From: Sulfurimonas sp.
GTDB lineage: Bacteria > Campylobacterota > Campylobacteria > Campylobacterales > Sulfurimonadaceae
Direction of reading: 5' to 3'
NCBI GenBank assembly: GCA_027019325.1
Contig: JALUWT010000081.1
Span: forward strand, 1 to 53,752
DNA length: 53,752 nucleotides
Shown: positions 1 to 53,752 of the stretch, one piece after another
Layout: the number at the start of each line of letters is the position of its first letter
Position numbering within the stretch: the stretch's first letter is position 1
Position numbers and translations under genes: made by a program
The notes under the pieces: generated by a model
The model's database searches: none
What the model was told of the DNA's origin: nothing
What the model saw: only the letters and a program-made list of their open reading frames with translations

Positions 1-1
1 G

Positions 2-172
2 CTATCTGACTTGAGGACAGACTCAAATAAATTGGTCTCGGGGCAGATTCGATATGCTAAAACTCTTCTTATTTTAATTATAGTCTTTTTAGGCATTTGG
101 TATTATATGAGGGCACTTGTTCCCTACGGTCAGTGCACGTACAATAGAATGCTTCCTCTCTATGCGCCTTGA
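2..172 (+). CDS. C-terminal end of an unidentified protein (partial)
   Basis: An open frame runs in from the left edge and stops at TGA 170-172, leaving 56 residues. It contains one hydrophobic stretch (around residues 19-34) followed by a short tail with a single Cys. This would fit a membrane-anchored C-terminus, but the piece is too short to recognise a family. It is followed by the cbpA promoter region, so it probably ends the preceding transcription unit. The frame could also be a chance opening, so the call is weak. Confidence 0.4.
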   Translation, partial: LSDLRTDSNKLVSGQIRYAKTLLILIIVFLGIWYYMRALVPYGQCTYNRMLPLYAP

Positions 173-233
173 AATTACATTACTCTTTTCATTTTTAAAA
201 TTTTTCTTTTCAGAAGAATAAAATTTAGTTGAA

Positions 234-254
234 CTTGATTGACATTGACTCAAC
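234..254 (+). promoter_or_regulatory. HspR operator (HAIR-like inverted repeat)
   Basis: CTTGATT (234-240), seven bases, then ACTCAAC (248-254). The known HspR binding element (HAIR) is CTTGAGT-N7-ACTCAAG, so each arm matches 6 of 7 bases with exactly the right spacing. The element overlaps the -35 box of the cbpA-hspR promoter. Binding there would block RNA polymerase, which fits autorepression of the operon by the HspR encoded at 1237-1614. Confidence 0.8.
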
Positions 255-268
255 TCTTGTGATATAAT
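239..268 (+). promoter_or_regulatory. sigma70-type promoter of cbpA-hspR
   Basis: A perfect -35 TTGACA at 239-244 and a perfect -10 TATAAT at 263-268 are separated by 18 bases. Transcription would start near 275, about 39 bases before the cbpA ATG at 314. A full -35 box is unusual among the promoters of this window. It is covered by the HspR operator, consistent with a strong promoter held off by a repressor. A ribosome binding site (AGGACA) lies just before the start codon. Confidence 0.75.
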
Positions 269-313
269 TCTGCTTAAAGATACAATTTTATAAATTATAA
301 GTAGGACAAAGAT

Positions 314-1222
314 ATGAGTAAATCATTATATGAAACACTAGAAGTTTCACAAAATGCAAGTGAATCAGAAATCAAAAAAGCATATAGAAAATTAGCAAGA
401 AAATATCATCCGGATGTCAATAAAGAGAAAGATGCGGAAGAGAAATTTAAAGAGATAAATGCTGCGTATGAAGTACTAAGCGATAAAGAGAAAAAAGCAC
501 AGTATGACCAATATGGAGACAGTATGTTCGGCGGTCAGAACTTCCATGACTTCTCACGCAGCCAAGGCGGGAATGTTGATTTAGATGAAATTCTACGTCA
601 AATGTTTTCCGGTGGCGGCGGTGGTGGATTTAGCGGTTTTAGCGGTGGCGGTCGTCAGTCATACAGCGGTGGCGGTTTTAATGGTTTTGGTGGAGCAGGC
701 GGTTTTGCTCAAGAACAAAATCTTGACATAGAAGCCAAAGTTACCATTCCATTTAATGTGGCAATTCTCGGCGGAACACATTCTGTTTCTGTAAACGGTG
801 AGCGTTTTGATATCAAGATTCCTGCGGGTGTCAAAAGTGGTGAAAAACTGCGTGTTCGAGGAAAAGGGCATGCACAAAACGGACGATCAGGAGATTTATT
901 CTTAAAAATTACTGTTGCATCGTCACCTGATTACGAGAGAGAAGGGGATGACTTGGTGAAAACCATAGAAGTTCCGCTTTATGCAGCACTTTTTGGAGAA
1001 AAAATTGCAATCGGGACCCTTGAAAAAGAGATAAAACTTAAAATCCCTCAAAATACAAAAAACGGACAGCGCTTTCGTGTAAAAGAGATGGGTGCGATGA
1101 ACCGTAAAACAAAACAGAGAGGGGATTTATACCTCAAAGCAAACATCATTAACCCTAAAGTTGATGATTTAGACGATGATTTGGTAGAATTAATGAAAGA
1201 AAAACTACCAAAGTCACTGTAA
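314..1222 (+). CDS. cbpA: DnaJ-family co-chaperone CbpA
   Basis: A 302-residue type II J-domain protein. The J domain covers about residues 4-70 with HPD at 32-34, the motif that stimulates DnaK ATPase. A Gly/Phe-rich linker (about 75-135) follows, then two C-terminal substrate-binding beta domains (about 140-300). The CxxCxGxG zinc-finger repeats of DnaJ proper are absent, which makes it a CbpA/DnaJ-II protein. In Campylobacterota cbpA lies directly upstream of hspR, as here (14-base gap). It is expected to help DnaK in the cytoplasm and to be induced by heat shock through HspR. The ATG at 314 has a good ribosome binding site. Confidence 0.93.
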
Positions 1223-1236
1223 AAAAGGAGTGAGCC

Positions 1237-1614
1237 ATGCATCATTATGACGAACCGGTATACTTAATCAGTATAGTATCGAAGATTTTAGATATTCATC
1301 CGCAAACACTACGTCAGTATGAACGTGAAAATCTCATCACTCCTTCACGCTCAAATGGAAGAATAAGACTCTACTCACAGCGTGATATTGACAGAATTAA
1401 ACTTATTTTACGTTTGACACGTGAACTTGGTGTGAATCTTGCCGGAGTAGATATTATTTTACGTTTAAAAGAAAATGTGGATGGTATGGAACGTGAAATT
1501 GCGGATTTGCGCCATGACGTAGAAACGGCTAAAAATGCCCGTTCTGTTTCACCTGATAAAGCACTTGTTACAAAAAAAAGCATCTATGAGATGATTATCT
1601 TTGAGGGAGAGTAG
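1237..1614 (+). CDS. hspR: HspR, MerR-family heat-shock repressor
   Basis: A 125-residue protein with a MerR-type winged helix-turn-helix at about residues 10-75, including a TLRQYERENL segment typical of HspR, then a coiled-coil-like dimerisation helix (about 80-105) and a short tail. HspR proteins bind HAIR inverted repeats and repress chaperone operons, often with DnaK as co-repressor. It is cotranscribed with cbpA, and a HAIR-like site is present at 234-254, so negative autoregulation is expected. The start has a strong ribosome binding site (AAGGAG). Confidence 0.93.
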   Translation: MHHYDEPVYLISIVSKILDIHPQTLRQYERENLITPSRSNGRIRLYSQRDIDRIKLILRLTRELGVNLAGVDIILRLKENVDGMEREIADLRHDVETAKNARSVSPDKALVTKKSIYEMIIFEGE

Positions 1615-1641
1615 CTTCCTTTTAACTCATTTAAATTATGT

Positions 1642-1647
1642 TAAAAT
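1642..1647 (+). promoter_or_regulatory. extended -10 next to the MFS gene start
   Basis: TAAAAT at 1642-1647 is preceded by TG one base upstream, an extended -10. It lies inside the right part of a 7-base inverted repeat (CTCATTT 1626-1632 with AAATGAG 1644-1650). If used, transcription would begin at or within a base or two of the ATG at 1654, giving a leaderless message. No good ribosome binding site precedes that ATG. No -35 is visible. Confidence 0.35.
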
Positions 1648-1653
1648 GAGCGT

Positions 1654-2865
1654 ATGAATCTATTACGCTCATCAATATTTAATCGTAGTGTTCCTGCCCT
1701 GTGGGTATTAGTGCTAATGACATCGGTCGGGCCTTTTGGAGATACCGAGTATACACCCTCATTACCGCGAATTGCACAGGAACTGCATGTAACATACTCT
1801 GCAGTACAACAGTCTATGACTGTATATTTGATAGCCTATGCTGTCATGCAACTTTTATATGGTCCACTTTCTGATAAAATAGGTAGAAAACCAGTAGCTT
1901 TGTGGGGCGCTTTAGGGTTTGCTGCAGGTTCTTATGTGTGTTATATAAGTACTAGCTTAGATATGCTTCTTTTAGGTCGAGTACTGCAGGGTTTTGGCTC
2001 CTGTGCCGGAGCTATTATAAGTTCTGCTGCTGTTAGAGATAGTTTTGATAAAGATAAAATAGATATCGTCTATACAAAAATAAATGCCGCTTTTGCAATA
2101 GCACCTGCAACAGGGCCCATAGTGGGAGCAATAGTAGATGACAGATTTGGATGGCATGCAAATATGTTTATTCTTCTGATACTTGGTATACTTCTGCTCT
2201 TATCGATACTGCTGTTTTTCCCAGAAACCCATCTGCCTGATGCAAGTCAAAAACTATCTCCAAGATTTTTATGGCATAATTATGTGGGATTATTTACAGA
2301 GAGAGATTTCTTTTCTGCTATTTTTATTAACGGGATTGCTATTGGTGTGGTATATACTTCTTTAACTGAAGGACCGGCACTTGTGACCCAGACGCTTGGA
2401 TTGGCCTCTAGATGGATTGCTGTTGTAGCTATTGGAGTTTTTTTAGCTTTTATTGTTGGATCATTTATAAGCATTTATCTGGAAAATAAAAAATCATCTT
2501 GGTTTATTATAAAACTTGGATTGTTTATAATTATGATTGGTGCGGTATTGCTGGTGCTTTCTGGATATTTTAAACTTATATATTTGTACAGTACATTATT
2601 GCCGATTATGGTTAGTTTTGTGGGGATTGCACTAATTGTTCCAAATGCGGTAGCGCTTGCAATGAAACCGTTTGAAAATACAGCAGGGTCAGCATCGGCA
2701 ATGATTGGTTTTTTCCAAATGGCTATCGCTGCACTGAGTAATGTAGGAGTTAGCCTTTTACCCTTTAACCCTATCTATTCTCTGGCAACAATTTTTGCTA
2801 TTTTAGCCGGACTAGGCTTATTGATGTATTTCTTTGGTTCTAGAGATATATGCATCTCTGCCTAA
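1654..2865 (+). CDS. MFS drug efflux transporter, Bcr/CflA type
   Basis: A 403-residue inner-membrane protein with about 12 hydrophobic helices and the loop 2-3 signature GPLSDKIGRKP at residues 70-80 (MFS motif A). The N-terminal stretch, with a GDTEYTPSLP segment around residue 30, and the helix pattern match the Bcr/CflA drug:H+ antiporter group, which exports drugs such as bicyclomycin or chloramphenicol. The substrate cannot be told from sequence. Its last 48 bases overlap the end of the convergent AI-2E gene. A 7-base inverted repeat just before the ATG could be an operator. Confidence 0.85.
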   Translation: MNLLRSSIFNRSVPALWVLVLMTSVGPFGDTEYTPSLPRIAQELHVTYSAVQQSMTVYLIAYAVMQLLYGPLSDKIGRKPVALWGALGFAAGSYVCYISTSLDMLLLGRVLQGFGSCAGAIISSAAVRDSFDKDKIDIVYTKINAAFAIAPATGPIVGAIVDDRFGWHANMFILLILGILLLLSILLFFPETHLPDASQKLSPRFLWHNYVGLFTERDFFSAIFINGIAIGVVYTSLTEGPALVTQTLGLASRWIAVVAIGVFLAFIVGSFISIYLENKKSSWFIIKLGLFIIMIGAVLLVLSGYFKLIYLYSTLLPIMVSFVGIALIVPNAVALAMKPFENTAGSASAMIGFFQMAIAALSNVGVSLLPFNPIYSLATIFAILAGLGLLMYFFGSRDICISA

Positions 2866-3852
2866 AAACTCATAGCTTATAATGGCAGCTATGGGCAGTG
2901 CTAAAACCATACCGGTTATTCCATATAAGACTCCACTGCTCAGTATCAGTAACAAGGCTACAGCTGGATGAATTTTTACATATTTACCTACTAACACTGG
3001 TGTTAGGACAAGATTGTTTAAAAACTCAGCTATAAAAATCGTTATCATCACAATAACTATCATACGCAAATCAGCTGCTAAAAGTGAAAAGACGAATGCA
3101 GGCAATGCAGTTAAGAGTAGTGAGGCAAAGGGAATGGCACATACAAGTCCTGCGATAATTGCCAATGGCAAACCAATCGGAATATCTGCAAATTCAAGTC
3201 CTACGGCATAGACACTGCCTGTTACTAGCATAACCAGTAATTCACCATGAATAAAACGGCGTAAAATATAACTACTTCTATTGAGAACAGTAAGAACTTT
3301 TGCATGACTGGATGTAGGTATAAAGCGCATGAAATTGGGCTGTAAATTCTCCCAGTCAATCAGCAGATAGAAAGAGACAATAGGAATGATCATCAAATCG
3401 AGTAACAGTGAGAAGAAAGTGCTAGCGGTATTTATTATTCGGCTGGGAACAGACATTATGTGTGCGCCAAAAGCTGCTAACTGCGAATCAATGGCAGTAA
3501 AGAGTTTTGTAGGTTCAATTTTCATATGGCTGTCAAAAATGGAAATTGCATGATAAAGTCGCTTTGAATACAGGGGCATATTGGCTATAAATGTATGTAT
3601 TTGCTGTTCTACCTGTGGAAGAAAGATAGTTATGACCCCAGCAATAATAAGGGTGATTAGAAAAAATAACAGTACGATTGCAATCCATCTTGGAATATAT
3701 TTTGAAATTGTAATGACAAGAGGATGTAATAAAAAGGCTAGAATCCAAGCTATAATAAATGGTATAAAAATTGACTCAAGGAGATGAAAAATAAAACCTA
3801 ACATAAGGGTAATGCTCAAGACAAAAAAGAATTTAGAAGCAACTTTATTCAT
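2818..3852 (-). CDS. AI-2E family permease (PerM/YdiK-like)
   Basis: An integral membrane protein of about 344 residues with paired N-terminal helices, a soluble central segment, and a C-terminal block of helices containing a GLVCAIPFASLLL-like stretch, as in the AI-2E family (PF01594). Members are linked to autoinducer-2 export, Na+/H+ antiport or unknown export, and the family name does not prove the substrate. I place the start at ATG 3852 (complement), which has GAGG a few bases upstream. A GTG at 3864 would add four residues. The 3' end overlaps the MFS gene. A second family member lies at 12807-13865. Confidence 0.85.
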   Translation of the reverse strand: MNKVASKFFFVLSITLMLGFIFHLLESIFIPFIIAWILAFLLHPLVITISKYIPRWIAIVLLFFLITLIIAGVITIFLPQVEQQIHTFIANMPLYSKRLYHAISIFDSHMKIEPTKLFTAIDSQLAAFGAHIMSVPSRIINTASTFFSLLLDLMIIPIVSFYLLIDWENLQPNFMRFIPTSSHAKVLTVLNRSSYILRRFIHGELLVMLVTGSVYAVGLEFADIPIGLPLAIIAGLVCAIPFASLLLTALPAFVFSLLAADLRMIVIVMITIFIAEFLNNLVLTPVLVGKYVKIHPAVALLLILSSGVLYGITGMVLALPIAAIISYEFLGRDAYISRTKEIHQ

Positions 3853-3928
3853 TTTTATCCTCACCTTTTATACCGAATTGAAATTTAATACCTTATTGTA
3901 TCACAACCCTAGGTATATATAGAAGAGA

Positions 3929-5197
3929 CTAGAGTCCCTCTTTGAGTCGTTCTACTGCAACACCCACATTCTGTAGTTTCTTCTCTAAGGAGTCATACCC
4001 ACGGTCTAAATGGTAGATACGGTGGATGTTGGTTTCCCCCTCGGCAATAAGTGCTGCTAAAACCAAAGCGCTTGAAGCTCTTAAATCTGTTGCCATAACA
4101 TCTGTGGCACTTAAATCATTCTTTCCATCAATAGTTGCAGTATGTCCATTGAGTGAAATTTCTGCACCCATACGCTGCAACTCACTCACGTGCATAAATC
4201 TGTTTTCAAAAAGACGCTCTTCAATGATGGAAACACCTTCTGCCTGCGTGGCAAGTGCCATGAACTGTGCCTGCATGTCTGTTGGAAACGCTGGGTACTC
4301 TTGTGTGACAATCCTTACAGGTTTTATACTTGTTGTAGGATGAATAGTGATACTGTTTGTTGTGACGTCAAGCGTAAAACCCATCTCTTCAAGTTTCGCG
4401 ATAACCGCACCCAAATGCTCCGGTTCAACATCAGTAATTGTCAGCTCTGAACGTGTAATAGCACCTGCACAGAGGTAGGTTCCCGCTTCAATTCTGTCAG
4501 GAATGACACGAAACTCTTTTATATCTAAAAGTTTTCCGTTCGTTCCATGGATTTTTAAAACAGCCGTACCGATACCTTCAATCTTGACACCGCTTGCATT
4601 GAGCACTTCACACAGTTGTACGACTTCCGGTTCACGTGCTGCATTGATGATGGTCGTCTCACCTTTTGCAAGTGCTGCTGCCATGACAATATTTGCTGTT
4701 CCCGTGACTGTGATTTTATCAAAGATGATTTCACATCCTGTTAAACCATCTGGTGCAGTCGCTTCAATATAACCAGCCTTTATCTCTATGTGTGCACCCA
4801 TCTGCTCTAATGCTTTAAGATGCAGATCAATCGGGCGCTGACCAATGGCACAGCCGCCTGGAAGAGAGACTTCACAGTGCCCAAAACGTGTTAAAATCGG
4901 TCCTAAAACTAAGATAGAAGCACGCATAGTCTTTACGATGTCATAGGTTGCTTTTGTCTCATTAATTGAAGAAGTGTCAACAATGACTCTGTCATCTAAA
5001 AACTGACACTCTGCACCAAGATTTGAGAGAAGTTTTAAAAGTGTATTTATATCTGCAACTGAAGGGAGATTTTTAATAACAACGCTATTTTTTGCAAGGA
5101 TAGTCATCGCGATAAGCGGCAGTGATGCGTTTTTTGCACCTGAAATTTTTATTGTTCCATTGAGAGCAGATTTGCCCTTGATCTTTAAGTAGTCCAT
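3929..5197 (-). CDS. murA: UDP-N-acetylglucosamine 1-carboxyvinyltransferase MurA
   Basis: A 422-residue cytoplasmic enzyme that transfers enolpyruvate from PEP to UDP-GlcNAc, the first committed step of peptidoglycan synthesis. Visible family features are the Lys-Asn near the N-terminus (KN 22-23), the catalytic loop PGGCAIG with Cys116, the residue targeted by fosfomycin, and an AFPTDMQAQ segment carrying the catalytic Asp. Length and order match the usual EPSP-synthase fold. It is transcribed leftward from a divergent region that carries an 11-base inverted repeat (5219-5262). Confidence 0.97.
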
Positions 5198-5218
5198 AGT
5201 TCTCTTTAGCTGTAAAAA

Positions 5219-5262
5219 TATTAATGATATTATATCTTAAATTTGATATACTATCATTAATA
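5219..5262. promoter_or_regulatory. divergent promoter region of murA and the 138-aa gene, inside an inverted repeat
   Basis: TATTAATGATA (5219-5229) and its exact complement TATCATTAATA (5252-5262) flank 22 bases. The left arm edge and spacer contain a leftward -10 (TATAAT, complement of 5229-5234) that can serve murA. The spacer and right arm edge contain a rightward extended -10 (TGATATACT, box 5247-5252) for the gene at 5302. No convincing -35 boxes are present. The symmetry suggests a shared operator, but AT-rich DNA forms such repeats by chance more easily. Confidence 0.45.
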
Positions 5263-5301
5263 CTCAAGTATAAAGAATTGTAAAGAAAAGTAGGAAATAA
5301 G

Positions 5302-5718
5302 ATGAGCTCAGCGCTAGAGAGACTAAAAAATTTAACCAATAAAATATCTTCTTATGAACTTGCTAGAAAAAATAATCTTGAGCGGTTAAAAGAGCTTTAC
5401 TCTGAGATAGGAATAGCTGAAAAAGTGCAGAGTATGGAAGCACTTTTTGAGTTTAAGGCCATAAACCTCTCTGGAGTCTCTTTGCAAGAAGAGAATTTAG
5501 GGGCAATAAAAGAGGGAAAATACCTGCAGATTTTAGCCATTGCTTACGATAAAAATGCCGCCGTTAAGAGTAAAAATATCTCTCTGGCTTACTTTGGTCG
5601 TGTGGAGAGTGTCGAGAGTGCGTTCAAAGACAAAATAGTGGAGTTTGTCATTCGTTACCGTTTTGAGAAAAGTTTTATAAATCTAGAACATTATCACGGA
5701 ATGCTTGAGCAGCTCTGA
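5302..5718 (+). CDS. hypothetical protein, 138 aa
   Basis: A 138-residue soluble protein that I do not recognise. The first 45 residues are helical and charged (coiled-coil-like). The rest is a mixed alpha/beta region with no Cys and no obvious catalytic motif. It has a good ribosome binding site (AGGAAA) and its stop abuts the ATG of the next gene, so the two are likely co-translated. It heads a run of lineage-specific genes leading to rsmD and flgI. Confidence 0.75.
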   Translation: MSSALERLKNLTNKISSYELARKNNLERLKELYSEIGIAEKVQSMEALFEFKAINLSGVSLQEENLGAIKEGKYLQILAIAYDKNAAVKSKNISLAYFGRVESVESAFKDKIVEFVIRYRFEKSFINLEHYHGMLEQL

Positions 5719-6273
5719 ATGCAGAAATTTTATTTAAAGTTGTGGTTTTTTTGGGCTCTACGGGTTATTTTGTGCTCTTTGTTTTTAGCTGCTGTTTTTG
5801 CTCTGCTTATCACGCTCGTAATATATGTGAAACAGGGAGTGCCGAGTTTCACTGCAGAAATTAGAGCGGCTCTTTTGGATGTTTTTCTATTTTGGTTTTT
5901 TATTGCTTTAAATCTAGCCGTTCTCATTGCACTGTTTCGCAGTGTAAAGTACCTTTTTAATCGCTGTCACGCAGGGCATATGCTGCGACTCAAAAAATGT
6001 TCCAAAGAGAAGGACGCAGAGGAAGGTTATCTTGAATTTATTGGCTATGGTGATTTAGTCAAGGTATGGCGAAAGTGGTTTATGTTGCTCATCTGGATAG
6101 TAGGCAGTTTTATGGTTTTAGCTTTGATAATAACCTACATCTTTACGCCTTATGAAGCACTCTTTGACTGGTTTAACATCTATGTTCTCTATGTTTTTAT
6201 CTTAGCGGGCGGATATTTCTCTTTTATCTTTATGGCAGCACGCTGTAAAAGCATCAGGATAGTGAAGTGCTGA
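5719..6273 (+). CDS. hypothetical membrane protein, 184 aa
   Basis: A 184-residue protein with four predicted membrane helices (about 12-37, 52-72, 118-140 and 148-173) and a basic cytoplasmic loop around residues 75-105 containing several Lys/Arg and two Cys. No family recognised. It starts immediately after the stop of the 138-aa gene and overlaps the exonuclease start by 7 bases, so it belongs to a tightly coupled operon. Function unknown; a small inner-membrane partner of its neighbours is only a guess. Confidence 0.75.
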   Translation: MQKFYLKLWFFWALRVILCSLFLAAVFALLITLVIYVKQGVPSFTAEIRAALLDVFLFWFFIALNLAVLIALFRSVKYLFNRCHAGHMLRLKKCSKEKDAEEGYLEFIGYGDLVKVWRKWFMLLIWIVGSFMVLALIITYIFTPYEALFDWFNIYVLYVFILAGGYFSFIFMAARCKSIRIVKC

Positions 6274-6983
6274 TTTTTTTAGACATTGAAACGACAGGCT
6301 TTGAAAGAGAAGATAAGATCTGCTCTTTGGGGATGCTTGTTTTTAAAGAGAACTCTTGCGTGAGAAGTAGTTTAGAGCTTGTCAATGAGGGAAAAAAGAT
6401 TCCACCTTCTGCCTCTGCATTGCATAACATCACAAATGAGATGATTGCACAGAAAGCTCCTTTGCGTGAGAGTGAAATTTTTACTTTTTTGCAAGAGCAA
6501 AATTCTGAAGAAAATGTTTTGATTGTTCATAATGCGGCTTTTGTTTTAGAAATGCTTGCATCCGGCGGTTTAACATGGCATGGTAAAATTATAGATACAC
6601 TCAAAGTGGTTAAGCATCTTGTCCCCGAATGTGAGATATTTACTTTGGAGTTTTTGCGTTATGAGCTCAAACTTTACAAAAATGAGCAAAATATAAAAAA
6701 GTTGTGTGGAATTAAAGATGCTTTGATTGCGCATCATGCACTCAGTGATGCTGTTGTTGTCAAGCTGCTTTTTGATTATTTCACGCAGCTTGTCGACATA
6801 AAGAAGATGAATGCATTGAGTTTTGAAAATGTACTGCTTGAGAAGTTCTCTTTTGGAAAGTACAGTGGCAGATACATTGAAGATATTGCGATGAATGATC
6901 GTAATTATTTGATGTGGATGCTAAGTCTTGAAAATTTGGATGATGATTTTCGGTACTCGATTGAGTACTATTTACAAGGATAG
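6267..6983 (+). CDS. DnaQ-like 3'-5' exonuclease with ExoX-like C-terminal domain
   Basis: A 238-residue protein starting at GTG 6267. The N-terminal RNase T/DnaQ fold shows motif ExoI (FLDIETTGFE, Asp6 and Glu8) and ExoIII (HALSD, His157 and Asp161). Motif ExoII reads HNAAFVLEML, where DnaQ proteins have HNAxFD, so the metal-binding Asp is replaced by Val93. Residues about 190-236 (FGKYSGRYIEDIA then YLMWML) resemble the small domain found at the C-terminus of ExoX-type nucleases. It may be a DNA repair or RNA-trimming nuclease, or a catalytically altered member. It overlaps the preceding gene by 7 bases. Confidence 0.82.
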   Translation: MLIFLDIETTGFEREDKICSLGMLVFKENSCVRSSLELVNEGKKIPPSASALHNITNEMIAQKAPLRESEIFTFLQEQNSEENVLIVHNAAFVLEMLASGGLTWHGKIIDTLKVVKHLVPECEIFTLEFLRYELKLYKNEQNIKKLCGIKDALIAHHALSDAVVVKLLFDYFTQLVDIKKMNALSFENVLLEKFSFGKYSGRYIEDIAMNDRNYLMWMLSLENLDDDFRYSIEYYLQG

Positions 6984-6985
6984 AT

Positions 6986-7369
6986 ATGAGAGTTGCTGTT
7001 GAATGCCAGTCACCATTGCTGCAAAAGTCTTTAGAGTTGTTTCTGACAAAATATTTGAGTGCTTCAAAGAAGTGTGACATCATTATTAGAGATGAGACCT
7101 GTTTGGGAGATGAACGCTGTTTTTATGTTGGTAGTGAAGCCGAAGCTGATCTGCAAAAACCCTTTTCAAAATCACAGCTTATTTTGGCGCTTGAGAAAAA
7201 ATATAATGAACTCTACGGCAGAGATGAAGAAGAAGCAATGGAAATAAAAAAAGAGTACGAAGAGGAGGAGTCTATGGACTTTTCTATTTTACAAAAACGC
7301 ATAGAGTTCCTCACGCAGGAGTATCAGGCAAATATTTTACGGGCAGTTAAAGCATTTTATGAAAAATAA
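6986..7369 (+). CDS. hypothetical protein with degenerate receiver-like start
   Basis: A 127-residue protein of unknown function. Residues 1-70 have alternating beta/alpha character ending in a DLQKPFSKSQLILAL stretch. That resembles the Lys-Pro region and last helix of response-regulator receiver domains, but the phospho-acceptor Asp pocket is not evident. Residues 75-125 are very acidic, then helical and likely coiled. It follows the exonuclease by 2 bases and overlaps rsmD by 11, so it is co-expressed with both. The receiver-like reading is an inference from a short stretch. Confidence 0.7.
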   Translation: MRVAVECQSPLLQKSLELFLTKYLSASKKCDIIIRDETCLGDERCFYVGSEAEADLQKPFSKSQLILALEKKYNELYGRDEEEAMEIKKEYEEEESMDFSILQKRIEFLTQEYQANILRAVKAFYEK

Positions 7370-7964
7370 TTCTAAAAAACTTACAAAAAAAATCATCGCT
7401 GGCAAATATAAAGGCAAGACACTGCAATTGCCTTCAAAAACAACTACACGCAGCTCAAAAGCGATAGTGTTGGAATCTTTTTTTAACACCTTGCAGTTTG
7501 ACATCATCGATGCAACTTTTATTGAGCTCTTCTCAGGTTCAGGATCCATCGGTCTTGAAGCGCTGAGCCGCGGTGCAAAGCAGATATATTTTATGGAACA
7601 AGATTGCGATGCGCTTAAAGTTTTAAAACAAAATATTGCCTTGACAGAACCTGCCGCTTGCGAGGTTTTTTCGGGAAACAGTTTTGAAAATATCACGCAA
7701 GTGCTTGCACGTTTGAAAAAAACAAAAGAGAAGGCTTACTTCTACATCGACCCACCTTTTAGTATCCGTGAGGGAATGGAAGATATCTATGACAAAACGA
7801 TGGCGCTCATAGCCTCTTTACCTGTTGAGAGTGTTCGAATGATCATTGTAGAGTATATGACAGGTCTGGAAATACCGCAAAAATTAGGGACATATAGAAT
7901 AAAAAAATCTAAAAAATTTGGAAATACCTCGCTCAGCTACCTCGTATCTGAAGAGATGGAATAA
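7359..7964 (+). CDS. rsmD: 16S rRNA (guanine(966)-N(2))-methyltransferase RsmD
   Basis: A 201-residue SAM-dependent methyltransferase. The glycine-rich SAM loop FSGSGSIGLEALSRGA is at about residues 58-73, and the amino-methyltransferase catalytic motif DPPF at 131-134. RsmD methylates N2 of G966 in 16S rRNA on the assembling 30S subunit. Length is typical of the family. The start overlaps the preceding gene by 11 bases. In Campylobacter the homologue also sits just upstream of flgI, which supports the call. Confidence 0.9.
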   Translation: MKNNSKKLTKKIIAGKYKGKTLQLPSKTTTRSSKAIVLESFFNTLQFDIIDATFIELFSGSGSIGLEALSRGAKQIYFMEQDCDALKVLKQNIALTEPAACEVFSGNSFENITQVLARLKKTKEKAYFYIDPPFSIREGMEDIYDKTMALIASLPVESVRMIIVEYMTGLEIPQKLGTYRIKKSKKFGNTSLSYLVSEEME

Positions 7965-8006
7965 AAATTGCTAAATTCTTGATAATAGTTCAAGGATTTA
8001 TGCAAA

Positions 8007-9053
8007 ATGAAATATTTTTTTACTTTACTACTTTTTATATCGTCACTTTATGCAACGAAGATTAGTGATGTCTCTAACATCGTCGGTGTTCGAGAAAATC
8101 AGATAATCGGTTACTCTTTAGTTGTTGGTCTCAAAAAGACAGGTGACGGAACGACTTCAAAATTTACACTTCAATCAATTTCCAATATGCTCAAAGCAAT
8201 GAATATCGATATGAAGCCCATTGATATCAAATCTAAAAATGTCGCAGCGGTTGTTGTGACGGCAACGATGAAACCTTTTGCACGTCAGGGTGATAAGTTT
8301 GATGTGACGGTCTCTTCCATCGGAGATGCAAAATCTTTAGAAGGGGGAACACTTTTGATGACACCTATGAAAGGGGTGGACGGAAAGATTTATGCACTGG
8401 CCCAAGGACCGCTTAGTATCGGAGGACTCAATCAAAGAGGTTCCGGCGCTCAGACACATCCTACGACGGGTATTGTATTTAACGGTGGCTTTATAGAGCG
8501 TGAGATTAACATCGACCTTTTTCATCAGAAGTATGCGACCCTTTCTCTCAAAGATTCCGGTTTTGAAAATGCGGTAGCCGTTCAAAAAGCCATCAATGCA
8601 TTTTACAATACCCAAGTTGCGGTGGCAATGGACTCACGCAGTATTAAACTCAAGCGTCCGCAAAATCGCTCTATGATTGAATTTTTGGCAGAAGTTCAAA
8701 ACATAGATATAAATTATCAGCCGAAGAAAAAAATCATCATCAATGAGAAAACTGGAACTATCGTTGCTGGGGTGGATATACAACTGAGTCCGATTGTAGT
8801 GACACATGGTGACATAACAATAAAAATAGTTGAGCAAGATACTCCATCACAGCCACAAGGTTCTATGAAAGTAGATAATAATCTGGTGATAGGAATGAAT
8901 GAAGATAAAGTTTATATGAAAAAAGGAACAACTACTGTGGCAAATCTTGTACGCTCTTTACAAAAATTAGGGGCTACACCAAAAGATATCATTTCGATTT
9001 TAGAAGCGATGAAAAGTGCTGGTAGTATTTCTGCTGAGTTGAAGGTAATATAA
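8007..9053 (+). CDS. flgI: flagellar P-ring protein FlgI
   Basis: A 348-residue periplasmic protein with a Sec signal peptide (cleavage probably after residue 16, ...SLYA). The mature start, containing IVGVRENQIIGYSLVVGL, is highly typical of FlgI. It forms the P ring around the flagellar rod in the peptidoglycan layer. It begins the flagellar block, has AAGGA upstream, and its TAA overlaps the ATG of flgJ (TAATG), indicating coupled translation. Confidence 0.96.
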   Translation: MKYFFTLLLFISSLYATKISDVSNIVGVRENQIIGYSLVVGLKKTGDGTTSKFTLQSISNMLKAMNIDMKPIDIKSKNVAAVVVTATMKPFARQGDKFDVTVSSIGDAKSLEGGTLLMTPMKGVDGKIYALAQGPLSIGGLNQRGSGAQTHPTTGIVFNGGFIEREINIDLFHQKYATLSLKDSGFENAVAVQKAINAFYNTQVAVAMDSRSIKLKRPQNRSMIEFLAEVQNIDINYQPKKKIIINEKTGTIVAGVDIQLSPIVVTHGDITIKIVEQDTPSQPQGSMKVDNNLVIGMNEDKVYMKKGTTTVANLVRSLQKLGATPKDIISILEAMKSAGSISAELKVI

Positions 9054-9361
9054 TGAATTATGGATTAAATGCAATTAGTGCGCAGACACAAATGCTCACG
9101 CAAAACAAAGATATACCAAAAATCAATCCTCGTGCAGAGGATAAAACGCTGCGAAAACAAACAGATGCTTTTGAGGCTGTCATCATTAAAATGTTGATGG
9201 ACAATTCGATGAAAGATGACAATGATCTTTTCGCATCTCAGAAGGATCCGGGGGATAAAATATATAAATCAATGTACAGAGATGAACTCTCAAAAGCGAG
9301 TGCGGGGAGTTTTGGTTTTTCACAAATGCTGTATGACTATTTGAGTCGTAAAAATTCGTGA
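9053..9361 (+). CDS. flgJ: FlgJ-like rod assembly protein (N-terminal domain only)
   Basis: A 102-residue protein equivalent to the rod-binding N-terminal domain of FlgJ, with a FEAVIIKMLMDNSMK segment and a conserved Y-x-S-M-Y-x-D-x-L-S motif near residues 83-90. The muramidase domain found in enterobacterial FlgJ is absent, as is usual in Campylobacterota, where a separate enzyme must open peptidoglycan for the rod. It is directly coupled to flgI and followed by an 87-base gap with a promoter before flgM. Confidence 0.88.
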   Translation: MNYGLNAISAQTQMLTQNKDIPKINPRAEDKTLRKQTDAFEAVIIKMLMDNSMKDDNDLFASQKDPGDKIYKSMYRDELSKASAGSFGFSQMLYDYLSRKNS

Positions 9362-9379
9362 AAAAGGTGAGGATTTTAC

Positions 9380-9409
9380 TTGATAAAATTATAATTTTGT
9401 CGATATAAC
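9380..9409 (+). promoter_or_regulatory. candidate promoter(s) of flgM-flgN-flgK
   Basis: Within the gap between flgJ and flgM, CGATAT at 9401-9406 matches the -10 of flagellar sigma28 promoters, but the nearest TAAA (9384-9387) is only 13 bases upstream, shorter than usual. Overlapping it is a sigma70-like pair, TTGATA (9380-9385) and TATAAC (9404-9409), with 18 bases between. Either or both could drive flgM. The sequence alone does not decide. Confidence 0.4.
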
Positions 9410-9448
9410 TGTATAAAGATATACTCTAACAGATTAGAAGGACAAGAT

Positions 9449-9658
9449 ATGATTTCAAATATCAACGGTTCAGCTATGCGCAGTGCTTATGCAAATAGTT
9501 TGAATGATAACAAAGAGATAAAAGCAAACGCTAAATTGACTGCATCGCAAGATGGCAGCCAAAATAAAATAGAAAAACTCAAAGAGGCTATTGCTTCGGG
9601 AGAGTACAAAGTTGATTTGTCAGCCTTATCTAAAAAGATGGCAGACGAGTTACTTTAA
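9449..9658 (+). CDS. flgM: anti-sigma28 factor FlgM
   Basis: A small 69-residue protein, disordered and polar in its first half. Its C-terminal segment (about residues 42-66: KIEKLKEAIASGEY, then DLSALSKKMADELL) is the sigma28-binding helix pair of FlgM. It holds FliA inactive until the hook is complete. It lies upstream of flgN-like and flgK genes in the order seen in Campylobacter. Ribosome binding site AGAAGGAC precedes the ATG. Confidence 0.88.
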   Translation: MISNINGSAMRSAYANSLNDNKEIKANAKLTASQDGSQNKIEKLKEAIASGEYKVDLSALSKKMADELL

Positions 9659-9683
9659 GTAATTAAAATAACAGGGGTTAGAG

Positions 9684-10112
9684 ATGCTTACTCATCACTT
9701 ACAAAATGCTTTAGAAGATTTACGAGATTTAATCAAAATTACTCAATCCGATATTGAAGATATAAAAAAAGCAGAGCATGACCCACAATTTGACAGATTG
9801 GGACTTAAAGAAGAGAAGCTTAAAGCTTTTGAGACAAAAAAAGCGATGATAGACCATGAAATATCTTCCCTTATGACATCAAATCCTGATGTGGAACTTC
9901 CAAACTTACTCAGTGATGAGCAGCATAAACAACTCGAAGAGTTAAAAGTAGAACTCTCTGCGCTTCATGAGGTCAACAAAGAGTATGCAAAATTGGTTCT
10001 GCTTGTCAGTAATCTATATAACAGCTTTTTAGAAAGATTAGTGCCTACAGAAATGCAAGGGTATCACAAAGTGGCATCAAAAGACTCTGCGATTATGGAA
10101 GTGAGAGTATAA
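9684..10112 (+). CDS. flgN: FlgN-like flagellar export chaperone
   Basis: A 142-residue, almost entirely helical, acidic cytoplasmic protein without membrane segments. Size, composition and position (between flgM and flgK, stop abutting the flgK ATG) fit FlgN, the chaperone for the hook-filament junction proteins FlgK and FlgL. FlgN proteins are poorly conserved, so the assignment rests mainly on context and helical character. Confidence 0.75.
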   Translation: MLTHHLQNALEDLRDLIKITQSDIEDIKKAEHDPQFDRLGLKEEKLKAFETKKAMIDHEISSLMTSNPDVELPNLLSDEQHKQLEELKVELSALHEVNKEYAKLVLLVSNLYNSFLERLVPTEMQGYHKVASKDSAIMEVRV

Positions 10113-11993
10113 ATGGCATCAATATTTAATACGCTAGGAATCGGTTACAGTGGTTTAAATGCAGCACAAGTCGGGATTAATACAACAGGGCATAATATAT
10201 CAAATGCTGAGGTTGCAGGTTACTCACGCCAGCGTGTTATCACCTCTGCTGCAGTACCTCTGCAGACAAGATCGGGGCAGGTTGGTAATGGAACGGAAGT
10301 TCAAAATATAAAACGTGTTTTTGACAATTTTGTATTTGACAGATATAACAAAATTTCTGCAGATAAAGAGAAAAGCGATTTTCAAAAGCAGACTTTAAAT
10401 GAGCTCTCTACATATTTTCCAGCGATTAATGGTGTGGGTGTTAAGGCTGACTTGGCAAAATATTATAATGCATGGCAAACATTTGCCAGTAATCCAAATA
10501 ATGATGCTATTAAAGTGAATTTGGCTAAACAAACGGAGACACTTTCACAACATATTACACAAACACAGAATCAGGTTTTAAATCTTCAGCAGCAGATTAA
10601 CAGTCAGCTCGCCGTAAACATTAATGAAGTAAATGATTTAGCAAAACAGCTTGCTGATATAAATATTTCTATTGATACCGCTGAGTCATCGAGTGGTTAT
10701 TCTGCGAATGATTTAAGAGATAGACGAAATGTAATTGAGAGAAGTCTTTCCCGTTTAATTGGTGCAAATGTGAAACAGGGACAATTAAAGTCTAATATTC
10801 AGGTTGACAGTAACTCAAATACACGAACTGGCAGTTATACTTTGAGTGTAAATGGTTTTAATATTGTTGATGGCAATACATATCATCCTTTGAAATTGTC
10901 AAAAGATAGTAATAAGTTTGGATTTTATAATATCAGTTATGAGAGACAAGATGGTACCTTAATACCGATGGAAGAGAAATTGACAGGTGGCAAAGTTGGT
11001 GCTATTCTTAATCTACGGGGGAGTAAGATTGATACGACTAGTGGTATGCCAACTGATGGTGTTTTACAAAAAGTTGTTACCGATTTAGATGCTTTTGCAA
11101 AAGGACTTATAGAAGGGACAAATAATTTGTATGCACAAAGTGCAACAACAAATATGTCTTCAAATAGTCTTAATATAACAGCAACTAACTCTTTAGTAAA
11201 GTCAAATCTTAATATAAAACCGGGTGCATTTAATATTATTATATATGACATTAATGGGAAGGAAGTAGCGACGCGTAAGATAAATATTGATTCTGCGACA
11301 TCAATGTCTGGCGGGACAGGTTCTAATTCCATAGAAGCCCAGATTAAAGTAAATAAAGATGATAATGGTGATGGAAATGCTAATAATGATATTGATGATT
11401 TTATGACATATAACTTTCAAACTGCAGCTGATGGAACACTTCGTTTAAATCTTGGGGTCAATGCTCAAGCAAAATCAAAAGGGTATACATTTGCTCTGAA
11501 AGATAAACTGCCAGATGGTAAATTTGCATCAGGAAGTAATTTTGCCGGTGCCCTTGGAATGGGTAGATTCTTTGATGGAAGCAATGCTAGAGATATTAGA
11601 CTTAACAGTGATTTAAAGCAAAATCCAACAAAATTACATGCAGGTTATTCCTCTTTAGCAGGAGATAACAGAGTCGCTTTAGATATGCTACAACAGCAGT
11701 TTGAAAATTATGATTTTCAGGTTGGTTCAGTAAAATATAATACAACAATAAATGGAATGTTTGATGTGACAGCGACATATGTCGGGACAGAAACAAATGC
11801 GGCAATATCAAAAAATAATACAATTTCTACGCAGTTTAACTCGACAAAATTAGAATATGATTCTGTTTCAAAAGTGAGCATAGATCAAGAGATGACAAAT
11901 CTCATAAAGTATCAAACTTCGTATGGTGCAGCTGCTAAAGTAATCACCACAGTTAATCAGATGATGCAGACACTTTTAGGAATCAAACAGTAA
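10113..11993 (+). CDS. flgK: flagellar hook-associated protein 1 FlgK
   Basis: A 626-residue secreted flagellar protein. The N-terminus has the flagellar rod/hook signature (LGIGYSGLNAAQVGINTTGHNISNA spread over residues 7-31) and the C-terminus the matching helix (EMTNLIKYQTSYGAAAKVITT) that together form the coiled D0 domain. The large middle region (about 300-560) is variable and rich in Asn, Ser and Asp, as expected for surface-exposed domains. It forms the first hook-filament junction ring. It is read directly after flgN with no gap. Confidence 0.95.
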   Translation: MASIFNTLGIGYSGLNAAQVGINTTGHNISNAEVAGYSRQRVITSAAVPLQTRSGQVGNGTEVQNIKRVFDNFVFDRYNKISADKEKSDFQKQTLNELSTYFPAINGVGVKADLAKYYNAWQTFASNPNNDAIKVNLAKQTETLSQHITQTQNQVLNLQQQINSQLAVNINEVNDLAKQLADINISIDTAESSSGYSANDLRDRRNVIERSLSRLIGANVKQGQLKSNIQVDSNSNTRTGSYTLSVNGFNIVDGNTYHPLKLSKDSNKFGFYNISYERQDGTLIPMEEKLTGGKVGAILNLRGSKIDTTSGMPTDGVLQKVVTDLDAFAKGLIEGTNNLYAQSATTNMSSNSLNITATNSLVKSNLNIKPGAFNIIIYDINGKEVATRKINIDSATSMSGGTGSNSIEAQIKVNKDDNGDGNANNDIDDFMTYNFQTAADGTLRLNLGVNAQAKSKGYTFALKDKLPDGKFASGSNFAGALGMGRFFDGSNARDIRLNSDLKQNPTKLHAGYSSLAGDNRVALDMLQQQFENYDFQVGSVKYNTTINGMFDVTATYVGTETNAAISKNNTISTQFNSTKLEYDSVSKVSIDQEMTNLIKYQTSYGAAAKVITTVNQMMQTLLGIKQ

Positions 11994-11994
11994 A

Positions 11995-12795
11995 GTGGTT
12001 CCTAAAGTCAGCATTGTTTTACTTTTTTCTATCTTCTTTTTTGCCTTTTTCGGTTTTTTGTTTTACCATGTAAGCCCTTACGCTTTAGATGCGCACTCCA
12101 TTTTGCTATCACCATCCTTACAGCATCCCCTTGGCACTGACAGATTGGGTCGAGATATATTGGCTCGTTTGATTGAGGGTGGGAAAGTCTCTTTGACGAT
12201 TGGCGTGGGCAGTGCTCTGATAGCTTCGTTTATCGGGCTTATGTTTGGCTCCATCGCCGGATATTTTCGTGGGCTTGTAGACAAAAGTTTTATTGTCATT
12301 GTAGATCTGTTTTTAACTTTTCCTACCTTCTTTTTACTACTAGCGCTTGTTTCGTATGTTAATGCTTCAGCTCTGGTGCTCATTGTCATTATATCTATAA
12401 CAGGTTGGATGACAACAGCGAGGCTTATTCGCTCTGAGAGTTTTAAAATCACCTCACAGCCTTACATTAAGATACTCAACATTGCAAAAGTTAAAAAGAG
12501 TAAAATACTTTTGAAATACTATGCACCTCTCTTGGCACCCATTTTCTTTGTCAGTTTTACTTTTGGTGTCGGCGGTGCTATACTTGCAGAATCTGGTCTT
12601 AGTTTTTTAGGTCTTGGCATCGTTGCTCCGCAGATGAGTTGGGGAACGATTTTAAGCGGTGGAAAAGATGTGGTAGAGATCGCGTGGTGGGTAAGCTTTT
12701 TTCCAGGTCTTATGATATTTTTGGTGACATTTTCACTCATCAATATCTCTAACTATCTGCAGCAACTTACCAATCAAAAAGAGATACAAACATAA
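11995..12795 (+). CDS. ABC transporter permease, OppC/DppC type
   Basis: A 266-residue inner-membrane permease starting at GTG 11995, one base after the flgK stop. HPLGTDRLGRDILARLIEGG (about residues 43-62) is diagnostic of the OppC/DppC branch, and the coupling EAA-like loop with ESGLSFLGLGI lies near residue 200. About six helices. Such proteins normally pair with an OppB-type permease, two ATPases and a binding protein for oligopeptide, dipeptide or nickel uptake. None of these is in the window, so its partners must be encoded elsewhere. Confidence 0.85.
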   Translation: MVPKVSIVLLFSIFFFAFFGFLFYHVSPYALDAHSILLSPSLQHPLGTDRLGRDILARLIEGGKVSLTIGVGSALIASFIGLMFGSIAGYFRGLVDKSFIVIVDLFLTFPTFFLLLALVSYVNASALVLIVIISITGWMTTARLIRSESFKITSQPYIKILNIAKVKKSKILLKYYAPLLAPIFFVSFTFGVGGAILAESGLSFLGLGIVAPQMSWGTILSGGKDVVEIAWWVSFFPGLMIFLVTFSLINISNYLQQLTNQKEIQT

Positions 12796-12806
12796 AGGAT
12801 AAGAGC

Positions 12807-13865
12807 ATGAAAGAGACGCAACTCGGTTACTATTTTATAGTGATGGCAAGTATTATCATTGTACTAGCAGGTGTGAAGTTTGCCTCTGTCATTATCGTTC
12901 CTTTTTTACTCTCTTTGTTTATCGCTATTATTCTCTCTCCCTCATACAATTTCTTCAAATCCAAAGGGATTCCTGATATTTTATCTATAACTATTGTAAT
13001 GATATTTTTTTTATTTTTTCTTGCCTTGATTGCAAAATTGATTGGAAGCTCTGTGCATCAGTTTAGTGCAAATATTGATCTCTATTCCACAAAATTGAGT
13101 GCATATTATCAAGATTTTGCAAATTTCACCAAAAGTTTTGGCTTTGAAATACCGGCAAATGAAATTTCTGGCATAGTGAATTCTAAGCAGATTATGCGCT
13201 TTTCAACAGCTATTATAGAAGGAATAAGTTCTATCTTTACAAATGGCTTTATCGTTGTTTTGACAGTAGTGTTTATGTTGCTTGAATCGCAGCACTTTAG
13301 CTCAAAAATAAGATACACAGATAAAGATCAAGAAACGATGAAGCATATCAATCAAATCTTTTCTCAGATAAAAAGCTATATGGTCATCAAAGCACTTATA
13401 TCTGTTTTAACCGGTTTTATAGTCTATGCTTCTTTGTATTTTATAGGTACTGATTATGCTTTTTTATGGGGTGTGCTAGCCTTTTTACTTAACTTCATTC
13501 CAAACATCGGCTCCATCATCGCAGCCGTTCCTGCAGTTTTAATAACACTTGTTCAGTTAGGTGCTTTTTCTGCCTTGCTCGTCTCTGTTCTTTATCTTTT
13601 AGTAAATGTAATAATCGGCTCCATTGTCGAGCCTAAAGTGATGGGAAGAGGTCTTGGACTCTCTACTCTGGTCGTTTTTATCTCCTTGATATTTTGGGGA
13701 TGGCTGCTAGGACTAGTCGGCATGCTGCTCTCAATTCCACTCACCATCATGGCAAAAATCGTTTTTGCAGCCAATGAGAATACAAAATGGATAGCAGTTT
13801 TACTTGGTAGTGGTGAGAGTTTAGAAGATAAGAAAAATTTTTTATCTTCTAAAGAGTCAGTATGA
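12807..13865 (+). CDS. AI-2E family permease (second copy)
   Basis: A 352-residue membrane protein of the AI-2E/PerM family with an N-terminal helix pair, a central soluble region (about 70-150) and a C-terminal helix block containing a FLLNFIPNIGSIIAAVPAVL-type stretch and PKVMGRGLGLS, both typical of the family's TqsA/YhhT-like branch. It is distinct from the copy at 2818-3852. It has a strong ribosome binding site (AAGGATAAG) and its stop overlaps the next gene by 4 bases. The substrate is unknown. Confidence 0.87.
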   Translation: MKETQLGYYFIVMASIIIVLAGVKFASVIIVPFLLSLFIAIILSPSYNFFKSKGIPDILSITIVMIFFLFFLALIAKLIGSSVHQFSANIDLYSTKLSAYYQDFANFTKSFGFEIPANEISGIVNSKQIMRFSTAIIEGISSIFTNGFIVVLTVVFMLLESQHFSSKIRYTDKDQETMKHINQIFSQIKSYMVIKALISVLTGFIVYASLYFIGTDYAFLWGVLAFLLNFIPNIGSIIAAVPAVLITLVQLGAFSALLVSVLYLLVNVIIGSIVEPKVMGRGLGLSTLVVFISLIFWGWLLGLVGMLLSIPLTIMAKIVFAANENTKWIAVLLGSGESLEDKKNFLSSKESV

Positions 13866-14485
13866 TGAAAAATAATAAATTAAAAATAAGTTTAATTGTT
13901 GTAGTAGTTACTATTTTTTTATCTATTGTGTGGTTTACAAAACAATATACGCTCATCGCTGTAAATTGTGCAAGTAAACCAGTCCATATAGTTTTGTATA
14001 AGAAGAAATATTATGCATATAGTTTTCCTTTTACTTTTGTGCCTTTTTGTGGTGAGCTAATAGTTAAAAATCATAAGTTATTGTATATCTCTAAATATAA
14101 AAATGGCAGTCTTAACTATGAAAGAAAAGTGTTTTATGAGAATGGACAATTAAAGTTAGTTGCAATGTATAAACATGGTATCTTAAATGGAAAATTTATT
14201 GGTTTTTATAAGAATGGACAAAAAGCTATAGAAACATTTTATAAAAATGATTTGGAGAATGGCCAGAGAACTGAATGGTATGAAAATGGTGCTCCAAAGA
14301 GTATAGGATTTTATAAAGAAGGGAAAAAGAATGGTCCCTTGGAAACTTGGTACAACAAAGGAAAAATTTCAAAGGAAGATTGGCAACGAGATAGTTCTCC
14401 TAAAGTAATGACTTTCTATAAAAATGATATTGAGCAAGGTCACAGCGTTGTTTTTGACATAAAGGGTAAAAGAATTTCCCAATAG
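13862..14485 (+). CDS. MORN/YwqK-like repeat protein
   Basis: A 207-residue protein with an N-terminal membrane anchor (about 8-26) and then four to five short repeats of the type YxNGxxxxxxxYKNG (about residues 80-195), as in the MORN_2/YwqK family. Members are sometimes annotated as antitoxins from the Bacillus YwqK name, but no toxin gene is adjacent here. Many are simply envelope repeat proteins. The gene is richer in A+T than its neighbours, ends next to a run of six G, and may be acquired. It overlaps the AI-2E gene by 4 bases. Confidence 0.75.
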   Translation: MMKNNKLKISLIVVVVTIFLSIVWFTKQYTLIAVNCASKPVHIVLYKKKYYAYSFPFTFVPFCGELIVKNHKLLYISKYKNGSLNYERKVFYENGQLKLVAMYKHGILNGKFIGFYKNGQKAIETFYKNDLENGQRTEWYENGAPKSIGFYKEGKKNGPLETWYNKGKISKEDWQRDSSPKVMTFYKNDIEQGHSVVFDIKGKRISQ

Positions 14486-14663
14486 GGGGGCACAAAATCA
14501 CACCATATTGATCAGATGATAAATTTTTACTTTATTCTATATCTTTTATAACAAAAACGTTGTCGGAGTAAATAAAGAGTATAAAAAGAGAACTTGAGCG
14601 AGAAATTCATTACCTACTTCCTCTAAAACAATAAATTATCTGATATATCTACTGATTTTATGA

Positions 14664-14682
14664 TATAATAGTCCTGTATAAT
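14664..14682 (+). promoter_or_regulatory. tandem -10 boxes before the DUF4143 ATPase gene
   Basis: The 213-base gap between the YwqK-like gene and the ATPase contains two perfect TATAAT boxes, at 14664-14669 (preceded by TG one base upstream, extended -10) and 14677-14682. No clear -35 is seen. Transcription from either would give a leader of about 10-25 bases. The rest of the gap is AT-rich with no gene. Confidence 0.5.
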
Positions 14683-14698
14683 TTAGAAAAGAGTAATT

Positions 14699-16021
14699 AT
14701 GGATAAAAAAGAGATAATAGCGATATTAGAAGATTGGAACTATTGGTCGAAACCTTTTCGAGAGAGTTTTGTTCGCAAAACTTACGAAGACGAAGTAGAA
14801 CATAAAGCTACTACAGATGAAATTATATTTCTTAAAGGGGTAAGGCGTAGTGGAAAGTCAACTATTCTTTTAAATTATATCCAAAAGCTTACCAATGAGG
14901 GAGTAGCAAAAGAGAACATACTGTTTGTCAATTTGGAAGACCCTCGTTTTGCAAGCTCTTTATCTTTGGATTTGCTTGAAGAGATTAAGCAGGCATATTT
15001 ATACTATATGAATCCTAAAGAGAAACCTTACATCTTTTTGGATGAAGTGCAAAATATAGATGGATTTGAAAAGTGGCTGCTCAAAGAGTATGAGCTTCGC
15101 ACTTCACATCTTTTTGCTACAGGATCTAACGCTAAACTTTTGAGTAAAGAGATAGGGAGTTCACTTAGTGGAAGGTATTTAGATATACAAGTATCCCCTT
15201 TGAGTTTCAAAGAGTATTTGTTATTTAATAATATGGCTATTGAAAAACCTTATGATCTTGTGAGTAAGCAGCTAGAGATAGAACGTCATCTTGAAGAGTA
15301 CATGCTCTATGGTGGTTTTCCTAAAGTTGTTCTCACTAATGATGTGTCATTGAAAGAAGCTGAACTCAAAAGTTATTTTGACTCTATTTTACTCAGAGAT
15401 ATTGTTGCGAGATACAAACTCGATAATTTTAGAGTTTTAGAACAACTCTCCATATTTCTTTTGTCCTCTATCTCAAATGTCATCTCTATAACAAAAGTGA
15501 AGAATAAAATGGGGGTTTCCCATGATCTTGCCAGCCGATATATGGAGTATCTACAAAATAGTTACATGATTCACACTGTTGCGCTCTTTGACTGGTCTTT
15601 ACAAAAACAGTATGTTAATCCAAAAAAAATCTACTCTATTGATACGGGGCTTTCTAAAAGAGTCTCTTTTGAGGTGGGTAAGCGTATGGGTGATATGCTG
15701 GAAAATATAGTCTATCTTGAACTCAAACGCAGATATGATGAAATTTATTATTTTAAAACTACGCAGGGGTATGAGGTTGATTTCTTAATTAAAAAGTATG
15801 AACAAGTTACACATCTCATACAGGTGAGTCAAACTATTGCAGATGAAAAGACAAAAAAAAGAGAGCTTCGCTCTTTAGTAAAAGCTGCTGATGAGTTAAA
15901 ACATTCAAATAAAATAGAACTTCTTATACTGACGATGGATGCGACGAAAAAGGAAACCGTGGATGAGCATACCATTAAAATTGTCAATATATTGGAATGG
16001 TTGCTGTTAAGTGGAGAGTAA
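14699..16021 (+). CDS. AAA ATPase with DUF4143 domain
   Basis: A 440-residue cytoplasmic ATPase. Walker A is GVRRSGKST (47-55), Walker B is YIFLDEVQN (111-119), and a sensor-like ATGSNAKLL follows near residue 140. The C-terminal half carries the DUF4143 nuclease-like fold, with an E-V-D-F-L motif near residue 360 that resembles the PD-(D/E)xK core. These standalone P-loop proteins are common accessory genes in bacteria and archaea, and their function is not established. It has its own promoter and no partner gene. Likely a mobile accessory gene. Confidence 0.85.
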   Translation: MDKKEIIAILEDWNYWSKPFRESFVRKTYEDEVEHKATTDEIIFLKGVRRSGKSTILLNYIQKLTNEGVAKENILFVNLEDPRFASSLSLDLLEEIKQAYLYYMNPKEKPYIFLDEVQNIDGFEKWLLKEYELRTSHLFATGSNAKLLSKEIGSSLSGRYLDIQVSPLSFKEYLLFNNMAIEKPYDLVSKQLEIERHLEEYMLYGGFPKVVLTNDVSLKEAELKSYFDSILLRDIVARYKLDNFRVLEQLSIFLLSSISNVISITKVKNKMGVSHDLASRYMEYLQNSYMIHTVALFDWSLQKQYVNPKKIYSIDTGLSKRVSFEVGKRMGDMLENIVYLELKRRYDEIYYFKTTQGYEVDFLIKKYEQVTHLIQVSQTIADEKTKKRELRSLVKAADELKHSNKIELLILTMDATKKETVDEHTIKIVNILEWLLLSGE

Positions 16022-16031
16022 ATTAATTAGC

Positions 16032-16050
16032 TTTTGATATAATATCAAAA
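16032..16050 (+). promoter_or_regulatory. palindrome carrying the -10 box of pabA
   Basis: A 19-base perfect palindrome (TTTTGATAT, A, ATATCAAAA) encloses TATAAT at 16038-16043, itself preceded by TG (extended -10). GCTTTT and AAAAGC also flank it (16030-16057). Transcription would start near 16050, leaving a leader of about 27 bases to the pabA ATG at 16077. It lacks the G+C-rich stem and T run of a terminator, so a promoter with an overlapping operator is more likely. Confidence 0.4.
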
Positions 16051-16076
16051 TAAAAGCAAATCTGGAAAAATAAAAT

Positions 16077-16646
16077 ATGATTTTAATGATAGATAATTAT
16101 GATAGTTTTACTTACAATATAGTGCAGTATTGCCGTGAGCTTGGTGCGGATTTGAAGATAATACGTAATGATGAGATGAGTGTGGAGGAGATTGCAGCGC
16201 TGCATCCTGAGAAGATCATTATCTCTCCCGGTCCGGCATCTCCTGATGAAGCGGGTATTACGCTCGATGTTATTAAGCATTTCAAAGATAAAGTGCCTAT
16301 TTTAGGCATTTGTCTTGGACATCAGAGTATTGCGCAGGTTTTTGGCGGCGATGTTGTGCGTGCTAAAAATATGATGCACGGAAAAACATCGACTATGCAG
16401 CAGAGTTCAGAGTGTGCAATATTTAAAGACCTTCCGCGTGAGTTCGTCGCGACGCGTTACCACTCTTTGATCGTCGATAAAAACACTCTGCCGGATGTGA
16501 TTGAACCCAAAGCATATTCAACAGATGATGAAGAGATTATGGCGCTTAAAATTAAAGACAAAGATATCTACGGTGTGCAGTTTCATCCAGAGTCTATTAT
16601 GAGTGAATATGGCCATGAAATGATAGGAAACTTCTTAAAATTATGA
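16077..16646 (+). CDS. pabA: aminodeoxychorismate/anthranilate synthase glutamine amidotransferase subunit
   Basis: A 189-residue class I glutamine amidotransferase of the PabA/TrpG type. The catalytic triad is visible: Cys79 in GICLGHQ, and His170 and Glu172 in VQFHPES. The opening MILMIDNYDSFTYN and the phrase ISPGPASPDEAG are typical. It supplies ammonia from glutamine for folate (with PabB) or tryptophan (with TrpE) synthesis, and in many bacteria one protein serves both. No synthase partner is nearby, so the pathway is not settled. It overlaps the next gene by 4 bases. Confidence 0.92.
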   Translation: MILMIDNYDSFTYNIVQYCRELGADLKIIRNDEMSVEEIAALHPEKIIISPGPASPDEAGITLDVIKHFKDKVPILGICLGHQSIAQVFGGDVVRAKNMMHGKTSTMQQSSECAIFKDLPREFVATRYHSLIVDKNTLPDVIEPKAYSTDDEEIMALKIKDKDIYGVQFHPESIMSEYGHEMIGNFLKL

Positions 16647-17845
16647 AATATAGAATCATCTTATTTCTGATTTTAGGAATAGATGCACTTATTCTCTTCT
16701 TTGAAGCTTCTCATATTTCCATATCTTCAAGTGGAGCAGACATACTCTATGGAAATTTCTCTTTTCTGCAACTGCTTGTTAAATCCTCTTTAGCACTTTT
16801 TGGACACAATGCCTTTGGACTTCGCTTTGTTTTTATTGTGATGCACCTGCTCAGTGCTGTTTTGATATATCTTATCTCAGGTCGTTATCTGACAAGTGAG
16901 CGAAACAGACTCTGGCTGATGCTTACTTTTGTTCTGCTTCCCGGCGTTATTAGTTCGGCCTTGATGGTCAATCATGCCGGACTTATCATCTTTGGACTGC
17001 TTGTGTACCTTTACCTTGAAGAGAAGTGCTCAAAACTCTTTATAAATCTATTGCTGTTTATATATGCTTTGATTGATATGGGTTTTGTCTACCTCTTTTT
17101 AGGACTTGCACTCTATGCGCTCTTTCATAAACACAAAAAAGAGTTTGCTTACAATATAACGCTTTTCTTTCTCTCATCGTATCTCTATGGTTTTGATATT
17201 TACGGCTTTCCACGAGGCCATTTCTTAGATACCATCGGTATATACAGTGCTATTTTTACTCCTGTTATCTTTATCTATCTTTTTTATGTGCTCTACAGAC
17301 GTTATCTTGTAGATAAAAGGGACAAAATATGGTACATCGCCTCTACGGCACTGCTTATTTCTCTGCTTATTTCGTTCCGTCAAAGAATAAATATAGAGCA
17401 TTTTGCACCCTATTTGATTGTTGCACTTCCTCTGGCCGCGCAGACGTTTGCAAGTTCGTACCGTGTACGTCTTAAAGAACACCGACGAGGTTACAGAGCA
17501 ATATTTATCTTGGCCTTTGTTCTTCTCATTGGTAATACTTTGGTCGTTTTTTTCAATAAAGAGCTCTACCTTGTTCTAGATAATCCTAAAAAGAATTTTG
17601 CTTATAATGTACATATTGCAAAAGAGCTGGCAGAGAAGTTAAAAGCAAAAGGAATTCACTGTGTAACTACAGATGAAAAAATGCAAAAGCGTTTACGCTT
17701 TTATGATGTTAAAAAATGCACAGAAAACATCTTAAAAGAACTGCCATACAAGAGCAAAAAAGAGGCAAGTGTAACCATAAGTTACAAAAATAAAATTCTC
17801 TACAAAGCTACTGTTACAAAATTAAACAATAAACAAGTCAATTAG
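16643..17845 (+). CDS. polytopic membrane protein, GT-C glycosyltransferase-like
   Basis: A 400-residue protein with about 9-10 hydrophobic helices followed by a C-terminal soluble tail of about 90 residues. Topology and the early luminal region with an acidic residue (SGADILYGN around residue 30) resemble GT-C/PMT-type polyprenyl-linked sugar transferases. I cannot see a decisive motif. Its start overlaps the pabA stop (ATGA). It ends before the acl promoter. Confidence 0.65.
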   Translation: MKYRIILFLILGIDALILFFEASHISISSSGADILYGNFSFLQLLVKSSLALFGHNAFGLRFVFIVMHLLSAVLIYLISGRYLTSERNRLWLMLTFVLLPGVISSALMVNHAGLIIFGLLVYLYLEEKCSKLFINLLLFIYALIDMGFVYLFLGLALYALFHKHKKEFAYNITLFFLSSYLYGFDIYGFPRGHFLDTIGIYSAIFTPVIFIYLFYVLYRRYLVDKRDKIWYIASTALLISLLISFRQRINIEHFAPYLIVALPLAAQTFASSYRVRLKEHRRGYRAIFILAFVLLIGNTLVVFFNKELYLVLDNPKKNFAYNVHIAKELAEKLKAKGIHCVTTDEKMQKRLRFYDVKKCTENILKELPYKSKKEASVTISYKNKILYKATVTKLNNKQVN

Positions 17846-17881
17846 AAAGTTAAGATAAAGCAAAGATATTTATTAAATGAG

Positions 17882-17894
17882 TTTATGCTAGAAT
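17882..17894 (+). promoter_or_regulatory. extended -10 promoter of aclBA
   Basis: TTTATGCTAGAAT at 17882-17894 contains -10 TAGAAT (17889-17894) preceded by TG one base upstream, an extended -10. No -35 is evident. Transcription would begin near 17901, with AGGGAG (17914-17919) as the ribosome binding site before the aclB ATG at 17925. The same 13-base stretch occurs upstream of the rhlE-type helicase (50862-50874). Confidence 0.6.
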
Positions 17895-17924
17895 TACCCA
17901 CAAATATCAAAATAGGGAGTTTCT

Positions 17925-19256
17925 ATGGCTCAAAAAGCGATACGTGAATACGACGGTAAAGCACTTTTTTCTAAACAGTGGGAAAAATATTTTAGTGGAT
18001 TCCATTATGGATTCAAATCTGTTCTTGTTACAAATGGAGCAGAACTTTTAGCAAAAGCTGAAGAACATGGTTTTGAGTGGTTAAAACAAGAACCATTAGT
18101 TGCAAAACCAGATATGTTATTTGGTAAGCGTGGGAAGAATGATTTAGTACTTTTTAAAACAAACAAACCAGGTGATGTAACATTAGCAGATGCTGCAAAA
18201 TGGATTGATGAAAAAATCTCACATCCGACAACACTTCTTTCAGGGCAACACGGTACGCTGTCTCATTTCATTATTGAGCCATTTACTCCACACTCTCAAG
18301 AGCAAGAGTATTATATTTCTGCTACATGTGTTGGTGAAGATGATGTACTGTACATGTCTGCTGAAGGTGGTATGGAAGTTGAAGATGGTTGGGATGAGAA
18401 AGTCAATGAAGTAGTAATTCCTATTGATATGACAGATGCTGACATCGAGCGTGAAATCAAAGCAAACATTCCTGCAGATATTCCTGCAGAGAATAGAGCA
18501 CAATTTGAAGCATTTGCATTCTCATTTTTTAGATTTTATAGAGATATGAACTTCGCATATTTAGAAATCAACCCGATTGTTATGCTTGAAGGTAACAATA
18601 TGGCAATTCTTGACCTTGTTGCACGTCTTGATGACACAGCAGGATTCTTGATGAAAGATGTATGGGGTGATATAGAATACCCTACAGCATTTGGAATGGA
18701 AGATCAATCTCCAGAAGAAAAAGCAATTGCAGAAGCTGATAGTAAGTCCGGTGCTTCACTAAAACTTACTATTCTTAATCCAATGGGTAGAGTTTGGACT
18801 ATGGTTGCGGGTGGTGGTGCTTCTGTTGTTTATGCAGATACTATTGCTGATTTTGCTGAAGCAAACGGTGGTTCTATTGCAGACCTCGCAAACTACGGTG
18901 AGTATTCAGGTGGACCTACAACAGGTGAGACAAAATTTTATGCTGATACTATCATTGACTTGATGACTCGACATGAAGACCCAAAAGGTCAAGATAAGAT
19001 TTTAATCATTGGTGGGGCTATTGCAAACTTTACAGATGTTGCAAAAACATTTACAGGTATCATTCAGTCATTTGAAGAAAATGCTGAAAAAATAAAAGCA
19101 CACAATACGAAAATTTATGTTCGTCGTGGTGGACCAAACTACGAAAAAGGCTTAAAAGATATTAAAGAAGCTGCAGATAGATTAGGGCTTTGCATTGAAG
19201 TGTACGGACCAGAAACACACGTTACTGACATCGTTAGAATGGCATTAGAGAAGTAA
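17925..19256 (+). CDS. aclB: ATP citrate lyase subunit AclB (small, ATP-grasp)
   Basis: A 443-residue subunit with an N-terminal ATP-grasp fold and a C-terminal succinyl-CoA-synthetase-beta-like region (LTILNPMGRVWTMVAGGGAS near residue 285 and GGPTTGETKFYADT near 330). Together with AclA it splits citrate with ATP and CoA to acetyl-CoA and oxaloacetate. This is the key step of the reductive TCA cycle of autotrophic Campylobacterota, Aquificota and Chlorobi. The aclB-aclA order, 9-base gap and lengths match those lineages. The adjacent pair strongly implies CO2 fixation by this route. Confidence 0.95.
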   Translation: MAQKAIREYDGKALFSKQWEKYFSGFHYGFKSVLVTNGAELLAKAEEHGFEWLKQEPLVAKPDMLFGKRGKNDLVLFKTNKPGDVTLADAAKWIDEKISHPTTLLSGQHGTLSHFIIEPFTPHSQEQEYYISATCVGEDDVLYMSAEGGMEVEDGWDEKVNEVVIPIDMTDADIEREIKANIPADIPAENRAQFEAFAFSFFRFYRDMNFAYLEINPIVMLEGNNMAILDLVARLDDTAGFLMKDVWGDIEYPTAFGMEDQSPEEKAIAEADSKSGASLKLTILNPMGRVWTMVAGGGASVVYADTIADFAEANGGSIADLANYGEYSGGPTTGETKFYADTIIDLMTRHEDPKGQDKILIIGGAIANFTDVAKTFTGIIQSFEENAEKIKAHNTKIYVRRGGPNYEKGLKDIKEAADRLGLCIEVYGPETHVTDIVRMALEK

Positions 19257-19265
19257 GGGGCTAAA

Positions 19266-21083
19266 ATGAAAAAATTATATACTAGAGATACACAAGCGAT
19301 TTTTTGGAACAACAACAAAACTGCTATTCAGAGAATGCTTGATTATGATTACACAATTAAAAGAGATACTCCATCGGTTGCAGCTATCGTAGCTCCAACA
19401 AGTGGTAATAAATTTGAGAAATTCTTCTGGGGACCAGAAGAGATAATGCTGCCTCTTTACAAATGTACGGCAGATGCAAAGCAAGATCATCCAAATGCTG
19501 ATGTTCTTTTAAACTTTGGTTCTTTTAGAACTGCATATGATGTAACAATGGAAGCTGTAGAACTTGGTGGATTTAAATCTATCATGGTAACTGCTGAAGG
19601 TATTCCTGAAAGACTTGCAAGAAAAATGAACAATACAGCACGTAAAGCCGGTGTTACAGTAATCGGGCCTGCTACTGTTGGTGCTATTGCTCCGGGTGCA
19701 TTCAAAATTGCAAACATTGGTGGTACTATTGAAAATATTGTACGTTCAAAACTGCACCGTGCAGGTTCATGTGGACTCGTAACACGTTCAGGTGGACTTT
19801 TTAATGAACTTTCAAACATCATTGCGCTCAATGCTGATGGTATTGCTGAGGGTGTTGCTATCGGTGGAGATAGATTTGTTGGATCAGTTTTCATTGATAA
19901 TATGCTTCGAATGGAAAAAAATCCAGATGTAAAATACATGGTACTTCTTGGTGAAGTTGGTGGTACTGAAGAGTATAAAGTAATCGATGCTATTAAAAAT
20001 GGTCAAATTACTAAACCGGTTATTGCTTGGTGTATTGGTACAATTGCTAAACACTTCAGCTCAGGTGTACAGTTTGGTCACGCAGGTGCGTCTGCAAATG
20101 CTGATGCTGAAACTGCAGCTGCAAAAAACAAAGCAATGGCAGAAGCGGGTATTCACGTACCGGAATCATTTAATGATCTACCGGCTACTATCAATGAAGT
20201 ATACGCAGAACTAAAAGCAGATGGTGTTATCGGTGAGATTCCAGAACCAGATATGAACATTGTGCCAAAAGTACGTCGTCCAAAACAGTTCATCTGTACT
20301 ATTTCTGATGACAGAGGCGAAGAGTGTACATATGCAGGCTTCCCTATCTCTTCAGTTGCTACTCCAGATACAGGTAAAGGAATCGGTGATGTTATTTCAC
20401 TTCTATGGTTCAAAAAACAGTATCCGAAATGGGCTACAGACTTCATCGAGACTGTAATCAAAACTGTTGCTGACCATGGTCCGGCAGTATCAGGTGCACA
20501 CAATGCAAAAGTAACTGCACGTGCTGGAAAAAGTGTTGTTGAATCACTTGTAACGGGTCTTTTAACAATTGGTCCACGTTTTGGTGGTGCAATCGACGGT
20601 GCTGCAAAATATTTCAAATATGCTGATGATAACAAACTTACACCGGCAGAATTTTTAGGATATATGAAAAAGCAAGGTGTTCCTGTTCCAGGTATCGGTC
20701 ACCGTATCAAATCTCTTAAAAATCCAGATTTACGTGTAACGGGTCTCATGAATTTTGCGGCAGAGCATTTCCCAAGTCATTCACTTCTTGACTATGCAAA
20801 AACTGTTGAGGCACTTACTACAAGTAAAAAAGAGAATTTAATTCTTAACGTTGATGGTACTATTGGTATCTTAATGGTAGATATGTGGAGAGCACTTGGA
20901 TACTCTGAAGAAGAGATCAACGAGTTTATCGAATCAGGTACACTCAATGCATTCTTCATCGTTGGTCGTTCAATCGGATTCATCGGTCACGTACTTGATG
21001 AAAAACGTCTTGCTATGCCAATGTATCGTCACCCAATGGATGATATTCTTTATGATGTTAAAAAAGCTGAGAAAATAGACTAA
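19266..21083 (+). CDS. aclA: ATP citrate lyase subunit AclA (large, citryl-CoA lyase)
   Basis: A 605-residue subunit. Residues 1-330 form the CoA-binding/ligase region, with the phosphohistidine loop FGHAGAS (His272), as in succinyl-CoA synthetase alpha. Residues about 345-600 form the citrate-synthase-like citryl-CoA lyase domain, with GIGHRIKS and FIVGRSIGFIGHVLDEKRL as catalytic and CoA-contact regions. It assembles with AclB in the cytoplasm. It is followed by a clear hairpin (21105-21130), ending the aclBA operon. Confidence 0.96.
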   Translation: MKKLYTRDTQAIFWNNNKTAIQRMLDYDYTIKRDTPSVAAIVAPTSGNKFEKFFWGPEEIMLPLYKCTADAKQDHPNADVLLNFGSFRTAYDVTMEAVELGGFKSIMVTAEGIPERLARKMNNTARKAGVTVIGPATVGAIAPGAFKIANIGGTIENIVRSKLHRAGSCGLVTRSGGLFNELSNIIALNADGIAEGVAIGGDRFVGSVFIDNMLRMEKNPDVKYMVLLGEVGGTEEYKVIDAIKNGQITKPVIAWCIGTIAKHFSSGVQFGHAGASANADAETAAAKNKAMAEAGIHVPESFNDLPATINEVYAELKADGVIGEIPEPDMNIVPKVRRPKQFICTISDDRGEECTYAGFPISSVATPDTGKGIGDVISLLWFKKQYPKWATDFIETVIKTVADHGPAVSGAHNAKVTARAGKSVVESLVTGLLTIGPRFGGAIDGAAKYFKYADDNKLTPAEFLGYMKKQGVPVPGIGHRIKSLKNPDLRVTGLMNFAAEHFPSHSLLDYAKTVEALTTSKKENLILNVDGTIGILMVDMWRALGYSEEEINEFIESGTLNAFFIVGRSIGFIGHVLDEKRLAMPMYRHPMDDILYDVKKAEKID

Positions 21084-21104
21084 TTTTCTTTTCGTAACAT
21101 CTTC

Positions 21105-21130
21105 GAGCCAAAGAGTTTTCTCTTTGACTC
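21105..21130 (+). terminator. hairpin after aclA
   Basis: GAGCCAAAGAG, loop TTTT, CTCTTTGACTC form a stem of 7 pairs, one mismatch and 3 more pairs, 22 bases after the aclA stop. The sequence that follows is T-rich but has no long uninterrupted T run at once, so termination may be moderate. It separates aclBA from gmhA. Confidence 0.65.
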
Positions 21131-21174
21131 ACTTCTTTAAAAATTTCCTTTCTCCTTTTTATGAATCACCATTT

Positions 21175-21180
21175 TATAAT
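21175..21180 (+). promoter_or_regulatory. -10 box of the gmhA operon
   Basis: A perfect TATAAT at 21175-21180 within a T-rich upstream stretch, the usual style of Campylobacterota vegetative promoters, which often lack a -35. The start would be near 21187, about 39 bases before the gmhA ATG at 21226. Confidence 0.5.
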
Positions 21181-21225
21181 CAATTCTATGCTATTATTTT
21201 GTAACTAATAATTTAGGTGCATTTT

Positions 21226-21816
21226 ATGAAAAATTATATAAAAGATCAGATAAAAAAATCGTATGAAACAAAGCAGGCTGTTTATGAGAATGAAGAGCTC
21301 TTAAAGAATATAGAAGAAGTTGCACAGATGTGTGTGGAGCTTTACAAGGGTGATAAAAAGACAATCTTGGCTGGGAATGGCGGAAGTGCCGCAGATGCAC
21401 AGCACATTGCAGCAGAACTTGTTGGGCGTTATGGTTTTGACAGACCATCCATTCCGTCACTAGCACTTACAACGGACACTTCAAATCTTACTGCAATTGG
21501 TAATGACTATGGTTATGACCAAGTCTTCTCACGCCAATTAGAGGGTATGGGACAAGCAGGTGACATTTTCATTGGCATCTCAACTTCAGGCAACTCGGTC
21601 AATATCATTAAAGCATTTGAGAGTGCAAAGAAAAAAGGCATCACTACTGTGGCACTTACAGGTCGTGATGGCGGAGAGATGGCAAAAATGGCAGATGTTG
21701 CTTTGGTTGTACCGTCAAACTCTACACCGCGTATTCAAGAGTCGCATATTCTCATTGGACATATCCTTTGTGACATCATCGAAAAAGAGACCTTTGGTGA
21801 GGGAGTAGGTGCGTAG
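21226..21816 (+). CDS. gmhA: sedoheptulose 7-phosphate isomerase GmhA
   Basis: About 196 residues, a SIS-domain phosphosugar isomerase with AGNGGSAADAQHIAAELVGRY (glycine-rich loop and metal/substrate residues) and GISTSGNSVNII, both typical of GmhA. It converts sedoheptulose 7-phosphate to D-glycero-D-manno-heptose 7-phosphate, the first step of LPS heptose synthesis. I prefer ATG 21226, which has TTTAGG eight bases upstream. The GTG at 21217 would fall inside that ribosome binding site. gmhB follows after 3 bases. Confidence 0.94.
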   Translation: MKNYIKDQIKKSYETKQAVYENEELLKNIEEVAQMCVELYKGDKKTILAGNGGSAADAQHIAAELVGRYGFDRPSIPSLALTTDTSNLTAIGNDYGYDQVFSRQLEGMGQAGDIFIGISTSGNSVNIIKAFESAKKKGITTVALTGRDGGEMAKMADVALVVPSNSTPRIQESHILIGHILCDIIEKETFGEGVGA

Positions 21817-21819
21817 ACC

Positions 21820-22341
21820 TTGAAAAAAGCTCTTTTTTTAGATCGTGACGGTGTTATTAATGTTGAAAAAGAGTATCTCTATAAAAAAGAGGATTTCGAG
21901 TTTATAGAGGGTATTTTTGAACTTTGCCGTCATTATCAAGATTTAGGCTACTTGATCTTCATTGTGACAAATCAATCGGGAATTGCACGTAAATTTTATA
22001 CCCAAGAGGACTTTTCCAAGCTCACGCAGTGGATGCTCGAAGCATTTGAGAAAGAGGGCATACATATTACAAAAGTGTATCATTGTCCGCATCATCCCGA
22101 TATTTCAGGTGAATGTGAATGCAGAAAACCCCAACCGGGAATGCTGCGTGAGGCAGCAGATGCCTTTGATGTCGACTTAGACAACTCCATAATGATAGGC
22201 GATAAAGAGCGTGACATTGAAGCAGCACACAATGCTGGCCTGCGTGAGAGCTATCTTTTTGATGAGTTCTCTCGTGTGAAAAGCTCACGTGCAAGTAAAA
22301 TAGTAAAAAAATTAGATGAAATTTGGAAAGAAAGATGTTAA
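21820..22341 (+). CDS. gmhB: D-glycero-beta-D-manno-heptose 1,7-bisphosphate 7-phosphatase GmhB
   Basis: A 173-residue HAD-superfamily phosphatase with a TTG start. The nucleophile motif LFLDRDGVIN is at about residues 4-13, and the zinc-binding loop of Cys/His residues (HCPHHPD...CECRKP) near residues 88-108 is characteristic of GmhB. A GDKERDIEAA segment carries the last HAD motif. It dephosphorylates heptose 1,7-bisphosphate between the two HldE reactions. Its stop overlaps the start of the next gene. Confidence 0.93.
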   Translation: MKKALFLDRDGVINVEKEYLYKKEDFEFIEGIFELCRHYQDLGYLIFIVTNQSGIARKFYTQEDFSKLTQWMLEAFEKEGIHITKVYHCPHHPDISGECECRKPQPGMLREAADAFDVDLDNSIMIGDKERDIEAAHNAGLRESYLFDEFSRVKSSRASKIVKKLDEIWKERC

Positions 22342-22817
22342 TACTTAACAGCGGTGGAACATTCAACAAAAGATACAATGAAGAGAGTGGGGTACTTGAA
22401 GTTCCTTATGATAACGATGCCGTTGATGAGATAATGGCTTCGATCAAGCATCATTATATGGTGGCAGGTGTGGTTTACAAAGATTCGCTTGATATGGACA
22501 CCGAAGATAGAAAACGCATTGCAAGTATCATCGCTGAATCAGAAGAAGCGGAGTTTGTTCTTGTACACGGAACAGATACGATACAAGAGACAGCGGAGTT
22601 CTTAGATGCTATTTTTGATGACAGAGTGATTGTATTAACAGGGGCGATGAAGCCTTACAGTATTGAAAAGTCAGAAGCAAGTTTCAACCTTGGCATGGCC
22701 ATAGGATTTGCTGAGACACAAGAGATTGCCGGTGTATACATCTGTATGAACGGTTATGTCAAACCATGGCAGGAGTTGCAAAAGAATCCTGCTATAGGAA
22801 AGTTTCAAGTTGTCTGA
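22335..22817 (+). CDS. single-domain asparaginase-like protein
   Basis: About 160 residues, equivalent to the N-terminal half of L-asparaginases. The nucleophile loop LNSGGTFNKRY, the second Thr-Asp pair in HGTDTIQETAEFL, and VLTGAMKP with the catalytic Lys are all present. The C-terminal dimer domain that completes the usual ~330-residue enzyme is absent. It ends cleanly at the overlap with ccoI rather than in a frameshift remnant, so this looks like a deliberate short form. Start taken at ATG 22335 (GGAAAG upstream), overlapping the gmhB stop. Activity and substrate are uncertain. Confidence 0.82.
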   Translation: MLILNSGGTFNKRYNEESGVLEVPYDNDAVDEIMASIKHHYMVAGVVYKDSLDMDTEDRKRIASIIAESEEAEFVLVHGTDTIQETAEFLDAIFDDRVIVLTGAMKPYSIEKSEASFNLGMAIGFAETQEIAGVYICMNGYVKPWQELQKNPAIGKFQVV

Positions 22818-25203
22818 AAAAATCGCGTGTGACCACTGCCATTTAGAATTCTCTAAAGATGTCATGATAGAAGATGAGGGACATTACTTTTGCTGTAATG
22901 GCTGTCAGGGTGTTTTTCATCTGCTTAGCGATGAAGGTTTAGATGGCTTTTATGATAAACTAGGAGGTAATAAACTGGCTCCTCCTTCTGAGCAGTATGA
23001 AGACTCTGCAAATTTTGACTCCCCTGCATTTTATGAACGCTTTGTCTCTGTTGATGATGACGGTTTCCATGAAGTCTCTTTGATTATTGAAGGGATTCAC
23101 TGTGCAGCCTGTGTCTGGCTCAATGAAAAAGCACTGACCAGTATGGACGGAGTTGTTGCGACAAACATAAACTATACTAACAATAAAGCAAAAATTATCT
23201 GGGATGACAGCATTGTAAAGCTCTCTAAAATCATAGATATGATTCGGGCTATTGGCTACAATGCCTACCCGTATGATGCTTCACTTCAAGAAGTGAAAGC
23301 AGATAAAGAGAGAAAAGAGTATTACATGCGCATCGCTGTTGCAGTCTTTGCAACGATGAACATGATGACGATTATGGTTGCACAGTATGCTGGATATTTT
23401 ACGGGGATAACACCTCAAATCAAACATATTTTAAATATCGGAGAGTGGGTCCTTGCAACTCCTGTGCTTTTTTACAGCGGATGGCCTTTTATTCGCGGTA
23501 TGTACTATGGGATGAAGACAAAAACGGTCAATATGGATACACTCGTGGCAACCGGGGCAATACTGACCTATATTTACTCTATATATATAACAGTTACACG
23601 CAGTGGTGAGGCTTATTTTGATTCGGTAACGATGATTGTGACCTTTGTACTTGTTGGTAAATTTTTAGAAGTTCTGAGTAAAAAGAGTATTGCTGATACT
23701 TTAGACATTATGAACCATCACCTTCCAAATGATGTCAAGACCATTGAAGATAAAAAAGTCGTCAGTAAAAATGTTAATGATGTAGCTGTAGATGAAATTG
23801 TACTTATAAATGCAGGCGAAAGAATTGCTATTGACGGTGAGATAGTAGAGGGAAGTGGAACTTTTGATGAATCCAGTCTCACGGGAGAGAGTGAGCCTGT
23901 CTTTAAAAGAGTTGGTGAAAATATTATTAGTGGGACTGTCAGTATTGATGCCGATGTGAAGTATAGAGTTACAAAAGATTTTGCCCACTCTACGATGAGC
24001 AATATTGTCGCTCTGCTTGAGAATGCAATGAATAACAAGCCTAAAATTCAGCAGTTGGCCAACAGACTCAGTGAATATTTCTCTACAATTATTTTAGCAC
24101 TCTCCTTTTTTACTTTTGTTGCTTGGTATCTCTACTCATCACATTTTGAACAATCATTTATGATATCTATCGCTGTTATTGTCATCGCATGTCCTTGTGC
24201 TTTGGCTTTGGCTACACCTGTTGCAACTTTGGTCGGACTCTCCATGGCCTCAAAACGAGGCATATTATTTAAAGAGGCTGTGCAGTTGGAAACGATGGCA
24301 AATGCGAATGTATTGCTTCTTGATAAGACAGGAACAATTACCAAAGGCAGACCTCAAGTTGTGCATGAAGAAGTTTTTGACTCTTTTGACAAAGTATTGC
24401 TTTTTTCACTGCTTGTGAATTCAAAACATCCCGTATCAAAAGGTGTCTCGAACTATATATACAGTGAAGGGTTTGAGCCTTTTGAATTGCAAAGTTTTCA
24501 AAATATTCCATCGCAGGGTGTGAGTGCCATGTATGAGGGAAAAATGCTGGCAGGCGGGAATGCAAAACTTATGAAGACAATAGGTATAGATGTTAAAAGT
24601 GAGAGCCATAACAGTGAATTTTATTTTGCCTATGCCGGAGAGTTACTTGCAAAGTATGAACTTTTTGACCTTCCGCGTGAGGATGCCAAAGCTTCCATTG
24701 AAAAAATAAAAAAGATGGGTATAGAGGTGATTATGCTTACCGGTGATCATCAAGCTAGTGCAAAAAAGGTAGCTGAACTTGTGGGAATTGAGCAATATGA
24801 ATATGAATTGACACCGCAGGATAAAGCAGCCTTTGTAGAAAAACTTCATGAGCGTAAAAAAGTAACAGTGATGGCAGGAGACGGCATCAATGATATTTTA
24901 GCTTTGGCGAACTCCGACATAGCCATAGCCATGGGTAACGGGAGTGATATAGCCATAGAAGTGAGTGATGTGGTGCTTCTCAATGATACTTTCGTATCGC
25001 TTTGCGATAGTTTTAAAATCGCTAAAAAAACATTTACAATGATAAAAGAGAATCTGGCACTCTCCTTTGTCTATAATGCTGTAACCATTCCTCTTGCAAT
25101 GGCGGGTTATATTATTCCGCTTATTGCAGCTATTTCGATGAGTGTGAGCTCTCTTTTAGTAGTTGGGAATTCTATGAGAATAAAATTTGGATATAAAGGA
25201 TAA
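22810..25203 (+). CDS. ccoI: copper-translocating P-type ATPase CcoI/FixI
   Basis: A 797-residue P1B-ATPase starting at TTG 22810. The N-terminus has a Cys-rich metal-binding domain (Cys7, Cys10, Cys28, Cys29, Cys32) seen in CcoI/FixI proteins, then an HMA domain with GIHCAAC (Cys98, Cys101). Eight membrane helices carry CPC at 461-463. The phosphorylated Asp505 lies in DKTGT and the hinge is GDGIND. It exports Cu for CuB insertion in cbb3 oxidase. The adjacent ccoS makes this role more likely than simple copper resistance. Confidence 0.92.
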   Translation: MSEKIACDHCHLEFSKDVMIEDEGHYFCCNGCQGVFHLLSDEGLDGFYDKLGGNKLAPPSEQYEDSANFDSPAFYERFVSVDDDGFHEVSLIIEGIHCAACVWLNEKALTSMDGVVATNINYTNNKAKIIWDDSIVKLSKIIDMIRAIGYNAYPYDASLQEVKADKERKEYYMRIAVAVFATMNMMTIMVAQYAGYFTGITPQIKHILNIGEWVLATPVLFYSGWPFIRGMYYGMKTKTVNMDTLVATGAILTYIYSIYITVTRSGEAYFDSVTMIVTFVLVGKFLEVLSKKSIADTLDIMNHHLPNDVKTIEDKKVVSKNVNDVAVDEIVLINAGERIAIDGEIVEGSGTFDESSLTGESEPVFKRVGENIISGTVSIDADVKYRVTKDFAHSTMSNIVALLENAMNNKPKIQQLANRLSEYFSTIILALSFFTFVAWYLYSSHFEQSFMISIAVIVIACPCALALATPVATLVGLSMASKRGILFKEAVQLETMANANVLLLDKTGTITKGRPQVVHEEVFDSFDKVLLFSLLVNSKHPVSKGVSNYIYSEGFEPFELQSFQNIPSQGVSAMYEGKMLAGGNAKLMKTIGIDVKSESHNSEFYFAYAGELLAKYELFDLPREDAKASIEKIKKMGIEVIMLTGDHQASAKKVAELVGIEQYEYELTPQDKAAFVEKLHERKKVTVMAGDGINDILALANSDIAIAMGNGSDIAIEVSDVVLLNDTFVSLCDSFKIAKKTFTMIKENLALSFVYNAVTIPLAMAGYIIPLIAAISMSVSSLLVVGNSMRIKFGYKG

Positions 25204-25206
25204 AAA

Positions 25207-25425
25207 ATGGATAGTTGGGTAATTGCAATGATGCTTGGTGTTTCTATATTTCTAGGAAGTATAGCGGTTGTTACACTAATGTGGGCGATAAAAAAAGGGC
25301 AGTTTGATGATGAAGAGAAATTTTTAAATGCTGTGAAATTTGACGGTATTGATGATTTGAATGATGCTGCTAATTTGGAACGTAAAAAAGAAGAGCTAAA
25401 GAAAAAAGAGTACCGACCAGAGTAG
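25207..25425 (+). CDS. ccoS: cbb3 oxidase assembly protein CcoS
   Basis: A 72-residue protein with one N-terminal membrane helix (about 5-28) whose end reads WAIKKGQFDDEE, the hallmark of CcoS/FixS. The tail is charged. CcoS works with CcoI in copper delivery to cbb3-type cytochrome c oxidase. It starts 3 bases after ccoI with ribosome binding site AAAGGA. Confidence 0.92.
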   Translation: MDSWVIAMMLGVSIFLGSIAVVTLMWAIKKGQFDDEEKFLNAVKFDGIDDLNDAANLERKKEELKKKEYRPE

Positions 25426-25428
25426 GTC

Positions 25429-25459
25429 AAAAAAGATGAGTTGCCAAAAAGACAACTCA
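25429..25459 (-). terminator. intrinsic terminator of the cytochrome c gene
   Basis: Read leftward, the stem TGAGTTG (complement of 25453-25459) pairs with CAACTCA (complement of 25437-25443), and a run of six T (complement of 25429-25434) follows. It lies 11 bases beyond the cytochrome stop. In the rightward direction the same stem could weakly end ccoS, but no T run follows on that side. Confidence 0.75.
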
Positions 25460-25470
25460 AGTATTAAAAA

Positions 25471-25758
25471 TTATTTACCGATAGTTTGTGCGAAAGCTTC
25501 TAAATCAGCATCAGAGTAACGTGCTACTTGACCTTTCATAACGCCTTTCATTGGTCCACCGAAAGTTCCCGCTTTGTACCCTTTAAGAGCAGTTGCAATT
25601 TCAGCATGAGTCATATTAGCAACAATTTTAGACTTACCCATAGCGTGTTTTTCCCAGTTAGCACCATGACATGCAGCACATGCTTTCCCATTTACTGCAG
25701 CAGATGCAGCTGTAACTAATGCTAAAGTAGCGATTGAAGCGATTACGATTTTTTTCAT
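25471..25758 (-). CDS. periplasmic monohaem cytochrome c (c553-like)
   Basis: A 95-residue protein with a Sec signal peptide (cleavage near residue 20, ...ASA) and one haem c motif CAACH at about 32-36. A Met in GGPMKGVMKGQ probably supplies the distal ligand. The small class I fold resembles the cytochrome c553 proteins that pass electrons to cbb3 oxidase in this phylum, which fits the neighbouring ccoI-ccoS. It has a strong ribosome binding site (AAGGAAA) and its own promoter and terminator. Confidence 0.9.
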   Translation of the reverse strand: MKKIVIASIATLALVTAASAAVNGKACAACHGANWEKHAMGKSKIVANMTHAEIATALKGYKAGTFGGPMKGVMKGQVARYSDADLEAFAQTIGK

Positions 25759-25788
25759 TTTATTTCCTTAATATAAAGTTTCATCTAC

Positions 25789-25794
25789 ATTATA
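25789..25794 (-). promoter_or_regulatory. -10 box of the cytochrome c gene
   Basis: TATAAT on the lower strand at 25794-25789, 30 bases upstream of the cytochrome ATG (25758). No clear -35. The same 100-base divergent gap must also hold the promoter of hldD, for which I see only AT-rich sequence. Confidence 0.5.
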
Positions 25795-25871
25795 TTAGTT
25801 TGAGTCTTAAATACTTGTTAATCAATTTAAAGGTATCATTTTATTACAATAAATTTATTATGGATGGGCAG

Positions 25872-26879
25872 ATGCGATACATTAAAGAAGATTTAAAAGA
25901 CAAAACGATATTGATTACAGGAGGGGCGGGCTTTATAGGCTCGAACCTCGCATTTTACTTTCAGGAGAATCATCCAGATACGCATGTGGTGGTCCTTGAC
26001 AGTTTTCGAAGTGGTGAAACGCTGAGTAATGGTAATTTAAAATCTTTTGGGCATTTTAAAAATCTTTTGGGCTTTAGTGGTGAGGTTATCAGTGGTGACA
26101 TTAATGATAAAGATCTGCTTTTAGACTTGGAAGTGAATTATAAATTTGATTATATCTTTCATGAAGCGGCTATTTCAGATACAACTGCGTTAGAGCAAGA
26201 TCTGATGATAAAGACAAATGTAAATGCCTTTAAAGACTTGCTCGATCTTGCCGTGGCTCACGATGCAAATATGATTTATGCCTCTTCGGCAGCGACATAT
26301 GGCGGAAGTGATACCTTTAAAGTAGGGTATGAAGAGCCAAACAATGTGTATGGTTTTTCAAAAGTGATGATGGACAATATTGCCTATGATTATATGAAAA
26401 GTTCCGATATTAGTATAGTAGGGCTACGTTACTTCAATGTATATGGAGCGCGTGAGTATTTTAAAAATACAACGGCTTCAATGGTGCTGCAGTTTGGACA
26501 TCAGTTACTTGCAGGAAAAAATCCGCGTCTTTTTGAAGGCAGTGATAAAATTCTGCGTGACTTTATATATATAGAAGACATCATTCAGGCAAATATTAAA
26601 GCGATGGCACCGAAAAAAAGTGGTGTTTATAATGTAGGAACAGGTAAAGCGAGAAGTTTTCAAGATATTGTAAATATTTTACAAAAAGAACTTGGTACAT
26701 CCGCAACTTGTGAGTATATACCAAATCCATATGTCGGCTCCTACCAATTCTTCACGCAGGCGGATATAGAAGATACAAAAGAGTTTCTTGATTACAGACC
26801 TGCTTATGAGATGGAAGAGGGAATTAAAGCCTATGTGCCGGAGATAAAGCGCATTTATGAAACAGAAGTGAAAAAGTAA
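25872..26879 (+). CDS. hldD: ADP-L-glycero-D-manno-heptose 6-epimerase HldD
   Basis: About 335 residues. The Rossmann NAD(P)-binding loop GGAGFIGSN is near residue 17, and the YxxxK catalytic pair of the short-chain dehydrogenase/epimerase family lies in YGFSKVMMDN. It epimerises ADP-D-glycero- to ADP-L-glycero-heptose, the last step of precursor synthesis. I choose ATG 25872 (MRYIKEDL); ATG 25860 would add four residues and has no better ribosome binding site. A longer frame upstream overlaps the cytochrome gene and is not credible. hldE follows after 2 bases. Confidence 0.9.
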   Translation: MRYIKEDLKDKTILITGGAGFIGSNLAFYFQENHPDTHVVVLDSFRSGETLSNGNLKSFGHFKNLLGFSGEVISGDINDKDLLLDLEVNYKFDYIFHEAAISDTTALEQDLMIKTNVNAFKDLLDLAVAHDANMIYASSAATYGGSDTFKVGYEEPNNVYGFSKVMMDNIAYDYMKSSDISIVGLRYFNVYGAREYFKNTTASMVLQFGHQLLAGKNPRLFEGSDKILRDFIYIEDIIQANIKAMAPKKSGVYNVGTGKARSFQDIVNILQKELGTSATCEYIPNPYVGSYQFFTQADIEDTKEFLDYRPAYEMEEGIKAYVPEIKRIYETEVKK

Positions 26880-26881
26880 CG

Positions 26882-28312
26882 ATGCATATTTTAAAAGAGG
26901 CAAAACCTAAGATATTAGTCCTAGGGGATTTGATGATAGATCATTATCTCTGGGGAAGCTGTGAGCGTATAAGTCCCGAAGCACCTGTTCAGGTTGTTGA
27001 TATTGCCAAAGAGACAACAGTACTGGGCGGGGCCGGAAATGTCATCAATAATCTTAAAGCTTTGGGTGCTGATGTAAGTGTTGCCGGTATTATCGGTGAT
27101 GATGACAATGGTGAAGAGCTGCGTGAGATGCTGCGTGAAATAGATGTAGATACACAAAACCTTATGATACAAAAAGGGCGAAAAACATCGAAAAAGAGTC
27201 GTGTCATTGCCGTGAGTCAGCAGATATTACGCTATGACAAAGAGAGTAAAAATGCCATAGAAAAAGAGTCTGTAGCAAAAATCTTAGACTCTGTAAAGAA
27301 AAGTATAAATGAGTATGATGCACTCATTTTGTCTGATTATGGAAAAGGTGTTTTGACTGAAGAATTATGTCAGGGCGTCATTGCTTTGTCTAATGCAAAC
27401 GGTGTCAAAGTTTTAGTGGATCCAAAAGGGAGTGACTTTAGTAAATACAGAGGGGCATATCTTTTAACACCCAATAAAAAAGAGGCACAACTCGCAACTG
27501 GTAGAGATATAGATGATGAGGTATCTCTTAAAGAGGCACTGTTACAGCTTAAAAGTGAGTGTGATTTAACTGTTTCACTTATTACACTCTCTGAAGATGG
27601 AATTGCCATCTATGATGAGAAGTTAAAACGCTTTGCTACAGTTGCCAAAGAAGTCTTTGATGTAACAGGCGCAGGCGATACAGTTATTGCTTCTATTGCG
27701 TATGCGCTGAGTGCATGTAAAAATATAGATGAGACAGCAAAATTTGCAAACCTTGCAGCGGGTGTGGTTGTAGGGAAAATCGGTTCAGCTACGGTAACAA
27801 TCGATGAGATAGAGGAGTATGAAGCGAGCCTGCATAAAAGTTCTTCGGATGCGCACATCAAAACATTTGAAGAGATTGATGCTATTGTGAAGCGTTATAA
27901 GTCACAGGGAAAACGAGTCGTTTTTACAAACGGTTGTTTTGATATCCTACATGTGGGACATGTCAAATACCTTCAAATTGCTAAAAGTTTTGGCGATATT
28001 TTGATAGTAGGTCTGAATTCTGATGCATCTGTCTCACGTCTTAAAGGTCCTACACGTCCTGTCAATGTCGCAGAGGACAGAGCTTACTTGCTTGCTGCAC
28101 TTGAGGCAGTGGATTTTGTTGTGCCATTTGAAGAAGATACTCCGTACGAGCTTATTAAAATGATAGCACCGGATGCTCTTGTCAAAGGCGGAGACTATGA
28201 AGGCAAAACCGTAGTCGGTACAGAATTTGCTAGAGAGTTGAAACTTGTGGACTTTGTCGATGGCAAAAGTACAACAAAAACTATAGAAAAGATACAAGGA
28301 AAGACATGCTAA
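26882..28312 (+). CDS. hldE: bifunctional heptose kinase/adenylyltransferase HldE
   Basis: A 476-residue fusion. The N-terminal PfkB-type kinase (about 1-315) contains GGAGNVINN and the catalytic TGAGDT. The C-terminal nucleotidyltransferase (about 340-476) contains TNGCFDILHVGHVKYL, the HxGH-type loop. It phosphorylates heptose 7-phosphate at C1 and later adds AMP to give ADP-heptose. The intact fusion is the usual E. coli form. It is coupled to hldD, and its end overlaps the next gene by 7 bases. Confidence 0.95.
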   Translation: MHILKEAKPKILVLGDLMIDHYLWGSCERISPEAPVQVVDIAKETTVLGGAGNVINNLKALGADVSVAGIIGDDDNGEELREMLREIDVDTQNLMIQKGRKTSKKSRVIAVSQQILRYDKESKNAIEKESVAKILDSVKKSINEYDALILSDYGKGVLTEELCQGVIALSNANGVKVLVDPKGSDFSKYRGAYLLTPNKKEAQLATGRDIDDEVSLKEALLQLKSECDLTVSLITLSEDGIAIYDEKLKRFATVAKEVFDVTGAGDTVIASIAYALSACKNIDETAKFANLAAGVVVGKIGSATVTIDEIEEYEASLHKSSSDAHIKTFEEIDAIVKRYKSQGKRVVFTNGCFDILHVGHVKYLQIAKSFGDILIVGLNSDASVSRLKGPTRPVNVAEDRAYLLAALEAVDFVVPFEEDTPYELIKMIAPDALVKGGDYEGKTVVGTEFARELKLVDFVDGKSTTKTIEKIQGKTC

Positions 28313-28911
28313 AAAAGATTACACTCCTCAGTGCAACAGCGATAACAGCATTTGCAATGCATACAGGTGAAATTAATATCAACAATAAAGACTTAGAAGT
28401 AAGCGGACAGTTTGATTTGGGTCAGTTCAATGACGCAGTAGAGCCAAATACCATGTTTGTCGGTGCGAAGTTCTTAAATGCGGATGCTAAGCATTCAGAT
28501 AATGATAATGCTAACCTAAAACCTTATTTTGAAGGTAATTTTTTGATGATGCGTCCAATTGGTGATAAAGGGATGCGAATCGGTATGGGTGCAAAAGTTG
28601 CTTTTACACAGAGCTATATGGCTGTACCGTTAGGACTTCAGTTTGCATATAAGATTCCTGCAAATGATTTTGTTCCAATGTACTTAAATGGCGAGCTTTA
28701 TTACGCACCGTCTGTACTTTCATTTAGTGATGCCGATAGCTATTTAGAATATCGTTTAAGTTATGACATTGAGATTATTGACAATGGAAGCATTACATTA
28801 GGGTATAGAAGTTTAGATACGAACTATAAAGCCAATAAAGGTTATGCCGTAAATGGTGGTGATTTTACCTATAACTCTTACTGGTATGTAGGATTTAAGA
28901 TAGGTTTCTAG
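28306..28911 (+). CDS. YfaZ-like outer membrane protein
   Basis: A 201-residue protein with a signal peptide (about 17 residues, ending ...TAFA) and alternating aromatic/hydrophobic strands throughout, ending in a C-terminal Phe (FKIGF) typical of outer-membrane beta-barrels. Overall length and pattern resemble the YfaZ family, but I rely on general features rather than a diagnostic motif. It overlaps hldE by 7 bases and converges on waaF, so it may be co-expressed with heptose synthesis. Confidence 0.7.
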   Translation: MLKKITLLSATAITAFAMHTGEININNKDLEVSGQFDLGQFNDAVEPNTMFVGAKFLNADAKHSDNDNANLKPYFEGNFLMMRPIGDKGMRIGMGAKVAFTQSYMAVPLGLQFAYKIPANDFVPMYLNGELYYAPSVLSFSDADSYLEYRLSYDIEIIDNGSITLGYRSLDTNYKANKGYAVNGGDFTYNSYWYVGFKIGF

Positions 28912-28913
28912 AT

Positions 28914-29885
28914 TTATAACTCTTTTACAGCCTGCGAAACTTCGTCGGCTGTAATGCTTTTCATACACTCATGATGTCCAAGCGGGCACTCTCTTTTCAT
29001 ACACGGACTACAATCCATCTCTTTACGCACTAATTTACTTTTTTCATTCATCCACTGCGAGGTCTCTTTATATTTTGTCGGTCCAAAAATGGAGACGGTC
29101 GGGACTTGATAGGCAGCTGCAACGTGCATAGGTCCACTGTCATTTGTAATGAAAAGTGAGCAGCCTCCAATGTTGGCGCATAGCTCTTCTATGTTTGTTT
29201 TTCCCGCTAGATTTGTATAGTTTGTAACACCGAGTTGTTTGAGATTATCTTCAATTTCCTGAGCCATTTCGACTTCGTTTGGTCCGCCGAAAATTATGAT
29301 GTCGTATTTCTCTGTATACTCAGCAGCTACTGCTGCAAAACGCTCCGGATACCAACGCTTCGCGCTGCCATAGGTTGCCCCTGCATTAATGCCTAAAGTA
29401 GGTTTTTCAAAAGTTTTTGGTCTGATGTAGAGCTTGAGTGGTGGAATTTCATCCTCGTTAAAGTCATTGACGTTGACCATTGCCAACTCTGCATACTGTT
29501 TTACTAGATGTTTGTTCGCTTTTATTTTCGGTGTGTGCGAAAGTAAAAAGCGAGAGTGCCAGGAATGCTTGGCAACAGTGAAGACCGTTCCCGTAAACCT
29601 TAAGAGCAGTGAAGAGTGCAGTTGATTTCTAAATGTTATTGCCATATTGAAACGACCAAGTTCATGGGCGAGTTTGTAGGTGGCAAGCAGACGAGAAGAG
29701 GCTTTTTTTGTCTCATCTATGACTGCTTTTTCGCAGAGCGGATGATGTTTCAATGCTTCAATGCTGACATAACTGCCGACAAAAGTAAAGCGTGCAGCAG
29801 GGTAGTGTTTTGCTAAAAGTTCAATGGCCGGTGTTGCCATTACAGCATCGCCGAGCCAATTTGGTAAAATTATCAGTATTTTCAT
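28914..29885 (-). CDS. waaF: ADP-heptose:LPS heptosyltransferase II WaaF
   Basis: A 323-residue GT9 enzyme. The start MKILIILPNWLGDAVMATPAIELL is a textbook WaaF opening, with the catalytic Asp in LGDAVM. FITNDSGPMHVAAAYQVPTVSIFGPT is the ADP-heptose binding signature, and a Cys-rich tail region (CSPCMKRECPLGHHEC) is also common in WaaF. It adds the second L-glycero-D-manno-heptose to the inner core. It overlaps the 430-residue gene by 4 bases. Confidence 0.93.
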   Translation of the reverse strand: MKILIILPNWLGDAVMATPAIELLAKHYPAARFTFVGSYVSIEALKHHPLCEKAVIDETKKASSRLLATYKLAHELGRFNMAITFRNQLHSSLLLRFTGTVFTVAKHSWHSRFLLSHTPKIKANKHLVKQYAELAMVNVNDFNEDEIPPLKLYIRPKTFEKPTLGINAGATYGSAKRWYPERFAAVAAEYTEKYDIIIFGGPNEVEMAQEIEDNLKQLGVTNYTNLAGKTNIEELCANIGGCSLFITNDSGPMHVAAAYQVPTVSIFGPTKYKETSQWMNEKSKLVRKEMDCSPCMKRECPLGHHECMKSITADEVSQAVKEL

Positions 29886-31174
29886 TCTATTCTCTCACTT
29901 GCATTGACTTTTTGACCTACCTCTTTAGTGATGAAGATATAAAGTGGTGCAGAACCAATCTCAAGTATCTCATTTTCTATTTTTTTTCCGCTTTTAGAGT
30001 AGACTTCAAAAAACTCTTCATTTTTTAGAGTTGTCTCATTTAGCGACCAATGCACCTGTAGAAGTTGTTCATCAATCCAAAATTGAATGATATAGTAGCC
30101 TCTTTTAATATCAAGACGCAAGAACTGTGCATTTTTGAGTGTGGCAAACATATATTTGTAAACATAAAAAGCTTCTCGTTTGTGTATACTTTCATGATTA
30201 TCTACGAGCCCATAACCAGGGGCAATAAGCTGATGCCAAGAGACAGAATCAATCTGTTGGGAAGCAAAACTGAGTAGATAGTAGCGCAGCATATAGTCAC
30301 TATAGGCTTCTTCGCTCACACATTCATACTCACTTGTTGGCGCATAGGGTGCGGTGCCACTTATAGGCCAGTTTGTCTCCGTGATGTAGAGTTTCTGTTT
30401 TGTTTTAGGACTGAGCCAGACCATAGTGCTCAGCAGAGCGATTTTGTCTGTTAGGCTAAATCCCAACTGTGTGTTCTCCGGTGCGCCACGTCTGTCAACA
30501 TACAACAAAGAGGCAACACCGTCGTACTTGCATTTGCAGAAATTAAAAAGAGTATGCACCGTGTAGTAGAGCTCAAAATCTATGACACCGCTGCCGATGA
30601 GTTCAATGTCTTTAAATTCGGAAATCTTTAAATCATAGGCAACCTTGTAAAATTTTAGATACTCTCCGGCAGAAAAAAATCCCCATTTGGCGCGGTTAAT
30701 TGTCGTTCCGATTTCAAAGATATCAACATACTCACGCAGCTCAGAAAAAATAGTTCGCAGGTCACTTTGTAGAAGTGTCAAATCTTCTATATGTTCCCTG
30801 TCTTGCATGATTTTTAAGATGATTTTTTTCTCTTGGTTTTGTTGTGCAAAATTTTTAAGCTCTGGGAGTTTTTCCATCTCCCAAAGTTTCAAACGAAGTA
30901 AAACAGCCTCTACCTCAAGTTCCTCCAAAAGCTCCTGCGTGAAAGCTGATTCTCGCTCAAAATCGACACCTAAAGAGAAAAAATGTGTCATGTCAATCTC
31001 TTTTCTTTTGACAAAAGGCATAGCAAGTAGGGAAAGCGGCAGAAAAATAAGTGCAGAAATAATGGTATGCAAAAGAGACATACGCTCTTTTTTTCGCATC
31101 TTTTTTTTAAAATCTCTATCTGTAAGTAGTGCCGGCTGGTCGGAATAATCATCCCATGTAAAAGGTTTTTTCAT
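29882..31174 (-). CDS. membrane-anchored glycoside hydrolase-like protein (unassigned)
   Basis: A 430-residue protein. A basic N-terminus and one membrane helix (about 35-53) precede a periplasmic domain with TIM-barrel-like alternation. Two acidic sites resemble a clan A hydrolase pair: FEIGTTINRAKWG (Glu154) and YITETNWP (Glu266). A C-terminal beta region (about 345-420) follows. I do not recognise the exact family. Its coupling to waaF by a 4-base overlap suggests a role with LPS or a related glycan. The start lies close to a -10 box, so the message may be nearly leaderless. Confidence 0.65.
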   Translation of the reverse strand: MKKPFTWDDYSDQPALLTDRDFKKKMRKKERMSLLHTIISALIFLPLSLLAMPFVKRKEIDMTHFFSLGVDFERESAFTQELLEELEVEAVLLRLKLWEMEKLPELKNFAQQNQEKKIILKIMQDREHIEDLTLLQSDLRTIFSELREYVDIFEIGTTINRAKWGFFSAGEYLKFYKVAYDLKISEFKDIELIGSGVIDFELYYTVHTLFNFCKCKYDGVASLLYVDRRGAPENTQLGFSLTDKIALLSTMVWLSPKTKQKLYITETNWPISGTAPYAPTSEYECVSEEAYSDYMLRYYLLSFASQQIDSVSWHQLIAPGYGLVDNHESIHKREAFYVYKYMFATLKNAQFLRLDIKRGYYIIQFWIDEQLLQVHWSLNETTLKNEEFFEVYSKSGKKIENEILEIGSAPLYIFITKEVGQKVNASERIE

Positions 31175-31181
31175 AAGGCGG

Positions 31182-31205
31182 ATTATATCCTTTTTAAGGT
31201 AAAAT
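31182..31205. promoter_or_regulatory. back-to-back -10 boxes between the 430-aa gene and the GT9 gene
   Basis: The 37-base divergent gap holds a leftward TATAAT (complement of 31182-31187), only 8 bases from the leftward ATG, and a rightward TAAAAT (31200-31205), 7 bases from the rightward ATG at 31212. Both messages would start at or near the first codon. No -35 boxes are visible. Confidence 0.35.
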
Positions 31206-31211
31206 CTCCAT

Positions 31212-32177
31212 ATGAATATATTAGTTGTACGAACAGATAAACTTGGTGATTTTATAACGGCACTTCCGACGATGTATGTACTGAAAAAGCATAATCCTCA
31301 AAACAGAATCGTTGTGTTTGTTGCACCACTCAATAAAAGTTTGGCTGAGTCCTGTGACTTCATTGATGAGATACTGATTGATGATGGAAAAAGCTCTCTG
31401 TTTGCACTTGCACGCAAGTTGAAATCTGCAAAAATTGACCTCTCCATCACACTCTTCTCAAACACTCGCGTAGCTTTGGCACAGTTTTTAGCAGGCATAA
31501 AAGGGCGTTACGCACCGGCTACAAAGATAGCACAGATATTTTATAATCACCGTGTAAAACAACGACGCAGTGAAGTGAAAATGGCAGAGTTTGAGTATAA
31601 CTTGGCACTGGCACGTGAGGTATTTACTGATATTGATCTGAGTTTTCCTAAACCGCTGCTGCAGTTTGATGACAGTAAAGCTATTTATGAGAAGTTTTGT
31701 CAGGAAAATGAGATTACAAAAGAGCTTATAGCCTTTCATGTCGGTTTTGGCGGCTCGTCAGATGCGAATTGGAACTTGGATGAGTATGAAGTGCTCATCC
31801 GTGATATTCTTACGCAAGAGAAATATGATGTTGTACTGACTTTTGGCCCTGATGAGAATGCCTTGCGTGAGGAGATGCAAAAGAGATTAGGAAATAAAAA
31901 AGTAGTTTTTTATCTCTCAAATGAGGGTATTGTGCACTTTGCAAAACTCATAGCGAACTTTAAACTTTTTGTCTCCACTTCCACAGGAACTTACCACCTT
32001 GCTTCTCTAGTAGGCACGCCGACGATGACATTTTTTGGAGATTCAAACTTTGCGAGTGCCAAAAGGTGGAAAAGTATAGGCAATGAGAAATTGCAAAAAC
32101 ATTATATGTTGCCAATGGATGCAGAAAAAAGAGAAGCAATGTTTGAAAGTGTGCGAAAAGAGCTACTTTCTCTTTAA
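31212..32177 (+). CDS. glycosyltransferase family 9 (heptosyltransferase-like)
   Basis: A 321-residue GT9 enzyme. The opening MNILVVRTDKLGDFITALPTM carries the catalytic LGD. A late nucleotide-sugar site reads FVSTSTGTYHLASLVGTPTMTFFGD, with ST-TGTYH in place of the usual DSGPMHLA. It may be WaaC, WaaQ or another core heptosyltransferase; I cannot choose. Its end overlaps the convergent GT2 gene by 15 bases. Confidence 0.85.
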   Translation: MNILVVRTDKLGDFITALPTMYVLKKHNPQNRIVVFVAPLNKSLAESCDFIDEILIDDGKSSLFALARKLKSAKIDLSITLFSNTRVALAQFLAGIKGRYAPATKIAQIFYNHRVKQRRSEVKMAEFEYNLALAREVFTDIDLSFPKPLLQFDDSKAIYEKFCQENEITKELIAFHVGFGGSSDANWNLDEYEVLIRDILTQEKYDVVLTFGPDENALREEMQKRLGNKKVVFYLSNEGIVHFAKLIANFKLFVSTSTGTYHLASLVGTPTMTFFGDSNFASAKRWKSIGNEKLQKHYMLPMDAEKREAMFESVRKELLSL

Positions 32178-32924
32178 CTCTTCATTTAACTCATAGAGTT
32201 TGATGTACTTGTAAAAGTTTGTTACCATGTGTGAGTAGGCAATGACAAGTCCGACATAACCGTCACGAAAACCCTGCTTAAAAAAGTATGTTTTTATAAA
32301 TGAATAAGCTCCGTTAAAAAAGGCTTTGCTAGGAGATGAAGATTTTTTTCCGGCATTGTTTTGTGCAAAGAGAGTAGAGTAGGTGTTTGCCTTGTCTATA
32401 AAACCCTCAATGGAAGTGTATGGATAATGATGTATAGCTCCCGCTATTTTTCCAAGCTGTAAATCTTTTTGCATAATATGCTCATGTACATGTTTGTCTG
32501 TAAAAGCTGTGACCTCTTTGTTGTAGATACGGATAATTTCATCAGCTGCCCAGCAGTGTTTAATCTCTCTTCTTTTATAAAAATTTGTGCGTAAAATGGA
32601 GTAAACATAATCTTTTGAAAGTTTGGTTTGTGCGAGATTGTCTATAAAACTGTCAGTGACAACTTCATCTGCATCGAGTGAGAAGATCCAGTTATTTGTT
32701 GCGTGAGAAGCTGCAAGGTTTTTTGTAGGACCAAAGCCTAGAAATTCACCTTGAATAAGTTTCACATTTTTGTACGATGCCGCGATACTCTCTGTCTTGT
32801 CTGTTGAGTTGTTACTATAAACGATGACCTCTTCAAAAGCTTTGAGTGCATCAAGTACATCTTTGAGTGTTGCTTCGGCATTTTTGACAATCATAACGCA
32901 AGAAATATGGGAAATCTTAGTCAT
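32163..32924 (-). CDS. glycosyltransferase family 2, WaaE/KdtX-like
   Basis: A 253-residue cytoplasmic GT-A enzyme. The opening ISCVMIVKNAEATLKDVLDAL and the metal-binding region FSLDADEVV (DxD type) fit the WaaE/KdtX group, which adds glucose to heptose I of the LPS inner core in several species. It overlaps the end of the kinase gene by 8 bases, so the two are co-translated. Confidence 0.82.
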   Translation of the reverse strand: MTKISHISCVMIVKNAEATLKDVLDALKAFEEVIVYSNNSTDKTESIAASYKNVKLIQGEFLGFGPTKNLAASHATNNWIFSLDADEVVTDSFIDNLAQTKLSKDYVYSILRTNFYKRREIKHCWAADEIIRIYNKEVTAFTDKHVHEHIMQKDLQLGKIAGAIHHYPYTSIEGFIDKANTYSTLFAQNNAGKKSSSPSKAFFNGAYSFIKTYFFKQGFRDGYVGLVIAYSHMVTNFYKYIKLYELNEELKRK

Positions 32925-33657
32925 TTACAGGTTTTCCTTTAAGCCTTTTTTTGAAGTTTTTAATCTTTTTATTTTTATTGGAGTAGTAAAGCACTTTTTG
33001 TTTGAAATTTTGAGAACATGGATAATGTTTAGAGTACTCTTCTGCCATAATTTCTAAAATTTCATCATGTGCCCAGAGTTTTGCAAAGTTTTGTGCACGC
33101 ATATCTTCATTGAGTGAGATAAACTCCATACGATTTACATCTACTATTTTAAAAATATAATCATTTTCACTCTTTTTTATAAGAATGTTTCCAGGAGAGT
33201 AATCATCATGAAAAATACCCGCATTGTGTAATTTAAGTGTAAAGTGGGCGAAAGCTTTAAACAGGACTTCTCGATTAGGAAATGTTTTATCTAAAAGAGG
33301 TTCTCGTATTGTGAAGTCGTAGGTGAAGTTTTCACTAATAAAATAACTTTCATCAATAAGTCCGGCTTTGAAAAATTCGATGTATGCTATAGGTTTTGGG
33401 GTAAATTCACCTAGGCGCAAAGAGTACTTATAAGATTTTTTTGCTTTAGAATCACGAAAAAAGGTGTATGCAATTTTATTGATGAAATTTGGTACTTTAA
33501 AAGATTTTACAACAACGTAGATGTCGCTATGAGAAATGATTTTAAGCTCATTCCTCGCTTTATGAATGAAGTTGTCATTGTTTTTAAAATGCTGTTTGAT
33601 ATTGAGTAGAAAATCTTTGAAACTCGCTTCATAAAGTGGATTTAATTTGTATTTCAT
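32917..33657 (-). CDS. LPS core kinase-like protein (InaA/WaaP-type)
   Basis: A 246-residue protein kinase-fold enzyme. The catalytic loop HDDYSPGNILI (150-160, with Asp and Asn positions of the kinase HxD...N motif) and the metal-binding IVDVNRM (Asp173) are clear. The fold and the LPS context suggest phosphorylation of heptose or Kdo, as for WaaP, KdkA or InaA-type enzymes. The acceptor is not determined. It is transcribed leftward from the symmetric promoter region at 33675-33703. Confidence 0.8.
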   Translation of the reverse strand: MKYKLNPLYEASFKDFLLNIKQHFKNNDNFIHKARNELKIISHSDIYVVVKSFKVPNFINKIAYTFFRDSKAKKSYKYSLRLGEFTPKPIAYIEFFKAGLIDESYFISENFTYDFTIREPLLDKTFPNREVLFKAFAHFTLKLHNAGIFHDDYSPGNILIKKSENDYIFKIVDVNRMEFISLNEDMRAQNFAKLWAHDEILEIMAEEYSKHYPCSQNFKQKVLYYSNKNKKIKNFKKRLKGKPVND

Positions 33658-33674
33658 ATATCTCTCATAAAGAA

Positions 33675-33703
33675 TTTTGTATAATGTAGTTAATTATACA
33701 AAA
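33675..33703. promoter_or_regulatory. symmetric divergent promoter in an 11-base inverted repeat
   Basis: TTTTGTATAAT (33675-33685), seven bases, then the exact complement ATTATACAAAA (33693-33703). Each arm carries a perfect TATAAT: rightward at 33680-33685 for the GT9 gene, leftward at 33698-33693 for the kinase gene. The two start sites would fall within a few bases of each other, so polymerase could use only one at a time, or a dimeric regulator could cover both. Confidence 0.6.
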
Positions 33704-33715
33704 AAAGGTATTAGC

Positions 33716-34750
33716 TTGAAGTTAAACTTTAGACGAGGCAGTGCATGGGCATCACAAAAAGCAAGAGATTTTTTAGCATCTAGGCAGCCTGAAGATATTC
33801 AATCGGTGACTGTAATTCGGCATGCAGCTATTGGTGATTTTGTAGTGATGCGTCCTTTTTTATTAGAATTAAGAAAATTTTTCCCTAATGCAAAAATTAC
33901 ACTAAGCGTTATGCGTTGTTATATGTATGGTATGCCTGAAGATTTAGTAGATGTTATACATATCGTTGATAAAAAAGACCAAAAGACAAATAAAAAAACA
34001 AATTTTTTTCAAAGACGTAATCAGATTCGTGAGTTACCTCCCCAAGATATAATGTTTGATTTGACAGATAGTGCTTTAAGTTTGATGTTAATACTTTTTA
34101 GTAATACAAAAATAAAAGTAGGTTACCCTTATCGATGGATACGACGTCTTTTTTATGATATTGCTGTACCTCGTAGTGATTTTGTTCTCGAAACCATGAG
34201 TATGATGCATCAAATTAATATAATGGGTGCGAATACACAACATTATCCACTTGATTATGTGTTAACAAATAAAAAACGTAATAAGAAGGAACCTTTTGTT
34301 ATATACTTTGCTGGTGCTTCTGTGCCACAACGTTGTTGGGAAGAACAAAAGTTCGTGCAGCTTATTAGAAAAATGATTAAACAATATCCTCGTTATAAGC
34401 ATGTTATTTTAAAAGGTATTAAAGAAGTAGAACATTTTAATGCAATATACACACCATTTCAAGAAAATGAAAATGTTATTCATCAGGATGCTCTACCGAT
34501 AGAAGAAATTTATGATTATTTAGCAAGCAGTTCTTTGGTTATTGTTGGTGATACAGGAATTAGAAATATGGCAATTGCCGCAAATTCTCCAACGTTAGGG
34601 TTAATGTGGGTACAGAATATATCACCTATGCGATACCTTCCAAAAGTGAAAGAACATCAAGTGGTTTTTAATACCAATTTTATTCCACCATCAGTTGAAG
34701 AAGTGTACCACGCTGCAACAAGAATGTTAGAAGAGTTGTATGCAGAATAA
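33716..34750 (+). CDS. glycosyltransferase family 9 (heptosyltransferase-like)
   Basis: About 344 residues of GT9 type. SVTVIRHAAIGDFVVMRPFL holds the catalytic GD, and VIVGDTGIRNMAIAANSPTLGLMW is a divergent nucleotide-sugar site. I place the start at TTG 33716, with AAGG upstream. The TTG at 33677 would overlap the promoter -10 box. It overlaps the following GT4 gene by 11 bases. The region is AT-rich, as is common for variable core genes. Confidence 0.78.
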   Translation: MKLNFRRGSAWASQKARDFLASRQPEDIQSVTVIRHAAIGDFVVMRPFLLELRKFFPNAKITLSVMRCYMYGMPEDLVDVIHIVDKKDQKTNKKTNFFQRRNQIRELPPQDIMFDLTDSALSLMLILFSNTKIKVGYPYRWIRRLFYDIAVPRSDFVLETMSMMHQINIMGANTQHYPLDYVLTNKKRNKKEPFVIYFAGASVPQRCWEEQKFVQLIRKMIKQYPRYKHVILKGIKEVEHFNAIYTPFQENENVIHQDALPIEEIYDYLASSSLVIVGDTGIRNMAIAANSPTLGLMWVQNISPMRYLPKVKEHQVVFNTNFIPPSVEEVYHAATRMLEELYAE

Positions 34751-35816
34751 AAATATTTTGGAACTTTGTTTAGCTCCTGGACTTGGTGGACTTGAAATGT
34801 TTGTTGCAAGTTGTTATGAAGAGTTTTCAAAAAGGGCAAACTGTAAAGTGGTTGTCTCGCCTCACTCTAAATTAGATGATTATCTTGAAGATATAGATAA
34901 GTTTCATCTTAAAAGAAATAAATTTTTTCCCATTTTTCCTGCTTTACAATTGGCAAAATATATAGATGAAAATGAGATAGATATTGTCCATTTTCACTGG
35001 ACACGAGATATGATTACGGCTGTGTTGGCTAAGGTGTTAAGTAAACGCAGACCAAAGCTTGTGCAGAGTCGTCATATGGGAATGACACGTTTTAAAGATG
35101 ATTTTTATCATAAATGGCTCTATAAAAATATAGATATGATACATGCAGTGACTTTAAAAGTGAAAGAACAACTAGAAAAATTTATACAAAATGATGTAAG
35201 ACCAAAGATTGAGATGGTGTATCTTGGAACAAAAATACCGAATGTTAATGAAAAAAAGGTTTTCGAACTACGAAAAAAGTATAATTTGAATAATGAGTTT
35301 ATTGTAGGTATAGTTGGGCGTATAGAAATGGGAAAAGGGCAGTATAAAGTTTTAGAGGCTATAAGTAAACTAAAAGAATTCAACGTTAAGGGAATTATTG
35401 TAGGCTCTTTTATGGATGAGGATTATAGCAAAGAATTAAAAGCAAAAATAAAAGAGTTAGACATAAAAGATAAAATAATTTTTACAGGTTTTACAAAAGA
35501 TGTCAATGAACATATGAAACTCTTTGATGTCAATATTCTTGCAACGGAAAATGAAACTTTTGGCCTTGTAATTATTGAGGCAATGGCAAATAGAGTCCCT
35601 GTAATAGCAACAAATAAAGGGGGACCTTTGGAAATTATAGATGATGGGATGGATGGCTTGCTGTTTGATGGAAGCAGTGATGATTTGGCAAACAAGCTTA
35701 AAATACTTTATGCGGATAAAGATTTGCAAGAGCGATTATCAAGTACAGGAATTAAAAAAGTCATTAAAAACTTTAATACTGACGTGCAACTGGAAACCTT
35801 AAGCACATTATTTTAA
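34740..35816 (+). CDS. glycosyltransferase family 4
   Basis: A 358-residue GT-B enzyme. The N-terminal glycine-rich ELCLAPGLGGLEMFV, the mid-protein VGIVGRIEMGKGQYKVLEAI, and the C-terminal ETFGLVIIEAMANRVPVIATNKGGPLEII with the E-x7-E motif are typical of GT4. It probably adds a hexose to the core. It is co-translated with the preceding GT9 gene, and its last 9 bases overlap the convergent GT4 gene. Confidence 0.88.
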   Translation: MQNKNILELCLAPGLGGLEMFVASCYEEFSKRANCKVVVSPHSKLDDYLEDIDKFHLKRNKFFPIFPALQLAKYIDENEIDIVHFHWTRDMITAVLAKVLSKRRPKLVQSRHMGMTRFKDDFYHKWLYKNIDMIHAVTLKVKEQLEKFIQNDVRPKIEMVYLGTKIPNVNEKKVFELRKKYNLNNEFIVGIVGRIEMGKGQYKVLEAISKLKEFNVKGIIVGSFMDEDYSKELKAKIKELDIKDKIIFTGFTKDVNEHMKLFDVNILATENETFGLVIIEAMANRVPVIATNKGGPLEIIDDGMDGLLFDGSSDDLANKLKILYADKDLQERLSSTGIKKVIKNFNTDVQLETLSTLF

Positions 35817-36884
35817 AATTTTTAGATACTTGTTTATCTCTTGCTTTTTTGAAAAAACTTGTTGAATTATATGACAATTTTTTGATGATTGTATTTGTTC
35901 TGTATGTAAGTTCTGTGTAATTTTAAGAAGTTTATTTTTTAAATCATTAATATCCTTATCTTCTGCTATTGAAAAATATAAGTCAAGTTCTTCTTTAAAT
36001 TCTATAAATGTTGTATTTTTATATGAAAGGCAACATAATTGACTTGATAGAGCTTCTAAAAAAGCATTCCCAAGCCCTTCTCCATGACTCGGAAATATAA
36101 AGATGTTTGCTTGAGCAAGGTATGGATAGACATTCTTTGTATGATCTATAATTTCAATTTTATCTTTATAGGAACAGTTATTATAAAATTGTAAAAATAT
36201 TTCTTTAAAATTAGGATCAAGACTACCAACTATTTTAAATTCAAAATCAATGCCATTATCTATTAATATTTGGCATGCTTTTATTGCATCTATTTGACCT
36301 TTTCCTCTTACAATACGACCAATGTGCAATAAGGAAAGCTTTGCCTCTTGAGAATGTTTAATGGGTCTTATATCGAAAGAGCTATAAATTAATTTTTCTT
36401 GAGAATCTCTCCCAAATGGTATAATGTGCCTAACATTTTTTAGTAGGTGCTTAGAAATACTGACATGATAATTTACATTACTGTAGATTAATTTATGAAA
36501 GAAGTCTTTTTTAGGCCTAGATTTTGTTGTTCCATGTCTAATAATTAAGTTAATATCTAGACCTAAAAATGCAAAATATAAAGATTTTAGTTCACTTGCC
36601 CCAAAAAATATCACATTTTTAATAGCATATTTTTTAAGAATATTTCTAGTGTTAAATATTAAACTTGGACCTAAATTGCTCTTAAAAGATATTGTTTCAA
36701 GAATAATATTATTTATACCTTTATAGTCATTTTGCTGTGATGCTATAAAAGAGTCTTTTTTTGTAATTAAAATAATCTGAGAGTAAGGACTAAGTTTTTT
36801 TGCAAGCTTTATGCTATCTAATTCCATTCCTCCATTATTAGAAGATAAGCAAATAATAGCTGTAGATGCCTTTAAAGTTTTCAC
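35808..36884 (-). CDS. glycosyltransferase family 4 (second)
   Basis: A 358-residue GT-B enzyme with a GTG start at 36884. It has SSNNGGMELDSIKLAK near the N-terminus, LLHIGRIVRGKGQIDAIKA in the middle, and SHGEGLGNAFLEALSSQ with an E-x7-E type motif late. It overlaps the O-antigen ligase-like gene by 4 bases (GTGA), so the pair is co-translated. The gene is very AT-rich, consistent with an exchangeable surface polysaccharide locus. Sugar specificity unknown. Confidence 0.86.
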   Translation of the reverse strand: MKTLKASTAIICLSSNNGGMELDSIKLAKKLSPYSQIILITKKDSFIASQQNDYKGINNIILETISFKSNLGPSLIFNTRNILKKYAIKNVIFFGASELKSLYFAFLGLDINLIIRHGTTKSRPKKDFFHKLIYSNVNYHVSISKHLLKNVRHIIPFGRDSQEKLIYSSFDIRPIKHSQEAKLSLLHIGRIVRGKGQIDAIKACQILIDNGIDFEFKIVGSLDPNFKEIFLQFYNNCSYKDKIEIIDHTKNVYPYLAQANIFIFPSHGEGLGNAFLEALSSQLCCLSYKNTTFIEFKEELDLYFSIAEDKDINDLKNKLLKITQNLHTEQIQSSKNCHIIQQVFSKKQEINKYLKILK

Positions 36885-38101
36885 GATTTATTCTCCATGT
36901 TAATTGTAGAAATCTTATTGAAAAATCCTGCGAATAGTGCAAAAAATATCATTGGATTCATAATGTGCAATGTATTGTGCGTAAAAGAAAATAGAATGAA
37001 AGTTGTTGCAAACAATAGACTTAATATATAATATTCTTTAGTCTTATATTTAAATGTAAGTAACGCATATATAATCGTTAAAGCTATTATAAGCCCAATT
37101 ACCCCAAGTTGAACTGAAATTGTAAGAAAGCTGTTATGATAATCACCAGATACATTCTCTATTGTATTAGCAGTAACTGCTTTTGTCCTATTTTTTAGAA
37201 AATATTCATTGAGTCTATACATCTCATAGCTAACTCCGGTACCTTGTATAGGATGGTCTGCAAAAGTGGTTATTCCTGCAAGAGTTAAGGCTACTCTTGT
37301 TCCCGCACTACCTTCATAGTTATGATTGATAAATATATTGCTGATATCTGTATAAAGTTGATTAGATCTATTATAAAAATTAGGACTTAAATTATAAGCC
37401 AAAAAGAAAGCACTGAAAAGAACCATAGCTGAGAGTGCAAAAGCTTTGATTTTATGTTTTACAGAAGAAAAAATTGTTATAAGGATTAAAACAATAAAAA
37501 TGATTTGTCCGGTTCTTCCACCGTTTATGAAGAGGTTGGTTGTCGCTGTAATAAAAAAGAAAATGTAAAAGAGCTTATATTTAAGGTTTTTTTCATAGAA
37601 AAATCTGACTAATAATACATTCACCGTAAAAGCCAATACTGTTGAGTATGTCATATGACTCATAAAAGGTGTTGGGTCTGCAGGAGAGATGTTTTTATAG
37701 TGAATTAATTCAAAAAATATGGCATACGAAGTAAGTTCACTGATAAACATAGCCGCTAAAAATGCCGAGAGAATATGTGATGTGTACTTTTTGTCAAAAG
37801 AAGAATAAAAAACAAAAATGATAAGCAAATGTCTATATTTCGCAACATATTTAAATGTTGTTTCCGCATTTCCATGCCAAAGAATTGACAAGAGACTAAA
37901 ACCTATTAAAAGAGCTATTGTGATACTAAGAAGATTTGTTTTATAGAGTGCAAATTTTTCTTTCCAATTCCCCTCTGATATCCAAAGAAGAATTGCTAAA
38001 ACTTCAAAAAGATTTGTTGCGGCTTTTGAGATGGGAAAGCTAAAAGCATACGCAATAAGTACATAATTTATATATTTTGTGCAATCTATTTTTTTTATCA
38101 T
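36881..38101 (-). CDS. O-antigen ligase/polymerase-like membrane protein (WaaL family)
   Basis: A 406-residue protein with about 10-12 helices and the Wzy_C-type periplasmic loop (about 255-325). GRTGQIIFIVLILITIF holds the conserved Arg after a helix start, and YHNSFLTISVQLGVIGLII carries the conserved His. WaaL joins undecaprenyl-linked polymer to lipid A-core. Wzy polymerases look alike, so ligase versus polymerase is not certain. It is coupled to the GT4 gene downstream. Confidence 0.8.
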   Translation of the reverse strand: MIKKIDCTKYINYVLIAYAFSFPISKAATNLFEVLAILLWISEGNWKEKFALYKTNLLSITIALLIGFSLLSILWHGNAETTFKYVAKYRHLLIIFVFYSSFDKKYTSHILSAFLAAMFISELTSYAIFFELIHYKNISPADPTPFMSHMTYSTVLAFTVNVLLVRFFYEKNLKYKLFYIFFFITATTNLFINGGRTGQIIFIVLILITIFSSVKHKIKAFALSAMVLFSAFFLAYNLSPNFYNRSNQLYTDISNIFINHNYEGSAGTRVALTLAGITTFADHPIQGTGVSYEMYRLNEYFLKNRTKAVTANTIENVSGDYHNSFLTISVQLGVIGLIIALTIIYALLTFKYKTKEYYILSLLFATTFILFSFTHNTLHIMNPMIFFALFAGFFNKISTINMENKS

Positions 38102-38149
38102 AAGCTCAGCTTTTTTACATAAGTTTACTCAAAATAAGATTAAAAAAGA

Positions 38150-38155
38150 TATAAT
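38150..38155 (+). promoter_or_regulatory. -10 box of the GtrA-GT2-YdjC-GT-C operon
   Basis: A perfect TATAAT at 38150-38155, 34 bases before the GTG start of the GtrA gene, preceded by a run of A. No convincing -35. The four genes downstream all overlap one another, so one promoter here could serve the whole module. Confidence 0.5.
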
Positions 38156-38188
38156 TCGTCTAATAATTTTAATTATATGGATTGAGCA

Positions 38189-38566
38189 GTGTTTAAATTT
38201 ATAATAAGTGGTGGAAGCGCTACTGTTGTGCATTTGTCTTTTTTATCTTTGTTAGTATGGATTGGTGTGGATCCGTTGGTTTCCACTTCAGTTGGTGTAT
38301 TGGCAGGTGCGGTCGTTAATTATTTACTACAATATTATTATACTTTTAATGCTGATGTAAAGCATAACAAATCGGTAAGAAATTACATGATAACAGTTTG
38401 TTTTTCATTTGGCAGCAACTTCATTCTTTTTGCAATATTTCATAATTTATTGGGATTAGATGTATTGGTGAGTCAGTTGTTGACATCAGCTTTAGTCGCT
38501 GTTCAAAATTATATAATCTATAAAAAGTTTGTTTTTTTGCGAGAAGGAGGAATATATGAGATCTAA
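38189..38566 (+). CDS. GtrA-family membrane protein
   Basis: A 125-residue protein with four membrane helices and a GTG start. FIISGGSATVVHLSFLSLLV and the final helix with AVQNYIIYKKFVF are typical of the GtrA family, thought to flip or support transfer of polyprenyl-phosphate-linked sugars across the inner membrane. Its end overlaps the GT2 start (ATG 38556) by 11 bases. Confidence 0.88.
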   Translation: MFKFIISGGSATVVHLSFLSLLVWIGVDPLVSTSVGVLAGAVVNYLLQYYYTFNADVKHNKSVRNYMITVCFSFGSNFILFAIFHNLLGLDVLVSQLLTSALVAVQNYIIYKKFVFLREGGIYEI

Positions 38567-39506
38567 GAAATTGGTGAGTATAGTGATATCACTTTACAAT
38601 GAAGAAGAAAATATTGAAAAACTTTTTAGTGAACTGCGTGAAGTTGAAAAAACATTAGCTGAAGATATAGATTTGGAGTATATTTGCGTGAATGATGGAA
38701 GTAAAGACAATACTCTTTTTCTTCTCACGCAACAAATGAAGGTGCACAAAAATGTAAAAATATTTAATTTTTATAGAAATTTTGGCCATGAAATTGCGAT
38801 GACCGCAGGAATGGAGCATTCAAAAGGGGATGCTGTTATTTTTATGGATGGTGATCTGCAACATCCCCCAAAATTGATAAAAGAAATGATACATCTTTGG
38901 AAGGATGGCTACTCTGTAATTTTAACGAAAAAGATTTCTAAAGACAAAGATAAGTCTCTTTTATACAAAATGCTTTCTGCCTCGTATTATTATATACTTA
39001 ATAAATTATCTGATTTTGAAATCCCTAAAGACTTCCCGGATTTTAGGCTTCTTGACAGAGGGGAGATAGAAGTGCTTAAACAGATAGATGAACATGACAG
39101 AATGTTTCGTGGAATGTTGAATTTTATAGGCTACAAAAACTATAAAATCATAGAGTTTGAAGTACCGCAAAGATTTGCAGGAGAGAGTAAGTATGATTTT
39201 AGAAGGTCGCTTGGTCTTGCTATTGATAGTATTTTGCAATTCTCTACAAAACCTTTGAAAATTGCAACATATTTAGGACTCATATCTATAGTAATTGCAA
39301 TGGCCTTGGGTATAGATACTTTGATAGAATATATCTTTTATAACAATGGGCGAACAGGGTATGCAACAACATTAATGATTATACTCTTTATGGGCTCGAT
39401 ACAGCTTATAATTTTAGGAATCATTGGTGAATATATTGGCAAAATTCATATAGAGGTGAAGAAACGACCGCTTTACTTTGGAGAATTAATTGAAAATAAT
39501 AATTAA
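38556..39506 (+). CDS. polyprenyl-phosphate glycosyltransferase (GtrB/ArnC/DPM-like GT2)
   Basis: About 316 residues. A GT-A catalytic domain (VSIVISLYNEEENI, CVNDGSKDNT and FMDGDLQHPP, with the DxD-like metal site) is followed by two C-terminal membrane helices (about 230-255 and 265-290), the layout of GtrB, ArnC and dolichyl-phosphate mannose synthase. It should load a sugar onto undecaprenyl phosphate. The ATG at 38556 has an excellent ribosome binding site (AAGGAGG), so the in-frame TTG at 38529 is rejected. Confidence 0.9.
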   Translation: MRSKKLVSIVISLYNEEENIEKLFSELREVEKTLAEDIDLEYICVNDGSKDNTLFLLTQQMKVHKNVKIFNFYRNFGHEIAMTAGMEHSKGDAVIFMDGDLQHPPKLIKEMIHLWKDGYSVILTKKISKDKDKSLLYKMLSASYYYILNKLSDFEIPKDFPDFRLLDRGEIEVLKQIDEHDRMFRGMLNFIGYKNYKIIEFEVPQRFAGESKYDFRRSLGLAIDSILQFSTKPLKIATYLGLISIVIAMALGIDTLIEYIFYNNGRTGYATTLMIILFMGSIQLIILGIIGEYIGKIHIEVKKRPLYFGELIENNN

Positions 39507-40371
39507 TGCGGATGATTTTGCAAACTCATTATATATGAGTGAAATCATTGTTCGCTGTTTTAGAGATGGTATTTTAAATTCTACAAGTATTATGGTGAAT
39601 TCTGCCGATTTAGATGCTTCTTTAAAGCTTTTAGATAACCTTAATATAAGGACATCACTTCATTTCAATATTGCAGAGGGCACTTCTGTAACACCGTTCG
39701 AAGAGTTGCATTATCTTACTGAAAATAGTATTTTTTGTCGAAGTTTTGAAGAAATAGTTGTTCACTACTATTTTGGCAGTAGAGATAAAAAAGAGTTGAT
39801 AAAAAATGATATAAAAAGAGAGTTGAAAAATCAGATACTTCTATATGCAAAGAAATTACATATTCAAGATGTAAATATCGATTCGCACCAACATTATCAT
39901 ACTATCCCCTTTATTGTTGATATTTTGTTGGAATTACGAGAAGAGTTACATTTGAATATTTCTTATGTTAGAGTTCCAAAAGAGCCTTTTTTTATTGATG
40001 TAAGTGCCTTGCAAAATATAAAAAATTATTTGGGATTAAATATTATTAAGCATATACTGTTAAACTTTTTTTCAAAAAGCATGATGCAAAAACTCAAAAG
40101 AGATAATATTGAGTGTAATGATGCTTTTATTGGGGTGCTTTTTACAGGAAATGTTACATTAAATTCTATAAAAAAGGCTATGCAGAAGATAAAAGATGCA
40201 AAAATAATTGAGATTCTTTTACACCCCGGATACCTTTCTCCCCAAGAAAATAGAGTACGCAAAGATGATAAATTTAAGCGCTTTTACACAGACAAAGGAC
40301 GATTGAATGAGATGCAGGTACTACTTTTACCTGAGTTTAGAGATTATATGAACAGGGTTAATAAGATATGA
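39490..40371 (+). CDS. YdjC/ChbG-family carbohydrate deacetylase (NaxD-like)
   Basis: A 293-residue enzyme with a TTG start. Metal-binding INADDF (Asp8, Asp9), LHFNIAEG (His58) and NIDSHQHYHTIP (His133, His135, His137) are the YdjC signature. Family members deacetylate N-acetylated sugars: ChbG on chito-oligomers, HpnK on hopanoids, and Francisella NaxD on undecaprenyl-phosphate N-acetylgalactosamine. Lying between a polyprenyl-phosphate GT2 and a GT-C gene, with 17- and 4-base overlaps, it most resembles the NaxD situation. The substrate is inferred. Confidence 0.85.
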   Translation: MKIIINADDFANSLYMSEIIVRCFRDGILNSTSIMVNSADLDASLKLLDNLNIRTSLHFNIAEGTSVTPFEELHYLTENSIFCRSFEEIVVHYYFGSRDKKELIKNDIKRELKNQILLYAKKLHIQDVNIDSHQHYHTIPFIVDILLELREELHLNISYVRVPKEPFFIDVSALQNIKNYLGLNIIKHILLNFFSKSMMQKLKRDNIECNDAFIGVLFTGNVTLNSIKKAMQKIKDAKIIEILLHPGYLSPQENRVRKDDKFKRFYTDKGRLNEMQVLLLPEFRDYMNRVNKI

Positions 40372-41660
40372 AAAATTTAGAGAAAAACTTTATTTTTTTA
40401 CAGGTTGGCTTGCTTTTAATCGGTCTATTGCTCTCATGGTTTTATGCTACGCATCAGATACTGACAGGTGATCAGACACAAATGATTTATAAAGGCTATA
40501 TGGCTGCTTATAAAGATATATGGATAGATTATGGCAACGCGGCAAGTACTGTCGGAAATGTCCCCGGCAGTATGATGACTTATGTTGTGGCATTGCCTTT
40601 AATGATTTTTGATTCTCCAATGTCCCCTATGATTGTAATATTTTTTTTACATTTATGTGCTTATTTTCTTTTAGACAACGTTATAAAAGACATCTTTACA
40701 ACTGAGATTCGTGTTGCTTTTCTAATTCTTTATTGGTTAAATCCTTGGCTTTTATTTGAAGATATTTTATATAATCCATCTTATCTTTTTTTCTTTTCCG
40801 CGCTTCATATATGGAGTGCCTATAAACAGCGTGAAAAGAGTTCATTTTTTTACTCGATGTTGCATGTTCTAGCCATAGGATTTGCGATGCAGTTCCATTA
40901 TTCTTGGATTCTCTTGCCTATAATTTCTTTGTATCTTATGTATAAAAAAATTGTAAAGGTGGATTGGTTTGGTGTTGCATTTGGTTTTGTAATTATAGGC
41001 ATCTCTTTAATTCCTTATATTGAAACTGTAATGAAAAATAGTGCCATCACGCATCATGTAGATGATACGGGCAGATACATCGGTTGGGGTGGTGTGCATG
41101 TTTATCCTGTATTGAAATCTTTCTTGTATTGGCTACGATATGGGTCGTTTTTCTTTCCAAATAAACTGATTGCAAGTGCCCACTTTGAGTGGCTGAGCGA
41201 TGTGCATATGGTGCAAATATTTTTTACCTATCTTTATAGAGCAATAGTTTTTTCTGTTGGTGCTGTGAGCTTATATTTCTCCTATAAAGCCAATAGATAT
41301 TTTTATGAACTCATAAAAGGAAGAATAACAACAAGAAAGGATGCGGTAAAAAATAAAGAGGAGTGGTTGTTTTTTTATGTTATAGGTGCTCTTATTGCAG
41401 TTTTTATCAGTTCAATTATTTCGCCAATTGTTTTTGGATATTGGCATCTCATTCTTATTTTTCCATTTGCACTCATACCAATATTGATTTATATGCGAGA
41501 CAAAGCTGCAAAATATATGCCAAAAGCTTTGATTGCTATCGCCGTCTATTTTATTTTTATTAATATTATGGGTGCTGTAGACAGTCGAAAGTATTCAATC
41601 TCTACAGATTATGTCAAGGATACAAAAGCTTATATACAAAGGTCTATACAAACTCCCTAG
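40368..41660 (+). CDS. GT-C membrane glycosyltransferase (ArnT/FlmK/PMT-like)
   Basis: A 430-residue protein with about 10-11 helices and a large first periplasmic loop (about 33-70) starting ILTGDQTQMIYKG, where GT-C enzymes carry their catalytic acidic residue. It probably takes a sugar from undecaprenyl phosphate and moves it to lipid A, core or another periplasmic acceptor. It is the last of four overlapping genes, and its end overlaps the convergent GT9 gene by 17 bases. The family is inferred from topology and context. Confidence 0.75.
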   Translation: MKNLEKNFIFLQVGLLLIGLLLSWFYATHQILTGDQTQMIYKGYMAAYKDIWIDYGNAASTVGNVPGSMMTYVVALPLMIFDSPMSPMIVIFFLHLCAYFLLDNVIKDIFTTEIRVAFLILYWLNPWLLFEDILYNPSYLFFFSALHIWSAYKQREKSSFFYSMLHVLAIGFAMQFHYSWILLPIISLYLMYKKIVKVDWFGVAFGFVIIGISLIPYIETVMKNSAITHHVDDTGRYIGWGGVHVYPVLKSFLYWLRYGSFFFPNKLIASAHFEWLSDVHMVQIFFTYLYRAIVFSVGAVSLYFSYKANRYFYELIKGRITTRKDAVKNKEEWLFFYVIGALIAVFISSIISPIVFGYWHLILIFPFALIPILIYMRDKAAKYMPKALIAIAVYFIFINIMGAVDSRKYSISTDYVKDTKAYIQRSIQTP

Positions 41661-42708
41661 TGATTTTCGCTACTGCTTGGGGGGAGAGGTTTTCAACATC
41701 GATTGTTCTGTTTTTCTCTCCTAAGGCTCCATAAACTTCCATATTTGTTTTATTGAAGAGGGCTAGAACTTTTGCCCCTGAAGCAACTGCTAAGTGCATC
41801 GGCCCTGTGTCGGCACTTACATACAGATCACAAGCTTGAAAAAATGCACCGAGAACGCGGAGGTTTTTGTTAGAGTACTCTAATACTTTCTCATTCAGTT
41901 TTGTTGGAATGTCGGGTGAGAGTATATCTATGATGATGGTATTTTCATCTTCTTTTTGTAGAGCATCCAGCCATTCACTCCACCATGCATCCGGAATCTT
42001 TTTATCAAATCGTGCATTTCTAAAAATTGCGATGATTTTTTTCTCCGCACTTATATGATTCTTTTTTAGGAGTTGCGTGAGGTCATGTTTGGCTTCCTCT
42101 TTTTCTGCTTGCGTGAGCTTGATGTCAAGTGTAGGCTGCTCTTTTGGAAAATCTATGCCAAAAAAGCGTAAAAACTCTAAAGACTCCAATCCCATATGTT
42201 TGTAATGTTTCAAACCTCTCTCTTGAACATGTGTAAAGTGTGTCCAGAGCTTTTTATCGTAAAAACTTGCTTTGTATTTGGCTTTCACAAGAGCAGTGAC
42301 GATCTGTGCACTCGTTGAACCACCTGACATATTGATGGCCAAGTCATATTTTTTTGCTCTGGCTTGTTTGATGTAGCGAAACATGTCCAGAGGCTGTAGC
42401 AGGAGTTTTCTTGGAATGTCTATGACCTTGTCGACATTTGGCATAGGTTCTAAGATCTTTCCTGCGAGTTTCATCCCTATGATGACATCAATCTTTGCGT
42501 GAGGAAGATGAGTGCCGAGTTCATTGATAAGCGGTGTTAAAAATATAAGATTACCAATGCGGTAATTTGGTCGAATGATGACAATGCTTTTTATCGCATC
42601 TTTATCTAATGTTGTTGCGTGAGGACTTTTTTTTAAAAAAAGCGCAAGAAAGCCGTTGAGAAGTGAAGAGATTTTTTTACGAACAATTACATGCAGAGGA
42701 TATTTCAT
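41644..42708 (-). CDS. glycosyltransferase family 9 (heptosyltransferase-like)
   Basis: A 354-residue GT9 enzyme. It has IVIIRPNYRIGNLIFLTPLI near residue 45 and a clear late signature LYVSADTGPMHLAVASGAKVLALF. In the first motif Gly-Asn stands where most GT9 members have Gly-Asp, as in several WaaQ-like proteins. The gene contains four copies of the TGCGTGAG octamer within 550 bases. It is divergent from msbA. Confidence 0.87.
   Translation of the reverse strand: MKYPLHVIVRKKISSLLNGFLALFLKKSPHATTLDKDAIKSIVIIRPNYRIGNLIFLTPLINELGTHLPHAKIDVIIGMKLAGKILEPMPNVDKVIDIPRKLLLQPLDMFRYIKQARAKKYDLAINMSGGSTSAQIVTALVKAKYKASFYDKKLWTHFTHVQERGLKHYKHMGLESLEFLRFFGIDFPKEQPTLDIKLTQAEKEEAKHDLTQLLKKNHISAEKKIIAIFRNARFDKKIPDAWWSEWLDALQKEDENTIIIDILSPDIPTKLNEKVLEYSNKNLRVLGAFFQACDLYVSADTGPMHLAVASGAKVLALFNKTNMEVYGALGEKNRTIDVENLSPQAVAKITREFV
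42074..42623 (+). repeat. cluster of four TGCGTGAG octamers
   Basis: Copies at 42074, 42110, 42496 and 42616, all in the same orientation inside the GT9 gene. They encode LTQ twice and PHA twice, so they sit in two reading frames. Upper-strand copies in the whole window start at 6357, 6463, 22145, 22241, 27120, 31864, 32700, 42074, 42110, 42496, 42616, 45002, 50078 and 52360. Lower-strand copies (CTCACGCA) start at 553, 7310, 8633, 9095, 22021, 30731, 38724, 44937, 51617 and 51756. Confidence 0.85.
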
Positions 42709-42728
42709 AACTCTCTTTTTTTTGTGTA

Positions 42729-42781
42729 ATTATAGCAAATAAACATTTATGTAGCATAGTTAGTGTAAAATGTCGTCATAA
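42729..42781. promoter_or_regulatory. divergent -10 boxes for the GT9 gene and msbA
   Basis: In the 88-base gap a leftward TATAAT (complement of 42729-42734) lies 21 bases from the GT9 start, and a rightward TAAAAT (42776-42781) lies 15 bases from the msbA TTG. No clear -35 boxes. GGAG before 42797 serves as the msbA ribosome binding site. Confidence 0.4.
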
Positions 42782-42796
42782 TTATTTGGAGAAACA

Positions 42797-44509
42797 TTGA
42801 AAGAGATTATAAAAAGATTTTGGCCCTATATAAAAGAGTATAGGTTTTACTATATGCTTGTCGTTTTTGGCGGGATTTTAATTGTCATATCTACAGCTGC
42901 AAGTGCGCAGATTATGAAACCTTTGATGGACGATATGTTCATTGCCAAGAAAAAAGAGATGCTCTATCTTATTCCATTTGGTCTTATTGCCATTTATGCT
43001 ACCAAGGCCGTTGGAAAGTACATCCAGACTATTTTTATGGAGTACATCGGGCAGAGTATAGTAACACGCTTCCGTGAGCTTCTGCTCTCACACATCATCT
43101 CGCAAGATATGGCTTTTTTATATGTGAACCGCAGTGGAGAGCTTATCTCACGTGTGACTAATGACATAGGACGCATTCAGACCTTTGTGGCAAATATTCT
43201 TCCTGACCTGTTTCGGGATGTTTTGGCCGTGATTGCACTTGTGGGATACATAATTTACTTAAGTCCTATGCTCTCATTTTATACACTTATTGTAGTGCCT
43301 TTGGCAATTTTTCCACTAATGTCAATTGCAAAAAGATTGAAAAAGTATTCACACCGCTCGCAAGAGAAAAATGCTGACATTGTTACTCGTTTGACGGAAG
43401 TTTTTAACAACAGTGAAATCATCAAAGCCAATGATACACAGGCCTTTGAATTGAAGCGTTTTAGTGTGCAAAACTGGCAGTTTTTTAAGATAAATATGAA
43501 AACAGTATATGTCGGTGCACTCGTACCTCCAATCACAGAGATGTTAGGGGTGACAGGACTTGCAGCTGTCATTTATATTGGGGGTAAAGAGGTTTTTGCA
43601 GGGCGCATGACAGTAGGTGAATTTACAGCATTCATTACAGCTGTTGGGCTTGTTTTTGAACCGATTCGCAAACTCAGCGGTACCTATGCAAAAATTCAAG
43701 ATGCCATAGCTGCGAGTGAGCGGGTATTTGATATTTTAGATACGAAGCCGAGCATTGTAAATGGCGAAAAAGTTTTAGATAAAGATATAAAAAGCATAGC
43801 ATTTGAAAAAGTAATTTTACGTTATGAAGGGAACTATGCACTGCATGATGTAAATATAGAGATTCACGATGGTCAAAAAATAGCACTTGTAGGTGACAGC
43901 GGGGGTGGAAAATCTACTTTTATCGCGATGCTGTTACGTTTTTATGACCCGGATGAGGGGATTGTTAAAATCAACGGCACAAATATAAAAGAGTACAAGC
44001 TTGAATCACTTAAACACCACATCTCTCTTGTCACGCAGCGGGTTTACATTTTTCAAGACTCACTGGCTGCCAATGTTGCTTATGGTGAAGATGAGATAGA
44101 TGAAGCCAGAGTCATTGCAGCACTCAAGCTTGCTGATGCGTACGATTTTGCAATGGCACTTGAAGAGGGAATAGAGACGATGATGAGTGAAGCGGGAGCA
44201 AATCTCTCGGGTGGTCAGCGCCAGCGAATCTCCATAGCCCGTGCAATTTACAAGCATGCCTCTCTCTTACTTTTTGATGAAGCAACATCCGCACTCGACA
44301 ATGAGAGTGAAAAACGTATTCAAGCGGCACTTGATGAATATACCAAAGACAAGATTACTATTACCATTGCACACAGACTCAGTACAATTGAACATGCAGA
44401 CAAGATTTTAGTACTTCAAAAAGGGTGTATAGTAGACTCGGGAACACATCAGGAACTTTTAGAGAACTCTGAAGTGTATCAAAGATTAGCCGGAGAACTT
44501 AAAGAGTAG
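42797..44509 (+). CDS. msbA: MsbA-type lipid A export ABC transporter
   Basis: A 570-residue fused ABC half-transporter starting at TTG 42797. Six membrane helices occupy about residues 15-300. The nucleotide-binding domain has Walker A GDSGGGKST (366-374), signature LSGGQRQRI and Walker B LLLFDEATSALD. Length, the RVTNDIGRI coupling-helix region and the LPS gene context support MsbA, which flips lipid A-core across the inner membrane. Some multidrug exporters look similar, so the substrate is inferred from context. Confidence 0.88.
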   Translation: MKEIIKRFWPYIKEYRFYYMLVVFGGILIVISTAASAQIMKPLMDDMFIAKKKEMLYLIPFGLIAIYATKAVGKYIQTIFMEYIGQSIVTRFRELLLSHIISQDMAFLYVNRSGELISRVTNDIGRIQTFVANILPDLFRDVLAVIALVGYIIYLSPMLSFYTLIVVPLAIFPLMSIAKRLKKYSHRSQEKNADIVTRLTEVFNNSEIIKANDTQAFELKRFSVQNWQFFKINMKTVYVGALVPPITEMLGVTGLAAVIYIGGKEVFAGRMTVGEFTAFITAVGLVFEPIRKLSGTYAKIQDAIAASERVFDILDTKPSIVNGEKVLDKDIKSIAFEKVILRYEGNYALHDVNIEIHDGQKIALVGDSGGGKSTFIAMLLRFYDPDEGIVKINGTNIKEYKLESLKHHISLVTQRVYIFQDSLAANVAYGEDEIDEARVIAALKLADAYDFAMALEEGIETMMSEAGANLSGGQRQRISIARAIYKHASLLLFDEATSALDNESEKRIQAALDEYTKDKITITIAHRLSTIEHADKILVLQKGCIVDSGTHQELLENSEVYQRLAGELKE

Positions 44510-44524
44510 CGCTTTAAAAACGCT
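44508..44524 (+). terminator. short hairpin at the msbA stop
   Basis: AGCG (44508-44511) pairs with CGCT (44521-44524) across nine bases, with T-rich sequence directly after. The stem is only four pairs and starts within the stop codon, so this is a weak candidate. Confidence 0.3.
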
Positions 44525-44552
44525 TTTATGAGTTCTTCAACACTTTTTAGCA

Positions 44553-44568
44553 ATAATCACGGGATTAT
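44553..44568 (+). other. small hairpin in the 134-base msbA-hemN gap
   Basis: ATAATC (44553-44558), loop ACGG, GATTAT (44563-44568) form a perfect six-pair stem. No T run follows, so it is not a standard terminator. I see no convincing FNR-type box or promoter in the remainder of the gap. hemN has AGGACA as its ribosome binding site. Confidence 0.3.
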
Positions 44569-44643
44569 AAAGTTGCGTGCCGTTGTTTAGATATTTATAA
44601 ATAACTACTTTTACATGCACATAATTATTCAATAGGACAACAG

Positions 44644-46014
44644 ATGGAATTAGATTTCGCAAAATTTACAAAATACTCAAAACCGGGACCACGATACACT
44701 TCATACCCGACAGCATTGGAATTCAATGATAACTTTCTTTATGATGATTATATTAAAAAACTAGAAGCGCAAGACTCTGCTCGTCCTTTGAGTCTCTATT
44801 TTCATTTGCCGTTTTGTAAAAATGCTTGTTATTTCTGTGGTTGTAATGTTGTCTTTACCTCTAAAGAGGACAAGATGCTGCGTTATATGGAGTATTTAAA
44901 ACGTGAATTAAAAATACTTTCACAACATCTGGACTGCTCACGCAAGGTTATTCAGATGCACTTTGGTGGAGGTACACCTACATTTTTCTCTGCGGAGCAG
45001 CTGCGTGAGATTATTGCTGAAATCAAGTCGTACTTTCCAAATTTCGTAGAAGATGCAGAGGTGAGTTGTGAGATAGATCCTCGTCATATTAATGAAGACC
45101 AGATGCGTGTTATGAGTGAAGCAGGTTTTAACCGTGTCAGTTTTGGATTGCAGGACTTTAATGAAAAAGTACAGATTGCAGTACACCGTGTACAGCCTTA
45201 CAACATTACAAAAGATGCGATGGATCTGGCAAGAAAATACAATATGCACTCAGTCAATGTTGATCTGATCTACGGTCTTCCTTTTCAAACACTCGATACC
45301 TTTAAAGAGACACTCTCACTTGCACTTACACTCAATCCTGACAGATTTGCAGTATTTAACTATGCGCACGTGCCATGGCTCAAAAAGACGATGCGCAAGA
45401 TTGATGAGACAACACTGCCACGTCCTGATGAAAAACTTCAAATTATGCAGTATACGATTGATTTTTTAACATCCAACGGCTATAAGATGATAGGAATGGA
45501 CCACTTCGCAAAACCTGAAGATGAGCTCTTTAAAGCCATAGAAAAAGGGGAACTTCACAGAAATTTCCAAGGCTATACGACCAAAGGCGGAGCAGATTTG
45601 ATTGGTGTAGGACTTACTTCCATTGGTGAAGGTGTAGACTATTATGCGCAGAACTTTAAAGATATGCCAAGTTATGAAGCAGCAATAGATGCTGAAAAAC
45701 TACCGTTTGAACGGGGTGTTATGCTCAGTGAAGATGACAGAATTCGCCAGTATGTCATTATGGAGTTAATGAGTAACTTTAAACTTGATATTAAAAGATT
45801 TGAAAAACTTTATGGCATTACTTTTAAAGAGTATTTTGCTGATGCCCTTGAAGCGCTGCAGCCTTTTGTAAATGATGGACTTATTTCTATGAGTGATGAG
45901 AAAATTGAGTGTTCTGAGACGGGAACACTGCTTATAAGAAACATCGCTATGCCTTTTGATGCTTATATGAAGCGTCACGCAAGCAGCGATAAAACATTTT
46001 CAAAAACGGTGTAG
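44644..46014 (+). CDS. hemN: oxygen-independent coproporphyrinogen III oxidase HemN
   Basis: A 456-residue radical-SAM enzyme. The cluster motif CKNACYFC has Cys58, Cys62 and Cys65, with Cys67 following as in HemN. PGPRYTSYPTA at 14-24 and HFGGGTPTF near 106 are further HemN signatures. It decarboxylates coproporphyrinogen III to protoporphyrinogen IX without oxygen, as needed for haem in a micro-aerobe or anaerobe. The Fe-S gene follows after 2 bases, so they form an operon. Confidence 0.95.
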   Translation: MELDFAKFTKYSKPGPRYTSYPTALEFNDNFLYDDYIKKLEAQDSARPLSLYFHLPFCKNACYFCGCNVVFTSKEDKMLRYMEYLKRELKILSQHLDCSRKVIQMHFGGGTPTFFSAEQLREIIAEIKSYFPNFVEDAEVSCEIDPRHINEDQMRVMSEAGFNRVSFGLQDFNEKVQIAVHRVQPYNITKDAMDLARKYNMHSVNVDLIYGLPFQTLDTFKETLSLALTLNPDRFAVFNYAHVPWLKKTMRKIDETTLPRPDEKLQIMQYTIDFLTSNGYKMIGMDHFAKPEDELFKAIEKGELHRNFQGYTTKGGADLIGVGLTSIGEGVDYYAQNFKDMPSYEAAIDAEKLPFERGVMLSEDDRIRQYVIMELMSNFKLDIKRFEKLYGITFKEYFADALEALQPFVNDGLISMSDEKIECSETGTLLIRNIAMPFDAYMKRHASSDKTFSKTV

Positions 46015-46016
46015 GT

Positions 46017-47300
46017 ATGGATAAAAAACCAGAAGATATCTTTAGCTTCGATGAAATAGCTGATGATTGTGTAAAGTGCGGGAAGTGTATTCCCGTATGT
46101 ACTATTCATAATGTCAATGCGGATGAGGTGACGAGTCCACGTGGATTTATCGACCTCTTAGGGGCATATAAGCGCGGAAATTTGGAGCTTGACAAAACGG
46201 CAAAAGATATATTTGAAAGCTGTTTTTTATGTACGGCATGTGTCGAGGTTTGCCCGAAATCACTGCCAACAGATATGATAATCGAACAGGTTCGCTCTGA
46301 CATTGCGCAAAAGTATGGCATTGCCTGGTATAAAAAAGCATTTTTCCTGCTACTCCGCCATCGTTGGCTCAACGATATTGCCTTTAAACTCGGCTGGGTA
46401 TTTCAGACCTGCGGATTTAAAATCAAAGCTGACATCGACTCGATGCACTCTCGGTTTAATCTGCCGATGCTTAAAGCCGACAGACTCTTGCCAAGCTTGA
46501 AAAAGACCTCTTTTTTAAATGCCCATCCGGAAAATATCAATAATGGTGGCAAAAGAAAAGTAGCGATTTTTATCGGTTGTTTAGGGAATTACAACTTTAG
46601 AAATGTAGGTGATTCTCTTTTAGAGATTTTAGAAACTCTGGAAATAGATGCCTTCTTGGCAAAAAGCCAGAAATGCTGTTCTGCCCCTGCTTATTTTACG
46701 GGTGACTTTGATACGGTGGATTATAACGCGAAGTTTAACATTGAGTATTTTGAAAAGTTCGCAGAGGATGTTGAGGCTATTTTAGTACCGGAAGCTACGT
46801 GTAGCGCGATGCTTAAAATTGACTATGAACACTACTTCCATGACCAGCCTGAGTGGAAAGAGCGTGCAAGAGCTGTGATGAAAAAAGTCTTTATGGCAAC
46901 AGAGTGGCTGCAGCACCATACCGAACTTGAGTCTATTTTGGCGAAGAAAAAACAAAACACTAAGATTGTTACCTATCATGACCCGTGTCACGCAAGAAAG
47001 ATGCAGGGAATTCATGAAGAGCCGCGTAACCTCATTCGCCAAAACTATAAGATAGTCGAGATGAGTGACCCAAACTCCTGCTGTGGATTTGGCGGAGTGA
47101 CGATGCAGTCTGAGAAGTACCATTTCGCAAAAGCGGCAGGTGTTCCAAAAGCAGCGATGATTAAAGAGACAAAAGCTGAGATTGTCAGTGCTGAGTGTTC
47201 TGCGTGTCGTATGCAGATAAATGCTTCTATGCACTACGCTGAAGTTGATACCGTCTTTAAAAATCCTATTGAGCTTATAGCCGATTCGTTGAGGGACTAG
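46017..47300 (+). CDS. (Fe-S)-binding oxidoreductase with two CCG domains (GlcF/GlpC-like)
   Basis: A 427-residue protein. It has two ferredoxin-type 4Fe-4S motifs (Cys18, 21, 24, 28 and Cys69, 72, 75, 79) and two CCG domains (CCSAPAYF near 220 and CCGFGG near 358), the layout of glycolate oxidase subunit GlcF, GlpC and HdrD-related proteins. It probably passes electrons from a flavin dehydrogenase to the quinone pool, but no dehydrogenase gene is adjacent. Its position after hemN and before lgt gives no clear partner. Confidence 0.85.
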   Translation: MDKKPEDIFSFDEIADDCVKCGKCIPVCTIHNVNADEVTSPRGFIDLLGAYKRGNLELDKTAKDIFESCFLCTACVEVCPKSLPTDMIIEQVRSDIAQKYGIAWYKKAFFLLLRHRWLNDIAFKLGWVFQTCGFKIKADIDSMHSRFNLPMLKADRLLPSLKKTSFLNAHPENINNGGKRKVAIFIGCLGNYNFRNVGDSLLEILETLEIDAFLAKSQKCCSAPAYFTGDFDTVDYNAKFNIEYFEKFAEDVEAILVPEATCSAMLKIDYEHYFHDQPEWKERARAVMKKVFMATEWLQHHTELESILAKKKQNTKIVTYHDPCHARKMQGIHEEPRNLIRQNYKIVEMSDPNSCCGFGGVTMQSEKYHFAKAAGVPKAAMIKETKAEIVSAECSACRMQINASMHYAEVDTVFKNPIELIADSLRD

Positions 47301-48080
47301 ATGCATTATTTTGTATGGGATGCTAACCCGATAGCACTTGCATTTGGACCTTTTCATGTCTATTGGTATGGTATTTTATTTGCCACGGCGATACTAGCCG
47401 GACTGGAGTTTATGAAGCGTGTCTATCGTCTTGAAGGTAAAGATGAGAACACAATAGAGCCGCTTTTTATTTATGCGATTATAGGGATAGTTGTAGGTGC
47501 GAGACTTGGGCACTGCTTCTTTTATGACCCTGATTATTACCTTGCACATCCACTAAAGATTTTCGCTGTTTGGGAAGGTGGACTTGCTTCGCATGGCGGT
47601 GGTTTAGGTGTTTTAATAGCTCTATACCTGGGATGTAAAAAGTATAAAATAAATTTCATCTGGCTTATTGACCGACTTGTTATACCTACAGCACTCTTTG
47701 GATTTTTTGTGCGTATGGGTAACTTTATGAACTCTGAGATCATAGGCAAGCCGACAGACGTGCCTTGGGCAATTATTTTTGCGCGAGTGGACATGCTGCC
47801 ACGACATCCTGCACAGCTTTATGAGGCATTTTCTTATCTGCTCATCTTTTTTATACTTACTTTTGTATATAAAAAATATTATAAAAAATTAAAGCCGGGT
47901 TTACTGTTTGGACTTTTTTTAGTTTTGATTTTTACAGTGCGATTTTTGGTTGAGTTTGTGAAAACGCGACAAGCAGACTACAGTTTGGGAATAGGGCTTA
48001 ATACCGGACAGCTTTTAAGTATTCCCTTCTTACTTCTGGGATTTTTTCTGATTTTCTACTCTTTGCGAAAACAGACCTAA
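47301..48080 (+). CDS. lgt: phosphatidylglycerol-prolipoprotein diacylglyceryl transferase Lgt
   Basis: A 259-residue membrane enzyme with about seven helices. The Lgt signature is clear: GGLASHGGGLGVL (about 93-105), GNFMNSEIIGKPTDVPWA (Arg/Asn-rich core near 138-156) and PRHPAQLYEA. It transfers diacylglycerol to the lipobox Cys of prolipoproteins, the first lipoprotein maturation step. It begins directly after the preceding stop, and its stop overlaps the DUF1294 start. Confidence 0.96.
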   Translation: MHYFVWDANPIALAFGPFHVYWYGILFATAILAGLEFMKRVYRLEGKDENTIEPLFIYAIIGIVVGARLGHCFFYDPDYYLAHPLKIFAVWEGGLASHGGGLGVLIALYLGCKKYKINFIWLIDRLVIPTALFGFFVRMGNFMNSEIIGKPTDVPWAIIFARVDMLPRHPAQLYEAFSYLLIFFILTFVYKKYYKKLKPGLLFGLFLVLIFTVRFLVEFVKTRQADYSLGIGLNTGQLLSIPFLLLGFFLIFYSLRKQT

Positions 48081-48379
48081 TGCAAAAAGTCATACTTTTT
48101 TATTTTCTCTTTATCAATATTCTTGCATTTTTGATTTATGGATATGACAAGTTTATAGCCAGTAAAACAAAAGCACGAAGAATTTCAGAAAATGAACTGC
48201 ATACCTTTGCAATTATTGGCGGATTTTTGGGGGCGACGCTTGCAATGGCACTTTTTCATCATAAAACTTCCAAGCGTTCCTTTCTTGTCATACATGTTAT
48301 TATTTTGCTCGTGTGGATAGCTGCCATTATTTACTATATTGCGCAGCTTAACTTTGTCTCATCGATCATTTCTGTGTAA
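48080..48379 (+). CDS. DUF1294 membrane protein
   Basis: A 99-residue protein with three membrane helices. YGYDKFIASKTKARRISENELH and GGFLGATLAMALFHHKTSKRSF match the small DUF1294 family. The function is unknown in the family. It overlaps lgt by one base, and its end overlaps the convergent DUF2062 gene by 21 bases. Confidence 0.85.
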   Translation: MQKVILFYFLFINILAFLIYGYDKFIASKTKARRISENELHTFAIIGGFLGATLAMALFHHKTSKRSFLVIHVIILLVWIAAIIYYIAQLNFVSSIISV

Positions 48380-48847
48380 TTTTCTATCTCTGTGTACAGA
48401 GCGTTTCCAAAGGTAATTCACTAAAAAATATGCTCCAAGTGAGCCAAAGACAGAGTAGATTGCCGTACCGAAGTAGAGCGGTATAAAAATATTATCAAGA
48501 TTGTTTTTGAACCACTCTAAAGTCATCTTGACAGGTTCTGGTTTCATCCTTAAAATAAAGGAGCCTGTAAGATACTCCACATAGTACATAGGCGGCATTG
48601 TAAAAGGGTTACTGAGCCAACACATAGCAATACCAACAGGCACATTAAAGCGGACAAAAGGGACAAACAGCAGTACTGCTGCCATCTGCATCGGCATAGG
48701 AATAAATGCAATAAAGAGACCGATGAGAACACCGCGTGAAATCATTTTTCTATTGGTTGCAAGATATTCAGGGCGTATTTTGTATTTTTTAATAAAGCTT
48801 CTGAGCTTTTTATGAGAGGATGTCTTTTTGAGTGTTTTTCGTATCAT
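48359..48847 (-). CDS. DUF2062 membrane protein
   Basis: About 162 residues. A basic N-terminus precedes three helices with FIPMPMQMAAVLLFVPFVRFNVPVGIAMCWLSNPFTMPPMYY spread over about 50-95, the conserved core of the DUF2062 family. The family's role is not defined; some members sit near glycosyltransferases. I use ATG 48847; the TTG at 48853 would add two residues. Confidence 0.85.
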   Translation of the reverse strand: MIRKTLKKTSSHKKLRSFIKKYKIRPEYLATNRKMISRGVLIGLFIAFIPMPMQMAAVLLFVPFVRFNVPVGIAMCWLSNPFTMPPMYYVEYLTGSFILRMKPEPVKMTLEWFKNNLDNIFIPLYFGTAIYSVFGSLGAYFLVNYLWKRSVHRDRKLHRNDR

Positions 48848-48894
48848 TGCCAAATCTTATTTAAAAAGTTTAATATAAAAGAAGTATATCTTCT

Positions 48895-50748
48895 TTATGG
48901 TAAATTTGGCTGAGGCTTGTCGAAATAGTAGCCTTGGGATTTATTTACACCAAGTTCTATGAGTTTGTCTTGAACCTCTTTTGTCTCTACATATTCACCA
49001 ATCGTTTTGATTTGCATCTCTTTGGCAAAAGCAACTATGACAGAGGTGATGAGCGCTGAGCGTTTGTCGTGGACGATTTTTTTAATGATGCTGCCGTCAA
49101 TCTTAATAAAGTCAGCCTGCAGCCTCATCAGGTGCTCAAAGTTAGAGTATCCTGTTCCAAAATCATCAATGGCGATTTTACAGCCGTATGATTTTACTTT
49201 TTTGATAAAAATTTCTACTTTTTCAAAATTTTCAATACTTTCACTCTCAACAATCTCAAAAATAACACGCTGTGATATGTCATACTGCTCTAAAGTCTTA
49301 AATATCATAGCCGTTATCTTCTTGTCAAGAATATCGTCAATTGTCAGGTTGATAGAAAATTCATACTCATTCTCTTTAAAGGCTTCGAAACTTTTTTCTA
49401 TGACGATTTTTGTCAGCTTTTTGTAGAGTTTTGACTTCTTGGCTATCTCTAAAAATTCACTCGGTGCGATGATGCTGCCATCTCTGTCAATGAGTCTTAT
49501 GAGTGTTTCATACTTATAAATAGTGTTGTTGTCATTGTCCATAATGGGCTGATAAAAGAGCTGGATTCTGTCTTCTTTGATGGCATCTTTTATCTCCTGT
49601 ATCCAGTATATATTATTTTCATACTCAGCATTAAGTGAAACCTCTTTTGTATAAAAAATGACACTTTTTCCTGTGCGTCTTGCCGCTTTTAAGGCCATAT
49701 TTGCAGTAGGAAGCAGTTGCAGGCTCTCTTCATAGGAGATACCCACCGTTATACTGAGTGATATCTCCTGATCATCGATGGCAAGAAGATGCTCATGAAT
49801 ATAGCTAACGATTCCTGCAATATTTTTTGTAAGTTTTTTAGCATTTTTTTCATGAGAAAGTATGACAAACTCATCCCCACCGAGTCTGTAAACTTCACAG
49901 TTTTGATGCGCTTTAAGATTTTCTTGCAGGAGTTTACTAAAGGCAATAAGCACTTTATTCCCAAATTTTTCACCAAAAAGGTCATTAATCTGAGAAAATC
50001 TGTCTATATTTATTAAGATAAGAGCCAATCCATTTTGCTGATGTTTATCTTCAAGAAGTGCTGTTCTGTTTTTAAGCTGCGTGAGGGAGTCTGTATGGAG
50101 CATTGTCTGTAGCTCTTGCGTGTACTCTAATAACTGCTCATTTTTTGCTTTGAGTTTGGCTGTAATATTTCTGTTTTTATTGTAGACGAAGAACTTTAGA
50201 AGATAGTAGATACCTGTCAATGATGCTGAGATGTTTAAAAAGAAAAATATCTCCTGTGCACTTTTTGGCATCATGGCACCATGGTGTGCAATAAGCCAAG
50301 GGTCAATGAACACTGAAAATGCCATAAGTCCCAAAAAGGAGAGCAGCCAAAACTTCGCTTCACCCCGTTTTTCATGAATGATGGCAGCAATAGGTGCAAA
50401 AAATGCCCAGACCATGATGTAACTGCTGTTAGCAAAACCGCCAAGCACCCACATAAGTAAAAAAGGCAGTGTAAGCACAAGAAACATCTGTGTCTTTTGA
50501 ATGGCTGCAAGATTGTTTGTCTTTTTATAGTGCCAGAGATTAAAGAGTGAAATAAAACTGTAAACGATTGGAATGGCAGCCGCCGTGTACTGTCCATATA
50601 GAAGATAGATGAGCGCCCAGACAAAGCTTATAGGACCGATGAGCATAGGAACAATGATGATAGAAATCTCTTTGAGTTTGCTAGAATCAAACCGCAGTTT
50701 GTTTATTTGAGAGAGATCTTTTAAGTAGCTTCTATATGTTGCTATCAT
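48895..50748 (-). CDS. membrane GGDEF-EAL cyclic-di-GMP enzyme
   Basis: A 617-residue protein. About six membrane helices (30-188) form an unnamed sensor region, and a short coiled linker follows. The GGDEF domain (about 215-370) has the intact motif GGDEF at 290-294 and no obvious RxxD inhibitory site. The EAL domain (about 380-615) has ExLxR as ETLIR (414-418), DDFGTGYS at 528-535 and the later Lys, Glu and Gln residues. Both activities are possible, so it may make and degrade cyclic-di-GMP. A palindrome covers its promoter (50775-50798). Confidence 0.93.
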   Translation of the reverse strand: MIATYRSYLKDLSQINKLRFDSSKLKEISIIIVPMLIGPISFVWALIYLLYGQYTAAAIPIVYSFISLFNLWHYKKTNNLAAIQKTQMFLVLTLPFLLMWVLGGFANSSYIMVWAFFAPIAAIIHEKRGEAKFWLLSFLGLMAFSVFIDPWLIAHHGAMMPKSAQEIFFFLNISASLTGIYYLLKFFVYNKNRNITAKLKAKNEQLLEYTQELQTMLHTDSLTQLKNRTALLEDKHQQNGLALILINIDRFSQINDLFGEKFGNKVLIAFSKLLQENLKAHQNCEVYRLGGDEFVILSHEKNAKKLTKNIAGIVSYIHEHLLAIDDQEISLSITVGISYEESLQLLPTANMALKAARRTGKSVIFYTKEVSLNAEYENNIYWIQEIKDAIKEDRIQLFYQPIMDNDNNTIYKYETLIRLIDRDGSIIAPSEFLEIAKKSKLYKKLTKIVIEKSFEAFKENEYEFSINLTIDDILDKKITAMIFKTLEQYDISQRVIFEIVESESIENFEKVEIFIKKVKSYGCKIAIDDFGTGYSNFEHLMRLQADFIKIDGSIIKKIVHDKRSALITSVIVAFAKEMQIKTIGEYVETKEVQDKLIELGVNKSQGYYFDKPQPNLP

Positions 50749-50774
50749 TTTTTAACATGCCGTATAACTCTTTT

Positions 50775-50798
50775 TTTTGTGAGAATTATATCACAAAA
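50775..50798 (-). promoter_or_regulatory. palindromic operator over the -10 of the GGDEF-EAL gene
   Basis: TTTTGTGA, eight bases, TCACAAAA: a perfect 8-base inverted repeat. The spacer carries TATAAT on the lower strand (complement of 50785-50790), preceded by TGA (extended -10), 37 bases before the leftward ATG at 50748. A further TCACA half-site lies at 50802-50806. TGTGA/TCACA arms recall Crp/Fnr-family sites, but the spacing is 8 instead of 6. Confidence 0.6.
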
Positions 50799-50861
50799 GT
50801 ATCACATTTGTATATTAAATTTTATTATCAGTTTCATAAGAGTAATTTTTAAGACAGCATC

Positions 50862-50885
50862 TTTATGCTAGAATAATAGCATAAA
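50862..50885 (+). promoter_or_regulatory. extended -10 of the helicase gene within a 9-base inverted repeat
   Basis: TTTATGCTA (50862-50870), loop GAATAA, TAGCATAAA (50877-50885). The box TAGAAT (50869-50874), with TG upstream, forms an extended -10 identical over 13 bases to the aclB promoter. Transcription would start near 50881. The repeat could be an operator; it is unlikely to act as an RNA hairpin, because most of it lies upstream of the start. Confidence 0.55.
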
Positions 50886-50909
50886 AAGAGATAAATAATA
50901 AGGTTGATA

Positions 50910-52187
50910 ATGTCATTTGAAAAACTAGGAGTATTTAAGCCTTTGCTTGATGCCATAGAAACGTTAGGTTATAGTGAACCCACAATTATTCAAAAGAGAG
51001 CTATACCTTTAGTTTTACAAAAAAAAGATATTTTTGCAACTGCTCAAACCGGGACGGGAAAGACAGCGGCTTTTGCACTGCCGATACTGCAGCGTCTAAG
51101 AAAACCTATTGAAGGCAAAGGAGTACGTGCTGTTATTCTCTCTCCGACACGCGAGCTCTCGATTCAGATTCATGAAGACATAGAAAATTACTCTAAAAAT
51201 ATGAGTGTAAAAACAGATATTTTAATTGGCGGAAAAGATTTAGAAAAACAGCGTCAAAGATTGAAGAGTGGGATTGACATCGTCATCGCTACGCCTGGAC
51301 GTCTGTTGGAGCATATAGCGAATGGGCTCTCTTTAAATGATGTGGAAGTGTTTGTTTTAGATGAAGCGGACAGAATGCTTGACATGGGATTTACTAAAGA
51401 TATAAGAAAGATTCATCCGCTGCTGCCAAAACGTCATCAGACCTTGCTTTTTTCTGCAACATTTTCAGACAAAGTGCGAAAACTTTCCAAGCTCATTTTA
51501 ACTAAACCCGCTTTTATTGAGACGGCAAAGAAAAACACCACTGTCGATACAATTAATCAAGTAGTATATCAGGTAGACACGGCAAGAAAAGCGGAACTTT
51601 TGGCTTACCTTATAGGCTCACGCAACTTTCCACAGGTTTTGGTCTTTACAAGAACAAAAGTGAGTGCCGATGAACTCTCAGAGGAGCTAAAAAAAGATGG
51701 GCTCAAAGTGGGTGTTATCCATGGAGACAAGACAAAAGCCAACCGCCTCAAAACCCTCACGCAGTTCAAAGAGGGAAAATTTCGTGTGCTTGTCGCAACA
51801 GACATCGCCTCACGCGGACTCGACATTGAAGAGTTACCGTATGTTATTAACTACGAGCTGCCTTCCATTCCTGAAGATTATGTGCATAGAGTAGGGCGAA
51901 CAGGTCGTGCAGGACGTGAGGGTGAAGCAATTAGCCTCATAGATATCTATGAAAAGTATGACATTAAAGAGATTGAAAAGCTCATAGGCCAAAAAATACC
52001 AAAAGAGACAGTAGAAGGATTCGAGCCTGATCCAAACATCAGACGTAAAGATATTGAAGACATTAAGCTAAAGTCTGAGCATAAAAAAGCAGAGAAGAAA
52101 TTTGTGAAGAAAAAAGAGCCTAAAAAGGTGACGGCAAAATCTTTAAAAAGCTCCAAAAAGAAGCGAAAAACAACGAAGAGAGATTAA
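50910..52187 (+). CDS. rhlE: DEAD-box RNA helicase, RhlE type
   Basis: About 425 residues. Q-motif, Walker A AQTGTGKT (45-52), PTRELSIQI, TPGRLLE, DEAD (151-154), SATF and HRVGRTGRAG are all present. The last ~70 residues are very Lys-rich, an RNA-binding tail common in RhlE proteins. It likely unwinds RNA in ribosome assembly or mRNA decay, often important at low temperature. ATG 50910 has AAGG upstream; the TTG at 50904 is less likely. Its stop overlaps the convergent gene by 4 bases. Confidence 0.9.
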   Translation: MSFEKLGVFKPLLDAIETLGYSEPTIIQKRAIPLVLQKKDIFATAQTGTGKTAAFALPILQRLRKPIEGKGVRAVILSPTRELSIQIHEDIENYSKNMSVKTDILIGGKDLEKQRQRLKSGIDIVIATPGRLLEHIANGLSLNDVEVFVLDEADRMLDMGFTKDIRKIHPLLPKRHQTLLFSATFSDKVRKLSKLILTKPAFIETAKKNTTVDTINQVVYQVDTARKAELLAYLIGSRNFPQVLVFTRTKVSADELSEELKKDGLKVGVIHGDKTKANRLKTLTQFKEGKFRVLVATDIASRGLDIEELPYVINYELPSIPEDYVHRVGRTGRAGREGEAISLIDIYEKYDIKEIEKLIGQKIPKETVEGFEPDPNIRRKDIEDIKLKSEHKKAEKKFVKKKEPKKVTAKSLKSSKKKRKTTKRD

Positions 52188-52807
52188 ATACTCTCTTCCT
52201 CTTCATCAAAGAGTCTGTGATAAAGCAGTCCGTAAGCGATGTAAACCGTAGGAACACTCCAGATAAGCCCAATGCCAAAAGGGATAGCTGAGAGTATGAT
52301 GATGATGAATGAAACAACCCCGAGTCCAAAAAATCGAAACCACTGCTGTGTAATTGTCTTGCGTGAGAGTTCCATTGCATTCCATACACTCATATTTTTA
52401 TCTGCTATTAAGGGTAGGGCATAGGCATATGATACGGCAAGATATATGCCGGGTATAACAAGAGCAATAAAGCCAAGTATAGTAAAAAGTGTCACAAGAA
52501 TGTAGCCCAAAAGCAGATAAGGATACTGCCCAAAATAGTCAAAAATCTGCTTAAAAGAGAGCTCCCTGTTGCGCGCTCGAGAGATACCAAGTATAATGAT
52601 ACCGACTGCGATTGGAAGTGTGAGTATTGTCAATATTAAATCAAGATAGTGCTCAACCCCCGGCAGAATCAACAGTAGTGCAAAGGCAATAACGAATTCA
52701 ATGAGCAGGTAGAGAAGCAGAGCGCTTATAAATGTCCATTTAACACCATTTGTTCGATTAAAGCTCTCTTTAACAACACCAAAAATAGAAAAAGTATATG
52801 ACTGCAT
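52184..52807 (-). CDS. six-helix membrane protein, unassigned
   Basis: A 207-residue inner-membrane protein with about six helices and an IPGIYLAVSYAYALPLIADKN-type segment (about 120-140), as in the loosely related YciC/DUF975/GDPD-membrane-domain group, followed by WNAMELSRKTI. Acidic C-terminus (EEEE). Function unknown. A -10 box on the lower strand (52839-52834) lies 27 bases upstream. Confidence 0.75.
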   Translation of the reverse strand: MQSYTFSIFGVVKESFNRTNGVKWTFISALLLYLLIEFVIAFALLLILPGVEHYLDLILTILTLPIAVGIIILGISRARNRELSFKQIFDYFGQYPYLLLGYILVTLFTILGFIALVIPGIYLAVSYAYALPLIADKNMSVWNAMELSRKTITQQWFRFFGLGVVSFIIIILSAIPFGIGLIWSVPTVYIAYGLLYHRLFDEEEESI

Positions 52808-52833
52808 AAAGTATCTCCAAAAAAAAGTGGGTA

Positions 52834-52880
52834 ATTATACAATAAATTTAATAGCTTTGAATGCAGAGTTAAAGTATAAT
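52834..52880. promoter_or_regulatory. divergent -10 boxes for the membrane protein and pepN
   Basis: In the 99-base gap a leftward TATAAT (complement of 52834-52839) and a rightward TATAAT (52875-52880) face away from each other. The rightward one lies 26 bases before the pepN ATG. No good -35 is seen for either. Confidence 0.5.
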
Positions 52881-52906
52881 TGTCTAACTAAAATAAAGAG
52901 ATAGAG

Positions 52907-53752
52907 ATGAGTAAGCAACCAGAAGCAATATATTTAAAAAATTATACAAAACCCTCTTTTGCCATTAATGATGTGCAACTGACTTTCGAGCTGTTTGAAG
53001 AGGAGACGATAGTTACCAATGTTATGAAGTTTTTAAAACTTGACAATGTTACAGATTTGCAGCTCCATGCAGAAGATTTGGAGCTCTTAGAAGTAAGCCT
53101 TGATGATGTGACGCTGAGTGAAGAGAACTATACTGTAGATGCAGAGTCACTCAAAATTTCAGATGTTGGGGAGAGTTTTACGCTTAAAATTGTCAATAAA
53201 ATCTATCCGCATAAAAACACAGAGCTAGAGGGGCTTTATAAATCGGGTGATATCTTCTGTACGCAGTGTGAACCGGAAGGCTTTCGCCGCATCACACCCT
53301 ATTTGGACCGTCCTGATGTTATGAGTGTTTTTACAACGACAGTTATCGCAGACAAAGAGAAGTATCCCGTACTTTTAAGTAATGGAAATAAATTACAGTG
53401 TCATGAGTATTTTGATGGACGACATGGTGTGAGCTGGCATGATCCGCATCCAAAACCCTCTTACCTTTTTGCATTGGTTGCCGGTGATCTGGGAAGTGTA
53501 TCGGATGAATTCACAACAGCATCAGGCAATCCTGTAGCCCTCAATATTTATGTAGACAAAGGTAATGAAGCAAAATGTACGCATGCTATGCACTCCCTCA
53601 AAGAAGCGATGCTCTGGGATGAAGAAGTTTACGGGCGTGAGTATGATTTGGATATCTACAACATAGTAGCAGTTGACAGTTTCAATATGGGAGCGATGGA
53701 GAACAAAGGACTCAACATCTTTAACTCTGCCTATGTTCTAGCGGATACAGAC
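52907..53752 (+). CDS. pepN: aminopeptidase N, N-terminal part (runs off the window)
   Basis: 282 codons from ATG 52907 to the window edge. The beta-rich N-terminal M1 domain (YLKNYTKPSFAI start, then CEPEGFRRITPYLDRPDVMS near 125) is typical of proteobacterial PepN, and the substrate-binding exopeptidase motif GAMENKG is at 262-268. The zinc site HExxH would follow just beyond the edge. A broad-specificity cytoplasmic aminopeptidase. The GAGAT-like ribosome binding site is modest. Confidence 0.93.
   Translation, partial: MSKQPEAIYLKNYTKPSFAINDVQLTFELFEEETIVTNVMKFLKLDNVTDLQLHAEDLELLEVSLDDVTLSEENYTVDAESLKISDVGESFTLKIVNKIYPHKNTELEGLYKSGDIFCTQCEPEGFRRITPYLDRPDVMSVFTTTVIADKEKYPVLLSNGNKLQCHEYFDGRHGVSWHDPHPKPSYLFALVAGDLGSVSDEFTTASGNPVALNIYVDKGNEAKCTHAMHSLKEAMLWDEEVYGREYDLDIYNIVAVDSFNMGAMENKGLNIFNSAYVLADTD

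Follow-up and report, generated by a model that had tools for sequence, protein, structure and literature searches.

The window analysed here, i.e., the whole stretch of 53,752 nucleotides of Sulfurimonas sp. DNA, contains two divergently oriented genes that are separated by an intergenic gap of 58 bp (33658-33715, taking the TTG at 33716 as the start of the rightward gene). On the minus strand, a gene for a kinase-like protein of the Kdo/WaaP family occupies positions 32917-33657 and starts with an ATG at 33657; the family assignment is weak (PF06293 at 21.6 bits, barely above the Pfam cutoff of 21.3). Its divergent neighbor on the plus strand is a GT9 glycosyltransferase gene (33716-34750) that matches PF01075 and scores far below the cutoffs of the heptosyltransferase equivalogs (at best 51.2 vs. 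185.3 bits). The open reading frame list has this gene begin at a TTG at 33677, its true start probably being the TTG at 33716, which is the start point of related genes. With such scores, the designations "inner-core phosphorylation" and "outer-core transferase", given to the two genes in a sequence-only reading of the window, are unproven.

The gap houses a perfect inverted repeat (33675-33703), whose left arm (33675-33685, TTTTGTATAAT) is 100% complementary to the right arm (33693-33703, ATTATACAAAA). The earlier description of two 11-base arms around a 7-base spacer, each arm carrying one TATAAT and the whole lying between divergent genes, is therefore correct. The left hexamer (33680-33685, plus strand) is directed toward the GT9 gene with a predicted start near 33692, and the right hexamer (33693-33698, minus strand) toward the kinase gene with a predicted start near 33686; the spacer between them (33686-33692) would form part of a common melted region. 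Shine-Dalgarno-like sequences precede both genes, GAGAG for the kinase (33662-33666, minus strand) and AAAAGG for GT9 (33703-33708, plus strand), and are conserved in relatives as TcTCA and AAAAgg, respectively. At the kinase start, a tiny frame, ATG-AGA-GAT-ATA-TGA (33655-33669, minus strand), overlaps the gene by ATGA; read by eye, a four-codon version is present in L004, L006, L008, L009, L011 and L016, and a shortened one in L033, L034 and L036. It may represent nothing but the ribosome site. Allowing up to three mismatches, the repeat motif occurs once in the window vs. 0.01 occurrences expected from shuffled sequences, and the exact motif is found once in the 2.04-Mb source genome (218 contigs), where one further site matches with three mismatches. 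A chance origin is excluded chiefly because the repeat is conserved in other genomes. A sigma-70 promoter scan of the window detected neither arm, because it demands a match to a -35 box.

Sigma-70 promoters of Campylobacter jejuni and Helicobacter pylori do without a -35 box and are marked by gnTAnaAT, located 4-8 nt ahead of the start, and by conserved T residues at -7, -17, -27 and -38 (PMC3847290). When the last T of each hexamer is taken as -7, both arms of the repeat contain a TAnaAT hexamer and both directions show the further T residues. For the GT9-directed promoter (plus strand) these lie at -17 (33675), -27 (33665) and -38 (33654) and are present in 16, 16 and 16 of 16 gaps that hold the hexamer pair; for the kinase-directed promoter (minus strand) they lie at -17 (33703), -27 (33713) and -38 (33724) and occur in 16, 15 and 16 of the 16 gaps. 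Of the 33 columns between -13 and -45, 10 are T-rich in each direction (T in 15 or all 16 gaps), the three named columns would all be hit by chance in about 3% of cases per direction, and some of the conserved T columns fall in start codons or ribosome sites and would be fixed anyway. The likeness to the C. jejuni and H. pylori promoters thus comprises a TATAAT without a -35 box and T at -17, -27 and -38; the difference is that TTG precedes TATAAT in both arms, which places the G one base before the hexamer here and two bases before it there (PMC3847290). A G at the latter place is preferred but not strictly required. Neither is TTTTG in front of TATAAT a general consensus: of 84 upstream sites, 2 carry it, and these may be no more than the two arms themselves. 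The main text of PMC3847290 contains neither "divergent" nor "bidirectional".

With regard to conservation, a query of 121 bases (33640-33760) was searched in 135 genomes of the genus and matched 26 of them. The gap proper is present in 16 genomes besides the own one (L056-L071), the other nine being short partial matches. The window and 15 of these 16 relatives (L056-L070) have both TATAAT hexamers in perfect form. In the sixteenth, L071, the right arm is absent and so is GT9; here (G019:C10:10554-10597) the break lies inside the left hexamer, and the kinase gene plus its leader are retained. Among the 15 relatives with the pair, 13 have the kinase and GT9 genes as neighbors; in L070, which has the kinase gene and a GT4 gene, GT9 has been lost and the hexamer pair still stands before GT4, and in L069 GT9 is present and the left gene could not be read. 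The kinase start lies at a constant distance from the left hexamer in all of these gaps, window included, except that of L069, and the distance from the right hexamer to the TTG of GT9 is constant except in L065 (insertion) and L070 (loss of GT9). Length variation is confined to the spacer, which in the 16 gaps, window included, measures 7 bases in seven cases, 6 in three, 4 in three, 9 in two and 8 in one, and is also variable in sequence. Several relatives possess the kinase gene and no dyad; the dyad is also missing from L038 and L039, whose kinase and GT9 genes diverge across about 120 bp.

No other DNA of the region is as well conserved as the gap. In a comparison of 14 given loci, of which L016 had no usable GT9 gene and gap and L069 no usable kinase gene, and which included L004 and L040 that both share recombined tracts with the window, 613 of 754 gap positions (81%; 13 relatives) were identical to the window. 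Beyond codon 12, this applied to 1506 of 3036 third codon positions in the kinase gene (50%; 13 relatives) and to 2079 of 4247 in GT9 (49%; 13 relatives). The stretches of first codons were intermediate, with 90 of 141 and 92 of 143 identical third positions. We attribute the conservation of the whole gap to nearly every base serving two predicted promoters and two ribosome-binding sites.

Facing hexamers are not restricted to this locus. The own genome contains 32 facing pairs of the type TATAAT-N2-12-ATTATA vs. 10 pairs of the reversed pattern. According to an ORF-based classification, 14 of the 32 lie in divergent gaps, eight in co-directional gaps, one in a convergent gap, seven inside genes and two at edges, as opposed to none of the 10 reversed controls in divergent gaps (p = 0.017); in a 350,752-base sample of the genome, divergent gaps make up 3.9% of the sequence. 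Back-to-back pairs are over-represented in the own genome as well (23 vs. 8), 6 of 22 examined being located in divergent gaps, a share that does not differ significantly from that of the facing pairs (p = 0.26). Gene pairs with facing hexamers comprise kdsB/TrmN-like (L104:1501-1518), lpxB/dihydroorotase-like (L085:1501-1518) and prfB/panC, and further facing hexamers occur at alaS, rpsB, rdgB-like and 5-formyltetrahydrofolate cyclo-ligase genes as well as before a gene for a SIS+CBS protein (L107:1501-1522), which we take to be KdsD-like. Envelope genes seem frequent among the gaps with facing pairs, an impression that was gained after the fact. An LPS regulon defined by a shared dyad was considered and rejected, as the 14 divergent facing pairs also include those at prfB/panC, rpsB, alaS, the folate cyclo-ligase and the rdgB-like gene.

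Two of these gaps are widespread, that of kdsB matching in 120 and that of lpxB in 90 of the 135 genomes, some of the matches being partial. The hexamers face each other in perfect form in 30 of 30 kdsB loci and 30 of 30 lpxB loci when the best 30 matches of each gap are considered, which are the most similar ones, include the own locus and are therefore biased toward conservation. In these 60 loci the spacer has a length of 6 in 57 cases and of 7 in three, and its sequence is variable. For counts across the genus, 53 genomes (52 at least 99% complete plus the own one) were surveyed at spacers 3, 6 and 12, with the caveat that genomes share orthologous gaps and the counts are thus non-independent. 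TATAAT-N6-ATTATA was found 368 times vs. 52 for the reversed control, a sevenfold over-representation, and exceeded the control in all 53 genomes; spacer 3 (98 vs. 67) and spacer 12 (127 vs. 86) were both enriched only 1.5-fold. Divergent gaps harbor 23 of 39 spacer-6 sites sampled from five genomes vs. 6 of 20 spacer-12 sites sampled from seven genomes (p = 0.054). Of the 78 spacer-6 arms, 56 have T at -17 and 28 have G at the second base before the hexamer; the corresponding numbers for the 40 spacer-12 arms are 14 and 2. Since spacer-6 arms carry these signature bases more often, the spacer-6 class looks like promoters. Separately, a recurring spacer-12 pair, TATAAT-TTAAAACCTCGC-ATTATA or a close variant of it, was noted in G024, G075, G087, G094, G098 and others. 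A look-alike of the repeat with a longer stem around TTTGTATAAT...ATTATACAAA occurs in another context in L080 (G035:C53:3677-3704), where it may form a hairpin instead of representing a promoter pair.

Taken together, the inverted repeat at 33675-33703 is very probably a compact two-way promoter. It would consist of two sigma-70 -10 elements of the Campylobacterota type that face each other at a distance of 7 bp without -35 boxes, and the inverted repeat would exist because one consensus is present twice, in opposed orientation. Polymerase bound at the left hexamer would transcribe GT9 rightward and polymerase bound at the right hexamer the kinase gene leftward, both promoters melting nearly the same AT-rich stretch (33681-33697). 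With starts 7 nt past each hexamer, transcripts are predicted to begin at 33692 (plus strand) and 33686 (minus strand), 6 bp apart, the general distance being 13 minus the spacer length. The proposal of two opposed -10 elements with nearly coincident starts thus gains support from conservation and from the sigma-70 signature bases. The site would accommodate one polymerase at a time, and because the bound enzyme would leave after initiation, both genes would be expected to be expressed in the same cell through alternate firing and in a roughly co-ordinated manner; promoter activity, start positions and alternate firing have all been predicted from DNA sequence.

The perfect symmetry of the repeat is also what an operator would offer to a dimeric regulator controlling both genes, and the nearly fixed hexamer spacing in the best-matching kdsB and lpxB loci as well as the position of several own-genome pairs at envelope genes (kdsB, lpxB, SIS+CBS protein, kinase/GT9) fit such a function. 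We nevertheless regard it as very unlikely: half-site spacing is not fixed at the kinase/GT9 locus and ranges from 4 to 9 bases, a difference of half a helical turn that a rigid operator would hardly tolerate, the right arm varies in its outer bases among relatives, other facing pairs are located at prfB/panC, rpsB, alaS and rdgB-like genes, and spacer-6 arms bear sigma-70 signature bases. A similarly low probability is assigned to only one hexamer being active, in which case the other would match weakly or by chance and its gene would be driven by a promoter further upstream. The AT-rich genome indeed has many TATAAT sequences (450 on either strand of the 350,752-base sample) and no -35 box is visible, but both hexamers are equally perfect in all 16 gaps holding the pair, and there is little room, as promoters further upstream would fall inside the opposite gene. 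That the repeat encodes an RNA hairpin, either an attenuator or a terminator, is extremely improbable despite the fact that a 43-base stretch folds at -8.5 (plus strand) and -7.1 kcal/mol (minus strand) with z values of -4.8 and -7.4: the predicted transcripts begin inside the repeat and contain one arm only, no T run follows the stem on either strand, and outer pairs are broken in 5 of 16 gaps (L060, L065, L066, L067 and L068), compensatory pairing not being kept. An Rfam search yielded no match at E values up to 1.

Homologous exchange passing through the gap and swapping kinase and GT9 alleles would offer a different reason for the conservation, as the gap would then be maintained mainly as a recombination joint. 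Apparent tract boundaries do lie in or beside the gap (window 33500-34416; L056/L040, L004). In L056/L040 the gap is 100% and the adjoining approximately 100 kinase bases are 94-96% identical to the window, as opposed to 51-82% in the remaining kinase and GT9 bins; in L004, GT9 identity amounts to 96-99% as far as position 34216 and to 86-89% over the last two bins, the adjoining kinase bins reach 65-73%, and the change falls at the repeat. Alleles have thus probably been exchanged across or beside the gap at least twice. As the main cause of conservation such exchange is unlikely, given that other relatives keep 69-91% identity in the gap without such tracts and that the constraint centers on the hexamers, ribosome sites and starts; recombination would complement the promoter reading, not supplant it. 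The sequence-only reading claims that the arrangement enforces either/or expression, in which case the overlap would let a cell express either the kinase side or that of GT9 and not both. Predicted polymerase footprints overlap almost wholly, simultaneous binding would be impossible, and opposing polymerases have been stated to be unable to bind together at E. coli bidirectional promoters (PMC12825309). On the other hand, basal activity of all five tested E. coli promoters was too low for competition, one side was repressed only when the other was strongly activated, and interference lowered cell-to-cell variation (PMC12825309). Furthermore, the gap shows no feedback or memory element, and the facing layout recurs at household gene pairs, e.g., kdsB/TrmN-like, lpxB/dihydroorotase-like and prfB/panC, where either/or logic makes little sense. 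Enforced alternation is therefore not supported, and we consider such a switch quite improbable. Two other kinds of switch were also discarded: inversion, as arms of 11 bases with 7 between them are too small and the relatives all show one orientation, and phase variation of the A tract between repeat and GT9 ribosome site, as the run shows point changes and not a length series.

The proposed two-way promoter is best compared with the bidirectional promoters of E. coli and Salmonella (Grainger, Wade), with which it would share a short symmetrical site from which polymerase can proceed either way to produce divergent mRNAs, chromosomal sites often being located between divergent genes (PMC12825309; PMC10268837). 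The latter applies to the kinase/GT9 gap and to the 14 divergent facing pairs of the own genome. The -10 element is shared in those promoters, whereas the present site has two complete hexamers facing each other across 7 bp (4-9 bp in relatives). In E. coli, 18 bp is the most frequent distance between starts, 10 and 23 bp being common as well (PMC12825309), and bidirectional promoters in Salmonella have been defined by starts 7-25 bp apart (PMC10268837). The distance predicted here is 6 bp, and 4-9 bp in relatives, which is at or just below the lower bound of the Warman/Grainger definition. With regard to the reciprocal overlap of key -10 and start positions on opposite strands that belongs to this definition, the hexamers of the repeat do not overlap, and a start 6-8 nt downstream of one would lie beside or in the other. 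The E. coli class with starts 10 bp apart corresponds by arithmetic to spacer 3, which is not especially enriched in Sulfurimonas. Divergent gene pairs such as acrA/acrR and soxS/soxR likewise share a promoter region, but with activators or repressors (PMC12825309), none of which was seen at kinase/GT9. Among leading titles and abstracts of the open-licence literature, bidirectional or facing promoters were not described in Sulfurimonas or other Campylobacterota.

The over-representation at spacer 6 points to a genus-wide, spacing-defined variant of the known bidirectional promoters. With a spacer of 6, each ATTATA has its first A 7 nt beyond the opposite hexamer, where the start is expected, and the pair in the window, with its spacer of 7, is near and not at this preferred value. 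We tentatively suggest, at somewhat less than even confidence, that Sulfurimonas possesses a promoter class in which perfect TATAAT hexamers face each other about 6 bp apart, each first A pairs with the opposite -7 T and one bubble serves both strands. The proposed layout, which differs from the start distances of 18, 10 and 23 bp common in E. coli, recurs at divergent pairs including those of the envelope-sugar genes kdsB, lpxB, SIS+CBS protein and kinase/GT9. This candidate class with its preferred spacing is the newest part of the present analysis. If true, it would explain how two promoters and two ribosome sites are packed into gaps of about 50 bp in compact genomes, it would be countable from sequence alone, and it would caution against taking every perfect inverted repeat between divergent genes for a regulator site. 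Should start mapping confirm it, a large bacterial group would use another common two-way promoter geometry.
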